DNA of 64,000 bases from Argopecten irradians (taxonomy: Eukaryota; Mollusca; Bivalvia; Pectinida; Pectinidae), in the NCBI RefSeq assembly GCF_041381155.1, contig NC_091138.1, positions 19,655,255-19,719,254 on the forward strand, written 5' to 3'. The number at the start of each line of letters is the position of its first letter. Positions within the stretch are counted from its first letter, which is position 1. Made by a program: the position numbers and the translations under genes. Positions 1 to 64,000 of the stretch are shown in pieces. The notes beneath the pieces were generated by a model. That model was given only the letters and a program-made list of their open reading frames with translations. It had not been told where the DNA came from and did not search any database.

Positions 1-542
1 TGAATATGGCTAATGGTGTCGGTTTGTTGTTCACACATCGTCGCGTTTGACACCAACATGAATGTCGTGTGTTGTATAACTTGTTCTGTATTTGCATATT
101 AGTGTTTTCTGGCCTTGTGATGCCATAAGTTTGCGAGCATATATATATACCGGCATACTTTTCAGAGAAAACGACATGCATTTCTCTAACAAACATGTAA
201 GGATTTGACAGCTAATAAGTCTCGACAATGGCTGATAACATACAAAAGAAGATATGACTATGACGATAAACTCTTCAAACTTTAAACATTGTTTTACTAA
301 CACAAATAGAATATATTTAAAACCATGCGAATTGGCCGTGTTTTGAAATTTCATGTATTGACGTAGTCGGTATGTCATCCAATCAGATGTATATCATCTT
401 GAATAACAAGTCTACCTAACGATACATCAGAGATATTTTCTAAGTATTCAAAGTCATTTACATAATGAATCGGTGATACACAGGACATGATTTCACCACC
501 ACACAGCAGTCCGATACTGATGGCTGACAAGAACTGTGTGAA
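1..542. other. Upstream non-coding stretch
   Basis: AT-rich sequence before the temptin-like gene. I see no convincing exon; open frames here are short, lack family resemblance and lack splice context. Any promoter of the downstream gene must lie here, but I see no clear TATA box at a fixed distance. Confidence 0.5.
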
Positions 543-3500
543 ATGACTAAACTGTATTCACTAATAACCATTGTATGTGTGGGTTTTGGTATTATCATGT
601 GTCACCCACAGTTTTATTCCCTTGTCCCTAACAGTATGAAGGTACCCTACACGTGCCCCGGAGCTGGGCCAAACGACACGTTTCCTAGGATTGGACATTG
701 GCCGAATCTTTTCGAGAGAAATCCATTTGGAAAGGTATGCTGTAAAACCCAATAATAGGCACTGGTAGTTGTTAGGGTTTTTTGTTTTTTTTATTTTTTT
801 TATTATTATTATTTTTTATTTTATTTGCTTCTTATTTACAAGATTTTTTTTCCTTTGTGGGGCATGTTAATTCAGCCAAACACAAAGTGTATCTTTGTAC
901 TTTCGGTTTTGGTGTCTATTCGTCCGTCTACAATCCATGCATTAATTCCTCTTCGTCAGTACAATTTGATCATGTATTTGCGTCTTGTACAAATGTACAT
1001 CCAAGTTAGCATAACATTGTCCTCAATCGTGTATGGTATAAAACATGTTTCGAATTTCCACTTTCTCATTAGCTAATACGTGACCACGCGGAGAATAATA
1101 TTTTCCGTATCAACACAAGATTAGATAATACATATATTGCGAGTATAACGTTACATGACGCGTTACGGGTCATTCACCTTCTTTTGTTGTTTTGTAGCAA
1201 ATCTAATAATGCAACCAATAATTTATAAATAAATATCATTTCGTACATTAATATATTATGTAAAATTTGATTCGGTAAATAGTGCGTTATACCAACCAAT
1301 TTTAAAATATGAACCTCGTACATTGTTGTTGGTTATTATTTAACTCTATCAGGTATTACACCATATTATCCTAATGTTTACTTGTTTATGTGTCCTGTGT
1401 TAACACCTACACACAGCACACATTACATTAATGTATTTTTCGTCATAGTGTATTTCATTATTTAGCTACCATTTATAATGCGATGTTATTTTGTTTTGTT
1501 TTAAATGTTAATGATGATCGATCTAGTTGATTCGTCATTTCCACCTAGTGTTTATACGTATCGCCTACGTGTTATACACGTTTGATATGTTATAAGGAAA
1601 TGTAAAATACAATGTTGAACAAGTGATAGAATAGGTATGATTATAGGCCTCTTGAGTCAAATTTGTATTGTTCATCCCAGATGCCAATTTTCACAGTCAT
1701 GTGACAATTTCTTTTAACAAACTTGGTCATAATGTTTCAAAACATTCTTGATACTGGGTATTATTGATGTAAATTCTTCAACCTATAATTTTAGGAATAG
1801 TACATCACAATCATCTAGTTTTAATCATTCAACTGAAGTCTGAGCTGCTTTATAGTCCAAATATCATTTTTATTTACTTCAGAGAATTTTCTAATGTGGG
1901 CCAATGTAGCCTATTTTCATTTTTTAAATCATGTTCAGGCTATGGTTTTAAAACATTTTTTTAACATTTTTCTAAAAGTATGCCATTGTAACCCAATTTC
2001 GCTAGATTCAACTTCAGCCAACCTTGTTCATTCCAGATGTCCATTTTTTAGTGCTCTGTCATTTAAAAAGTAGGTCACATCGTTTTCAGCATCATTTACA
2101 TTCACCAGACATGGTAAATGGAGTAAAGAATATCTAAAATTCAATTTATTTCTCAGGAATCATTTTCTGTGAATAAATTTGTTATGTACGTTAAGCTGAT
2201 GATTGCTTTTAGTTCCTTTAGCCAGCTTTAATATTTCAAAGTTTTTTTTTCTCGGAAACACATAGATAGCAGGAAACATACTGAAAATTCAATTTCTATC
2301 AACAGCCTACAGTAATCATAGATTCTCCTGAGAAACTCTCTTTTGGTGCCCTATCTTCAATCATTTGCATACAGAAATACACAACAATTCACATGTAATT
2401 AAAATCTACCACTTATCGGAAACTCTCAAGAATTCTCTCGCCTCTTGATCACCTCTTAACGCACATTGTCATTAAAAACCAATTTTGAATAATGTTCCAT
2501 TTTGAATCATCTTGTACAAGCAAAAATAATGTTATTTTCTGTAATTGCTGTAGTTGCCATCTTGTGTGCGTATACTTTTGTTACTTAAAAAATATGTTTT
2601 TAACTATTTTAAACATTTCAAACTAGTTTCGTCGCTACTCAGGTATTCAAAAGGGTTTTTAAGAGGGCAGTCTACTATGTTTTCGCTTGAAAATTACTAA
2701 TTATTACCTTTTAATTGAACGAATTACCAGATACGAAATGCATTAAAGTTAAAAAGTAAAATGATGCCATCTGCAGTCATTTTCAAAATTAGTTAATCTA
2801 CGAAATCTAAATTTTACATTTTGGGAGATTTATTCTTGCGTTTTAAAATTATTTCAAGACAAAAAACAACATTGATGAAATATTAGTTGATGCCCCGCAT
2901 TGTCAGATAAACCCATTAACCTTAATATTTTGTAATATTCAGTCTTTCTCACATAACTGGACGGAAATATGTGACCTTGACCCGGACAATGACAATAGAA
3001 CGAGCGGTGAGGAGCTTGGTGATCCCGGTTGTCAATGGATTCAGAATGACGTCAGTACACACAAATATATCATCGAAGCCGCAAGTAATCCAGGTTAGTC
3101 TTATTTTAATAACAGTTTTATGGAATATTTTCAATTTAACCTTTATGTAATACCTGTCGTAGAAGAATGTCTCAGCTCAATAATAGTGACATCTGCATTG
3201 TTGCCGTCATTATGATATCATTTGGATATATATTGATATTGAAAATAGATGTTCTCTTATATTTACAATTATTTAAATGTTCGTTATATTTCTAATGTTT
3301 CTCAGTGTACTCGTATGGATGGCGAGAACGGATTTTGGCAACACCAACTGTCTCCTTTTGTTATAACCATAGATGTACATAATCATAATAGTAAACGTCG
3401 ATTAGGGACTTTATTAATCAAAGCGATGTCCAAGAGACTGACATGTCATCGGACGATTTGGTGTCTGTTTCAGGTATACCCGAGGTCTTGATAGACGGAA

Positions 3501-3562
3501 AGTACGTCGTGATGGACGAATTCCGAGACAGAGCATGTCCAGTTGTGTTCTTTCTCTTCTAA
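543..3562 (+). CDS. Temptin-like secreted cysteine protein, three exons
   Basis: Coding exons 543-734, 2943-3093 and 3474-3562 join in phase (0, then 1) to give 143 aa. All introns are GT/AG. Residues 1-20 are a hydrophobic signal peptide and the mature chain probably begins HPQFYSLVPN. The temptin signature is clear: an (H/Y)PxF...xPNxxxVPYTC start, IGHW, ERNPFGK, then a WTEICDLDPDNDN...GEELGDPGC segment with an acidic DxDxD loop. Four cysteines remain in the mature chain (C38, C74, C94, C136). Counted from H21, the first is residue 18, and the middle pair is 20 apart, as I recall for Aplysia temptin, whose pattern is I-IV and II-III. Temptin is a water-borne attractant in Aplysia, and related proteins occur widely in molluscs. 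Here the role is unproven: an extracellular signal, mucus or matrix component is possible. The last exon is short and ends in a hydrophobic PVVFFLF tail. Confidence 0.85.
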
Positions 3563-3597
3563 ATGTACATAATCAATATTTCGTGTCCACTTGTGAT

Positions 3598-3603
3598 AAT
3601 AAA
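3598..3603 (+). terminator. Polyadenylation signal of the temptin-like gene
   Basis: An AATAAA hexamer lies 36 bp after the stop codon at 3560-3562, in the right orientation and distance for the 3' end of the temptin-like transcript. Confidence 0.6.
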
Positions 3604-4780
3604 ATTGCATTGGTGTGTAACACAACAACAACAAAAAACAATAAAAATGTTAATTTTATATAGAAAAGGAAATTTAAAAAAAACGGATGTTTATCGAATA
3701 GTTCTCATATTTGCGATAAACCATTTCGTCTGGTGCATTTAGAAAAATATTAGCTACTGTTGTAGCAGAAAAGATATCACCTTCTGACCGTCAAGCCTAA
3801 TGAACATTTGGATTTGTCCATGATGGATGCATATACATGTATATGAAAAATACGCTTCAAATACACACGCCAAGTATTTTCTATATAAACGATAAAAAGA
3901 CTATAAAAGATTTACTGCAAACACACTTCAATGGTCAAATTTTAGCGCAAATGTGAAAAAATGTAATTTATGATTTATTAGCGCGGACAGATATTAGCAT
4001 GATTCGGTGGTTTAAAAACGGAAATACCCTTTATAAAATTAAGCACTGAATATCAATTACGGTAAATGCTTCAAAGACACCGCAAAAAGCTCTAAAATAA
4101 AACTACCGCTAAAATAAGTATGTTTACAGTACCTAAATCGTTTTGGCATACATTGAAATAAACAGTTCATGTCATTTTATGGGATATACACTTTCTGTTT
4201 TATCTTAGACAAAGAAAACATTTCAATGACAAATGAAAAATCTCAAGTCCGGCCATATTGGATCCAAGTGGTATGGTGCGTTCCATTTGAGATACAGCAG
4301 ATTTGACTGGTATCAACCGGCAATTGGAATGTAAAGCTAGAAGGGAATTGCCCATTACTCACCTAACTATGCTGCAAAGGCATAGCTAACTAATTAACGT
4401 TTTGATAAGGAATTAATAGATAAACAAATATGGAAAAATATCAATTATATTTATTTAATCATTATTTATTTAAATGAATGAAATAAAATTATTGACTTCT
4501 ATTACAAGGCTACTCTTTCACTTGCACATAATTTTGTCATTCACTTGAATGTTCATAGTCAATCTTCAAACGCTTTAACAAAGCTTTTTTTCCCAGATAT
4601 TCTTAGAATAAATAAGGTAATATATGAAATAGAGGCTGTCACCTATCCAGTTATTAATTTCCTATGTTGCTAATTAATCTAGGTCTCATTTAATAACATG
4701 AAGCAGCATTGAACAGACGTTTATCTTATTTTTTATGTTGACAAAAAACCTTTTTACCAGACAATTTTTTTTTCAAAAGG
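3604..4780. other. Non-coding intergenic stretch
   Basis: AT-rich DNA between the temptin-like gene and a MITE. I see no exon, RNA gene or clear repeat. Confidence 0.5.
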
Positions 4781-5141
4781 TTAAAGATGCTCCATCGAGG
4801 ACAGAGCATAAATGATACCCATCATTTGGACAATAAGTGGTGTTTAATCGTGTATATATGTCTAATTAACACAAAATGTAATTAAAAATAATTTATTTTG
4901 TTTTCGGTGCATGCGCAATCAGAACTGCATTTCATATAGGACATAGTGCCACAGAATTTTTTCGGAATGCAATTAATTATTTTTGTTATTTTTATCTTAA
5001 GTAAAAATAAAAGCTCAAACTTTTCAATGGTGGTGATGGTGTAAAGTAAGTAACTTTTGTAACCAAAGAAAAATACTAAATCGTCTGCTCCTGTTCTTGA
5101 TAGTGAAAAAATACTGTTTGTCAGTGGTGGAGCATCTTTAA
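4781..5141 (+). mobile_element. TTAA-flanked MITE, copy 1
   Basis: About 360 bp, bounded by TTAAAGATGCTCC on the left and GGAGCATCTTTAA on the right. The terminal inverted repeat is AGATGCTCCACCGCYGAC, here with a few changes on the left. TTAA occurs at both ends, as expected for a piggyBac-type target duplication. It is the same family and orientation as the copies at 18572 and 39286, with conserved interior words such as ACACCATTACCACCATTG (seen in reverse). No coding capacity. Confidence 0.8.
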
Positions 5142-5760
5142 TAACCATAACAACCAAATAAATATTGAACAGCAACCCATATTAAGTAAGTTGCTATTGG
5201 AGTTATCTCCCTTCATCTGAAAGTGAAGGTAATGCTTTCACCATTGGCAGCAACAAAGCACTATCATTTGTTACCTCAGTTTTTTTCCTGGGTATTTTGG
5301 GAAATTGCCACCTGGTAAAAATTGGGAAATATTTTGTGATAAAAATAGGTAATGAAAAATTTAAACGGTGTTTATAGAAATTTTGGAAAAGGTAGAAATA
5401 GACAATTATGCTTCTCTAAGAATCAAGTGTAAGAAAAGATACTAAAATACGACGTTCATACGTGGGATTTCCGTATTTTTTTAGTTTCGTCGCACAAAAT
5501 AGGCGTCAACTCACTGATTTGGGAAATTTAGACAAAGATTTGGGAAAAAATAACAAGAAATACAATTGGGAATGGGGCCTTATTTCAGCCCCAAATATAT
5601 ATAGGCAGGAAAAACACTGTACCTGCAACTCTGTCATGAGCTTTACACAAAGATCTTCAAAACATCTTGGTGAACACTTCAAGAACAAATCTTAAATGCA
5701 TGCAGATGTGATATATCTCAAGAGATTTCCACTTGGGCTTCCATTTGATACTTTAATACA
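5142..5760. repeat. TTGGGAA-rich non-coding stretch
   Basis: Between copy 1 of the MITE and the end of ECSIT. The words TTGGGAA or TTGGGAAA recur several times (around 5300-5570), suggesting a decayed repeat, but I cannot delimit or name it. No exon seen. Confidence 0.3.
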
Positions 5761-8700
5761 CTAAACTGGCTGTCGAACATCTAACTGCCCTGTATGTGTC
5801 TTAATTTCAAACAGGACGGGGATATGTTCTAGTTGTGGGTTCGTCTTTTGTAGGTATCTTATCCATGTTAAAACCGAATCACGAGAGTTAGTTCCTGTGA
5901 TACAAGTTGCCATCACAGTGCCATCGTCCTGGGCATGTATACTGGCAGGTACCAGAATAGATTTGTCCTCCTCATTGTCTGTCATGTAAGGATTCAGTCT
6001 GGTCCAATCAACATCAGGATCTGTTCACACAGAAAAAACCATAACACTCTCAAAGTTTCATATAAAAAATCCAATGACATTGTCTCATTCAGAATGATCT
6101 TCTTGATGAGCATACTAAATCTTTTTTTTATTAATATCAATATAAATCTATTTGTCCTCCACTAATTTTCTTTTCTTTTATATCCTTATCAAAAATGTAT
6201 TCAAGAAATTGTTTACTTTGAATAAACTATAGTTTTTAATGTTTTTAATGTAGTAATCTAGAGCTTAAGCCAACAAAAAATATTATTTTAAGCATCCTAG
6301 GTACTTTATAGTTATGTTGAGTTTAAGCCAACAAGATTATTTTTAGCGTCCCAGGTACTTTATACACTGTAGGTAAGTCAGATACACTAAAACTTGTAAA
6401 AATTGTATAGTGTAAGTAAACAGCAGTTTTTGAAATAGCTTCTTTGCCTATTTAAGAGTTATTTAGTTTGTGACAGTGTGCCAAACTATAGTTACTTTCC
6501 ACACAAACATAATAAAATTGACATTATCAGTACATTATAGAAGGAGAAGATAATTCTGTAAATATGCAATTATGTAATATGCAGAATACCATCTACATTG
6601 TAGTATTTGTACTCCTTTAAAGGCTGGTATAATGAACCCATTCACCCCTGGAATTATAATGGAATGTTCCTGTTCTGGAACCAGAATGGTTCCATTGTGT
6701 CTTCAGAGGTGAATGAGTGAATAGCTTACTTTCAGATTTCTACTCACCCTCAAACTCTGACCCCTCCTTTACATCACCCGGTGATTCCTGAGGTGTGCCC
6801 TGGTTCGACTGTAACACAAAATAGAAGAGGTCCTTGTGACGAAGCCAGACTCTATAGCTTCCCTTCACCACCAAGGGCGTATCTGTTGGATGGGCTTTTA
6901 TAAGGTCTGACTGGTCCGGACTCTGAGCACTAGCAATGAATGTGTCCTCCAAGGGATTTTCCTCAACTTCCACGGTCTATATAGAAGAGGTTTAGTGTAA
7001 ATTTAGCAATTCAATTTTATATTCATATATAAATAATTGCAGTAATTCTAGTTTATATTCACATATAAATAATTGCAGTAAAGACATTTAATCACAACAG
7101 ATAATCTGTTGGAGAGAAATGCCTCTTTGTCAGACATTTAATCACAACAGATTATCTGTTGGAGAGAAATGCCTCTTTGTCAGACATTGAATCACAACAG
7201 ATTATCCATAAGAAACTAGTTTATAATTACTACTAAAGCTGACATATCCATATCAGTTGAAACTGAGCAATGCAGATCAATCAATCAGAAACCTCCATCT
7301 TCTAGCCATTTTAAATCCTAGCTCTTTTTCATGAGTACCATCCCTCAACTTTGATAATTGTCATCTATTTCTACATATATGTATCATCTTATAAGACTCA
7401 TCTTACCAGATTTAAAAGATAGTTGCACAGATTAAAAAAAGACCTTGCATGCAAACAAATACACATACTCCTAAAAATCTAGATTTTATTATCAAAATTT
7501 TCATGTAAGTGTAAGAGGAGTAGGAATGCCTACTTTTATGACATTTTTTGTACAGAAATATAAGGTTTTACAGTGAATATAAAAATTATATACTTCATTC
7601 AGTGAAAATATCAATTTTGATTTTTACCTCATTAATTTGTGTGCAAAAATGACGTATTTTTGTGTACAAATATGAAGTTATGCTCACAAAACTACGATGT
7701 AATAATCGCAAGGGTAAACAACTGTAAAATACTATGGCGGAATAACCTTAGACGGAACTGGTAGTGATGGTCTTCTGTAAATGGAAGCCAGAAAACAAAT
7801 GTAATAAATAAGATATTCCATGTTTCTTGATGAATACCAGTTATATTTCATCTCGTAAGGTGGAAACTTTGTTATTTTTCACTCATGCGAAAATGTTAAA
7901 GTTCCCACCTCACTCGATGAAATATAACTGGTATTTATCAACCAGAAACATCCTCCATTTCTTTGGCCTATTTATAGTTAACACATGTTACCTTCCACAC
8001 TGTGACCCTATTGTTGAGGTCAATGGCCATTCGACGAAGGGCAAGGATGGCTAGCTGTATAGGGTCCTCGGGTAGATGGAACGGTACAGGGTAAGGATTA
8101 GCATGACGGAACTTCGGCATCCAGTACATCATTCGCATGTATTTTCTGGAGACATAGCTTCCATGACCAAACCTTTCTTCTATCATTATTTCCATTTTGT
8201 CATCAGGAATCACACCTTCAAAGAAAATACAAGTTTAAGTAAGCTTTTTTAAGCTTTTATAAGATACAGAATGGCTTTCTGTTTTTGTGAAAATCTAAAA
8301 AAAAAAAAAATATTTTGTGATAGGAAAGAGAAGATTTCAGGTGCTTGATAAAGAATTATATGTAAGGAGAATTAAAAACTATTAAAAAATTTAAGTTGTT
8401 ATAGTGAGAGACTCACAGAACGACTGAAGGACCAGTAAATATTCTTGTCTTTGTGCCCAGTAAAAATATTGTTTATCAGAGAATATTTTGCTTTTACAGT
8501 TTATGGACTATATTAGCAGTATTAGGCTAGTCCTATACATAGTTCATTGTAGTCTCAAATGAATACCATTTAGATTTTCATACATGACATGATGTTGACA
8601 GAAAATAATTGAAAAAATATTGAGACTGATTGGGTAGCAGAGCATATATCTATCAAATATTTTTATGAGTCTTACCATTATTTTGCATTTTCTCCAGAAT

Positions 8701-9381
8701 GTCTATGGCACACTGCTGCTGCTTTGGAAAATGTCCCAGTTCCATCATCCATTTTGACTTGGGGAGATATTTATCTTTAGGAAATACTTCCAGCATAGCC
8801 TTGTAAACCTCTTTGTCTTTGTGAACTCCCCACTCTTTCATATTTTCCAGACCAGTCATCAAAAACTCTACCATGCCTCTTTGGTAAACCTTCTCTCTTT
8901 CTTCATATAATTTCAATGCTTTTAGAAAATTTTCTTTGTTTTTGCCAGATTCGCCTATTTCTTGAAATATGTAAGTTGATAACTGAAACATTTTTCTTTC
9001 TGTATCAGTTATTTTAGGTTTCTTAGGAAGTATTCTCATATCGACAGGATTTTTCCAAAGATCGGGCTGTTTTGCTGTTTTTTCCTCTTTAACAGTTGAA
9101 GACACTTCATCATTGGTTAGAATCTTCAGCTGACCTGAATTGTTCTTTGCAGTCAATTCTGAATCTGACAGTTTCCTCTGGTGGTCACTTTGTTCATTTT
9201 CTGTGTGTTTCTGCTCTACAGTCTCTGGCTGGGCCTCCTGATGTCTTTGCGACAGTTTTTCACCTGAAGCACATCCTGTTGACCCTGTTTGAAATTCTCG
9301 TTTTAGGAACTTATACCGTTTTAATATCATGTGAATCTGTGATTTGCTGAACCTCAAAGAGTTAGCACTGCGAGGAAACAT
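5761..9381 (-). CDS. ECSIT: ECSIT: mitochondrial complex I assembly / Toll-pathway adaptor
   Basis: Minus-strand exons 9381-8676, 8215-7992, 6976-6748 and 6020-5761 (stop 5763-5761) sum to 1419 nt, 472 aa, in phase with GT/AG introns. Human ECSIT is slightly shorter (431 aa). Residues 1-30 are basic and serine-rich, consistent with a mitochondrial presequence. About residues 45-110 are a low-complexity polar linker. The conserved core begins near residue 120. Diagnostic stretches are GVHKDKEVYKAMLEVFPKDK, HFPKQQQCAIDILEKMQNNG, PDDKMEIMIEERFG, YWMPKFRHANPYPVPFHLPE and LRRMAIDLNNRVTVW. In vertebrates ECSIT works in complex I assembly with NDUFAF1 and binds TRAF6 and the MAVS pathway; those roles are inferred here from family only. 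The region encoded by exon 3 is the most divergent part. The ATG at 9381 is the first in frame and gives the presequence. Confidence 0.92.
7016..7080. repeat. Two-copy tandem repeat, ~35-bp unit
   Basis: The word TATATAAATAATTGCAGTA and its close variant recur about 36 bp apart inside ECSIT intron 2. No coding meaning. Confidence 0.6.
7083..7206. repeat. Tandem repeat, 50-bp unit, about 2.5 copies
   Basis: Unit starts GACATTTAATCACAACAG at 7083, 7133 and 7183, an exact 50-bp period with only one or two mismatches; the third copy is partial. It lies in ECSIT intron 2, directly after the 35-bp tandem repeat. Confidence 0.85.
7827..7942. mobile_element. Palindromic foldback MITE, copy 1
   Basis: Near-perfect inverted repeat: TTGATGAATACCAGTTATAT on the left pairs with the sequence ending ATATAACTGGTATTTATCAA on the right, and the arms continue inward (GGTGGAAACTTTG / AAAGTTCCCACC) to a loop of a few bases. 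A related palindrome lies at 21087-21200. It sits in ECSIT intron 2, close to the exon 2 donor. Confidence 0.75.
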
Positions 9382-9638
9382 GGCTGACCTTTTCCCTGTC
9401 AGATGAAACTAAAAAAAAAAATTAAAGAAATTGCAACTAAAATATTTCTAGAATGTCATTCAAAAGGACTTGGTCAATCTAATTACAGTATGTATCAATA
9501 AACAATTGGTCATATTCACTTTATGACTTCATTAACTTAAAATGCACTTTTTTATGGCCTACCAGAAACTTATCCAATTTCAATGTGAATTTATCCGCCT
9601 AATTTAACTGAAATGATAAGCTTGAAAGCTTCCAGAAA
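9382..9638. other. ECSIT 5' flank
   Basis: Sequence upstream of the ECSIT start codon on its own strand. It includes a short A-run and AT-rich DNA. Promoter and 5' untranslated region must lie here or beyond, but no specific element stands out. Confidence 0.35.
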
Positions 9639-11420
9639 ATCTAATATTTGTTAAGAAACAGCTATGACATTGAAGTAGGCTTAATTTCAGTAAAATGGTT
9701 AGGGGGGCCTTAATTTTATAAACTGCTGTACTTTAGGTAAGTTATTTCGTATCAGGAGAATAAATACGGTAATTTGGTAAGTACGGTAGTGGAGCAAGTT
9801 CACGTGATCTGTTGCGCGGGAAATAGAGTGCCCGGATTCAGCCATTAAAGACTGATGTGACTTGATTCTCGTCTCCTCATCTTTTTAGGTAAGTAGAGTC
9901 AAGCCTTGATAATATTGTTGTAAAGTAGTAAATAAGGATTCCTATTTCCATTTGAGTGCTATTAGGATTGCGTATAGGTGATATTTTCATGTATTTTGTC
10001 ATTTATCGAGGCAATTGCACCAGCCGATCAGAAAGCACATGGTTTAGGGAAAGCATGGTCCAACTCGATATTGGATTGTAGTGTTGTTAAAACCTGTACA
10101 TATCTTTTCTGTATGACATGACATTATTTTTATGAATAATAATCAATATTACCATTGTTTTAAAATATATTGTGCAGTCTGATGGCTAATATTCAGAATA
10201 TCGAGTAAGGGTAACATTTGTACAGTTTGTACCGACTAGTTTTCATTGCGAGTTATTTCCCTTTACATGCTGTGTACATTGTTTACACAAAAGCATCTCA
10301 GTGTTTGTGTAGTTATTTACGGTTAGATTTATTATGTGATTAGCGTTGATAATTTGTGAGTATTGGATCTTTATTACATACACATGTGTGATAAGTATTG
10401 GTTACTATAAATAATAGTCATTATAAGCCAAGACTTGGGTTTTACCAATTTGCTGACTTGCAAGTATATGAGTTATGGTACTAAGTGTATAGTGAAAGGT
10501 TGAGTAAGTATAATTGTAATCATGATTTATTACATTGTCTGAATTCTTTGTGTATCATTTTAAGTATAATGGAATTCGGATTAAGCTTGGCGATAATACT
10601 GACATTATGCCACATTGTTATCTTGGTGTTGCAGTAGGAATTCCAATTATGAATGCATATGTTATAATTAGGATGCATGGTAATTCTAGAGTTTGTACAT
10701 TTTCATGTTTTGTATTTTACAATTTGTTCTGCAATTGTTGCGAATGATAATTTACATAATTTGATAAATATTCTGATTGTCAATTAGAATATTTAAGTAC
10801 TCGGTATGCTGTGATGCGTTGGCTAATTAGGTTGGTCACACATTGGTCACATGCCATGTGACTTGTCACCTTGTCACTTCCAGTCACTTGTATTGATTTG
10901 TCACATACTAGTTTGGTATTATACTTGAATGGAGGCAAATATGAGGTAAAGCGAGTGATATATGTTCAGTTGAGTGTTTTACTAGTCTAGTCACAGTTTG
11001 TCACATTTGTTATTTCTAGTCACATTTTAGTCACATTGTTGTCACAAATATCGGTTTAGGTTTATATAGAGTGTGAGGCATCAGGGTAAATGTAATACCT
11101 ATGTGTGTGAATGTAACACCGAGTTGTCACATGTCACACTTAGTCACATTTGACCTATTTGTACTTACTATCTTGATAAGACTGTTGTTATGACTCTGCA
11201 CAGTAATGTCTAATGGTCTGCTATAGTTATTAGACTGCAAATCATTATTATTATTGTGATTGAATTACAAATATGTTGTAATTTTGGCAAGAGAGTGCCC
11301 GGATTCAGCCATTAAAGACTGATGTGACTTGATTCTCGTCTCCTCATCTTTTTAGATTCACCGCATGCACAGATCTAATATTTGTTAAGAAACAGCTATG
11401 ACATTGAAGTAGGCTTAATT
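9639..11420. mobile_element. Insertion flanked by 48-bp identical direct repeats, unclassified
   Basis: An identical 48-bp word (starting ATCTAATATTTGTTAAGAAA) occurs at 9639-9686 and 11373-11420. Inside it, a second identical 64-bp word (starting AGAGTGCCCGGATTCAGCC, ending CATCTTTTTAG) occurs at 9825-9888 and 11292-11355. The order is A-B-B-A, all direct. The 48-bp pair looks like a very long target duplication around a 1686-bp insert, and the 64-bp pair like short terminal direct repeats. The first B is followed by GTAAGT, a perfect splice donor; the second is followed by ATTCACC. There is no long open frame inside. It may be a non-autonomous retroelement with terminal direct repeats, or a local duplication; I do not assign a family. 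Confidence 0.55.
10838..11155. repeat. Dense cluster of GTCAC motifs
   Basis: GTCAC, usually as TTGTCAC, TAGTCACA or GTCACATTT, recurs about fifteen times in roughly 320 bp, nearly always in the same orientation, in otherwise AT-rich DNA inside the 9639-11420 insertion. This is not a regular tandem array: spacing is irregular. It could be a decayed minisatellite or a field of protein-binding sites. Confidence 0.6.
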
Positions 11421-12720
11421 ACCTTATACAATGCATATTATATAGACTACTGTACATTTGTGTAACGTTAGGTGTTTTCTAGTGGTATACTCACTCAGAT
11501 ACTAGGGACATGTTAGAAAATACACAGTATAAACATATAAACAGTTTTAAAAAGACTTTATCTACTTTCATTTCACAGAATCCTGATGAAGGGTAACTAA
11601 ATGATCACTCAAACGCTGGACTGTTACTCAAATGGAGCACTCTTCCTCATAAGCGGGAGTGTGCTCAACCTGACATGTAACGTTACTGTGTATAATGCCC
11701 CTGTATCCTGTATATGCAACATAGTAACTTACAGGACAATACAGGTGTATTTTCTGTTGTTTTTAATTTGCATCTTCAACGTTATCTGCTTACATACTTA
11801 CTAAAACACATATCCTTTACCTTGAAAACAAATATTATGCAAGCACGGATGTCCTAAAGGCGTGAAGATGAAAGCACGTGGACGAAGGTCAGTGTTTGCT
11901 TGCTGTCATTTTCACCGGTGACATATTTTTTCCTCCACGCAGAAGATTCTTTTACAGGGGAGACTACTTCGCACATCCAACATGCAAACAATTATTATAC
12001 AAGTTTATCAATAGCAGTGTAATGTTTCGTTATATATATATTAAGTGTCATTCGTTAAAATCAATTTGATTGATTATAATTCCACTTTATTTATTTATTT
12101 AAATTTCATGTACTGTAGACTGTACATGTAAATGTACGTACATGTATGTATACGTACATCTGTACATTTGTAGGCCTAACTTATACATGTACATGTAACA
12201 ATAGTTTAATCGACAATATGATGTATGCAAATGTAACGACAGTAATAGTAACCCCTGGAGTATCGAGAATGTACACAGCCATGAGTAAATCTAGAGTAAA
12301 TTAGTAGATTTTTGCCACGCTAAAGTAAATTAGTAGATTTTTGCCACGAGCATCCAAACAACTTCTTCGACTGTTGCTTCATATACGTGTACTTGTAAAC
12401 ATGCATTATATAGACCGTAACTAGAGAGAGAATACCGTCAGCAAACCATGATAAATACAAAAATTACACATGTACAGTTTTGTATATGTATACATATTTT
12501 CATCGTGTCTAGACGGCTCTTTAGAATTTACATGTATATTTAAAATAAATATTATAATTTATGACATCGTTTTTATACCAAGTATAACATTTGATGTTTA
12601 GTCAAAGAACCTACCAGATTTCGCAATGCGTTGATCAAATCACTTACATTGTATCTCAAACGGCATATGGAGAGATGAGTATAAGAGTGAACACCAAAAC
12701 ATCCATTTTTGAACTAGAGA
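11421..12720. other. Non-coding stretch with small simple repeats
   Basis: No exon supported. It holds a TGTACATG/TACGTACATG-rich patch at 12105-12215, a single MITE-like end (CCCCTGGAGTATCGAGA) near 12252, and a perfect 29-bp tandem duplication at about 12296-12353 containing TTAGTAGATTTTTGCCACG. Confidence 0.45.
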
Positions 12721-13298
12721 TTAAAGGGACAATTCAATGAGGCTAATATTCTGTTACATTACCACGAAGCAGAATATGACATAAATGTATGGTTTTATAT
12801 TCCTCATGAAACATATAACAAGAAATATTGACCAATTCCACGACATTATTAATTGATTATTTGATTGATACCGTTGACATTCTAAATCGTTGATCAATAC
12901 GATTAAGCAGGTACAACAGGTAGCCATACCCGAGCCAAAGTCACGCACGTTAAACTAATGCAATACATAACCACTGCGGAGTTGATGAATTATTTTTAGA
13001 CAAAAACATACATCTAATAAGGCAAACACACTACTATAAGAGCGGTTTGAATAGTTATAGACAAAAATTCTTTACTATACTGGCAAGGGCCAGGGTTCGG
13101 TATACAGGACTTCCGACCACTACATGTATGTGTAATGGCGGACAGTAAGTGAGTTTGAAAATTTCACATATATTTCACTATAGTGGCCTTATCTGGCATA
13201 TCACAGTAAAACCAATTAATCTAATTTCTATTAAAACTAGTTTGTTTCCGATATATGTGCAAATTTTAATGTACTCTTAGATTGAATTGTCCCTTTAA
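12721..13298. mobile_element. TTAA-flanked inverted-repeat element, AGGGACAATTCAAT family
   Basis: Starts TTAAAGGGACAATTCAATG and ends ATTGAATTGTCCCTTTAA, a 14-bp perfect inverted repeat inside TTAA, 578 bp in all. This fits a piggyBac-type MITE. No coding capacity. The interior word GTAATGGCGGACAG has a reverse-oriented relative in the neighbouring partial copy at 13384. Confidence 0.75.
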
Positions 13299-13383
13299 TT
13301 TAAAACAATGTTTTAACTTATTATATAATATTGGAATTTATGAACGTAAATACTTTAGTATTTCATAACAAAGAACTACATCA

Positions 13384-13560
13384 GTAAAAGGGACAATTTA
13401 GTCAGGGGTGCATTGAAATTTCGATTTCCCTAGAAAATAAACATGTTCCACTATTATTAAGTGTCCTCTACCGCCATTACACACCGGTGGACCACATTGT
13501 AGACCGGACAGTGGAATAAAGTATTTTTGTCCTAAAGTCCTCCAGTCACTCTTACAGTAG
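13384..13560. mobile_element. Partial copy of the AGGGACAATT element, opposite orientation
   Basis: Begins AGTAAAAGGGACAATTTAGTC and contains CCGCCATTACACA, the reverse complement of an interior word of the neighbouring 12721-13298 copy. The second end is not recognisable. Confidence 0.45.
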
Positions 13561-14099
13561 AATATTTTACCTTTTTAGATGTATGATAATGCGCGGAAAG
13601 TAATTTGCTTTTACAAGAAAGGCATTTAGCAACTCACAGGTTGTTATTTGTTGCATTTGGGAACCTTAGGGAGTCCGGCTCGGTTATCGGTATAGCGTTG
13701 TATCCGACCTTCTCAATTACATATATCTATTCGATCAGGAATTTAGGATTCTAAACAATTACGTGGAATTTGTCGTCTATATTTTGTTTCATTTTGCATA
13801 ATGAAGATCAAACAATAGTTTGCTGTAAAAATTTGCTTCTTGGTTTCCTTCAGCGACTAGAGATTAAATAGATAAAAAAAAATACGTACATGTTATTTGT
13901 AAATGACGGATCATATCCTTCTGGAGAAAAGAACGAAGGGATTTTTAGAATCTATAGTCCGTAATCATAAACATTGATAGAAATTACTTGGATTAAGGTT
14001 TTCGGAGGGTATTTTTTTCTGGATTTTCACTTCAAATGAGAAAACTAAATATTCTCTATTAAGTTGCTAGATCTATTGTCTTTTTTAATTATCATTTAT
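13561..14099. other. Non-coding stretch
   Basis: AT-rich, no exon or clear repeat seen. Confidence 0.4.
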
Positions 14100-14227
14100 T
14101 ATTTTTTTTGTGGGCGCAATTTATTATTTTAAATATTGTAATTAACTTTTGTTACTGGAGAAAAATACCAATTCATTTGCTCCTGTTTTTAATAGATACC
14201 ATTCGTCAGCAGTGTGGCATCTTTAAA
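14100..14227 (+). mobile_element. TTAA MITE, decayed right half
   Basis: Retains TTTGCTCCTGTTTTTAATAG and ends CAGTGTGGCATCTTTAA, the right-end words of the TTAA MITE family. The left half is not recognisable. Confidence 0.6.
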
Positions 14228-15029
14228 CTATATATAGTGTATACGAGCTTTCGATGTGTTGAATGTGGGATGTAAGCCAAAACATTCCTTTTCTTACGGC
14301 TACATACAAATCCCTACATGGTCATCAATAATGATCAATGTAACAGTGAAAATGAACTAAAAAAATAGTCCAATGCCGCAGAGGATTATCTCTGAATTTC
14401 TAGTCTATATAATGCTCAATCGACCGAGCGAATACGCATTACCCGGGTTACGTATAATTTGCTAGAGGAATGAATGATTTTGTACGGATGCTGCATCATT
14501 TATCCCATTAATGACAGTTAAAGAGCGTACAAGTTATGAACATTAAATACTTAGCAAATTATATAAGCATTTGGCATTCTAAACAAGATATACGAATAAT
14601 TATCATAGGTGACTTAGGAATTTCGTTAGCAATTCATACTTAGTTAATTTAATTTAACTTTCAGTGTCGAAGCCAATAAAAAATATCATAAAACTAAAAC
14701 TATATTAAGTGCAATGGGAAAAAACAATCATTTAATCTTATGGATAGTTTTTCATAAATAAGATAAAATTGCAGGGTAAATGAGCTACACGTAAATCTTA
14801 CGTACAAGTAGCTTCAGTAGGTTGTGTATGCGAATAGATAAACAATCAACAGTTAACCACACTAAATCAACATAGCTCTATGCACAACCCCTAATACACG
14901 TAGACAGTTTCAATGTATTTTGTTTTCTTTAAGAAAGAAACCGAAAATAGACCTAACATTTTACATTGTGTTTCCCGGAAAGATAGCAGTTGAGTTTAAG
15001 AAAACGAACGATTTCACACAACCAGGTAG
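14228..15029. other. Non-coding stretch
   Basis: No exon or repeat that I can support. Confidence 0.4.
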
Positions 15030-15405
15030 TAAGTCTGCAGAATATAAACACCTATAAACGCAGGTAGGTCTATCTACTCGCTGCAAGTTCAGGTGCAGTC
15101 TGCAGGTAAGCCACTTTATTGATTTTTGTTGTATATAGCGGCAAATTGTATATACATAATTGACCATTGTATAAACTGAATACACAATATAAATTCGTTC
15201 ATTGTTTTAAATTCAATCAGATATAGTGTGTCGCAGTTTTTCATTTTGTTTATATGTGTGTGCATTTGGAATAGCTTTAATTATGTCTGTGTCACTTATG
15301 TGTATGTTTTGTTTCGTTTCAGGCACATATCCATGTACTAGTCTATACAGGAAGTAATATAACTATACCTGATATGGCGGTCACATGAGGAATGCAGGTA
15401 CCCAG
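15030..15405 (+). promoter_or_regulatory. Candidate 5' untranslated exons of the ZNFX1-like gene
   Basis: Two possible non-coding exons lie upstream of the helicase gene. One ends at 15105 with CTGCAG|GTAAGC. The other is 15323-15405, with a pyrimidine-rich acceptor GTTTCGTTTCAG and a donor CCCAG|GTAAGT. A third piece, 19800-19874, directly precedes the proposed start codon after acceptor CTATTACAG. The second exon carries short upstream ATG frames (for example ATGGCGGTCACATGA), which would limit initiation at the main ATG. Evidence is splice-site quality and position only, so the link to the gene is inference. Confidence 0.3.
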
Positions 15406-15649
15406 GTAAGTTTATCTAAATTCATACACACATATATAAGTATACATTGTACAAGTAGACTATAAATTCTAGATAGCCGTGGTTAGTTTATACAGTGTCC
15501 TGAAAGTGAGAATTGGACATGTGAATTAAGATACATTCATGGAATGAAAACCGTTAATTGCTTAACTTGGACCCGGATATTTGTTTTTATTTACCAAATA
15601 AGGAATGTGCATGGCCCGAATGGCTAACCTCACCCCTCCGGATATGCAT

Positions 15650-17118
15650 CCGTCCGAATGGGAGTAACGTTATATTAACGATATGTATTAACGACATTGT
15701 AAACTCTGTATCATGCAACATAAAACTCTTTGCTGATGACTGCCTACTGTACAAAGATATAACATCCATAGATGATTGTCACAAGCTTCAAAATGACTTA
15801 CTCCAACTCGAGTCATAGGAGGAAAGATGGCAAATGAGATTCAATGCCAAAAACCTCAATCATAAACATCTCCAAGAATAGAAACACACTTAAACATCAA
15901 TACTCTTTACACAACCAAGTCCTTGACAACTAAGATTCCAGTAAATACATAGGGGTTACCTTCACATCAGATCTTAACTGGAACAATCACATACAAGCAA
16001 TCACCAACAAAGCAAATAAAACACTAGGTTTCCTGAGACGAAACATGTCCACTTGCACCAGAGAAGTCAAGGCCATAACATACACATCATTAGTAAGACC
16101 ATCACTTGAGTATGCAGCACCTTGCTGGGACCCCTATCTATCTGAATAAGTCCTTCTGACACAAAGAACATACAGAGAAGGGCTTCTCGATTTGTTTATA
16201 ATGATCATAGATCAAGAGACCCTGGCTCACTGTAGTGCAACTAGTACGGCAACAATGTTTTGATCCGTTTTCGGTATCGCTTCGATATACGAGTACCGAG
16301 CAGGTAGGTTCCAATTTGTAGTTTAAAGACATTGCGCATCAAATTTGTTTTTAGCTTGTGTCTCAACCGTACACTATTGAAATTCAAAACCGTTGCGACA
16401 CTAGTCTGATATCGAACACAAATTGTTGAACTTCATAAGTATTTTCAATATTATTGTAAACAAATTATGTATCAATGGAAACGGGAAAGTCTAAAGATTT
16501 CCAATATTGAATCACACTAAAACTAGATATCTCAATATAAGTCGACAAATCGAAGCTGAACGAAAACTCTAGCCGTATTTTCTGTCATGTGTGATATTCA
16601 AATGCATTTTTTGAAATATAAGAAAACCGAAAATAACATCTTTTTTGCCTTGGTTGAAACTTATCTTACTCTTTAGCAATCACTATATACCATGAATACC
16701 ATGAATCATGGTATCATTCGTAACGCAAGCAAATTAGTGCACAGTACCGTGGTCTTCATGTCGCCGAAGCGATACCGGAAACGGATCAAAACATCGTTGC
16801 CGTACTAGTTGCACTACAGTGTGGCTGTGTCACAAACATGATACAATCATTAGAATGGGAGCCCCTAGCCCAATGAAGAAAAATAGCCAGACTGGTAACA
16901 TTCCATAAGACCATAAATAAAACTGTTGCCATAACTCCATCTCGAGGAAGAACTCGAGGTTACATAAATATAACCAAATTTACACCGACAAAAATGTTTA
17001 CAAATATTCGTTTTTCCAAGAACCATATCAGACTAGAATTCCCTACCAACTTCAGTAGCAAGCTAACAAACTTTAACTACTTCAGGTCTGCCCTTGCCAA
17101 TCATTACCACCCATAAAA
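15650..17118 (+). mobile_element. Non-LTR retrotransposon (LINE) remnant, 3' part of the reverse transcriptase ORF
   Basis: A translation with interruptions shows the reverse-transcriptase active-site block INDIVNSVSCNIKLFADDCL and then WQM.FN, YIGVTFTSDLNWNNHI, NKANKTLGFLRRNM, SLEYAAPCWDPY, IQRRASRFVYNDH, SRDPG, VTNMIQSLEWEPL and RLEFPTNFSSKL. These are the C-terminal blocks typical of Jockey/CR1-like LINEs. Several stops show it is inactive, and the 5' part of the element is absent. It is interrupted by an inverted-repeat element at 16228-16821, and the retrotransposon reading resumes right after it. Confidence 0.8.
16228..16821. mobile_element. 594-bp inverted-repeat element with a 5-bp target duplication, inserted in the LINE
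   Basis: Both ends carry a 57-bp terminal inverted repeat starting CACTGTAGTGCAACTAGTAC, with two mismatches between the arms. The flanking duplication TGGCT at 16223-16227 and 16822-16826 is perfect, and removing the element restores the LINE reading. A CAC start and a 5-bp duplication suit the Transib/RAG-like superfamily, but the family is not proven; there is no transposase inside. Confidence 0.8.
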
Positions 17119-18571
17119 GAACTAGTTTTTATCTTATAAAAAAGTCATGTAACCAACATTAAATTTCATGCCACCTCCCAGAGTCAAACGCACTCAACCC
17201 TTTGAGTCTGACTCTAGATCTGGAAGAAGAACCTTGACCGCACTCACCCACCCTATTCCCGAATTCCGGTCTTTGTTCGTTAGCCTACTACAATTTACAC
17301 TAACGATGGTTATTTCTGATACTTCTTTCACTACATCAGAGACTATGGCGAATGTTGGTTGTCATAACGAGACCAGTATATTAGATTGTATGATTCTAAT
17401 TTCAGTGATGTAGCTCTTATTGGTAAAGACGAGAGTCTCGCTACCCCAAGGAGACGCAACATTTGTTTATCACAGTCTCACAAAATATTCTATTCATTTA
17501 ATAATCAACAGACAGAGAAAATCGTTCATAAATGGTCATAGCCGTTGATAAGACGATCACTATTATAGTGCAACATTGCTGAAATACAATGTATAATATC
17601 CCACTCTGTCAAATTTCAATGCTAAAAGCTCATAGTTGTAAATGACTTTTCTATCCGTAATTGCCAGACTGCGAGTATCTGACTCGTGAACGTTTATTTT
17701 TTTCATGTTTCAGCTGAAAGTCAACAGAATTGTTACCTACAAAATGGCTGCTCAGTAGGTTTTATTTTCACCAGCTCTTCTCTTTACCACCAGCTTTGCA
17801 TTTGATGAGGCACAGCTCTGCCAGATAAGAAGCAGTTTTCATTTCGATATCATCATATGGTGATATATTTCAATCGCTTTATTCCTTAGCGTTTTACGCA
17901 TCGCCCTCCAGTAAATAACTGATTCTTTAAAGTAAAATAAAAACTACCAGCTGTGGAGTAATTATGTGAAATATGCTTTTCTTCTCACACACGCGTCTTA
18001 AACGAATGAAACAACCAAAGTTCAGACAGAAACTAGATTCTATGAGCAGAGTGCACTACATGTTTGTAAAAGACAATACCTCAGCCGACAATAGGGAATA
18101 GAATAGGCAAATACAAAACCAAACTTTGCACACGGTTATTGTGTATTTTCCATTTTGGTTCAAATCGACACACGGCATGCCCGAAACGAAGGTGGCCATA
18201 TTATAATATGGCAATTGGAACTTAACATCTGATCAGTTTTTGTCGTATGATAATGAAGGAATCGTTTTTATTGATATTCGGTAGGGTGTGTATATACCGT
18301 TATTTAAGACTACCATCTTCGTTTTCGTTGCTTGAATATTTTTACCTTTTCTCAGATACCGCCTTTACTGTGCTATTCAAATGTTGACTCCATTTTGGGT
18401 CCAATCGATGATTGATATTCTGTATATGCATATTTTGCCCTCCTGCAAAATTATAGAAATTGCTTTTCCAATCATCATGTGTCATTCCTCTTACAAACTA
18501 TCTATGTATAATGTGACAAATGTTTAAATATAAGTTGACCTCACTCAAAAATATACATATAAACTCCATGT
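17119..18571. other. Non-coding stretch
   Basis: Sequence between the LINE remnant and the next MITE. Short open frames only; no exon or family recognised. Confidence 0.4.
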
Positions 18572-18927
18572 TTAAAGATGCTCCACCGCCGACAGAGCAT
18601 AAACGATACTCAGCATTTGAATAATAACATATGTTTCATCGTGTTTATATATGTCTACTGTAAATAACACAAAAAATAACATAAAATAATTTATTTTGCT
18701 TTTAGTGCGTGCGCAATCAGTATTTCATCCAATATAGGACATAGTATCAAGGAATTTTTTCGGGATGCAATTAATTATTTTTAATATCTTTTATCTTGAA
18801 GTAAAAAAAGACGCGCAAACTTTTCGATGGTGGAAGTAACTTTTGTAACTGAAGAAAACTACTAAATCGTCTGCTCCTTTTTTTGGTAGCGGAGAAACAT
18901 CATTTGTCAGCGGTGGAGCATCTTTAA
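18572..18927 (+). mobile_element. TTAA-flanked MITE, copy 3
   Basis: Starts TTAAAGATGCTCCACCGCCG and ends CAGCGGTGGAGCATCTTTAA, 356 bp; one of the best-preserved copies. Same orientation as 4781-5141. Confidence 0.85.
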
Positions 18928-19799
18928 ACTGGTTGCAATTGTAAAACTCTCCATGCTGTGAAGCTCTGTATGCATATCTAATACTCGGATGGGTATTTAC
19001 CATAAAATAACATACAGTGAATTGAGTGGCAATCATTGGCCGATCACCTCTTTATTGAAGTGGCCGCATTTATTAAAATTTTCTTTTAAAAACAAACGTA
19101 GAAATTCTAATTTAACAATATTCTTTTATTAGACATAAAAACCAGCTTTACATAAAAAATAAATGCATATTACAATTATCTGTCCTTGTGGGTACGTATT
19201 TATTATGACGTTATGTGTATGTGTGTCGGAGAAAACGACGTGAATTCCGCTGACAAAAAATGAAGTAACAATCGATACCCACATAATAAAAAATAAATAA
19301 CATTGTAATATAAAAAAAACCGGAATATAGCCTAAAAGAAGCCGTCGTTGAGATTATTTATAACGGAAGTGTATACATGTCCACTTAAATTACGGATATT
19401 ACTGAATTGGCCTTCCTCAAGTATATGATGCAAACTATGTTTAGTCAATATTACGATTATGATTGTACATTGTAATATATGTTTTAAATGGGGACTAGTC
19501 TAGATGCTGTCAACCGTACATTAGTTACGATAGTTTTTGAAAGAGCTATCAACTTGGATTTTACCTAAGAGATAGCTACAAAGGGAAAAATGCAAATTCT
19601 TATCAACCGATTCGTATAACGAAAAAATCAGAAAATAAGGGAATCCAATGGAAGAATATTTCTGTTGTTCTTGAGTGTCGTTCAGGTGGTGCATATAGGG
19701 TATTGAGCCTTGCGCAGCATGAAACTAACTATGGAAGTAAGGTTTCCATACTGTAACGTGTTATTGTATAGATGAATAACTTTATAATGTCTATTACAG
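18928..19799. other. Non-coding stretch upstream of the ZNFX1-like start exon
   Basis: No exon or repeat that I can support until the acceptor at 19798-19799. Confidence 0.35.
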
Positions 19800-19874
19800 G
19801 ATTTCGATATCCGTGGATGGTATGTGATGAAGTTTTGACGTAAAGTCTATTTTGGTCAATGGGAATACTGGAAC

Positions 19875-22800
19875 ATGGATTATGACGAGGAGTATAACTT
19901 CAGTCAGGGAAGGTATTTTGCAGCTGTTAGTAATACTAATCTAGGGTATATAACAATTCCTTCTGCTAGTTTTGCTGAAAACAAAGAAAATACAATTACA
20001 TTACATCAGATGGGCTACTATAAAATCTATAATATAAAATCTATATAATATAATATTATATATTTTTGTTGTTGTTTGTTGTTGTTTTTTGTTTGCTTGT
20101 TTGTTTGTTTGTTTGTTTAATGTTCCTGATTTCTGGTCATCTGATTTATAATACAGTCAAACCTCGAACCGCATACATGTATATTGTTAGACAGGAGTTT
20201 AACAGAAGATTTGTTTTATGGTCGAAAACTGGACTTTTAAATTTTTTAGTTCACTAATAATTGTTATCAATTGTTGTCTATACTTCTTGGTACTATAGAA
20301 AGAATTAATGGATTTGGCCTACTCTCTATATAGCGGTAGCTTGTATGGCAATTGTTGTGATGTTTGCCTTATAAACATCTTTTAAACGTGAAACTGACAC
20401 GAACACTTGGGTTCAGTAGCTGGGTTCAGGAGATTGGTCGAAAAGTCTACCATGAAAGTCACTTTATTAGATAACTATAAATGTATCGTATAATTGTAAC
20501 TTTTGAATCCTATTTTGATATTGGATTAATGGCTATGATTCAAACGTCTTACGTTCTAAAAAGATATTATTTGATATAGAGGAAGTTTTATACAAAGATA
20601 GGTATATGTAATAGGTCACTGTAGCCATGAACAGTCATTCATCGTCATATTTTGAGTTAAAATATGATGCCATTCAACATTTTAACATAATTTAAGGTGA
20701 AATTGAGTTGAGGTCAAAACACAGAAATATCCGTTTTCATTACATTTTTCAGGGTGAAATATTACATTTTATGGTAAATATATGTGGTATTTTTAACCAG
20801 AGCACACAATATTTACTGTAAAAATATCGTGGTGGCGGGAATACCATTTTTTGAAAACATTAAATCGAAAATATGATATTACATGCATCTGCCCAATATT
20901 TTTAAATGTTAGAGGTAAAAATGTTGCGCATTAGATTTTCTTATATAATTTTTCGACAAAATGTGTGCCTTATGTGTGGAACTATAAATTAATTGGGAAA
21001 ATCGCGACGGATTGAAATGCATGTACTGGTATCATTTGGTCTACAATAGAGACGTAATATGTAATAAATAGAATTTTACCTTTTTCCTCATGAATAACAG
21101 TTATATTTTATTACGTGTGGTGGAAACTTTGATATTTTTCACGAGTGCGAATATCAAAGTTTCCACCCCACTCGATGAAATATAAATATTATTCATCAAA
21201 AAAAAAAGAAACAAGGACTATCCTCTATATCATTATATCTAGATTAAAGCCCTGTATCTTAACGTATGGTGAAGATATCCACTGCACAATAAATCAGACC
21301 CACGTCAGGTCAAGGTAAAAGGTCACTTTGGTCAAATGTTTTACTAGGTTATTCATATACATATGCTTGCTAGCTCATTTTAATGTAAAATTAAATTTGA
21401 ACATTTCAGCAGAGCAGGACCAATACAGATCCTTAATCTTGATGACGAAGTATCGACAAGCAATAGAGACGATAGGAACGGAAGGGGATCAGGAAAAAGA
21501 CCACCTAGAGGCAGAGACTCTTCTCAAAGTAGGGACTTTGGAAGAGGAGGTAGAGGAAGAAGAGGAGATACTCGAGGAAGGGGAGATAATCGAGGTCGGG
21601 GCGATAGTCGGGGACGTGGAGATACTCGGGGAGGGGGTTATAGGGGACGGGGCGAAACTAGGGGACAAGGTGATTATCGCGGGAGACGGGGCGATCGAGG
21701 AAGAGGACACAGCGAACACAGAGGCGCTGGAATGCCGTCTGGAGTGTCGGAACAAGATGGCTTTGACCTTCGGAGATATTCTTCTATGAGCAGTTTAGAT
21801 TCTGGACCAAGTCAGCATGAAGGACATGACAATGGTAATCATTTATATAATAATGAACCACGACAGAGGAGAAGTGCTTCACGTACCAGAACTGATAGAA
21901 TATTCGGATACAGGAAGTTAGATGAGCTGTCTAAAAAGGCCAATGTCGATAATGTTCTAATGGAAATATTATCGGAGAGTGGTGGATTTCAAACACTATT
22001 GAAGAATACCAATATGCCTATCGACTGGAGTAGATTGCTAATAACCGTACTGGGCAAAGCTTGTTCCTCCATGAAAAGCCACAACAAATTACAATTGGTT
22101 GGCCTTCTTGTACAAGAGAATGTCATGTTGCTTCAAGTTACCTCATTTCTTGGTAAAGTTCAGTCCAGAATTGTGCACCTTTCTTCTGACCAACTTCTGA
22201 ACCTTATTCAAGATATTTGTAAGATAATGAAGGAGTTGATGCAACGTATGCCACAAGAAGTACACTCAATTACCAGTGCGTTAGTGATGATTACTGCAAT
22301 TTGTCAAGATACTTCATTTAGTTTACAACATAATGAGGATACTCTAAGGTTGATAAACGAGATATCTTTGACCAAAGATACTATCATCAAAGACTTGGAC
22401 AATCAAATGAGGGAAAGAAACATGCAACCTGGCGGTAGACGGAAACATCGTGATATGGAATCGCTTCCACCACCTGACAACTTCAAAGACCTACCTATTT
22501 TGCCTAACCTAAGAGACTTGCAGTTCAACGAGAAACCATTCCTGAGAAGAAACAAGGTGGATGGCTGCTATGATGACTTGCATCACTACCTGGACGTACA
22601 ATTCCGTTTACTACGAGAGGATTACATTCAGCCTCTGCGTAATGGAATAACCGAATATCGGAGGGGCAAAAAAGATGGTAAACAAAAATATCAAGACATA
22701 CGTCTGTATCACAAGGTCAATATTGTGAGACCTATCTGTTCTAACAACGGAATTCTACATGTCATACAGTTTGATGTATCCAAAATGAAGAATATGCGAT

Positions 22801-25800
22801 GGGAATCCTCACGTCGGCTTCTTCACGGATCTCTGGTTTGTTTATCCCAGAATGACTTTGAGACGATTTTCTTTGCCACTGTAACAAATCGTGATGTCAA
22901 ATTACTTTCACAAGGATTAATTGAAGTCCAATTCAAAAACAACTTTCAACAAGTATTTGAGATCAAACCAAGTGAGGAATTCATTATGGCGGAAACAACT
23001 GCTTACTTTGAGGCTTACCGGCATATCCTGAGAGGTCTCCAGGAGATCGAAGATGGCTTACCGATGCAGAGATATATTGTTGAATGCAAGCAAGCTTTAA
23101 AACCTCCAAAATACTTACAAAATGATATTCATTATTATGACTTCAGTCCTCTTCTTCATCAAAACGAATCTTCTGAAGAGTGTTTTCCCGTTATAAATAC
23201 AAGACAATGGCCGAGAGCGGAACAACTGCAGCTAGACACATCACAATATCGTGCATTGCAGATGGCTTTGACGAAGGAGATGGCACTCATTCAAGGTCCA
23301 CCGGGGACAGGAAAAACGTTTGTAGGATTGAAAATCATGCAGCTGCTGCTACATAACGCCGATGTCTGGAGAAGGTCCAATGACACAGACACCGACGGAG
23401 AACCGAATGATTCCATACTGGTTGTATGTTACACAAATCATGCACTTGATCAGTTTCTGGAAGGCGTATCTGAATTTTGTGATAGTATTGTTCGCATTGG
23501 CGGGCGTTGCAGCAACCCAACTCTTGAACCATTTATGCTGAGCAATCTTCGAAAAGAAGCTAGGATAAATAGACAGATACCTAAACTTATCTGGGAGAGA
23601 AAAGCTGACTGCAAGAAAAAAATGAACCTCTTGAAAGATGAAATTGAAAATGTCAGCGCCAAGCTTGATGCCTCCCGGTTGGGACTAATGCACGAGAAAT
23701 CACTAGAACTCTTCATAGGGTCAGACCATTATAAGGAGCTGAATCGAGGCTGTCCGAAAGGCACAGATTTCTCCGCTATATTTCACTGGCTCTCATCTGA
23801 GCTGCATGCAATCAATCGTTACTCAAGAGACAGCAGCGCATTAAAAACAACTGTTGATGAGTACTCAGCATATTCAAAATGGCTTGACTATGTCATTAAT
23901 GGTCCATCCTTTGACCTTGATACGGCGGATATGTTAGAGGGAAATTTATGGAATAAGAAGCTTGTTGAACGTTTGTGTGTATACAAACAGTGGGTTAGCT
24001 CATACATTGCATACAAACAGAAATGCATTGATGATGTAACGGAGGAAATCCAAGCACTTGTAGAGGGGAACAACAAGTCGGACAATAAGAGGCTAAAACA
24101 CCAGCAGGCGCAACTTGAAAGTCTTCGAAAAGACGCCCAAAATGCCGAGACATATGTAATGACAGAGAAAAACTTAAAAGATGGACTCAGATTGGAGCTG
24201 CGCCAGCATCTTGATCGCCTAATCAAAACAAAACCAAACGCGTCTCTCCGTTGTTCTGTTGTGGAGCACTGGTTGCATTTAGACAAAACTTTTGATCCAG
24301 ATGGATTATTCACCGAAGCACTGGAAGCAATAGCATTAGTGTCCGAGACCATAGATACACTTGAAGAAGCAGAGGCGGCAGAACTAGAACGTACAATTGT
24401 AGATAAAGATGATGAAGATGATAATCAGCGGTCAAGAACCCATGAAGTCTTGCTGTCTAAGGCAATGTCCGACTTGTCTTATTCCTTTATCGGAGACGCG
24501 AATGGGACTGTTACATCAAAGACAGATATGGATTGGCAGTTGGTGACTTCTTTAAAGAAAACTAAAGAAGATATGCGAAAAATGCTAGACCAGAGCCAGA
24601 CGATGTCAGAAAAGGAAGAAGCAATGCAGCCTGTTGATGTATGGACTTTGTCTGTGGAGGCTAGGTTTTCTCTATACAAACTTTGGCTTTCAAGGTATCA
24701 GGATTCTCTCAGTTCCTCGATTCAAGATATTGTACAACAATATTCAGATATCTGTGACGTTTATCAGGAGGTGATGGATTCCGAAGATGTGGATATCATC
24801 TCAGGGTCGCGGGTTATTGCAATGACAACGACGGGGGCTGCGAAATATAGAAACATCTTGAGGTCTGTCAACCCAAAAATCATAGTAGTCGAAGAAGCTG
24901 CAGAAGTTTTGGAATCTCACATTGTATCTACTATCAATTCGAACTGCCAACATCTTATCCTTATTGGCGACCACAAGCAACTCAGACCTACCCCTACAGT
25001 CTATCAGCTAGCTATTCAGTATAATTTGGAGATATCATTATTTGAAAGAATGATTAAGAACCAGATGAACTATGTCACATTGGAACTGCAGCACCGCATG
25101 CGACCAGAGATTTCAAATCATATGCGACTCATCTATCCAGATTTACGAGATCATCCCTCTGTTCATGGAATGAAAAATGTACTCGGAATCGCTAGAAACA
25201 TGTACTTTATCGATCATAGTTTTACAGAGACGTTCCACAGCGAAACAAAGAGTCGCTCGAATACTCACGAAGCGGAATTTATTGTTGCGCTGTGCAAATA
25301 TCTGCTCCAGCAAGGATATTTACCAACACAAGTGACAGTTTTGACCACATACACTGGTCAAGTATTCGCACTGAAGAAACTCATGCCTAAGAAAGAATTT
25401 GAAGGCGTTCGAGTGACAGCGGTCGACAACTACCAGGGTGAAGAGAATGATATCATTTTGCTTTCTTTGGTTAGGAGCAACAACGACGACAGTGTTGGAT
25501 TTTTGAAAACAGACAACCGAGTATGTGTTGCCCTATCAAGAGCAAAAATGGGGTTTTATGTGATCGGGAATTTCACTCTTCTGTGTTCACAAAGTATCCT
25601 CTGGACAAATATTGTTGCATCTCTCAAGGACAATGAAGCCTTCGGTTCATATCTGATGCTGAGATGCCAAAATCATCCAGAGAAAACTATCAAGGCCTCA
25701 TTGAAGAGTGACTTCAGCAAGGCTCCAAACGGTGGCTGCTCAACACCGTGTAATACCCGTCTCCCGTGTGGCCATGTTTGTGAACAATTTTGCCATATAA

Positions 25801-28800
25801 CTGACAGCGATCATAAACTATACCGGTGTTTGAAACAATGTACATTGACAGTTTGCAATAACGGACATGTTTGTACAAGGAAATGCTGGCAAGAATGCGG
25901 AAAATGTATTAAGCAAGTCAACAAGACTATACCATATTGCGGACACAGCCAGTTAGGTCCATGTCACCAGGATCCTCACACCTTGAAATGCCAATCCAAA
26001 TGCAAAGGAATACTACCTTGTGGACACAAATGCGACAAAATCTGTGGAAACTGTAAAGAAACCAACACGCATCAGCTTCAATGCCCAGAGCTTATTCAGC
26101 GCAAGTTGATCTGTGGGCACACAATTGAGTGTAAATGTTTCCAGAGGAACATTGATATCTCCTGTACAGAGAAATGCACTACCGAACTGAATTGTGGCCA
26201 TCCCTGTTCAGGAACATGTGGAGGCTGTTTCCAAGGTCATTTGCATATGCCTTGCTTTGAGAGGTGCAATAAGATGTTGATATGTGGTCATAAATGCGGT
26301 CAAAAGTGTGGTGAACCATGTCCTCCATGTGAAAAGAAATGTAGTCTTCGCTGTGAACACAGTCAATGTTCGCTTAAATGTGGTCAGCCATGTCGCAACT
26401 GTGCAGAGCATTGCAAGTGGGAATGTGAGCATCAACGTTGCACTAAACTTTGTTATGAAGTCTGTGATAGGTTACCATGCGACATGCCGTGTCCAAAAAC
26501 ACTTGAGTGTGGACACACATGCTCTGGTCTTTGTGATGAGATTTGTCCACAAATCTGCTTTTACTGCAATAGGACAAAAGCGAAGAAAATTTTCAAAGAT
26601 GCAACTCCGGCCACTAGATACATTGTGTTAGAGGATTGTATGCACACATTTGAAAAAGAGACTTTGGATATCTGGATGAACGCTGATGTGCTAAGCTCTG
26701 AAACATTTAGTAACTTAGAAATGAAGAAATGCCCAACCTGCAGTAAGCCTATCAACAAAAGCAAAAGATATGGCAATATAATCAAGCAAACACGAGTTCT
26801 CGTCAACGAGGTAAAACAGCAGCTTATTGGCAGTAAAAGGAAAATTCTTACCCACTGTCAACAAACGAAAGATTCTTTGCTCAAGCTCAAACCAGTAGAT
26901 ACAGAAAGCTTTGATATACTGATGCGTAAACTTGAACCTGTAGCACAAGTGACGATGGCATCTCTTGAAGTGATTAACATGCAAATTAAATTACTACAGA
27001 GTATTAACGACAAAGTACAAACACTAGAAAAGATCAATGTCACACAATTCCAAAGAATGGGTATGCTGATCAAAGTATCACTTCTCTCCTTAAAGAAATG
27101 GGTAACGGAGACAAAGTACAAACCTAACAAAACGGAAATAAGGTGCAGAGCTCGCCAGACTTTTACCCCACAAGAACTGGCGGATGTTAGGGAAGAGATG
27201 CTGAGATTAGCATACGTCGCTGAGGTGATCCGCTGCGCAGAGCAGAGCCATTTGTCGGGAATCTCAAGTTTGACTACGCAGTATGTCGAAATTCATGATA
27301 TCTTGACAGATGGACGACGTATGACACAAACTATGGATGAGAGGCTCGTCAAAATTTTTAAAAGTTTGGCAGACAGAAATCCTTCATGCCTACCAATATC
27401 CGAACAAAGATGCATACCAAAGACTATGAAAGATTTTGCTCAAAAAGGACGATGGCTGAAATGTAATAAAGGTGAGTAAACCAGAATGTTACTTAAAGAT
27501 CCGTAGAAATGAAAATTATTTTTTTATTATCCTCTTATCTCCCTAAGTAGCAGCCTCAACAAAAATGATCGCACGATACTATCCTTTGACCAAAGCAATT
27601 CATTGATTAAATCTTTTCCCTTTGGTGAGAATTGCTATAAGGAAACACGTTGGTGTCGAAGTAAAACGAAGGTAAAACGAAAATGTGTTAGATTATCATT
27701 ATTTTGTTGTTTTATATGCTAAACCTTTACGAATATACGAAATGAAGACTGAAAAATCATTTACTGTATAGTCGCGAGGGTAACAGTTCGCGATTTACTG
27801 TTGGGAACGTATTTGTTAGAGTTTCTTTTCGTGAATTAGATTTGTAATCTTTTAAAGCGTCAGTCTTACGATAGGCTAAAAACGTGAAACCATGTTTTGA
27901 TAAATTTGGTGTGGAATTTAATTTTACGACTTTGGATAGATCCGCGAAATTAAAACATCTACGAATATTAGCAACTACATGTATACAGTAGCTTATATAT
28001 AAATAACTGAAGCGTTACAATCTAAGTTCACATTTTTTTAATTATTGTGTATATTTGCATAACATTATTTTTCTTTTTGCGATTCAATATTTGCATCGAT
28101 GGGTTTTTTATCGTAATGTTCTGTATTCATATTTTTGTAGCTAATCATTTGCTTACCGGAGAAATGGCGTTAGGAACAGAATGCCCGCGGTGTATGAAAG
28201 CAGAGGCAGCCAGAAAAAGCAAGACTACAGAACAAGTCCCGTCTAAAACATTGCAACAGGGTCCGTCTCAATCGAGAAACTCCCTACAGGTGGCTGAAAA
28301 AATAATTGAACAACGAAAGCTTGATTCAGACATTACTTCGTCCCAACAATATAAACTCACATCTTTCTCATCCTTAGATACAAATGAGATTGCATGCCTT
28401 ACGGATCACAAGAGCAAGTATAGTTTGAATTCAAATAGTGATGCGGTACAGCAAACAAAAGCGAGAGAATCCAGTGTTTACTTGGAAAATGTCCCATCAA
28501 TCACGACATCTGGAGAAGGAAAGGAATACACTGAACCTCCTGTCCCGGCACCCAGAAGAAGCAAATTCAAACTACCCAAATCTAATGACGAAATGGACTA
28601 TAGAACAAATTCATCGACGCAGACAAGAAGCGCACTTGCAGATGGTATAGGGACGAAATCGGGTAAGTTAATAACAGATCAAATCAGGAAAAACAAGAAC
28701 ACTATTGACTGTACTCAACATGACATTCTGAAATGTAGTAATATCTTCTTTCTTTTTAATATCAGAATCATGAATTACTTTCTATATCTCATACTTATAG

Positions 28801-31800
28801 AATGAATAGGTTTTTGTAACTACATTGTACATGGTGCAAAGCATTGCTGTTTTCAAACAACACTAGCATTTTTCTATTGAAATAGGTATTTAAAGTAGCC
28901 GTATATTGATAAAGAAAATGCTATTGATCTAAAAATTAATCTTGTAAACACAGTCATTATTAAACCTTTGATCCTTATTACGTCGTGCACATCTTCCTTT
29001 GACAGACGCGCCATCGAGAATATCGTACAGCAGAGAGTATCTTATGGAGTTAAGATCCTCACCTCTATCGCAAGTACCCTTACCCTGCCTACAGAACTCG
29101 GACCTTACTATAGTCAATACATATCAAGACAAGACAGAGCAAAAAGGTATAATGTATTCCGTATTGTTTATTTTATATGTATACATGGTATGTATTTGTT
29201 CGCAAAAACATATACAAAGGAGCAAAGTATGAAAGAGTAAAGAATATCCCTCAGATACTCCGGGGAATCTGGGTAAAGGATTTTAAAATTTTGAGAGGTT
29301 TCTATATTGGCAGTCTTGAAAAAGCTTTTAAAGTTAAAATGACTGCATTGGCATTGCCACCAACATCACATATACCTGTGTATTGGCATACATATCTGAA
29401 GTTAAAGTTAAAACAATTTTACGGAGTGTGTGGCATTAATAAAAAAATATTTGAGGAGTATTGTACCATGTGTATTACATGCGCTATTAACACATTGTAT
29501 TTCTCAATTAACTGATATTTTCATTCGTTAAAGTCTATCAGGAGGCAAAGCTTTTACATTCCAAATTATTACAAAACCATAATTGGGTTTTAACGCACAT
29601 CTTGAATGTGTTCATGATATTTGAGATGGATCAGAAATAATTCTTCTACATATTTAACATTAAATTAGGAGAACCAGTGTCAACCGAAGATGTTCAAGAA
29701 ACAAGCTGGATGTCGTCTGTTTCATCAGAAATGGTAGCAAGACGACAGAACATACACAATACCGCCGAGTTACAATGGACTGAACCCAAAGCTGTGGCTC
29801 CGGAAGCTGTAATGTCATCAAAGGGAAGCATTGAGTATACTAAAACCTTCTTTACTTCTCAGACGAAAGCAAACCAAGGTAGGTCGTCATTCGATGCTGG
29901 GGTTTTTATGTGATCCTCTACTTGTTCTCTTTTCGAAAAAAAACACTATCAAAAAACATTAGAATAGATGCATGAATTTGTCTGTTCTTGTTTTCCTATA
30001 CAGTAGACTTAACACTAGAAGATGCTACGGAAGAAGGGATGGGAGAGATAAATGAACGGTTTAGCCCATCCAGGCTTAAATGGACAGAGGCTAAGCCTCT
30101 TGCGCCTCAATCTTCAAAATTACCTCGACAGATAGCTTCAGAGTTTACGAAAAAGTATTACACTCCCCAAGTGGATACTGAAACTGGTAGGTCTTTGGGT
30201 GATGCTCCACCGCCGACATAACATAAACGATAGCCATCATTTGAACAATAATTGGTGTTTAATAATGTATATTTATGTGTGCAATTAACACAAAAATACA
30301 TATAAGATAATTTGTATTGCTTTTGGTGCTTGCGAAATCAGTACTGTTATTGGATTGATTTCGGGACGCAATTATTTTTAATATTTTATATCAAAATAAG
30401 AAGCTCATACTTTTCAATTGTGGTAATGGTGTGAAGTAAGTAATTTTTATCTTACTTAAATATCAATGCATGTTTAATCAGCAATTACGGAAAATCTCTT
30501 GCTGTAAAGAAGGGATTTTATAACCAACTTCACATAATAGTAAATAAGATTTTATGAAGATGTTAGCTTTCTTCCTTTCCTCCCTACATGCTCATTAACA
30601 TTAGAAGGGTCTATGGAAGGACAGTTAGGGGTCACCAAACATGTACACGACCAACACCAAGCTAGGATAAGGAGTGGACAATATGATTCAGTCAGATTAC
30701 AATGGACATCCCCTAAGCCTATTTTATCGTCACCAGGAGAAGGCAATGGAGAAATGAAAGATTCTGAAGAGTGTAAGTGAAATCAAGGATATGAAATAAT
30801 TTCCTTTTTAACAGATACCAGATGTTTTCACGGATGCAAAGCATGAGAATTGTGGTTTACTTGATTAGTTCACTTGCAATTAAGAGCCGCGGTCATAATA
30901 GGACACTTGATCTATGTGACCTACAGCTAGAGATTAGGGCATATGGTGGAATATTATAACTTTTTGGACCCCGTGGTCATGTTTACATAATTTCAGAATT
31001 CTCAGAAAGTACAGAATGGATCTTCATCAAATTCTATGCAAAGTTTACATACTGAAGCTTTTTAGATAATAGAATGAAATATTCAAATATAGTTCAGACA
31101 TTTTTTATTTCTATTTACCTTCTTTTTAGAAAATCCATTGATTCATGATCAATGTAGAATAATGAATTATTTTTTCCTTCTGTTTGTTTACTAAGCGTTT
31201 GACATTTCATTCAGCAGATAAGTTGGAGAATGCTTTATCCGACGAATTGGAGACCCTAATGAAAACTTCAAAGAGAGAGGACATTAGTAGAGAAACGAGA
31301 AAACCAGCGGGAAGGCAATGGACTGATCCAAAACCCGTACAGAAAGACGAGGAAATCACTACAGTACTGGAGAGGGAAGCTACAAAAACGTACTTAGCTG
31401 CTCAATCCGACAATAAACAATGTAAGTAAAACATATACAGCTACCATGTGTTACGTCATCCTCGATATTCTAGGAGTTATTATCACTAACGTTATATGTA
31501 CCTCTCGGATACAGAGTGTTCAGTTAGTTTTGCTCCTTAAACATTCATTTTCAATTGTTTGTCATGCTCTTTGATATTGTTTTGACTTTGTTGATTAGAC
31601 TACTTAGAATGGCTGAACATGCTAAATATCTGACAGCTGCAAATCCATAGACTGATAATGATTATCACTGTAGAAATACAAAACGATATGCATATAGGGA
31701 GATGAATACTTAAACCTATTGTCAGCCCAAATCGTAACCAGATTGGTGTTTGTCGGTCAAGTACAATAAACTCAGTGAAGAAATTGCTAACTTATAATAA

Positions 31801-32001
31801 CTAAACCTTTTCGTCCTTCTTTTTTTAGTGTCAGAATATTCCGTTGATCCGTTGCCAAGGCAATCCGACATTTTGTTCCAGTGTATAGAACCAGGATGTT
31901 CCGATATAGAAACGCCTGGCTGCTCCGGGAGATGTAAGAGACATTATGTCAATCGCGAACTATCTTTGCTGACAAAGATAAAAAATTTCATTGCGAAATA
32001 A
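19875..32001 (+). CDS. ZNFX1: ZNFX1-like SF1 RNA helicase with NFX1-type zinc fingers and a repeat-bearing C-terminal extension
   Basis: Nine coding exons: 19875-19912, 21410-27471, 28141-28662, 29006-29146, 29669-29878, 30004-30186, 30605-30772, 31215-31421 and 31829-32001. All phases agree; 7704 nt, 2567 aa (human ZNFX1 about 1918). Order: short acidic start MDYDEEYNFSQG; RG/GRG-rich disordered segment (about 38-118); armadillo-like helices (about 170-330); UPF1-type helicase with Walker A GPPGTGKT (642-649), DEAD-like EEAA (1174-1177), HRMRP (near 1241), YQGEE (near 1354) and VALSRAK (near 1387); NFX1-type C/H-rich fingers (about 1456-1735); a conserved DCMHTFE...CPTC block (about 1750-1790); a degenerate RZ-type finger (2028-2051) split by an intron; then about 500 residues of extension with a PVPAPRR proline motif, four WT-x-P-K repeats and a final Cys/His cluster. 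Mammalian ZNFX1 senses viral RNA; nematode ZNFX-1 supports small-RNA inheritance. The exon 1 start is inferred from matching phase; the next in-frame ATG is at 21732. Confidence 0.92.
20060..20119. repeat. GTT/GTTT microsatellite
   Basis: Run of GTTGTT and GTTTGTTT units in intron 1 of the ZNFX1-like gene. Confidence 0.8.
21087..21200. mobile_element. Palindromic foldback MITE, copy 2
   Basis: Arms GTGGAAACTTTGATATT and AATATCAAAGTTTCCAC pair around a short loop; the outer words CATGAATAACAGTTATAT and ATAAATATTATTCATCA also pair. It is related to the palindrome at 7827-7942, and both are preceded by GTAATAAATAGA-like sequence. It lies in ZNFX1 intron 1, about 210 bp before the acceptor. Confidence 0.75.
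27472..28140 (+). other. Intron 2 of the ZNFX1-like gene
   Basis: Intron with donor GTGAGT at 27472 and acceptor TTTTTGTAG at 28132-28140. It separates the first cysteine of the RZ-type finger from its histidine and last two cysteines. Reading through the donor would end the protein two codons later at GGT GAG TAA, giving a shorter protein with an incomplete last finger. Confidence 0.7.
30200..30455 (+). mobile_element. TTAA MITE, copy truncated at both ends, next to a splice donor
   Basis: Starts GATGCTCCACCGCCGACATA, 14 bp after the exon 6 donor GTAGGT at 30187, and can be followed to about 30455 (GGTAATGGTGTGAAGTAAGTA); the right end is missing. Same orientation as copies 1, 3 and 5. Confidence 0.75.
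31455..31505. mobile_element. Single MITE end (CATCCTCGATATTC family)
   Basis: GTCATCCTCGATATTCTAGG resembles the terminal repeat of the element at 33435-33748. No partner end found; in ZNFX1 intron 8. Confidence 0.4.
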
Positions 32002-32288
32002 CTTTCGGTGAATTGAGAACAGCTATATTTTACAGGGATATTTCTCAAATCAACTTTTAACACAGACTCTACAGAAGAACTAAAATATAGTGAATCATCA
32101 GTGTTCATCCATCTTTTGAGTTCACAAAAATAAGCGAATGCTGAAGAACGATGAAGCTTAAATATACAACTGTATGCAGTATTTACACAACATAGTACAA
32201 ATGTATATTTTATTATCATATTATCGTTGTCATAATATTTTCATGATCAACATTTTCTCTGATTTGTTCAGAATTTTGAAACTATAAG

Positions 32289-32294
32289 AATAAA
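32289..32294 (+). terminator. Candidate polyadenylation signal of the ZNFX1-like gene
   Basis: AATAAA about 290 bp after the stop codon at 31999-32001. Further hexamers lie near 32560, so the 3' end may be variable. Confidence 0.4.
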
Positions 32295-33434
32295 TGTTTT
32301 AAACAATAGTAAGCTATATATATCATAAGATATTATCATCATCGTTTTTGATGTAGTTTGCATGTTAAGATATAAATAATGTTACCTTTAGTCAGCTGTG
32401 TATTTGATACAAATAAGCATTGTAAATATTTTCATGCTTATTGCCTTCAAGAAAAAATGGTAAATGAACACCTAGAAATTTACAAAAACACAACATACTG
32501 TGATCAGACTAACTTTCGCGTGCAGTAGAATTGGACGTATACGTATTTCGTGGTCAATAAAATAAATTGCTGCAATAAAACCAAACCTAAAAGTACAATA
32601 GAATTTTACTAAAAACTTGTAAGATTATTACGCGTGAAATCGCGAGATCAAGTCACCGTGAAATTCAACTGGTTTACAGTATAATAAACTGGTTTAAAGT
32701 ATAATAAGCTGATCAGTGATGTCACGAAATTCCGGATTCATGATGTCAGATGTAAATATGCCAGAGTAAATAATATTCTTTATATGTAAAATAAAATGAC
32801 ATTATTTATTGTTGATGATACTGTTTACGTGTCAATATTTTATAGTATTTTGCTGATGTTATTTTCATCTTGCTTGACTTAAATACCTATCACAGATGGG
32901 TTTTATTGTTATTATATTTAAATACTTTATTGTAATCGAGGAATGTTTCGCAAGAGAGGATTTCAGTTTTTGGTACTGATGTTCCTCACACATATTGCTT
33001 TAAGATATGTTGTGTAAATACATTTATGTCACCGCAGCTAATTTTAAGCAAATTTTTAAATGTGGATCGGCCACAGAAAAAGAATACCCCAAAAGAATTG
33101 TGATGTTTACAATAATTAGAAATGAGAATATCCTTTCACTGAAAACATCCCTTTTCATTTGGAACTGTATGCTTTAAATTAGCATACCAATATTAGCCAA
33201 CAAAGACACCTACTGACATAAGTGATAACACAGGTGAAAGTAATATCATGGAGGATTTTGGTATTTACATTTATAAACTACTATAATCCTCGCATGTTTT
33301 GCTAACGTTTTAAGAAATAACATTGTCATACTTGCTGTATATAGTGTAAATATGTACATATTAAGCAAATGTCAATTTTATTACTCAATACAATGTACTT
33401 TCACTTTTAGAAATATGAATTATCACGTTTTAGT
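32295..33434. other. Non-coding stretch after the ZNFX1-like gene
   Basis: AT-rich; probably 3' untranslated and intergenic sequence. A short near-duplicate CTGGTTTACAGTATAATAAA / CTGGTTTAAAGTATAATAAG lies at 32670-32710. Nothing else recognised. Confidence 0.4.
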
Positions 33435-33748
33435 CATCCTCGATACTCCAGGGGTTCCGATCACTTACGGTCTCTACACCCCTGGACTATCTCATAGTAA
33501 AACTGGAGGCAACAGAACAGAACAGGTAATTTAGTCATTTGATGTACATCAAAAGGGACGTATAACGGTACACTGTGGTTGACTACGTGGCTTTGATGTT
33601 AGGCGTCGCTCTCTGTGTAGTCTTCAGAGGAAATCTTTGCTAGCCTGTAATTGGTCAAATGTTTTCCACTGAACTTCCTTCAATTTCACTATGTGATGGT
33701 CCAGGGGTGAAGAGATCGTAAGTGAACGGAACCCCTGGAATATCGAGG
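33435..33748. mobile_element. Inverted-repeat MITE, CCTCGATACTCCAGGGGTT family
   Basis: Left end CCTCGATACTCCAGGGGTTC and right end GAACCCCTGGAATATCGAGG-like sequence are inverted; the pairing continues for about 50 bp (CACTTACGGTCTCTACACCCCTGGAC on the left). About 311 bp; no coding capacity. The target duplication is unclear. Related ends occur near 12252, 31455, 56604 and 57323. Confidence 0.8.
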
Positions 33749-34589
33749 TTGCGTTTTAGTTGACGTCATGTTTATTATACTGTGATAAATTTGTCGTTTT
33801 AACAATTTGAATCATAACTTGGTCATACTTTGTTTAAGTCAGTCAATGTTTTTTCACATAATCCGCTTGATTTCAAGTGACTTCGACCATGAAAACTCTG
33901 GTCACTAGTGTAATATAACATGGAGGGCTTTTCATTGGTCGGATATTCATTTTGTCGTCATGATTTGACTCGAAGACCTCGTGACAAAATAGCGGCCTCC
34001 GATTTTTCAAAATCTAGATTGTTGTAAATATTTGATATTAAGTATCTTATTTGTGTTTATTTCATGAGATTTTAGAAAATCGTCTTGGAGTTTTAATTTT
34101 CGTTACTAAACTAAAAGCTTGCAAAAAAAAAGAAAAAAAAACAAAAAACAAAAAACAAAAAAACAAAACTTCTTAGACTCGTTTAAAAAATACCATATGA
34201 GCACTCATTTAAGATCCTTCATGAAGTATTTGAGTATTTTAATGTAATGATATGTTAGGATTGAAGAGAGCCGACGGATTGATTTTTAACGATTTAAGGC
34301 TCATTTACAGACATCAAATGTTTTTGTCGTTTTCAAAGATGAAAAGTTTAACTTCTTTGCCATATCATCGCCAATGACGTTACTTCAAGATTTCAAGATG
34401 GAATGACAAAATAGTTGTCTTACGTTTGATTTTATTTTGCGAAAAGATATAAATTTATTAATACGTACGTCAATGAAATTTGTGAAAAAAGTTACAGGTC
34501 TTTCTAGACCTTATCTTTATTACGAATTATTTAGAATCATATTTAGCGTTGGATCAGCCTTATTTCATTGAAAAAACAATACAATACAT
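33749..34589. other. Non-coding stretch with an A-rich run
   Basis: Contains an A-rich low-complexity run at 34124-34171 (A with scattered C and G). No exon seen. Confidence 0.45.
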
Positions 34590-35113
34590 TGTTTGTTCAT
34601 TTATTGATCCGTTTACAAGATGGCCGACAAGCCCATCTTGGATTTTTATAGATGAAGATTGTTATCACTATTTCTCAGAAAGCACTGAAGGGATCTGTCT
34701 CACATTTCATATGAAGGATCCTCATAGGTCCTAGTTGTGTTTATTGTATTTTTGGACTCAAAGCTGATATATTGGTTCAACTTTGACCCTGGTGATGTAA
34801 ATTGCAGTTTTGAAGCAATCGGAGATCAAGATGGCCAAAAGGTAGTCATCTTTGATTTTGATAGTTAAAGATTGTAACCACTATTTCTGAAAAAGTTCAG
34901 AAGATCTCTCTTTGAAATTTCATGCGTAGGTTTACCATTGTTCCTATAGATGAAAAGGAAACAACCTGACTGAAAAGCAGCCATCTTAGATTTTGTCACT
35001 TTCTCATAAAACTTTGAATTAAAGAAGAGAAAAGCTAAAGAAAATCCTTCTTTCCCTTATCAGACATAGATGATTCTTGGTGGACGCCAAGATCCCTCTG
35101 AGATCTCGTGTTT
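34590..35113 (-). mobile_element. Decayed 'pearl'-type element, family C, minus strand
   Basis: Read on the minus strand it begins ACACGAGATCTCAGAGGGAT then CTTGGCGTCCACC, matching the left arm of the element at 41208 (ACAAGAGATCCCAGAGGG). It continues with two diverged copies of the 155-bp core (GATGGCCGAC...CATCTTGG and TTTCTCAGAAAGC-type words). The right arm and ACGG microsatellite are not seen. Much older than the copy in the FYVE/ARM intron, judging by divergence. Confidence 0.7.
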
Positions 35114-35447
35114 ATGTAAAGAAATTGTTATATTGTGTATGTAAATGATTACTTCGTCAGACATAAATTAGCTTATCTAATGAATTTACGAGTAAAATCG
35201 GAATTGATAGTTAAACCATTGATGAGAAATAGTACTTATTGTCACATAAACTTAATGTACACTTACAAATGCATTATCGATTTTGAAATGTAGCCATGAA
35301 GAAAAAAAAAACATGTTTAACAAGATGGCAAGTTTCAATACAGATAACTGTACATTTTACTGTATATGTTCGACTACATGTGTGAAGAGTCTTTCACTCA
35401 ATATGCAATCGAATGAAAATAAAGTCCATTATTATTAGTATTATTAC
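35114..35447. other. Non-coding stretch
   Basis: AT-rich, nothing recognised. Confidence 0.4.
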
Positions 35448-35628
35448 TATTCCGTCTTTGAATATTATAGAGTTAGCTCCCTTGCGGGAAGTTATCGATT
35501 GTAATGTCATTATTTTGTGAGCGCAATTCACGTTTTTTTCTCCAAAAAGTATGACGTTACGCTCGATAACAAATGACGTCACAATACCCGCAAGGTCAGA
35601 TAACTCTGTAAAATGCAAATACAGAATA
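35448..35628. mobile_element. Inverted-repeat MITE, TATTCCGTCTTTG family
   Basis: Left end TATTCCGTCTTTGAATATTA, right end GCAAATACAGAATA; the arms (AGAGTTAGCTCCCTTGCGGG and CCCGCAAGGTCAGATAACTC) pair over about 60 bp. 181 bp. A second, one-ended copy lies at 43258-43375. Confidence 0.8.
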
Positions 35629-36673
35629 CGTGCCTATTTTAGCACTTTTTAAGCCAGACTTTTTGCCCTTAATTATTATTGCATTAATAGCTAGTATCAT
35701 CCGTTTAATTTTAGCATAGAAATTACCATGATAGTGCGAAGTTATCACTGCGCTAGCCAATTCAATATCAAGTTTGTGTTAGAAATGTGATGGAGCCAAA
35801 TTAAGTGCTTTTTTATTATACAAGATGTCAATCTATTACGATACCATTTTACCGTAAGAAAGCATTACATAATAAAATAGTTTAGTTATGTAAATACAAA
35901 GCATGATAAAATGGTTTATCCATACCTATATCATACGATATCCAATAAAACATCATCCGCATCATCGTGATATGGTACCAGTAAAATCTTACATCATGCA
36001 TGTTTATACATTGCATAGAGACAAATCGTATTTATAAACGATCTTTTCCATTTATTTTAGAATTTCATAGATATGCTTTCATTCGCACATATTTTGGCAC
36101 AATATGTAAGCATGTAACAATTTAAGGGAAGTAGACTCCATTTCCAACCTATTTATGTCTATACATTCTATGAATCTATGTTTGTAATGCTGGTCCTCAT
36201 GACAATGACAAATATTGTATTCATTAATGATGGTTTATGTTCAGGATACGTAGAAAGATTATCTGTGTTGTAATGATTTTCTTCATCCTCTTTGAGGATA
36301 CTTTTACCAAAATCTCACTAATGGAGTCTTATTTCAGGCGTTTTACAAAGTTTTGGTAAGATCTAAACTTTGGATATTTCCCTGTATACTGGATATTATA
36401 CAAATGTTATTTTTCATGATAAATGCCAGTCCATATAAAACAATCTGTTAGTATTAGATGTATCATTTATTTCAAACATATTCTTATTTTGGTAATTTAT
36501 GAAAACGTTAAATGCATTGCATAAAGTAAAGAAATGTTCAAAATAATTATAAAAAAATCTGTGTAAAAAATCTTGTAACTTTAATAGGATTTTTCTTCCA
36601 TTTATTAAGTTTGCTTGACTTCATTATATTTGTTTTATTTTGTCTGTTTCATTTTCATTGTTGTTTTTTTAAG
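35629..36673. other. Non-coding stretch
   Basis: AT-rich DNA with no supported gene. A tiny possible exon (TTTCAG|GCGTTTTAC...TTTTG|GTAAG near 36335-36357) is too short to support. Confidence 0.35.
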
Positions 36674-36745
36674 TTTTAATCAATCAACAACGAGCTAATC
36701 CCAAGCATTTTTACGAAGATTACGAGAATATTGGTGTGTATACAG
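36674..36745 (+). other. Possible orphan 72-nt exon
   Basis: Pyrimidine-rich acceptor ending TTTTTTTAAG and donor ACAG|GTACGA bound a 72-nt open stretch, phase 1 at both ends, reading LINQQRANPKHFYEDYENIG then VYT. The tyrosine-rich composition looks protein-like, and its symmetry class is the same as that of the ZNFX1 extension exons upstream. No neighbouring exons can be joined with confidence, so it may be a chance open frame, an unused exon, or part of an unannotated gene. Confidence 0.25.
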
Positions 36746-36754
36746 GTACGAAGC

Positions 36755-37160
36755 CCTGATTTCAGATATTCAATAAATCAATAAATTAAGTTTTTTTGGA
36801 TGCCGTTGTTTTCCCATTTGATTGCAAAAATAATAATTTGTTATCTTTTAACATTCTAATAATTTCAGCCATTTTATAATCAATAAATTCATTTTTTTTT
36901 TCATTGAACGTAACACTACTCAGTTATTATCAATAAATATTTTAATAATTTCAGCAATTTAATACCAGGTAAATCAATAAATAAAATTGCTTTTGGATGC
37001 TGGTTTTTTGTTGTTGTTTTTTTTTTTAATGGAAAACTAATCAGCTATATACTTTAAACATTTAAATTGCCTTTGGTTGTTTTTTTTCATTTGAATGCAA
37101 AACTAATCAGTTATTATCGATAAATATGTTAATAATTTCAGATATCTAATAAATCAACGT
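36755..37160. repeat. Imperfect tandem repeat, ~100-130-bp unit
   Basis: About three to four diverged units containing CAATAAATATTTTAATAATT, TTGGATGC, a T-run, and AAACTAATCAGTTATTATC. Low complexity. Confidence 0.5.
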
Positions 37161-38177
37161 TATCATAATATTGACTCTGTTGTATTTCAACGACATCAAA
37201 TGTGATTGAGGAAAGCAGTTCAAGTCAATTTATAATTGGACAAGTCCGCAAAAAGTTTTAAATATTAAAAAAAAAATGTTATGAGTTTATGCTTTTTGTT
37301 TTGTAGGCAGTGCAGAATATTTGGTTGTCGTTGTCTAGTACTTTGTAGTCAAGATTCAATATTTTATAGTCGTTAACCAGACAAAAAATACATAGAATGT
37401 TTTTAAGATAATCCAGCTTTATTTCTTATGCATATATTTCAAAAAATAAAGTCAACAAATTTGGTTTAATAACGAAAACAAATATACAAATTAGCTACAT
37501 CTCTGCTCCTCAACATAATGTAAATGGTATATTTTGATGATGATATTCCTGCTGATTTATTAACGGACAAGCTTAATAAATATCGTGTCATAAATAAGAT
37601 ATATTTACCCTGGTAAATCCATTTTAACTCTACACTTGTTGTTTGACAACTGAGGATGATACATACATGAACAGTCAAGGAAAGTCCTAGGGGAATAGTT
37701 TAAAAGATGAACTAGCAACAAATTTTGTTGATAAGTTGTTCGTTATGGATTACCAATAGAATTTGAGAAATATCTATTCTTGAATTTCCAATATGTAGAC
37801 ATGAAAAAGTTAAAAATTTCCTAACATTAAGTTTGCTTAGGTTAAAACATCCTAATATTCAATTTACTTAACTATAAGTGAACAAAGAAAACGTACATAG
37901 GTGGCATTTGAGAAAGATCCGCAACAAACTAGAAATAGTGACAATAAACATAATACCTAAAAGTTTTAGTATTAAAAATCAGCAGGAATACCTTTTCAAA
38001 AGTTACCAGTAAAACAACTATTCTTTTTTGCAAATATAAAAACTTATAAAATATCTAATCTTAAAACTTTAATATATACATTTATATACTTATAAAATAA
38101 ATTGCATACATATATGCATTCTCTATATATGATTGACTATCACAAATGCATTCTAAATACAATGACGAGCAACTATT
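37161..38177. other. Non-coding stretch
   Basis: AT-rich intergenic DNA with no supported exon or repeat. Confidence 0.4.
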
Positions 38178-38323
38178 ATAATGTACTGACTCTATATAAT
38201 GTATTTGACACAATTATCATGTATTTGACACCACTACATGTACCATAATGCACTGACCTTATATAATGTATTTGACACAACTATCATAATGCACAGACTT
38301 TATACGATTTATTTGACACAATT
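38178..38323. repeat. Imperfect tandem repeat with TATTTGACACAA
   Basis: Three to four diverged units of ATAATGTATTTGACACAA and CATAATGCACTGAC words. Confidence 0.5.
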
Positions 38324-39285
38324 TGTATCATGAACACTAAGAATGAAAAATGAGGTAAGTATTTATTGGGTTCAAAAATATATGAAAAATAAAGACATGA
38401 AGCATTTTTGTCTTGTACTGTCCAAACTCGTTATCTCAAAATTCAACGGACCAACGAAAATAATTCGACTCAATCGGAATTCGACTCAAACGAATTGTCA
38501 CAAGGTTTGATCAGAACGTCGTTTTTAACGTCCTTATCTTATGACTACATGTATTACTGCCGGGTACATGTCTATTACCGTGATCAGTATCTAATGTAAT
38601 AAAAAAGGGAGGTGGATGCTTACACAATATATATTTATCAATTATGATAGAATGTTCTGACTAACAAAATGCAGCAATGAACAATGATTGTATTTCATTT
38701 ACAAGATATTTTATGACAAATATGGATTTCTGCATGAACTTCATCAAAAAGTACAGTAATATTGTTATGGCTTATCCAAGTAAGGGGACTCGCTGTTATC
38801 ACTCAACTGTAACAATACTACAACGATCCGGAATATACATGATGCTGAACACTCACAAAATGACAGGTACCTAATTATTCAGTAACTAGATATGAACTCT
38901 ACACAAGATTTCCATAACATATAAGGAAGACTTACTGATATCCTTGTGTATTGCTTGATATATTCTCAGATTACTGATACCATGATACATTTATAAAGAC
39001 ATTTATTGTTCTCAGATTACGTATACCACGATACATCCATATAGACATATTCTATCACAGAAGACTACCTTGCCTTTATGAACAAATGAGCTCCAAACAC
39101 ACAGAGAAAAGACTTGCTTCTGCCATGCAAAAACTAATTATTCAAATTAAATGATGTTTAATGGAAATGTGAAAAACAATAAAGTCAAATCACTAGAATA
39201 AATTACTGGAGTATTATTAACGGAAATTTTATCATTACCTCAAAACAGTAGCATAAACATTCGTTTCTCTGTCAAAAGAGAATCA
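38324..39285. other. Non-coding stretch
   Basis: No supported gene; short open frames lack splice context or similarity. A short near-repeat CTCAGATTAC...ATACCA(C/T)GATACAT occurs at about 38968 and 39011. Confidence 0.4.
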
Positions 39286-39673
39286 TTAAAGATGCTCCAC
39301 CGCTGACAGAGCATAAACGATGCTCATCACTTGAACAATAATTGGTTTTAAATCGTGTATATATATATATGTCTATATTTAACACAACAAATAATATAAA
39401 ATAATTTATTTTGCTTTTGTTGCATGCACATTCAGTATTTCATTCCATATAGGACATAGGCCTAGTGTCATGAATTTTTTTCTGGATGCAATCGAAAAAA
39501 TCGTAATTATTTTTAATGTTTTTATCTTGAAGTAAAATTAGAAGATCAAACTTTTCAATGGTGGCAGTGGTGCAAAATAAGTAACTTTTGTAACTGAAGA
39601 AAAATACTCAATCGTCAGCTCCTAGTTTTTGATAGAGAAACAATATCATTTGTCAGCAGTGGAGCATCTTTAA
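39286..39673 (+). mobile_element. TTAA-flanked MITE, copy 5
   Basis: Starts TTAAAGATGCTCCACCGCTG and ends CAGTGGAGCATCTTTAA; 388 bp, slightly longer than other copies because of small insertions. Lies in the 3' flank of the FYVE/ARM gene. Confidence 0.85.
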
Positions 39674-40181
39674 TATCACAAAGTTAAAGAGCATGCCCAA
39701 TGTCTTTTTATGATTCAAGATTAAGTAAAATATCTTAATGTAAATCAGGAAAAGCAGGAAATAAGTATTGCACATTATTAATGTATACTTCAAAGTTAAA
39801 AATGAAAACATCATTGCACTTAACAAACAAATCTTCATGAACAGAAACTCAGTAAAATGGTACAACCTCCTCTAAAAATAATGGGAATGCTTACTGTTAA
39901 AACAAGAAATAAAAAATATTCAGAAAATTGCACTTCAAAAACAATCTATTACATAGTATGACTGTAAAATAAAGCATTTCTGCCAACACAATGTCAATAC
40001 CTTTAGATTCAGCAGTTATATTGTATATGTGGTCAAACTTGATAAAAGTCTATATATAGATTAAAGCCACTGGTCAGCATAGATTAGTACAAGACACTGG
40101 ACATTGAGGCAACTTCTATTCAGCAGAGTACAGGCTAGCCATGAGCCATGATATATGTTTCAGCCTTAACCCCATCACCGG

Positions 40182-43100
40182 TCAGTGGTAATGACCAGAC
40201 GAGCGCGGAGTACAAGAAGATTTCTCAGGAGCATCAGCCAGTAGGGAGGTCTCTATAGCCTTGGTCAGACCTGGCAGCTTTGCAACTCCTTCCAATAGCT
40301 CCTCGGCACCATTTCTGGTGACAGAGATAGAATTGTTATGACACAAGGAGTCTAAATAAAACAAGAGGCCCAAGAGCCTTAACGGTCATCTGACTACTTT
40401 GGCAATAGTCATAAAGGTAATTAATTAGATATGGTGTCATGGAAGCCATCTTTGGGATCAACGAGAGATGTAACAACACTTTGTCAAGATCATATCTGAC
40501 AGGATCATTTCAGGCAGGTTTTAGCCAAATCGCACTGGTACAACTTGAGAAGTTCAAAATGTGTTTTCCCGATGGCGGCTGAGGCGGCCATCTTGGAATT
40601 CAGATTGACCCTAATAATAACAACGCTTTTTCAGGACCATCTCAGGATCATTTTAGGCAAGTTTGAGTCAAATATCACCGGTATAACTGTAGAACAAGTT
40701 TCAAAATGTATTTTCAAGATAAGCGGCTGTGCAATACTTTGTCAGGAACATGTCAGGATCATTTCATGCAAGTTTTAGTTAAATCGCACTACATGAACTA
40801 GAGAAGAAGTTCAAAAATGTGTTTTCAAGATGACTGCTGTGGCGGTCATCTTGGATTTCGGATCGACCCGAAAAATAATAAGGACATAGTCATTCAGATC
40901 CACTGCCAATGGAGATATCAAAGCTGAAGTAAGTTTGATTGTGGAGACTTATGTGTATGAAAAAAACCCAGGAAAAAGGAAGTTGAGCTAAAGAAAGATG
41001 GAAAATAATTCAAGTAGAGCGGGGCTGCAATTGTTGAATCAGGTATACAGCCTTGACATTTATATTAGACTATATACACAAAGATGGGTGGAGTTTTGCA
41101 AAGTAACATTTACCATTTACCATGATATTTACAGCAATGTTTCCATGGTAATGGAAAAACTGCAAAAAATGAAACCCTAAAAATAGCAAAAGGTACTACT
41201 AGACCATACAAGAGATCCCAGAGGGTTCTTGGCGCCGACCAAAGAATGATCTGGGTCTGACAATGGAAAGAGGGATCTTTTCCCTGCTTTTCAAACTTTT
41301 TCAAACACACTATATATAAAATTTGAGACAGATCGCTATAGTACTTTCTAAGAAATAGCGATAACAAACTTCAACTATCAAAATCCAAGATGGCCACCTG
41401 TTGGCCATCTTGTTCACCGATCGGTCCCAAAATGCAATATGCACAACAAGGTTCCTAGGGGAACCTGTATATGAAATTTGAGAAAGATCACTTCAGTACT
41501 TTTTGAGAAATAGCGGTAACAAACTTCAGCTATCAAAATCCAAGACGGCCGCCTGTCGGCCATCTTGTTCACCGATTGGTCCCAAAATGCAATATGCACA
41601 ACAAGGGTCCTAGGGAAACCTGTATATGAAATTTGAGAAAGATCCCTTTAGCACTTTTTGAGAAATAGCGGTAACAAACTTCAACTATCAAAATCCAAGA
41701 TGGCCGCCTGTCGGCCATCTTGTTCACCGATCGGTCCCAAAATGCAATATGCACAACTAGGGTCCTAGGGGAACCTGTATAGGAAATTTGTGAAAGATCC
41801 CTTCAGCACTTTTTGAGAAATAGCGGTAACAAACTTCAACTATCAAAATCCAAGATGGCCGCCTGTCGACCATCTTGTTCACCGATTGGTCCCAAAATGC
41901 AATATGCACAACTAGGGTCCTAGGGGAACCTGTATATGGAATTTGAGAGAAATCCCTTCAGCACTTTTTGAGAAATAGCGGTAACAAACTTCAACTATCA
42001 AAATCCAAGATGGCCGCCTGTCGGCCATCTTGTTCACCGATCGGTCCCAAAATGCAATATGCACAACTAGGGTCCTAGGGGAACCTGTATAGGAAATTTT
42101 AGAAAGATCCCTTCAGCACTTTTTGAGAAATAGCGGTAACAAACTTCAACTATCAAAATCCAAGATGGCCGCCTGTCGACCATCTTGTTCACCGATTGGT
42201 CCCAAAATGCAATATGCACAACTAGGGTCCTAGGGGAACCTGTATATGGAATTTGAGAGAAATCCCTTCTGCACTTTTTGAGAAATAGCGGTAACAAACT
42301 TCAACTATCAAAATCCAAGATGGCCGACTGTCGGCCATCTTGTTGACCGATCGGTCCCAAAATGCAATATGCACAACTAGGGTCCTAGGGGAACCTACAT
42401 ATGAAATTTGAGAAAGATCCTTTCAGCACTTTCTGAGGAATAGCGGTAACAAGAATTGTTAACGGACGGACGGAAGGACGGAAGGACAGACGGACGATGG
42501 ACCACGGACAAAAGGCGATTTGAATAGCCCACCATCTGATGATGGTGGGCTAAAAAAGAATGTGTCTATGAAGTTTCGTGGAAATATCTCTGCTGGTTTT
42601 AGAGTTATGCTCTGGAAATGAACCTGCTACAAAAATATGATATTTTCAGCAATGTTTCTATGGTTACAGAAAAAAGCACAAAAAGTGAAAACCTAAAAAT
42701 AGCAAAAGGCACTACTAGACCATAAGAACAATGTGTCTATGAAGTTTCGTGGAAATATCTCTTCTGGTTTTACAGATATGCTCCGGAAACAAACCTGGTA
42801 CAAAATATGATATTTTCAGCAATGTTTCCATGGTTACGGAAAAAATGCAAAAAATAAAAACCTAAAAACATTTGTTTAGGGGCACAATTACTTATATCCA
42901 CACAATCACTTGTATTCACACAATCACTTGTATTCACACAATCAATAATTGATACTAAAGTAAAGGTTCATGGTTGCTTTTGGATTTCGGTGGTACTATG
43001 TAAATAAAGGGCGATAATTCCATTAAGGGAGACAACTTTATCATCTAAAGGAGATAACTTAATCAATGAAGACATCTCATACCTGGTAAGTTCTTCTGTT

Positions 43101-46100
43101 GTAGTTTTTGGTCGATGAGATAACAAATGCAGAGTGGCCCTTATACCATGCATTCTTGAAACATGATCACTGGATTTGAGACATTTAAACACAATAACAG
43201 TTAGGTACTTCATCTGCAAAAAAAAAAGAGAGAGAAAGTTTGAAGTAAATTTCTCATCTTATATTCCGTCTTTGCATATTACAGAGTTATCTGCTCTTGC
43301 GGGTAGGTATTCATTAGGACGTCATCATTTTGAGAGCAAATTTCATGTCGTTTTATCTCTAACGCTACAGAACTTAGATGTTCTGTTGCAATATAAATAC
43401 TTGGTATGCATATAGAAATAGAATGACCAAATTTATCTTTATGTAAAAATATCAAATTAAATCTAGAGTACTGTAAACCAACTCTCTTTGTGGATGTTTA
43501 TCTCTGCTACTTGATATAAACATCACATCAATTATTCAATCAAGCGAGGTATTACCATGAAATGTTTATAAATCTGTGAACACTAATCTTCGTAAACTTG
43601 TATCAAATGGCAATCGTGAAATTTATTAGACGCGAAATACAGTTGGTTTACAGTTAAGTATTTATAAAAACTATTGAATCTAGATTCTTATATAACCTAT
43701 CTGCCCTGATACTACATATAAATAATATTAAGTTAGAAGTCCATCTGAAGCTTTTTTTAGATGATATTTCAATAGTATTTCTGTTAGTTTTATAAAAAAA
43801 ACACTCCCTAAATGAAGTAAAATATATTACCAATCTATCCGTGTTCTGTTCTAATTTAGCAAAGTTTGCAATGCCTCTAGCTAACTGTATAACAAGTTCC
43901 TTGTTTTTGACGCCAGATTTCAGCACTTCACACATACACTCCATAAGTTCCTGTAGGCCTCCCTGAGTAAAATCATCAATGATAGAATTATTATAAATGT
44001 CAATAGCAATAAAATAGTGTCATTGAATAAGGCACTTAATATTCAGTTCGTGCAACAAAAACACCAACATGACATAAGCTGACATTGAACAGTAACTTAC
44101 TCATCTGTACTATGAGATGCCACTATATGTAACATTTTATTCATATTACTGAACAAAAACAAACTAGAACTGTAAGCCAATGGCTACCCCTTATCTGCAA
44201 CCATTACAACCAAATAACATACTTTTGAAAGTAGGACCATTAAATTTGCCATCCCTGAAACATGCTCACCAATGATTTATAAACAAATTTTGTTTATGTT
44301 CATTATGACATTTCATTTGGTATCCATGGCAACTAAATGACATTGGATGTTTACTATTGTATAATTTGCCATCCTTTGATCAAAACTTCTATATAGAGTA
44401 CACAATCTAAATTGGATGGTAACAGTTATTGGAACATGTGATGTGTCAAATTATACAATACAAATGTACATCAATTCCCTTAGTTTTAATAAAATTGATA
44501 CAAATGCTAAAGAAAGCGATTTCACACAGAAAAATAATAAAACCTGACTAATGTGTAAAGTAACCAGGTTACCATGGTAAAAATATAAAACATCTCAACC
44601 TTACTTAAATTTACATCAATTTTTAAATTCATTTGTGTCTAGTAGGTGTCAGCAAAGAATAGAAAGCAAACATTTTTAACTCGGTGCCGTTCTTCGTCTA
44701 AGACTGTTTATTTTGATTTCTATATCTGTTTCAATTTCATACTCCTCATAAACAGTGTTTGAAATTAAAGCCTGTCCGTCTGCCCATGACCGACAACTTA
44801 ATAGTAGGACAGGCAATGTTTGCCATGCAACTGGTCCTTTGACCGGCAACTTTAGGTCGAGTTCTGATAGACTACTTAAGATATACAAAAACAAAAATAG
44901 CAGTAGCATTCCAATGTAGAAAGGTTGAAGATCAAATTGTACAAGACAGATTTTCGTAATATTCTGGTTTTCAGTCAACTTTGTTGAGAGCGGACCATAC
45001 TAAAACAGATAAATTTTGTATGTGGATATTTTTGTTAGCAAAATTATTAATTTGCTAGTATATAAACTACAAGAATGAATTGTAATTTTGTAAGGACCAG
45101 TAACTTTCAGTCAGGACCAGTAACTTTTAGGGTCAGTCGGTCCTTAAGACCAGCTGTAAAATGTCTTTAAGGGAGAACACTGCTCATAAAACCTACCTGG
45201 TCTTCTGCACTTGTTGCTAGGTTACCAATGATACAAGCACAATTCACCAAAACCTGATCATTATGGGGTTGACTCTTCATAACCTTCATTAAACTTCGTC
45301 CTGAGGTGAAATCCTCCTGTTCAATCAAAGTTGATATAAACTTTTATTGCAAATGTCACCTCAATACATGGCAAAACATTGTAAAAGATTGATACATAAA
45401 GAACAAAATATTTTGGAAGCTGGGTCCAGTTTCACCAACATTCCTTAACTTTAAGGAATATCCTTAACTTGAAGTATTCCATAGTAAAGCATTAAAGATG
45501 TTAGGAAAACTCCTTTAACATTTAACTTCTGTAATGCTTTCCTATGGAGAATTTCAAGTTAAGCAATATTGATGAAACTGGGCCCATGTGATTATGTTCT
45601 TTAGTTTGAGTAAGAGTTGGAGTCATTAAAAACATGTCAGGTTTTTAGAAAATTTGGAAGTACAATGTTAAGTTGGAGTATCCAATAGGCTGACATCATG
45701 TATATATACCTGTGAATAAGGATTTGTTTAGTAGCTTCAACGTTTTAATCATCAATGTACAAATTTGGCATTTATTGTGTGTACATGTAATATTGTATCA
45801 TAAATATTTTATATGAGCACCTTCAATATGTTGATATACATATATAAGTTTTGATAACAAGAAGAATCTTGAAAGATTTTAGATTTCTTTAATTATGTTA
45901 AGTCAGTATGTTAAGTAACCTGTATGATCCTATGCATGTGGAAGTTTGACCCAAGAGAGAGAAATGCCAGAACCTTCAGTGATACCTCCTGCATCTGTTA
46001 AAAAATATGACAGAGATGTCAGTGAATTCATCCTTAAAATGTTAGCATACACCTAGACAAATGACCTTCACTTTACACCAGTTTAAGTATATATAATTGT

Positions 46101-49100
46101 AGAACTCAATTTATAAATAGACATATACTTAAAGCAGGTAAATGATAAAGAGAATGGTCAGAAGAAGATATTTACCGGTATTATGGCTACTAGCAATTCA
46201 TGTTTGAAGAAATAACAAAACTTGTTTTTTTTTTAATTTAGTATATTTGTATGTGAGAAAAACTGTTGAACTCTCCGACTGGTAAAGACACATGTCCTTG
46301 AAGGATTCTAGGCTTCAGTTTCATTGAAGTTAACTCACCTGTTCATCGCTGGAGGCTGTGAGACAGAGAATATTGTATAGGACTTTGTGTTCACTCTCCA
46401 CGATACTTGAGTGAGTATTCTGGTTCTCAGCTATCATACCCAGTGTACTGACTGCTAGAAGTGCCACAGTGTATTTGTTATCAGGGCCGCACAACTTCAA
46501 CACTGGGTCTAAAACTCCATCTTTAACAACTGTATAAATCATTAAATACTCAGTAACAGTGCATTGGTATAATGTGTCCAGGTTTACTCATATTATTATA
46601 TATAACCATTATATAATATATTTGTCATTGACGACATTATTCTGTTTATCAAGTTATAGACTGAAAAATAGCAGTTTAATGAACACAAATCTTCGGCTCT
46701 CAGGCCCCGATTTCTCGAAACAAAATTAACAACTTACCAGTAAGTCAAAACTTAAAGATGCTCCACCGCTGACAAATGGTATTTTTTCACTATCAAAAAC
46801 AGGAGCAGACGATTTTGTATTTTTTCTTCAGTTACAAAAGTTACTTACTCTACACCATTACCACCATTGAAAAGTTTGAACTTCTAATTTTACTTCAAGT
46901 TAAAAATATTGAAAATAATTAATTGCATCCCGAAAAAATTCCGTGCCAGTCTATTTCTTATATAGAATGAAGTATTGATTGTGCATGCACCAAAGGCAAA
47001 ATAAATTATTTAATGTTATTTTTTGTGTTAATTAGCATATATATACACAATTAAACACCAATTATTATTCAAATGATGAATATCATGTATGCTCTGTCGG
47101 CGGTGGAGCATCTCTAAGTTATTTCTATTATGCAATCTATGTTAATAATTTTGTCTTAATTTCATTTTTGACTTAAGTTTGTTTCGAGAAATTGGGGCCG
47201 GAAGACAAAAAAAATTTACGGCGATTTAAAGAAAGAAGTTTTGAAACAGGTCAGGATGGAGTCAGTGTGTACTAACACAAAATGTTTTGTTGTTATTTTC
47301 TGAGTTAAGTTTAAGAATTGAACTACTAGTATTATATTTTCTACCTTTCTATAGAGATATGGTCTTACCTCTGGCTCTCAGCTCTGGTGATTTACAGAAT
47401 ATCATGAGGGCACTAATACCGTCTTGTTTCATCTGGTCATCATCGCTGTTTGGCCTCATCAGTATACTGGAAATAAGGGGATATAACTGCATTTAAATAC
47501 TACTTAAGTCAATTATGCTACAAAAACACAGCTCAAATTAAACCAAGTTTTCCTATTTGGTTCCATATTTTAAATGGTTATCATTAAAAGCAAACAAAGC
47601 ACATAAGTGATTGGTTTCTGTGCATCGACAAACAAAAAGTTGCCTTGGCATAAAGATAACCCTGGTGTAAACAATTCTCAACTTCCAACATTAATATTGA
47701 GGTAATAAATGAATAAAATGACAATGTGATTCAGATGCATGCCTAAAAATAATAAAAGTTTCCGACCACTCTTCCTTTTAAACAAATGTTTCAACCAGAT
47801 TTTCCATCTGGGATAAAATCTCACAAGAAATAGAACTAACCTGCGAATCGCGCAGACGACACCGATTTCTACCAGTATGGTGTGTAGCGGGTGATGCATG
47901 GCCAACTGATGGAGCCCGCTCATCACACATTTCTGTAAAAATAGGGTAGAGCAATTATACAATATATCTCATAGCACATTGATGTAAACACAAGGGTCAC
48001 AGTGAAGCAATAAAAAGATATAACTCATAGAACATTTATACAGTCATCACAATCAACAATGGATCAATTCAACAATGAGGATGACTTTAGATTCTTAAAA
48101 ATAAATAATCGCACCAAAATTACTTTAATTAAACAAAATATACAAAAACAATATGTTTTTTTGTCAAATCCTGATTCCTACTAAAATCAGCACTATCCTG
48201 TGAAACCTTTAAGCCACTGTTAGATCACATGCAGTTCCTATCCATGTTATCCTACACTTGAAAACAAATATAAGCAATAACATTAAACTGCCGTAAGTAA
48301 TACAAACTTTACCATATATAGAGCACATGGTACCTACCGCAAGTGCATCATTTTCAATTCTTGCTAATGCCACCATAGTCTGCAAACCTCCAAGCTCTAC
48401 AACCTTATAAAGAGAAAATGCATACCCAAATATCTCAATAATAATCAGCAGCATATATCCTTTTTTGGTAGGAAATCCCAGGTTTATACTTTCAAGACTG
48501 GTTTATTTTCAACCCTGTCTTATTTTTGAAGTCATTTATCCTGTAAGGTATGATAGGCTTGCTTTCGAATATTCAAACTAAAACAAAATAAAGAAATAAA
48601 TAAACTACCTGTAAGTAAATGGACAAATTTGATAATTAATACAAATATGCACTTATCTATACATATGTATGTATCTTATATGTAACATCACCACTACAGA
48701 ACGTTATAATAATTTTTATTGACCACACATCAGGAAAAGTTGTCTTAGTTTTAGATAATTTCCTTAAAAGGAATCCAAGGCTTACTTTCAAGTACGGCCT
48801 ATTTTCAAAGTCCGCATATTTTTAAGATACAATATTAGTCTGTAAGAAATCCAAGACTTACTTTCAAGACCGTCTTATTTTCGATTCAGGCTTATTATCA
48901 AGATTTTAGGATATTATATTCGTGAACTGAGGTTTATTTTTATAGAGCTTTCAATGGTGAAGTAATAATGTGTTGAAAATGAAGAAGTTTTGATTTCAAG
49001 TTTGACTTGCATTATTAAGGATTATAGAGATGATTTCACAAGGTTCTATATATGCCAGTAAGTAGCTTAACTGTTGATTAAATAAAACATCTAACTTACC

Positions 49101-51727
49101 CTGCATAAGCCATGAGGTTCTATCAGCTGATTAACTAATCCTTGGGCAGCTTTCATCTGTTGTTGCTGAAGAGGAAGTGGCAATGACAGGATGTTAAATT
49201 ACTAGATAATGGATATAGAAACGATATTACTGGATATAGACAAAATTATCAAAGTTTCAACAGGACACATTTCAAATGAAGACAAAATGAAATCAGCAAA
49301 AATTAAAAACACAAATTAATAAACTCATTTTTGCTATCAGATATTCTTTTCTCAAAGAATACTGATAGTAAACTGTTTTCACAACCTTGAGGCTGAACCT
49401 ACCAATGCTGAGGATCGAGATTTGGTTACAAGGTTAGCGACTGGAAGACAAGAATCACAAACTCTTTCTGGCTGGGAAACACCTAATTGGGGAAGCATCA
49501 CCTGACAACAGAAAACTTAAAAGTACAATTTTGCAGGAGACATGAACTTACTTACAAACTTGTGTTATGAGTGCATATAAATTAGATATTTGCAAGAATC
49601 TTTTCGCCTAGTAGCTTTCTGTTGTTTAAAAAACTATAATTGGTAAAAAAGTTTCTACATTATAAAGCATCAAACATTCTGGATATAGAGTGCAACTACA
49701 ATAAAACAATCGAGATTTCTTTTGTAATAATAAAAAATAGCCTTGACCTTGATCCAAAACTCAAGATCAAAGCCTAAGCCTCCTATACATCTCCCTAACT
49801 ATTTATGGTTCTATAGTAACGGACTATAACAAAGTCATTGTATGAAGGATCATAGGGTTAACTTTTTCAATCAAAAAATGGAAATCAAAGTTGAAACAAG
49901 TCAGCGAATGATGCAACCAATGCCACTTAAGCCTTCAATAGCTAGACTCTACAATATATTGAATTCTTTCCGGTTTCTGCTAATATATTTTGGAACCTGG
50001 GGAATAGAGTATATTCATCAATCAAATTACTGGCTAGAAATTTAAAATGCGTACAGCATTAAATTAAAAAACCATCACAGTAGGTCTTACCTTCTCACTA
50101 CAACACTTTCCACACATGACCCGTCCACATTGACGACAGTGATGTTTACGCCGGAGCTGGTTAAACTTATTGTTGCACAGGACACAAAATGAAACGGCAT
50201 CATCAGCTACCCAGCTACAAAGACACGTTAAGGTCTCACAAATCTGAGATTATGTAAATCCAAACCATGAGAAATAAAATATAAAGAAGAGAACCAACGC
50301 TCATCTTGTTTCAAATAGTGGTACACTTCATGGATAGATACCTTGCTGTATTCAGTAGAGCTCATTCCTATGTTGAAAACATTATATCAAGAAATAAAGG
50401 CTCCCCAACATCCAAGAAGTGTTCTTTTTCCTTTATTGTGGGATGATGGCCTCCTAGGGATCGAAACATGTCGGCGACATTGATATCCTGATCACAATAA
50501 TAAAGGGGAGGAAAAAAAAAACACTTCTTGGATGTTGAGGAGCCTTTATTTTATTATTGGAGTAGTTCATATCTATACTTTGTCTCATCTGCTCAGGAAA
50601 AACATGTCAAATGTGACCTAGCTGAAGTCACAGCCATTGGGTATTTAGCACGCTGGTAATTAAATCAAAGACCCACTACCGTGTATATTAGTGTTGGGAA
50701 TTGGTTGTAAATCATAATCAATGATCGGTTTAGGACAACCTACATAATGTACTAATTATCAATTTCAGAACCGGATACCATTTACATAAAACTCTACCAT
50801 ATTTATATATATAACCTTTTAGTTTTTCTGAAGAACATTAGAAAGATATCCGATGAACCAACAGTATAAAGAAGTAATTATTTTGTAAATTCAAATTATT
50901 GTATCTACATGTCTATGGCATTTTGAAATGTGGTTTTGCACATATATATTGCATTAAGCACAAGTTACAATGTATCTCCCATTTTAATAATTGATTATTA
51001 CCTCTCATAATCAATGGCCTTTGGCAAAATCATAATCATTATTGATTAAAATCAAGAATAGATCCAACACTAGTGTATAATATACTATTATATACCTGGT
51101 ATTTATGTTTTCATTGCAGTACCACAATGTAATGTTACCAACTGAAGTTGGCATTCATTAGTCTATAAACTACCATCCGCTTCTTGATTATGACGTAATT
51201 ATTAGTCCGCTAAACCTGCCCATATTATAAGTTTTTTTTTTTAATTCCATATATATATTTGGCAAAATTAAAAAAAAATCTAATAATATAAGCAGGTTTA
51301 GCAGACTACGTCATTATCACTGTGACGTCACAATTGTCACTTCAGTTCATTATAAATTTGCCACTGTCCAGTTGGCATTCATACTCCCATAATTGCCAAC
51401 TGAATGCATTCAATGCTTAGATATCTACCGGTAGATATAATTAATTAGTCTTTATTGGGTCTTTGGCTTATCAGCGTGGTAAATATATATATGGCGCAGT
51501 CAGAAATGGCCTTTCAACGTTATAATATAGCACATGAAGAAAATGAAAATATGCATGAGTGCAAACAAAAATGTTAATGATATTAACACAGTACAGCAAT
51601 ACCAATATTTATACCTTGGCTTGACAAGGGTGAAATTAGGGGAGTTGAAAACATCGATAAGTCCGTCGGTTCTTGCTGGGTAGACGTCCACTCCTTCTAA
51701 TTTGATCACACGTGGGTATGTCCCCAT
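40182..51727 (-). CDS. FYVE zinc finger plus armadillo-repeat protein, 13 exons
   Basis: Minus-strand exons 51727-51615, 50214-50091, 49501-49403, 49165-49100, 48403-48338, 47932-47841, 47466-47369, 46529-46339, 45994-45920, 45316-45197, 43962-43831, 43213-43083 and 40314-40182 sum to 1440 nt, 479 aa, with consistent phases and GT/AG introns. Residues 38-97 are a FYVE finger: CVLC (48-51), basic LRRKHHCRQCG (58-68) with the R-x-x-H-H-C-R phosphoinositide motif, CGKCC (72-76) and RVCDSC (92-97). The rest is a helical solenoid of ARM-type repeats, for example VVELGGLQTMVALA, DGVLDPVLKLCG...VALLAVSTLGMIAEN, VLVNCACIIGNLATS and VIQLARGIANFAKL. The tail is a short Ser-rich segment. FYVE fingers bind PI3P, so an endosomal role is inferred; ARM repeats suggest protein binding. 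I know no one-to-one human homologue with this pairing. The start ATG is the first in frame, 450 bp from the divergent fucosidase start. Confidence 0.85.
40361..40872 (+). mobile_element. 'Pearl'-type element, family A (left arm and about three cores)
   Basis: Starts ACAAGAGGCCCAAGAGCCTT then AACGGTCATCTGAC, a word common at the start of bivalve repeats. Three diverged core units follow, each with a (C/G)ACTTTGTCA, AGGATCATTTCAGGCA, AAATCGCAC, GTGTTTTC and GCGGCCATCTTGGA-type order. The right arm is missing; family B begins where it stops. Lies in the last intron of the FYVE/ARM gene, about 45 bp from the acceptor. Confidence 0.65.
41208..42556 (+). mobile_element. 'Pearl'-type element, family C, seven 155-bp cores and ACGG tract, nested in family B
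   Basis: Left arm ACAAGAGATCCCAGAGGGTT then CTTGGCGCCGACC; core array; then a (GGAC/GACGG) microsatellite at about 42465-42510; then a right end GCCCACCATC-TGAT-GATGGTGGGC hairpin followed by TAAAAA. This left arm / tandem core / ACGG tract / hairpin plan is that of the bivalve 'pearl' and related Helentron non-autonomous elements. Confidence 0.85.
41340..42450 (+). repeat. Seven-copy tandem array, exact 155-bp period
   Basis: The word AATGCAATATGCAC recurs at 41431, 41586, 41741, 41896, 42051, 42206 and 42361, always 155 bp apart. Each unit contains the dyad CAAGATGGCCGCC-TGTC-GGCCATCTTG, TCCTAGGGGAACCTG and TTTTTGAGAAATAGCGGTAA. Divergence between units is a few percent, and alternating variants (GATTGG/GATCGG, TCGACC/TCGGCC) suggest a higher-order 310-bp dimer. 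Confidence 0.9.
42890..42948. repeat. Short tandem repeat, ~18-bp unit
   Basis: CACACAATCACTTGTATT repeated about three times at the right edge of the nested elements. Confidence 0.7.
43258..43375. mobile_element. One-ended copy of the TATTCCGTCTTTG MITE
   Basis: TATTCCGTCTTTGCATATTA then CAGAGTTATCTGCTCTTGCG matches the left arm of the element at 35448-35628. In intron 11 of the FYVE/ARM gene, starting about 45 bp upstream of the exon 12 acceptor on the minus strand. Confidence 0.6.
43963..45196. other. Intron 10 of the FYVE/ARM gene
   Basis: Non-coding. A near-duplicate AGGACCAGTAACTTTCAGTC / AGGACCAGTAACTTTTAGGG at 45091-45140 is the only repeat noticed; the open frame near 44676-44978 has no splice context or similarity. 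Confidence 0.4.
45421..45586. mobile_element. Foldback MITE, GGGYCCAGTTTCAYCAA family
   Basis: Left TGGGTCCAGTTTCACCAACA and right end TATTGATGAAACTGGGCCC are inverted; inner arms with CTTAACTTGAAGT, CCATAG and AAAGCATTA also pair. 166 bp in intron 9 of the FYVE/ARM gene. Confidence 0.75.
46702..47201. mobile_element. MITE of the GGCCCCGATTTCTCGAAACAAA family, interrupted by the TTAA MITE
   Basis: Left end GGCCCCGATTTCTCGAAACA and right end TGTTTCGAGAAATTGGGGCC pair; what remains without the inner TTAA MITE (46752-47117) is about 135 bp. In intron 7 of the FYVE/ARM gene. Confidence 0.8.
46752..47117 (-). mobile_element. TTAA-flanked MITE, copy 6, nested
   Basis: Starts TTAAAGATGCTCCACCGCTG and ends CGGTGGAGCATCTCTAA; interior in the opposite orientation to copies 1, 3, 4 and 5. 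It lies inside an older MITE (46702-47201). Confidence 0.85.
48467..48940. repeat. Diverged internal repeats (GGCTTACTTTCAAGxCxG)
   Basis: Several imperfect repeats of a word such as CCAAGGCTTACTTTCAAG / CCAAGACTTACTTTCAAG with CTTATTTTCGA or CCTATTTTCAA after it, in intron 4 of the FYVE/ARM gene. Unit length about 90-100 bp. Confidence 0.4.
50393..50550. mobile_element. Inverted-repeat MITE with 30-bp arms
   Basis: Left AATAAAGGCTCCCCAACATC-CAAGAAGTGT and right ACACTTCTTGGATGTTGAGG-AGCCTTTATT pair over 30 bp with one mismatch. 158 bp. Interior has ATCGAAACATGTCGGCGAC. In intron 1 of the FYVE/ARM gene. Confidence 0.8.
50689..51072. mobile_element. hAT-like MITE with 8-bp target duplication
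   Basis: Ends TAGTGTTGG and CCAACACTA are inverted, and 8-bp flanks GTGTATAT (50681-50688) and GTGTATAA (51073-51080) match at 7 of 8. Interior TCATAATCAATGATCGG and ATAATCATTATTGATTA words. hAT elements make 8-bp duplications and often start with (C/T)AGTGTTGG. Confidence 0.65.
51186..51329. mobile_element. Foldback MITE with TAGTCCGCTAAACCTGC arms
   Basis: TGATTATGACGTAATTATTA-GTCCGCTAAACCTGC pairs with GCAGGTTTAGCAGACTACGT-CATTATCA. About 144 bp, with T- and A-runs in the middle. In intron 1 of the FYVE/ARM gene. Confidence 0.7.
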
Positions 51728-52177
51728 CACGTAGATCTCTGGTGTTGTAAATCAGTCGTGTTACGCAAATCCCATAGGTCTAGTTTCCTCTAAATCCTAG
51801 AGTATCGATATTTCTAGAATGCGCCAAGGTTACTTCGTCTTCAGCCGCAAGTCGATCATTTCTTAGGCTAAAGTCTTAGTGACCTGTGGTAGCCCCGCCT
51901 CCTTTCGATTTGAAATCGAGGCGGTAATAAACAGGCCTCGTTTCGAAACCGAAAGTAGAAATTGGTCTTCAGCGTTAGTTTCCTTAATTTATGTCTCGCT
52001 TTTTACTGGTTCGATTCAATCATTTAGTTGATCTTATTGTTTATTATCAATGCACACCAATTAAACATATCTTATTAACGTTTTCGTAATTTTCTCTGAT
52101 TCAATCTCCTGTTTTCACGGAAGCTACCGATATGTGACGAGTGCTCACGGACCAGAAATCATCGATTGTTTACAAAC
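51728..52177. promoter_or_regulatory. Shared head-to-head promoter region of the FYVE/ARM and fucosidase genes
   Basis: 450 bp separates the two divergent start codons (51727 minus, 52178 plus). It is more GC-rich than its surroundings at 51840-51970, with a CCCCGCCTCC GC-box at about 51893. A palindrome also lies here, CCGCCTC-CTTT-CGATTT-G-AAATCG-AGGCGG, within 51894-51925. No TATA box is evident. Both 5' untranslated regions must lie here, so the true promoter is shorter. Confidence 0.5.
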
Positions 52178-55100
52178 ATGGAAGCAAGAGTGCTCGTTGC
52201 ACTTTGCTTACTGTGTGTGTTTACTTCCATTTCCGCAACTAAATATGAAGCCAACTGGGATTCAATAGACTCAAGGCCTTTACCGAGCTGGTTTGATGAA
52301 GCGAAAGTAGGAATTTTCTTGCACTGGGGAGTTTTCTCGGTGCCAGCGACTGCTGAATCCCCATGGTTCTGGTACTGGTGGAAAACCAACACACCTTTGT
52401 TTGTAAAATTCATGAAAGATTTCTACCCTCCAAACTTCACTTATGCTGATTTTGCTCCTCAATTCCATGCTGCCTTTTACAACCCTGACCAGTGGGCAGA
52501 CATTTTTGAAGCAGCTGGAGCAAGGTACAAAAATGTATTTAAAAAGCAATTAATAATTTGACTACCCTGCCCGTTAAATGACATTTTGTTGGGGGCGTAT
52601 TGTCCCACCCCATCTGAAGTATAAGTAATTATAAGTATACTTAATTTATGAACGCAGGCAAAACCATTGTCATTTTAAATATTGATGTGAATTGCATGAT
52701 AACTTAATATTCACTCCTTCTCTGTTCTTGTTCAGTTCTACTGTGTGAAAAAAAAAAATTACATTTAAAATATACATTTTGACAAAGTACATTTATTGGT
52801 CTGAATGCATAAAATTTATCCTCGTATCGTGACATCAGTCTTAGAAAGACACATCATTTTTCTATCCAAGGGTGGACAACGAACTCTTTAAATGTACTCC
52901 TCCATTTTGTTTTCTTCTTTCCGTTTCGCTTCGCTTAGCAGCTCCTTTTCATGTTCACGCTGCATTTTTGTTGAATCATTTCTTATTGGGCAGTTGATTA
53001 CTCCGCTCGACTATTACTGTCCTTAATGTTTCTGAATATTTTCCTTTTTGTTTCCGATGATTGTACATGTCCTAGTTGAGATACAAGAATTGTCCTTCCT
53101 TTCGGCTCCATCTTGGTAAACACTGATCTGTTGATTCTGTATTAAGGAAGAAATGAGTATCTGGGCTTATATTTTCTGCATCTTTAAGTTTTAATCACCA
53201 TGTTGTAAATTAATATGATATTTCTACATGTTTAAAATTTTTAAGGCAATGAAAATAAAAATTAAAAATTAAATACAATACATGTAACATTAGATAAAAA
53301 AATATCACTCTAGAATACTACAGTACATCTCATAGATCCACAAATTTTAAGGAAAAAAAATCACAATCAGTTCTAACACTCTAGTCACACAACCACAGTG
53401 ATCCAATAAAGACATTTGTGAAGATGTCATTTGTTTTACGACGCATTAATTTTGGCCATATTATTTGACATACAGTTTGTTAAATTTATGTTGATAATAT
53501 ATAGCACAAGCATATAAAAATTCTTCCATGTGTTTATGCAATATATTATTGTCACAATCATGTGGTATAGAGTCATATTTATTGTGGTAACAATCATCAT
53601 CTGTACATATTGACAGTAACTGTTATTGTGGAAAAATAAAACAAAGGTCGTCAGAAGTGTAATAGGTTCTTCTGCTACCATAGTACAGTACATGTACTGT
53701 AGAACAAATGGGAATTCTGAAATGACAATTTCTTGTATCATAAACCTGACTTAGAGCTATCAGATTAATGTAAATGTATTGAAACAGAAGATGACAGTAT
53801 AAAAGATTAAAGTAATTATTATTTATGAATTCTTATCACTTGTTGCAGGTACATTGTTCTTGTTACCAAGCACCATGAAGGCTTTACTCTATGGCCCTCC
53901 AAACACTCCTGGAACTGGAATGCTGGTGATGTGGGACCCAAGCGAGATCTCCTAGGTACAATTACATTACTTATGGCATTTCATTTGATCATCATTACTA
54001 TTTTATGGTCTGGTGACATATAAAAACCATGCACAAATTTGTTTACTATTGTAGACTGATTTAAATTTTATCAGTCACCTGCCAATTTAAGCAATGTTGT
54101 TTTCAGGTTGTATTACATTAAAATCAAATCTACGGTAGTACCCTCCAACAGCTTAGACTATAAATCAATTATCATTATGAAACATTAAGTCAGTATTTAA
54201 CATGCATGTATTTCTCAGTTTTTTAAGATAATTTTAAGTTAAAAGAACAATCACCTTAATGGTTTAATTTGGAACTGCTTGTTCAATTTGATTTGAAGAC
54301 CTGGCATTTGACATAGTGTTTTAGTGTTTGGCTTGTTTATAAATGGCAATCTGATTAAAATACAGATCCTTATAACCACTCCATTCAAAAGAGCATCTGA
54401 CAACATCCCATCAGGGGTCATGTTCAGATGACCTTTATACAACCTGTTCATCAGATCAAATGCATTTTCTACACCTTGCTTCATCAATCGAAAAAGCCAT
54501 TTGGTCCCAGTATACATATACAATTAGCTTTGCTGCGCTCTTTGGGGGAGATGACTATGGACATGAAAACAATTCTGACAACTTTTTGAATCAGTTTCGT
54601 CCCCAGACAAGATTCTGGTAGCAGCTTTTGATTGGCCATTTCCAAAGGTCACCTGACCCCTAATGGGATGTTGTCAGATTCTCTTATAAAACATAGTGAC
54701 AACAATGATCTGTAATTTAATCAGATTAATTTAAATGATTTTCTGACAATGGTTAAAATGAACACTGTTCCAGTATATACTTGTCTCTACAACAGGTGAT
54801 TTGGCTGTGGCCGTAAGGAAAAAGAAGAATATGAGATTTGGAGTGTACCATTCATTGTTTGAGTTCTACAATCCTGAATTTCTCCAAGACCAAGCCAACC
54901 ATTTCAAAACTCAAGATTTTGTTTGGGTAAGTATACTTCTAAATTATTAAAGCTATATATAATGGTAATTATATTACAGCCCAGGAGGGGTGGATAGAAA
55001 AAAATGTGATTATCTCCCCTTTCACATATTTTTGGAGGTAGTGATGAAGAAAATTTGCGCAAGTCATGGAAATTACCAGCAACAAAACCTGATTTTCTCA

Positions 55101-58100
55101 GTATCACATTGAATGGCATAATATATCCCTTCATTTGATAAGAAAAGGAACAATGTATTATCATTTCCCTCCCATGTTGTTTAGCAGAATATACCACAGA
55201 TATCCGAAGGAAGAAAAGGATAAAGCATTGTTATCTTCTCTTTGAACTCTCATAGATGAAACATAAGAATACCACTTTTCCTATCGTATTTGATAAAGAC
55301 TGAAAAAAACCTGTTCTGGTAATTAGAAATTAAAGTATAATTATATGATTATCTTTGAATTAATAAATGATCAAACACAATTTAATACCTCCCCTGTTTT
55401 CATTAATTGAGGAATAACAGTGTCTTATTATTGTAATTAGTTTCACATATTGTGTCGGAGAATAATTAAAGGATGAACGTTTTTGCTTTAATTAAGGTAT
55501 TCATTTGAAAGAACTGAAGAATTGAAATATAAAACATAATTCCATTATAATTACATGTCATTGCAGAAGATTGAGAAGATTGAAAAAATAATTAATAAAT
55601 ACTATTAGAAGAAAGAAAAAACTTAAATGTACTGCAGGTATGATATTAAGATTGATTAAGGAATTTATAAAAGCTTTAAACTTGTTTTCCCCAATTCCCA
55701 AATATTCTATGTTTTGTATGTATGTATTATATATACTGTATATATATGAATAAATGCTGTTTAAACTAAACTTGATTACCTCCCTTTGATAGAGTAAGAC
55801 CATGCCAGAGCTGTTTGAGTTGGTCAACAACTACCACCCAGAGGTCATTTGGTCTGATGGACATTGGATGGCACAAGATGTGTACTGGAACTCAACAAAT
55901 TTTCTGGCCTGGCTGTACAATGAAAGGTACACCAATGGAAAACTAAAGCTCAATGCTCCGATGAAATGATTTAAAAAATGTGGCTTATTAAATATTATTG
56001 AAAATTTCTAAATTTACCATTTTCTCTCGTTCTGAAAGAAAACCCTTTGGGTATATATATCACCACAACTGAAGATGTAATTAAAAATTCCACCTACCAG
56101 TATTTGGTCTTGTAAATGATACTACATTATACATTACATCACTTGGATAAATCCTAAATGTTGCAAATGTACATGTATTATACACACAAATTCAGTTTAA
56201 ATGACAACATTAGATACAGTGTTGTTTAACTTAAAATATCCTGTTAACACATATCTTTTGTTTTTTATTCCAAGGTGTATTTTTTATTCCAACACTGTCT
56301 TACAAAAACATTGATTGACAATCAATGCAATTCCATTGAGTTCAAGGTAGCTACTGGTAGTCCAATGGAAAGGTCCAATCAGATCTAGGGACCAAATTTC
56401 ACTTTAGACATTAGGACACAATATTTCATTTGAGTTCTTCAGTAAATCTCATTTCTTTTTCATGTTAAGCCCTGTCAAAGATTCTGTGGTGGTAAACGAC
56501 CGATGGGGAATTGGTACTGACTGTCATCATGGTGGATACTGGAACTGTAAGGACCGGTATAACCCAGGTAGGTCATAATCCAACCCGCTATCTAGTAATC
56601 AAGCATCCTCTATACTCCAGGGATTACTATTACTGTGTAATATCCACCGCAGGCCTTAGCTGCAATATTGTAGCTTAAAAGACTTTTAGACAGATAATGG
56701 TGTCGTCTTTAGAGCTACAATAGGTGCCTATTACTGCTAATAAAGCAAAGTAATGGTTATTTAAACCGTTATTTTAAATGTTTGTATGCATTTTATCGTA
56801 TTGTTTTTATCTTTTACCTCCTAGGCAATAAAACTGAACCATATAAAATATCGAATTCTCAACGAGACATTTTGTTTTACATATACACATATGCAGGCCT
56901 TTCTGAAGAGAATTTATACAGCAAGTCTACAAAGTATAAATTTGAAGTTTTGTGAGCGGTATGGTAGATATTAAGAATGGTAGTTATGTTTGTTTTTGAC
57001 AAAAAATAATATGTAAATGCTTGTATACGCACAAAATAATTGGAAACCTACAAAAAAGTATTGAAAATTGTGCCCGAGTGATTTTCGGAGGCACTGCTCC
57101 ACTAGGACACATAGGGACCAATTCGCACCCGGTCGAAAGGTGTAGAAGGCCGGGTACGTATATTCGTTCTATGCAGGCCTATGTCATAGTAAAGCTGAAG
57201 GCTACGACAACCGATTAGAAGGTTGTTTGGTCCTTTAATGTGCTGTACAACAAATAACCAAATAATGGTGATCCAGGTGTGAATATAATGACATTAAGAG
57301 TAACCCCTAGTAAATCGATGATGATAATTAAAGATGCTCCACCGCTGACAAATGGTATTTTTTCACTATCAAAAATATGAGCAGACGATTTAGTATTTTT
57401 CTTCAGTTAAAAAAGTTACTTACTTTACACCATTACCACCATTGAAAAGTTTAAGCTTCTAATTTTACTTTAAGTTAAAAATATAAAAAATAATTAATTG
57501 CATCCCGAAAAAATTCCGTGGCACTATATCTTATATAGAATGAAGTAATGATTGCGTATGCAACAAAGGCGAAATGAATTATTTTATATTAATTTTTGTG
57601 TTAATTAGGCATATATATACACGATTAAACACCAATTATTGTTCAAATGATGGATATCTTTTATGCTCCGTCGGCGGTGGAGCATCTTTAAGCAGAAATG
57701 TCTTTATAATGTATGGTTTAACTATGGTTATTTGGTTGATACATGGTCACGTAATAGTCAATATTCATGGTCTTTCTACAAAATTTCTGTCTTTATAAAC
57801 ATCAAGTTGATGTCACACTGCCCCTCATCAAGATGTCCTTGATAACAATTCTGGTAAATATGTAGTTCATGTTAACGGTAATGTCTATTAACATCATAGC
57901 TCATATTACAGGCAGACTGCTACCACATAAATGGGAGAATGCTATGACACTCGACAAAAAGTGCTGGGGTATCCGTCGTGAGATCATGTCCGGTGACATA
58001 TACAGCCTTCTTGAGATTGTAACAGAGCTTGCTCAGACTGTCAGGTTGGTCTTTAAAAAATATCTCTTCTGATTAGATTATAATGCACTTTTACATGCTT

Positions 58101-60990
58101 TTCTAATCAATAAACAATTGCTATAATATGGTTCTGTCTTGATATCAAGATATAATGATCATAGATTTCCAGTCACTTTGAAACTAGCTTAAAGATGCTC
58201 TACCGCTGACAAATGGTACTTTTTCACTATCAAAAACAGGAGCAGGCGATTTAGTATTTTTCTTCAGTTACAAAAGTTACTCACTTTACACCATTATCAC
58301 CATTGAAAAGTTTGAGTCAGTAAAAATGGTGTTAACATATCCAGTACAATTTCTTATGAAATAGAAAAATAAAATCTCCCATCAAAATTGCTCTGTATGC
58401 GAAGAAATTAATATATATTATAGGAATCCTAATACGTCTTCCCGACCGGCTATCAGTGCAGTTCACTCTTAACGCATATCCACGCAGCCTCGTTTTCAAA
58501 GAGTTAGGCGAATTTATATTTAGAACTGTGCTAAATTTACACGGGGCTTCCCCATAATTTCAATGGTCAAAACTGGACACCGTAAGCAGAACTTGACCAT
58601 CATTATGGTATACAAGGCCAAAGAACGTATTTAGACTGGTTTCCTTTGCCCGACTATTCGCTCTAAAGATATGAAAAATGATTAATTGCATCCCGAAAAA
58701 ATTCCGCGGCACTATATCCTATATGGAATGAAGTACTGATTGCACATGCACCAAAGGTGAAGTAAATTATTTTATATAATTTTTGTGTTAATTGGGCAAA
58801 TATATGATACACGATTAAACACCAATTATTGTTCAAAGTTCAAATGATATATCATTTATGCTCTGTCGACGGTGGAGCATCTTTAAAGAAAAGAAAACTA
58901 AATTACACTGTACAATATGCTGGTGTTTTATGTCGGAATATTGTGATTTATTTTACTCCCTTCTATGAAGATGGATGGTACAAGAGAATCACCCTGTGTT
59001 GATTCCAACTTCGCACGCGATACCGGATGTCAGTGTTAGATTTCGCCGTGATTTAGTGAGACCAACCTTTCAAAAACATATATACTATGATATACTTGTC
59101 AGTGATAATCTACTATAAATTAACAACAGTGACATTATACAGTGCTAAACACATTGGTTTTGTGTAAACTTCAAGCGGATTACCATAGAAACTCTTGCAT
59201 CTGATCAACTTTGGAAACTTACGGAACAATACAATACAAATCAAGTTTATATAGTCAATAAAAGAAAGTGACGAAACGGATAACTTTTAGTACTTGCCAC
59301 ATTTACAGCGTTATTTAGGAGAATATATATAATTTATTTCACATCATCCTAGGTCCTAAGTGTACGTTGCACTATCGCTTACTAACTTACTGTGTCCACA
59401 GGCCGCATTTACTGCAGTTCTAATAAATATTTATAAACTTACACAGCCTTGCGTAAGAGAAACGGAATAAAAAACATTATAAAATATTAGTCTAAATGTC
59501 TGAGTTCTTGATCTAATATACATCAGAAGAAAGGCGTTCAAGCATGGCACAGGTAATAAAAGTCACCACGTGCACAGAGACTGGGTAGTGTTCTAGCGGA
59601 TGACTATTTTGAACAGCGAAACAAGTCTATCATACCAATATGATAATAAACACACTTCTATGTAACAAAGAACACACTTAACAAAGTTCAGAGTAATTTT
59701 ACATTTAAAGTTCTGATGAAGTAAAGGAAAGTAAACCATCTCCTTGCAATAGTCCTAAGGATAATGAGTGAAGTGCTATGTACACCTGTTACATAGGATG
59801 ATTTCATACTGGAAATTAAGGTTAGGAAGCAGTTAGCGAGCACTTAATGTCTAACAGACATATTCTAGTTTTTATTATTATTATTATTTTGGTTACTATG
59901 GTAACAGTTCAGTAATTATTTTTGCCTGATTTACTATTTTCACTGACCAGATTACCAGATCACTAACACCATCTTTATCCTATCTGTAGCTGTGGAGGTA
60001 ATCTGCTGATGAATGTCCCACCAACAGCAGACGGACTCATTCTACCCCTGTTTGAGGAGAGACTGAGGCAGTTTGGAGCTTGGATGAAAACCAACGGCGA
60101 GGCCATTTACGCTTCAAAACCCTGGCACACGCAAAAGGATACAATCACCAAAGATGTCTGGTAAATATAAAAGAGCAAAAGGAATTCATATTTACCTTTA
60201 ATCAGGGATGACAGGTCAGAAAATCAAATACAAAGTCAAAACTTTAATGTTTTAGATGTGTAGATATTATCTTTACTAATGTATGCATATCACATATTTG
60301 ATCGTAATTTGATTGTAATTTTTGTATGGTGTCTTCCATCAAGTTTCATGTTAGTCATTCTCTGATTTGATGACTGAAATGGAATGTATCAGAAAACATA
60401 AAATTGTTGCTAACAAAGGAATTTGGATTTTACTGTCAAAGTGGCAAGAGTACCTGACTGTCATGTTTTTGATATTTCAATATTCCTTTGCCCTAAGACT
60501 TATATGAACCTTGACAGAGAGCAACGTATACTATGTTATAACCATGGAATGTTGTAAATGTGTTCACTATAACCATGTTTTACTGTACTAAGGTATTGGT
60601 ATAGAAAATATATCTTTAATGTTCCATTGATGTTTATCTCTACTTACTAGGTACACGACACAGAGGACTGTTAACGCCACTGATGTGTATGCAATCGTTC
60701 TGTCTTGGCCAAAGAACAACATCCTTCAGTTATCTGCCCCTATTCCTATGGCAACCACAGAAATCCAGATGCTTGGTTACGATGGTGGTAACTTCAAGTT
60801 CACAACAGATGTCAACAACACCCTGAACATTGTGTTCCCTGATATTCCATTCCTACATCTGCCATCCACTGATGCCTGGGTCCTCAAAATGATCAACCTG
60901 AAAAATCAGTTTGTGTCTCCTGACTTCGAACGTGTGGTGACACCACAGGACCTTGTGCCGATAAATTTGGGAAATCCTCCAAGAAACTAA
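52178..60990 (+). CDS. FUCA: Alpha-L-fucosidase, GH29, eight exons
   Basis: Exons 52178-52524, 53849-53955, 54796-54926, 55793-55926, 56470-56567, 57912-58044, 59990-60160 and 60651-60990 sum to 1461 nt, 486 aa, with consistent phases. Residues 1-19 ([20 protein letters not shown]-like) form a signal peptide. GH29 landmarks in order: [63 protein letters not shown] with the nucleophile Asp at residue 217, [19 protein letters not shown] with Glu281 at the place of the human acid/base, [14 protein letters not shown] and [12 protein letters not shown]-like [11 protein letters not shown]. The C-terminal domain is a beta-sandwich. The enzyme removes terminal alpha-L-fucose from glycans in lysosomes or after secretion. 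Several N-glycosylation sequons (NFT, NST, NAT, NNT) fit a secretory route. Length is typical for the family. It is complete with both catalytic residues, so probably active. Confidence 0.95.
52525..53848 (+). other. Fucosidase intron 1
   Basis: Non-coding; no repeat family recognised. Confidence 0.4.
54391..54683. mobile_element. Inverted-repeat MITE, ATCTGACAACATCCCATYAGGGG family
   Basis: Left ATCTGACAACATCCCATCAG-GGGTCA and right TGACCCCTAATGGGATGTTG-TCAGAT pair over about 30 bp, then GACCTTT / AAAGGTC. About 293 bp in fucosidase intron 2. Target duplication not clear. Confidence 0.75.
54927..55792 (+). other. Fucosidase intron 3
   Basis: AT-rich, no repeat family or exon recognised. 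Confidence 0.4.
56604..57323. mobile_element. Possible ~720-bp relative of the CCTCGATACTCCAGGGG MITE
   Basis: Left end CATCCTCTATACTCCAGGGA-TTACT and right end AGTAACCCCTAGTAAATCGA-TGATG are inverted with several mismatches and resemble the ends at 33435 and 33748. The two ends may belong to one long element or to two separate fragments. In fucosidase intron 5, directly next to a TTAA MITE. Confidence 0.4.
57328..57691 (-). mobile_element. TTAA-flanked MITE, copy 7
   Basis: Starts TTAAAGATGCTCCACCGCTG and ends CGGCGGTGGAGCATCTTTAA; 364 bp, same orientation as copies 6 and 8. In fucosidase intron 5, about 220 bp before the exon 6 acceptor. Confidence 0.9.
58189..58886 (-). mobile_element. 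TTAA-flanked MITE, copy 8, split by an insertion
   Basis: Starts TTAAAGATGCTCTACCGCTG and ends CGACGGTGGAGCATCTTTAA. The family interior is followed to about 58316 and resumes at about 58664; 698 bp in all compared with the usual ~360. In fucosidase intron 6. Confidence 0.85.
58317..58663. mobile_element. Unidentified ~347-bp insertion inside MITE copy 8
   Basis: Sequence from TCAGTAAAAATGGTG to ATTCGCTCT has no counterpart in the other MITE copies and replaces about 30 bp of MITE interior. I see no terminal repeats, tail or coding content that would name it. Confidence 0.5.
58887..59989 (+). other. Rest of fucosidase intron 6
   Basis: Non-coding, no repeat family recognised. Confidence 0.4.
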
Positions 60991-61497
60991 AAATCTCTAA
61001 AACAGTATTTCTTACTTCTTAACCAGTATTAGTAATACAAAATGTACAGGGTTTCTGGAGTAACTTATACATTCCATTGGAAATATCATGCAAGTCATGT
61101 CATTTGAATGTCCTCAGTCATATTTGTTATTTTAAACTCTAGGTTTTTGAGTTGAGATTTATTACAAATCACTCAAAGTAAAGATTCAATTCTGAATGCA
61201 AAAATTAAAATGTCATCTGAAATACTCAGAATATCAAAAGAATTACACTGCTCGTTGGTATAGTGGTTAATGTATCTGAATTTCTACAACTAGCACTCTA
61301 CCTTCTGGACCATTGCTAATCTAAAACCTATATGGAACAGATCTGAGCCGGTAATGGTGGCAGCACGAAATATGGTATTAAGTTTTCCTCTTTCAACAAA
61401 ACATCAAATTAAATGACTACAACTGTTTATCAGGATGTAAAATGATGACTTTAATGTCCATTCAGTTGCAGTCCAGGTACTGACAGTATGTCAGTGA

Positions 61498-62783
61498 TTT
61501 TTATCCCTCGCCCAACGAAGTTGGCGGGGGATATACAAATGGGTTCCGGAGCATAACTCTAAAATCAGTAGAAGTATTTCCACGAAACTTCATACACACA
61601 TTGGTCTTATGGTCTAGTAGTGCCTTTTGCTAATTTTAAGTTTTCATTGTCTGCATTTTTTCCATAACCATGGAAACATTGCTGAAAATATCATATTTTG
61701 TACCAGGTTCGTTTCCGGAGCATAACTCTAAAAACAGAATAGATATTTCCACGAAACTTCATAGACACATTGGTCTTATGGTCTAGTAGTGCCTTTTGCT
61801 ATTTTAAGGTTTTCACTTTTTGTACCTTTTTCTGTAACCATGGAAACATTGCTGAAAATGGCAGATTTTTGTGCAAGAATCGTTTCCGGAGCACAACTCT
61901 AAAACCAGCAGAGATATTTCCATGAAACTTCATAGACACATTGTTCTTATGGTCTAGTAGTGCCTTTTGCTATTTTTAGGTTTTCATTTTTTGCACTTTT
62001 TCCGTAACCATGGAAACATTGCTGAAAATATCATATTTTTGTACCAGGTTCGTTTCCGCAGCATAACTGGAAAACCGGTTGAAATATATGCACGGAACTC
62101 CATAGGCACATTAGTCTTATGGTCTAGTAGTGCCTTTTGCTATTTTAAGGTTTTCACTTCATGTACTTTTTTCTGTAATCATGGAAACATTGCTGAAAAT
62201 GGCAGATTTTTGCGTAAGAATCTTTTCCGGAGCACAACTCTAAAACCAGCAGAGATATTTCCATGAAACTTCATAGACACATTGTTCTTATGGTCTAGTA
62301 GTGCCTTTTGCTATTTTTAGGTTTTCACTTTTTGTGCTTTTTTCTGTAACCATAGAAACATTGCTGAAAATATCATATTTTTGTAGCAGGTTCATTTCCG
62401 GAGCATAACTCTAAAACCAGCAGAGATATTTCCACGAAACTTCATAGACACACTCTTTTTATGGTCTAGTAGTACCTTTTGCTATTTTTAGGTTTTCATT
62501 TTTTGCACTTTTTCCGTTACCATGGAAACATTGCTGAAAATATCATGGTAAATGTTACTTTGCAATACTCCACCCATCTTTGTGTATATAGTCTAATATA
62601 AATGTCAAGGCTGTATACCTGATTCAACAATTGCAGCCCCGCTCTACTTGAATTATACACCACCTTTCTTTAGCTCAACTTCCTTTTTCCTGGGTTTTTT
62701 TTATACACATAAGTCTCCACAATCAAACTTACTTCAGCTTTGATATCTCCATTGGCGGGGGATCTGAATGACTATGTCCTTGT
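61498..62783 (-). mobile_element. 'Pearl'-type element, family B, complete-looking, minus strand
   Basis: On the minus strand it begins ACAAGGACATAGTCATTCAG, has a left arm of about 240 bp shared with 40873-41120, then six core units, then a right-end hairpin (CGCCAAC-TTC-GTTGGGCG region) followed by GGGATAAAAA. Lies about 500 bp after the fucosidase stop. No coding capacity. Confidence 0.85.
61540..62545 (-). repeat. Six-copy tandem array, ~170-bp period
   Basis: The word GGTCTAGTAGT recurs at 61611, 61780, 61951, 62121, 62292 and 62463, 169-171 bp apart. Units carry CCATGGAAACATTGCTGAAA, CCGGAGCATAACTCTAAAA and ATATTTCCACGAAACTTCAT. Alternate units differ (ATATCATATTTTTGTACCAG versus ATGGCAGATTTTTGYGYAAG), suggesting a dimeric higher-order unit. 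Confidence 0.9.
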
Positions 62784-64000
62784 TCTACTAGCACTCAGGT
62801 TGATTTCCACATCCAAATCCTGCCACATTCCTAGTACCCCATAATTGACCCTGATGGTCAATATGACAATATGCAAATTCACCAGATGGTATAGTTAAGG
62901 TTTTGACTGTACAGAACATTTTTCATTCATTTGCTAGACCATACATATCATTATGTATATATAGAGATGTTCATACCATGATCAATTTGTAAGTAGTGAA
63001 GAGATTTTGTATGTTTGTTATACTAACCATTGTCACTGTGATACTGTATATTCCTTATATAAATCATTGAAAATTTTGTCTTTCTATTTCCTGATGGTTT
63101 TAAACAATACTGAGTATAAAAATAAAAAATGTTCTTATTGCATCAAATATTAATCTGTGACAAGAACAGTATCGCTATTTATAGATATATTGTAATCTGC
63201 TATTGAGACAGACAAGTTCAATACTGTATGACTTCTTCATTTCTCCATTTTGTCCGTTTGTTGGTGTTGTTTTCCTCCATCTTTGACAATTCCTGAATAG
63301 GAAGGAAGTACATGTTAGTTTATTTTTCTTTTTCTTTTTCTTTCCTTTTTCAAAGACATTGTGTGAACATGACTTACCTTTAATGTAAGAAGTACTATAA
63401 TTTTTAGACCAAACAATCTTGATCACTGAAATGTAATTTATTGAAATCCTTTGTTGTTGACTTATATTTTATATACCTTTAACACATGCAATATACATAA
63501 GTCTATATTTTCAGAAAAACAAAGTTTAACTCCTTATTGGTTTTCTATGTATATGTACATTCTCATACATTCCGGTTCTTTGCTTTTGTATTGTCTTTTT
63601 ATATTTTTTTAATATTAAAGAATATGAAATATTTTGAAGACTACCTTGATTGAATTTTTGTGTGTTAAATGAAGATCGATGATACACATTATAAGGTTGT
63701 TTTATGCCTTATCAATCCACAGGCTGGAGATTGGTTCTAACAACTGCTTTGTTACCTGAACCACGATGTTAAACTTAATATCATAGCTTCTGGCGAGAAT
63801 AACTTTTGTCGAAAAAATATTTGGGTCTCGCATGATGGTGTTTCTGACGTCAACACTTGATTATGACGTCAACAATTTAGCGTATACAAAAGTTCCTCGC
63901 CTGTCAACAGTCAAACTATTGACTACTCTCTAATTTCTGAAGATTTTTATGATTGTAGCGATCAATTCAATGAGTCAAGTTACAATATTATATATTGTAT
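62784..64000. other. Right-hand non-coding stretch
   Basis: No exon supported. Contains a TTTTCTTTTTCTTTTTC low-complexity tract at about 63320-63350. The window ends without another recognisable gene. Confidence 0.45.

What the first reader, a model, noticed from the sequence alone, without database searches (positions are those of the whole stretch)
28141..32001. ZNFX1-like helicase carries a ~500-residue C-terminal extension made of repeated symmetric exons
After the degenerate RZ-type finger, where family members I know end, seven more exons follow. Exons 4-8 are all phase 1-1 (141, 210, 183, 168 and 207 nt). Exons 5-8 each encode a unit with an (L/R)(Q/K)WT-x-(P/A)-K-(P/A) motif: LQWTEPKA, LKWTEAKP, LQWTSPKP, RQWTDPKP. 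Three of these also carry a second motif near the exon end: EYTKTFFTSQ, EFTKKYYTPQ, EATKTYLAAQ. The protein ends in a Cys/His cluster (CIEPGCSDIETPGCSGRCKRH). This looks like exon duplication producing a short linear-motif array, which could be skipped exon by exon without frameshift. I know of no description of it.
Basis: partly seen in the sequence, partly recalled or inferred. Interest (0 to 1): 0.75.

Follow-up and report, generated by a model that had tools for sequence, protein, structure and literature searches.

The report
ZNFX1 helicase with captured 4E-BP exon
An antiviral-type RNA helicase gene in an animal genome appears to have lost the ubiquitin-transferring residue of its zinc finger and gained a disordered tail that carries a piece of the translation repressor 4E-BP plus four copies of a duplicated exon, which suggests an RNA sensor that could act directly on cap-dependent protein synthesis.

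Summary
The extension is real as a gene model. Seven exons (28141-32001) have AG/GT borders and phase 1 junctions and continue the helicase frame. The first intron splits the RZ finger where this genome's canonical ZNFX1 copy (C14) has its intron, so exon 2 belongs to the helicase. Exons 4-7 are related by duplication: in three of four, the W lies 19-20 residues before a second motif that starts 15 residues from the exon end.

Exon 3 (29006-29146) encodes a 4E-BP-type eIF4E-binding segment (RISYSREYLMELRSSPLSQVPLP). It passes the Pfam eIF_4EBP cut-off of 24 bits in one context (25.3) and falls just under in two others (23.4, 21.1). It matches this genome's own 4E-BP exon 2 at 11 of 24 residues (0 of 10,000 shuffles reach the score). 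Both exons are phase 1-1. A genome scan with the family listed 4E-BP, this exon and eIF4G.

The RZ finger lacks the catalytic cysteine present in C14. My reading: a ZNFX1 paralog that probably lost RZ ubiquitin transfer and gained an eIF4E clamp plus a W-motif array of unknown partner. Transcription, binding and other species are untested.

The parts
21384..27471 (+). e1: long exon of the ZNFX1-like helicase (RGG-rich N-terminus, ZNFX1 domain, AAA_11/AAA_12 SF1 helicase core, Cys-rich repeats, first half of RZ finger). 21384 is the start of the open frame, not a shown start codon; any exon 5' of this was not mapped
   Evidence: PF25396 122.1 bits, PF13087 138.6 bits, PF13086 104.2 bits; Walker A GPPGTGKT and four further helicase strings found
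28141..28662 (+). e2: second half of the degenerate RZ finger (NHLLTGEMALGTECPRC at 28143-28193), then a disordered Ser/Thr/Lys-rich tail with a proline-rich stretch PPVPAPRRSK (28536-28565)
   Evidence: intron position as in the canonical paralog L028
29006..29146 (+). e3: 4E-BP-type eIF4E-binding exon, phase 1-1; YSREYLM (YxxxxL-phi) at 29026-29046
29669..29878 (+). e4: repeat unit 1, LQWTEPKA (29770-29793) and EYTKTFFTSQ (29833-29862); acceptor could also be 29672
30004..30186 (+). e5: repeat unit 2, LKWTEAKP (30075-30098) and EFTKKYYTPQ (30141-30170)
30605..30772 (+). e6: repeat unit 3, LQWTSPKP (30697-30720); second motif absent, exon 11-12 residues shorter after the W
31215..31421 (+). 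e7: repeat unit 4, RQWTDPKP (31313-31336) and EATKTYLAAQ (31376-31405)
31829..32001 (+). e8: last coding exon, Cys/His cluster CIEPGCSDIETPGCSGRCKRH (31882-31944); stop TAA 31999-32001
   Evidence: no Pfam family; single-sequence AlphaFold2, mean pLDDT 62, low confidence; terminal helix in the model
32556..32561 (+). AATAAA, a possible polyadenylation signal 0.55 kb after the stop (further AATAAA/ATTAAA strings at 32289, 32574, 32683, 32790)
   Evidence: pattern only

Best explanation
This is a divergent ZNFX1 paralog in which the region after the zinc-finger array has been rebuilt. The RZ finger keeps Cys/His/Cys/Cys residues that could hold zinc but has no cysteine at the catalytic place, so RZ-dependent ubiquitin transfer is probably lost (inferred). 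Behind it sits a largely disordered tail of 516 residues. Its first recognisable element, e3, is a copy of the eIF4E-binding exon of 4E-BP (sequence similarity shown; homology and capture by phase 1-1 exon shuffling inferred). It carries the YxxxxL-phi helix, the RxSP elbow and hydrophobic residues 26-29 positions after the Tyr, where 4E-BP has its second contact. The likely action: the helicase binds RNA, and the tail docks eIF4E on the eIF4G-binding surface, so that cap-dependent translation is repressed near the bound RNA, or eIF4E is drawn into the helicase-RNA assembly. The four duplicated WT exons that follow are best read as a multivalent short-motif array that adds avidity for a partner not identified here; exon skipping could tune the copy number. 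The STTPGG repeats of 4E-BP (in its exon 1) and its FEMDI end are not in the tail, so control by mTORC1 is expected to be weaker or absent (inferred).
For: Pfam eIF_4EBP: 23.4 bits, E 5.9e-5 in the 303-aa tail and 25.3 bits, E 1.5e-5, over the cut-off of 24, in e3 plus 10 residues of e4. Six-frame scan of the whole 846-Mb genome with the family: 5 candidates scored, 4 matches at E up to 10, namely the two exons of 4E-BP (58.9, 51.3 bits), e3 (21.1) and a site that reads as eIF4G (16.0), i.e. two known eIF4E binders and this exon. phmmer of e3 against the PDB: 7 of 7 matches up to E 10 are 4E-BP1 or Thor (E 0.017-0.46). e3 against own 4E-BP exon 2: 11/24 identical, 18/24 positive, score 62 against shuffle mean 20.7, 0 of 10,000; the eIF4G site scores 44 against the same exon (5 of 10,000). 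e2 and e4-e8 score at shuffle level against it (474 to 836 of 1,000 shuffles reach the score). Own 4E-BP reads as intact, with exon 2 of 186 nt, phase 1-1. RZ: canonical paralog PF20173 83.5 bits; the window's RZ region 0 families at E up to 10 (fourth query). Catalytic and zinc residues of the RZ finger as given for RNF213 in PMC11549300 (passages). Matches to the IF4E family at two loci of the genome.
Against: No transcript, protein or binding data. In the six-frame genome scan e3 is below the family cut-off (21.1 bits, E 0.148), in the 303-aa query just below it (23.4), and the PDB E-values are weak. Against this genome's eIF4G site e3 scores only 30 (182 of 10,000 shuffles reach it). A loose YxxxxL-phi pattern is common: two further matches in e1 and two in the canonical paralog, so the claim rests on the flanking similarity. 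e3 is the one exon whose codon score does not favour the predicted frame. The second eIF4E contact is only a spacing match; the PGV of 4E-BP is not present. No other species could be examined, so age and constraint are unknown. The RZ cysteine is also missing in two paralogs (C4, C11) that gave no 4E-BP match, so its loss is not tied to gain of e3. The partner of the WT array is unknown: no Pfam family and one unrelated PDB match at E 0.91.
Confidence: 0.62

Rival explanations
1. Disordered tail with a chance or convergent eIF4E-like motif: e3 resembles 4E-BP by accident or convergence, and the tail's role is a scaffold unrelated to translation, carried mainly by the WT array.
For: Loose YxxxxL-phi matches are frequent (PMC3763552 says so too, passage). 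The genome-scan score is below cut-off. Six of seven extension exons classify as disordered by charge/hydropathy.
Against: Similarity extends over 24 residues, beyond the motif, 0 of 10,000 shuffles; e3 scores higher against 4E-BP exon 2 (62) than this genome's eIF4G site does (44); same exon phase class and nearly the same place of the Tyr in the exon (residue 8 against 6).
Confidence: 0.2
2. eIF4E binding serves recruitment, not repression: the helicase uses e3 to ride on capped mRNA (as DDX3 is reported to contact eIF4E) and remodels or protects it.
For: DDX3 and Angel1 are reported to bind eIF4E; [quoted passage not shown] The helicase motifs looked for are present.
Against: e3 resembles 4E-BP, a competitor of eIF4G, more than eIF4G (62 against 30). 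The 4E-BP site on eIF4E overlaps the eIF4G site, so binding should exclude eIF4G (PMC8558276 abstract).
Confidence: 0.15
3. e3-e8, or e2-e8, belong to a separate downstream gene.
For: No RNA evidence is at hand; four of the seven introns contain AATAAA/ATTAAA strings.
Against: The intron before e2 splits the RZ finger at the same place and phase as in the canonical paralog; all later junctions are phase 1 and keep one frame of 2564 codons with a single stop at the end.
Confidence: 0.06
4. The WT/ExTK units are microtubule-binding Mn-type motifs (MAP6, SAXO, MDM1), so the tail tethers the helicase to microtubules. The resemblance is recalled, not from a call.
For: Recalled similarity of WT-x-x-K-P and E-Y/F-x-x-K-Y/F spacing only.
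Against: 0 Pfam families for 4 of 4 units at E up to 10 and no such chain in the PDB profile search; short motifs can escape such searches.
Confidence: 0.05

Closest known systems
ZNFX1 (vertebrate type; in this genome the C14 copy, L028)
   Same: ZNFX1 domain and AAA_11/AAA_12 helicase core, same phase 1 intron inside the RZ finger, 41.1% identity over 1793 aligned residues
   Different: C14 has a canonical RZ finger (83.5 bits) and stops 44 residues after its last RZ cysteine; the window copy has no catalytic-position cysteine and 516 residues after it
4E-BP (EIF4EBP1/Thor; in this genome about C5:48272435-48275589)
   Same: eIF4E-binding segment, RxSP elbow, phase 1-1 exon
   Different: Only the part matching exon 2 is present, in a 2564-codon helicase frame; no STTPGG repeats and no FEMDI end
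Angel1
   Same: An enzyme-family member that acquired an eIF4E-binding motif in one lineage (PMC3763552, abstract and passages)
   Different: CCR4-family member; its gain is described for vertebrates; not a helicase, and no captured 4E-BP exon in the passages I saw
DDX3
   Same: RNA helicase listed as an eIF4E-interacting protein (PMC3763552, PMC8558276, passages)
   Different: SF2 DEAD-box helicase, a different superfamily (established knowledge)
4E-T / Cup / GIGYF2
   Same: eIF4E-binding motif followed by further short motifs in a disordered chain (established knowledge; eIF4E binding of 4E-T and Cup also passages)
   Different: Not helicases; I did not recognise their partner motifs in e4-e7 (by eye, not searched)

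Membership tests
ZNFX1 helicase family | ZNFX1 domain (PF25396) with AAA_11/AAA_12 SF1 helicase core | tested here: met
   122.1, 104.2 and 138.6 bits, each over its cut-off of 27
ZNFX1 helicase family | NFX1-type zinc-finger array | tested here: inconclusive
   Cys/His-rich repeats are visible in e1, but no NF-X1 finger family was listed at E up to 0.01 for this copy or for C14
ZNFX1 helicase family | RZ finger with zinc ligands and catalytic cysteine | tested here: not met
   0 Pfam families for the RZ region against 83.5 bits in C14; no Cys between the His and the CPRC pair; residue roles from PMC11549300. The intron position is conserved, so I read it as a decayed RZ finger
4E-BP | YxxxxL-phi motif in 4E-BP context (PF05456) | tested here: met
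   25.3 bits against 24 with 57 residues; but 23.4, just under, with 303 residues and 21.1 in the genome scan
4E-BP | Second, non-canonical eIF4E contact about 27 residues after the Tyr | tested here: inconclusive
   L, I, V at +26, +28, +29; own 4E-BP has V at +27 in PGV; no PGV in e3
4E-BP | STTPGG phosphorylation repeats before the motif and a C-terminal TOS motif (FEMDI) | tested here: not met
   Present in own 4E-BP, absent from the helicase tail (read from the sequence)
4E-BP | Small free-standing protein | tested here: not met
   e3 lies in a 2564-codon frame
4E-BP | Binds eIF4E in competition with eIF4G | not testable with these tools
   needs binding assays
Mn-type microtubule-binding motif proteins (MAP6, SAXO, MDM1) | Match to a described family of such motifs | tested here: not met
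   0 families for 4 of 4 units; PDB profile search without such a chain

The most novel reading that the evidence does not exclude
An RNA-sensing ZNFX1 paralog has exchanged ubiquitin-based RNA quarantine for a built-in 4E-BP: it lost the RZ nucleophile and captured the eIF4E-binding exon of 4E-BP by phase 1-1 exon shuffling, followed by an expandable array of duplicated W-motif exons. On binding foreign or aberrant RNA, the assembled helicase would hold eIF4E locally and stop cap-dependent translation, outside normal mTOR control.
Probability: 0.33. Interest if true: 0.85.

Novelty: new variant of a known kind. Interest (0 to 1): 0.68.

Why it matters
ZNFX1 is described as an RNA-activated ubiquitin ligase that ubiquitinates or quarantines single-stranded RNA (review PMC13270118, passages). 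A paralog with a decayed RZ finger and a 4E-BP module would suggest that the RNA-sensing helicase core can be re-coupled to a different output, translation control, and would give a clear, testable case of exon shuffling in an innate-immunity family. The two changes predict opposite assay outcomes for two paralogs of one genome (ubiquitin transfer for C14, eIF4E binding for the window copy), so the idea can be tested with purified fragments. I judged these by the listings (titles, starts of abstracts) and read passages of six papers. The study most likely to bear on it, a survey of metazoan ZNFX1 (doi 10.1016/j.fsi.2022.01.019), is not held.

Tried and rejected
Separate-gene model: rejected as unlikely because the RZ finger is split by a conserved intron. 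A second copy of the extension elsewhere in the genome: not found; the 360-aa query (e3-e8) gave 6 matches from 10 candidates, all of them the window's own exons, the first 60 residues of e2 gave only themselves, and one repeat unit found only itself. That single-unit search is insensitive: it did not find the three sister units, so weak relatives are not excluded. Viral and prokaryote contig collections: 27 and 69 stretches matched a pattern, none a relative, as expected for an animal gene. WT unit in Pfam and PDB: nothing useful. A PDB search with the C-terminal part of e1 joined to the start of e2 gave 3 matches, all engineered pancreatic ribonuclease (E 0.048-0.053), and no ZNFX1 chain. 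Mn-type microtubule motif, PAM2, PIP-box and Argonaute-type W motif were considered from memory; only Mn was looked at, through the family searches, and none is supported. C-terminal Cys/His cluster: no Pfam family; single-sequence AlphaFold2 gave mean pLDDT 62 and pTM 0.29, too weak to use, and no fold search was made. Bacterial promoter scan of the first intron says nothing for an animal gene.

The first of four queries (e2) was mistyped at its start (first six residues left out and one residue changed); it gave no family. The RZ result rests on the fourth query, which is correct.

Full report
What was checked. The window lies in an unnamed 846-Mb genome (G000, contig C5). The finding spans exactly the seven exons downstream of a ZNFX1-like helicase exon. 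I number the long helicase exon e1 (open frame from 21384, ends 27471) and the rest e2-e8. Splice borders are GT/AG, and the joined frame of 2564 codons has one stop, at the end. Alternative acceptors three bases downstream exist for e4, e5, e6 and e7, and alternative donors for e4, e6 and e7 that would change the frame. Codon use trained on e1 favours the predicted frame for e2 and e4-e8; in e3 another forward frame scores higher (0.20 against 0.09 bits per codon). The introns score negative in the three forward frames.

Does the extension belong to the helicase? The genome holds several related loci: matches at E up to 1e-20 (16 rows) fall on C14, C11, C4 (three places) and C1 (two places) besides the window. 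The C14 copy is the canonical one: its RZ finger reads KCPNG, intron, HVYAIGDCGGATVEGRCPEC, and the protein stops 44 residues after the last cysteine; Pfam gives RZ 83.5 bits. In the window the same phase 1 intron falls between KCNK and ANHLLTGEMALGTECPRC. The shared intron inside the RZ finger ties e2 to e1. From e2 on, the link rests on frame and splice phase only.

The RZ finger. For RNF213, zinc ligands C4505, H4509, C4525, C4528 and predicted nucleophile C4516 are given (PMC11549300, passages). C14 has the same spacing, C-x3-H-x6-C-x8-C-x2-C. The window copy has C, H, C, C but no cysteine between the His and the last pair, and that stretch is four residues shorter (11 against 15); Pfam finds no RZ finger. 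Loss of RZ ubiquitin transfer is inferred. It is not unique: the C4 copy reads CPKG, intron, GHIGSTFFNKKKCFQC, and the C11 copy CNRG, intron, DHPTPSDLL (exon read by eye), both without the cysteine.

Exon 3 is a 4E-BP-type exon. Pfam eIF_4EBP matched the 303-residue tail at 23.4 bits, E 5.9e-5 (cut-off 24), and e3 with ten further residues at 25.3 bits, E 1.5e-5. The family searched against the whole genome in six frames scored 5 candidates and listed 4 matches at E up to 10: two exons of a 4E-BP gene, e3 (21.1 bits, E 0.148), and a fourth (16.0 bits) that reads KRLYDRDFLLQMQ...LPDLPDI, which I take to be eIF4G; it also matches the Pfam eIF4G eIF4E-binding family weakly (14.3 bits, E 0.041). 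phmmer against the PDB gave 7 matches, all 4E-BP1 or Thor, E 0.017-0.46. e3 against this genome's own 4E-BP exon 2 has 11 of 24 identities and scores 62 against a shuffle mean of 20.7 (0 of 10,000); the six other extension exons score at shuffle level (474 to 836 of 1,000); e3 against the eIF4G site scores 30 (182 of 10,000). Own 4E-BP exon 2 is 186 nt, phase 1-1; e3 is 141 nt, phase 1-1; the Tyr is residue 6 and 8 of the exon. The simplest history is capture of that exon into a phase 1 intron; I did not test direction or age. In e3, L, I and V stand 26, 28 and 29 residues after the Tyr, near the +27 Val of 4E-BP; a review names this contact as important for affinity (PMC8558276, passages). 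4E-BP's STTPGG repeats and FEMDI end are not in the tail.

Exons 4-7 are duplicated. Of their six pairs, five had 0 of 300 shuffles reaching the score and e5-e7 had 11; of 15 pairs with e2, e3 or e8, 14 had 31 or more and e7-e8 had 13. W-to-E spacing 19, 20, 19 and 15 residues from that E to the exon end in e4, e5 and e7 show a shared exon plan; e6 lacks the second motif. Neither motif occurs in the long open frame of C14. No family or solved structure was found related. Charge and hydropathy class e2-e7 as disordered and e8 as ordered. I therefore call it a short-motif array with an unknown partner.

Mechanism. Shown: gene structure from sequence, 4E-BP-like sequence, exon duplication, absence of the RZ cysteine. 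Inferred: eIF4E binding (about 0.7), repression rather than recruitment (about 0.6 given binding), reduced mTOR control, multivalent partner binding by e4-e7. ZNFX1 elsewhere is described as an RNA-activated E3 that ubiquitinates or quarantines RNA (PMC13270118, passages); the two primary papers are not held. A sea-hare immunome study lists three ZNFX1 genes and, in the passages shown, no such tail (PMC9334734). A ZNFX1 study that mentions 4E-BP1 does so, in the passage shown, in an antibody list (PMC10906457).

Limits. One genome only; no RNA; no relatives in the collections on hand. The paper searches cover only open-licence full texts.

Noticed in passing
L029 (G000 C11:28163000-28172900) 6807-8138; L030 (G000 C4:26602000-26611900) 7494-8450: Downstream of two other ZNFX1 paralogs with decayed RZ fingers lie long Gly/Arg-rich open frames without Pfam family. 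The region after the RZ finger may be a place of repeated tail gain among these paralogs; whether these frames belong to the helicase genes was not shown.
   Followed up: partly
G000 C1:10290000-10299900 (L033) and C4:186000-195900 (L031): Two further ZNFX1-like copies may be broken: both match rows at C1:10.29 Mb run over one TAA and the C4 copy is split over several frames. Introns or pseudogenes; not resolved.
   Followed up: no
28536-28565: Proline-rich PPVPAPRRSK in e2 resembles an SH3 ligand of the CIN85/CD2AP kind (recalled, not tested).
   Followed up: no
21500-21740: The N-terminal region of e1 is an RGG-rich stretch, usual for RNA-binding proteins (sequence).
   Followed up: no
8653-9408: Minus-strand open frame with ECSIT N-terminal domain (97 bits), another innate-immunity-related gene in the window.
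   Followed up: no
52100-52561: Plus-strand exon of an alpha-L-fucosidase (127.1 bits).
   Followed up: no
33438-33460 (+), 33726-33748 (-), 12246-12268 (-): A dispersed element CCTCGATACTCCAGGGGTTCCGA, two of three window copies opposed and 0.3 kb apart, also seen downstream of the C14 paralog; it looks like a small inverted-repeat transposon.
   Followed up: no
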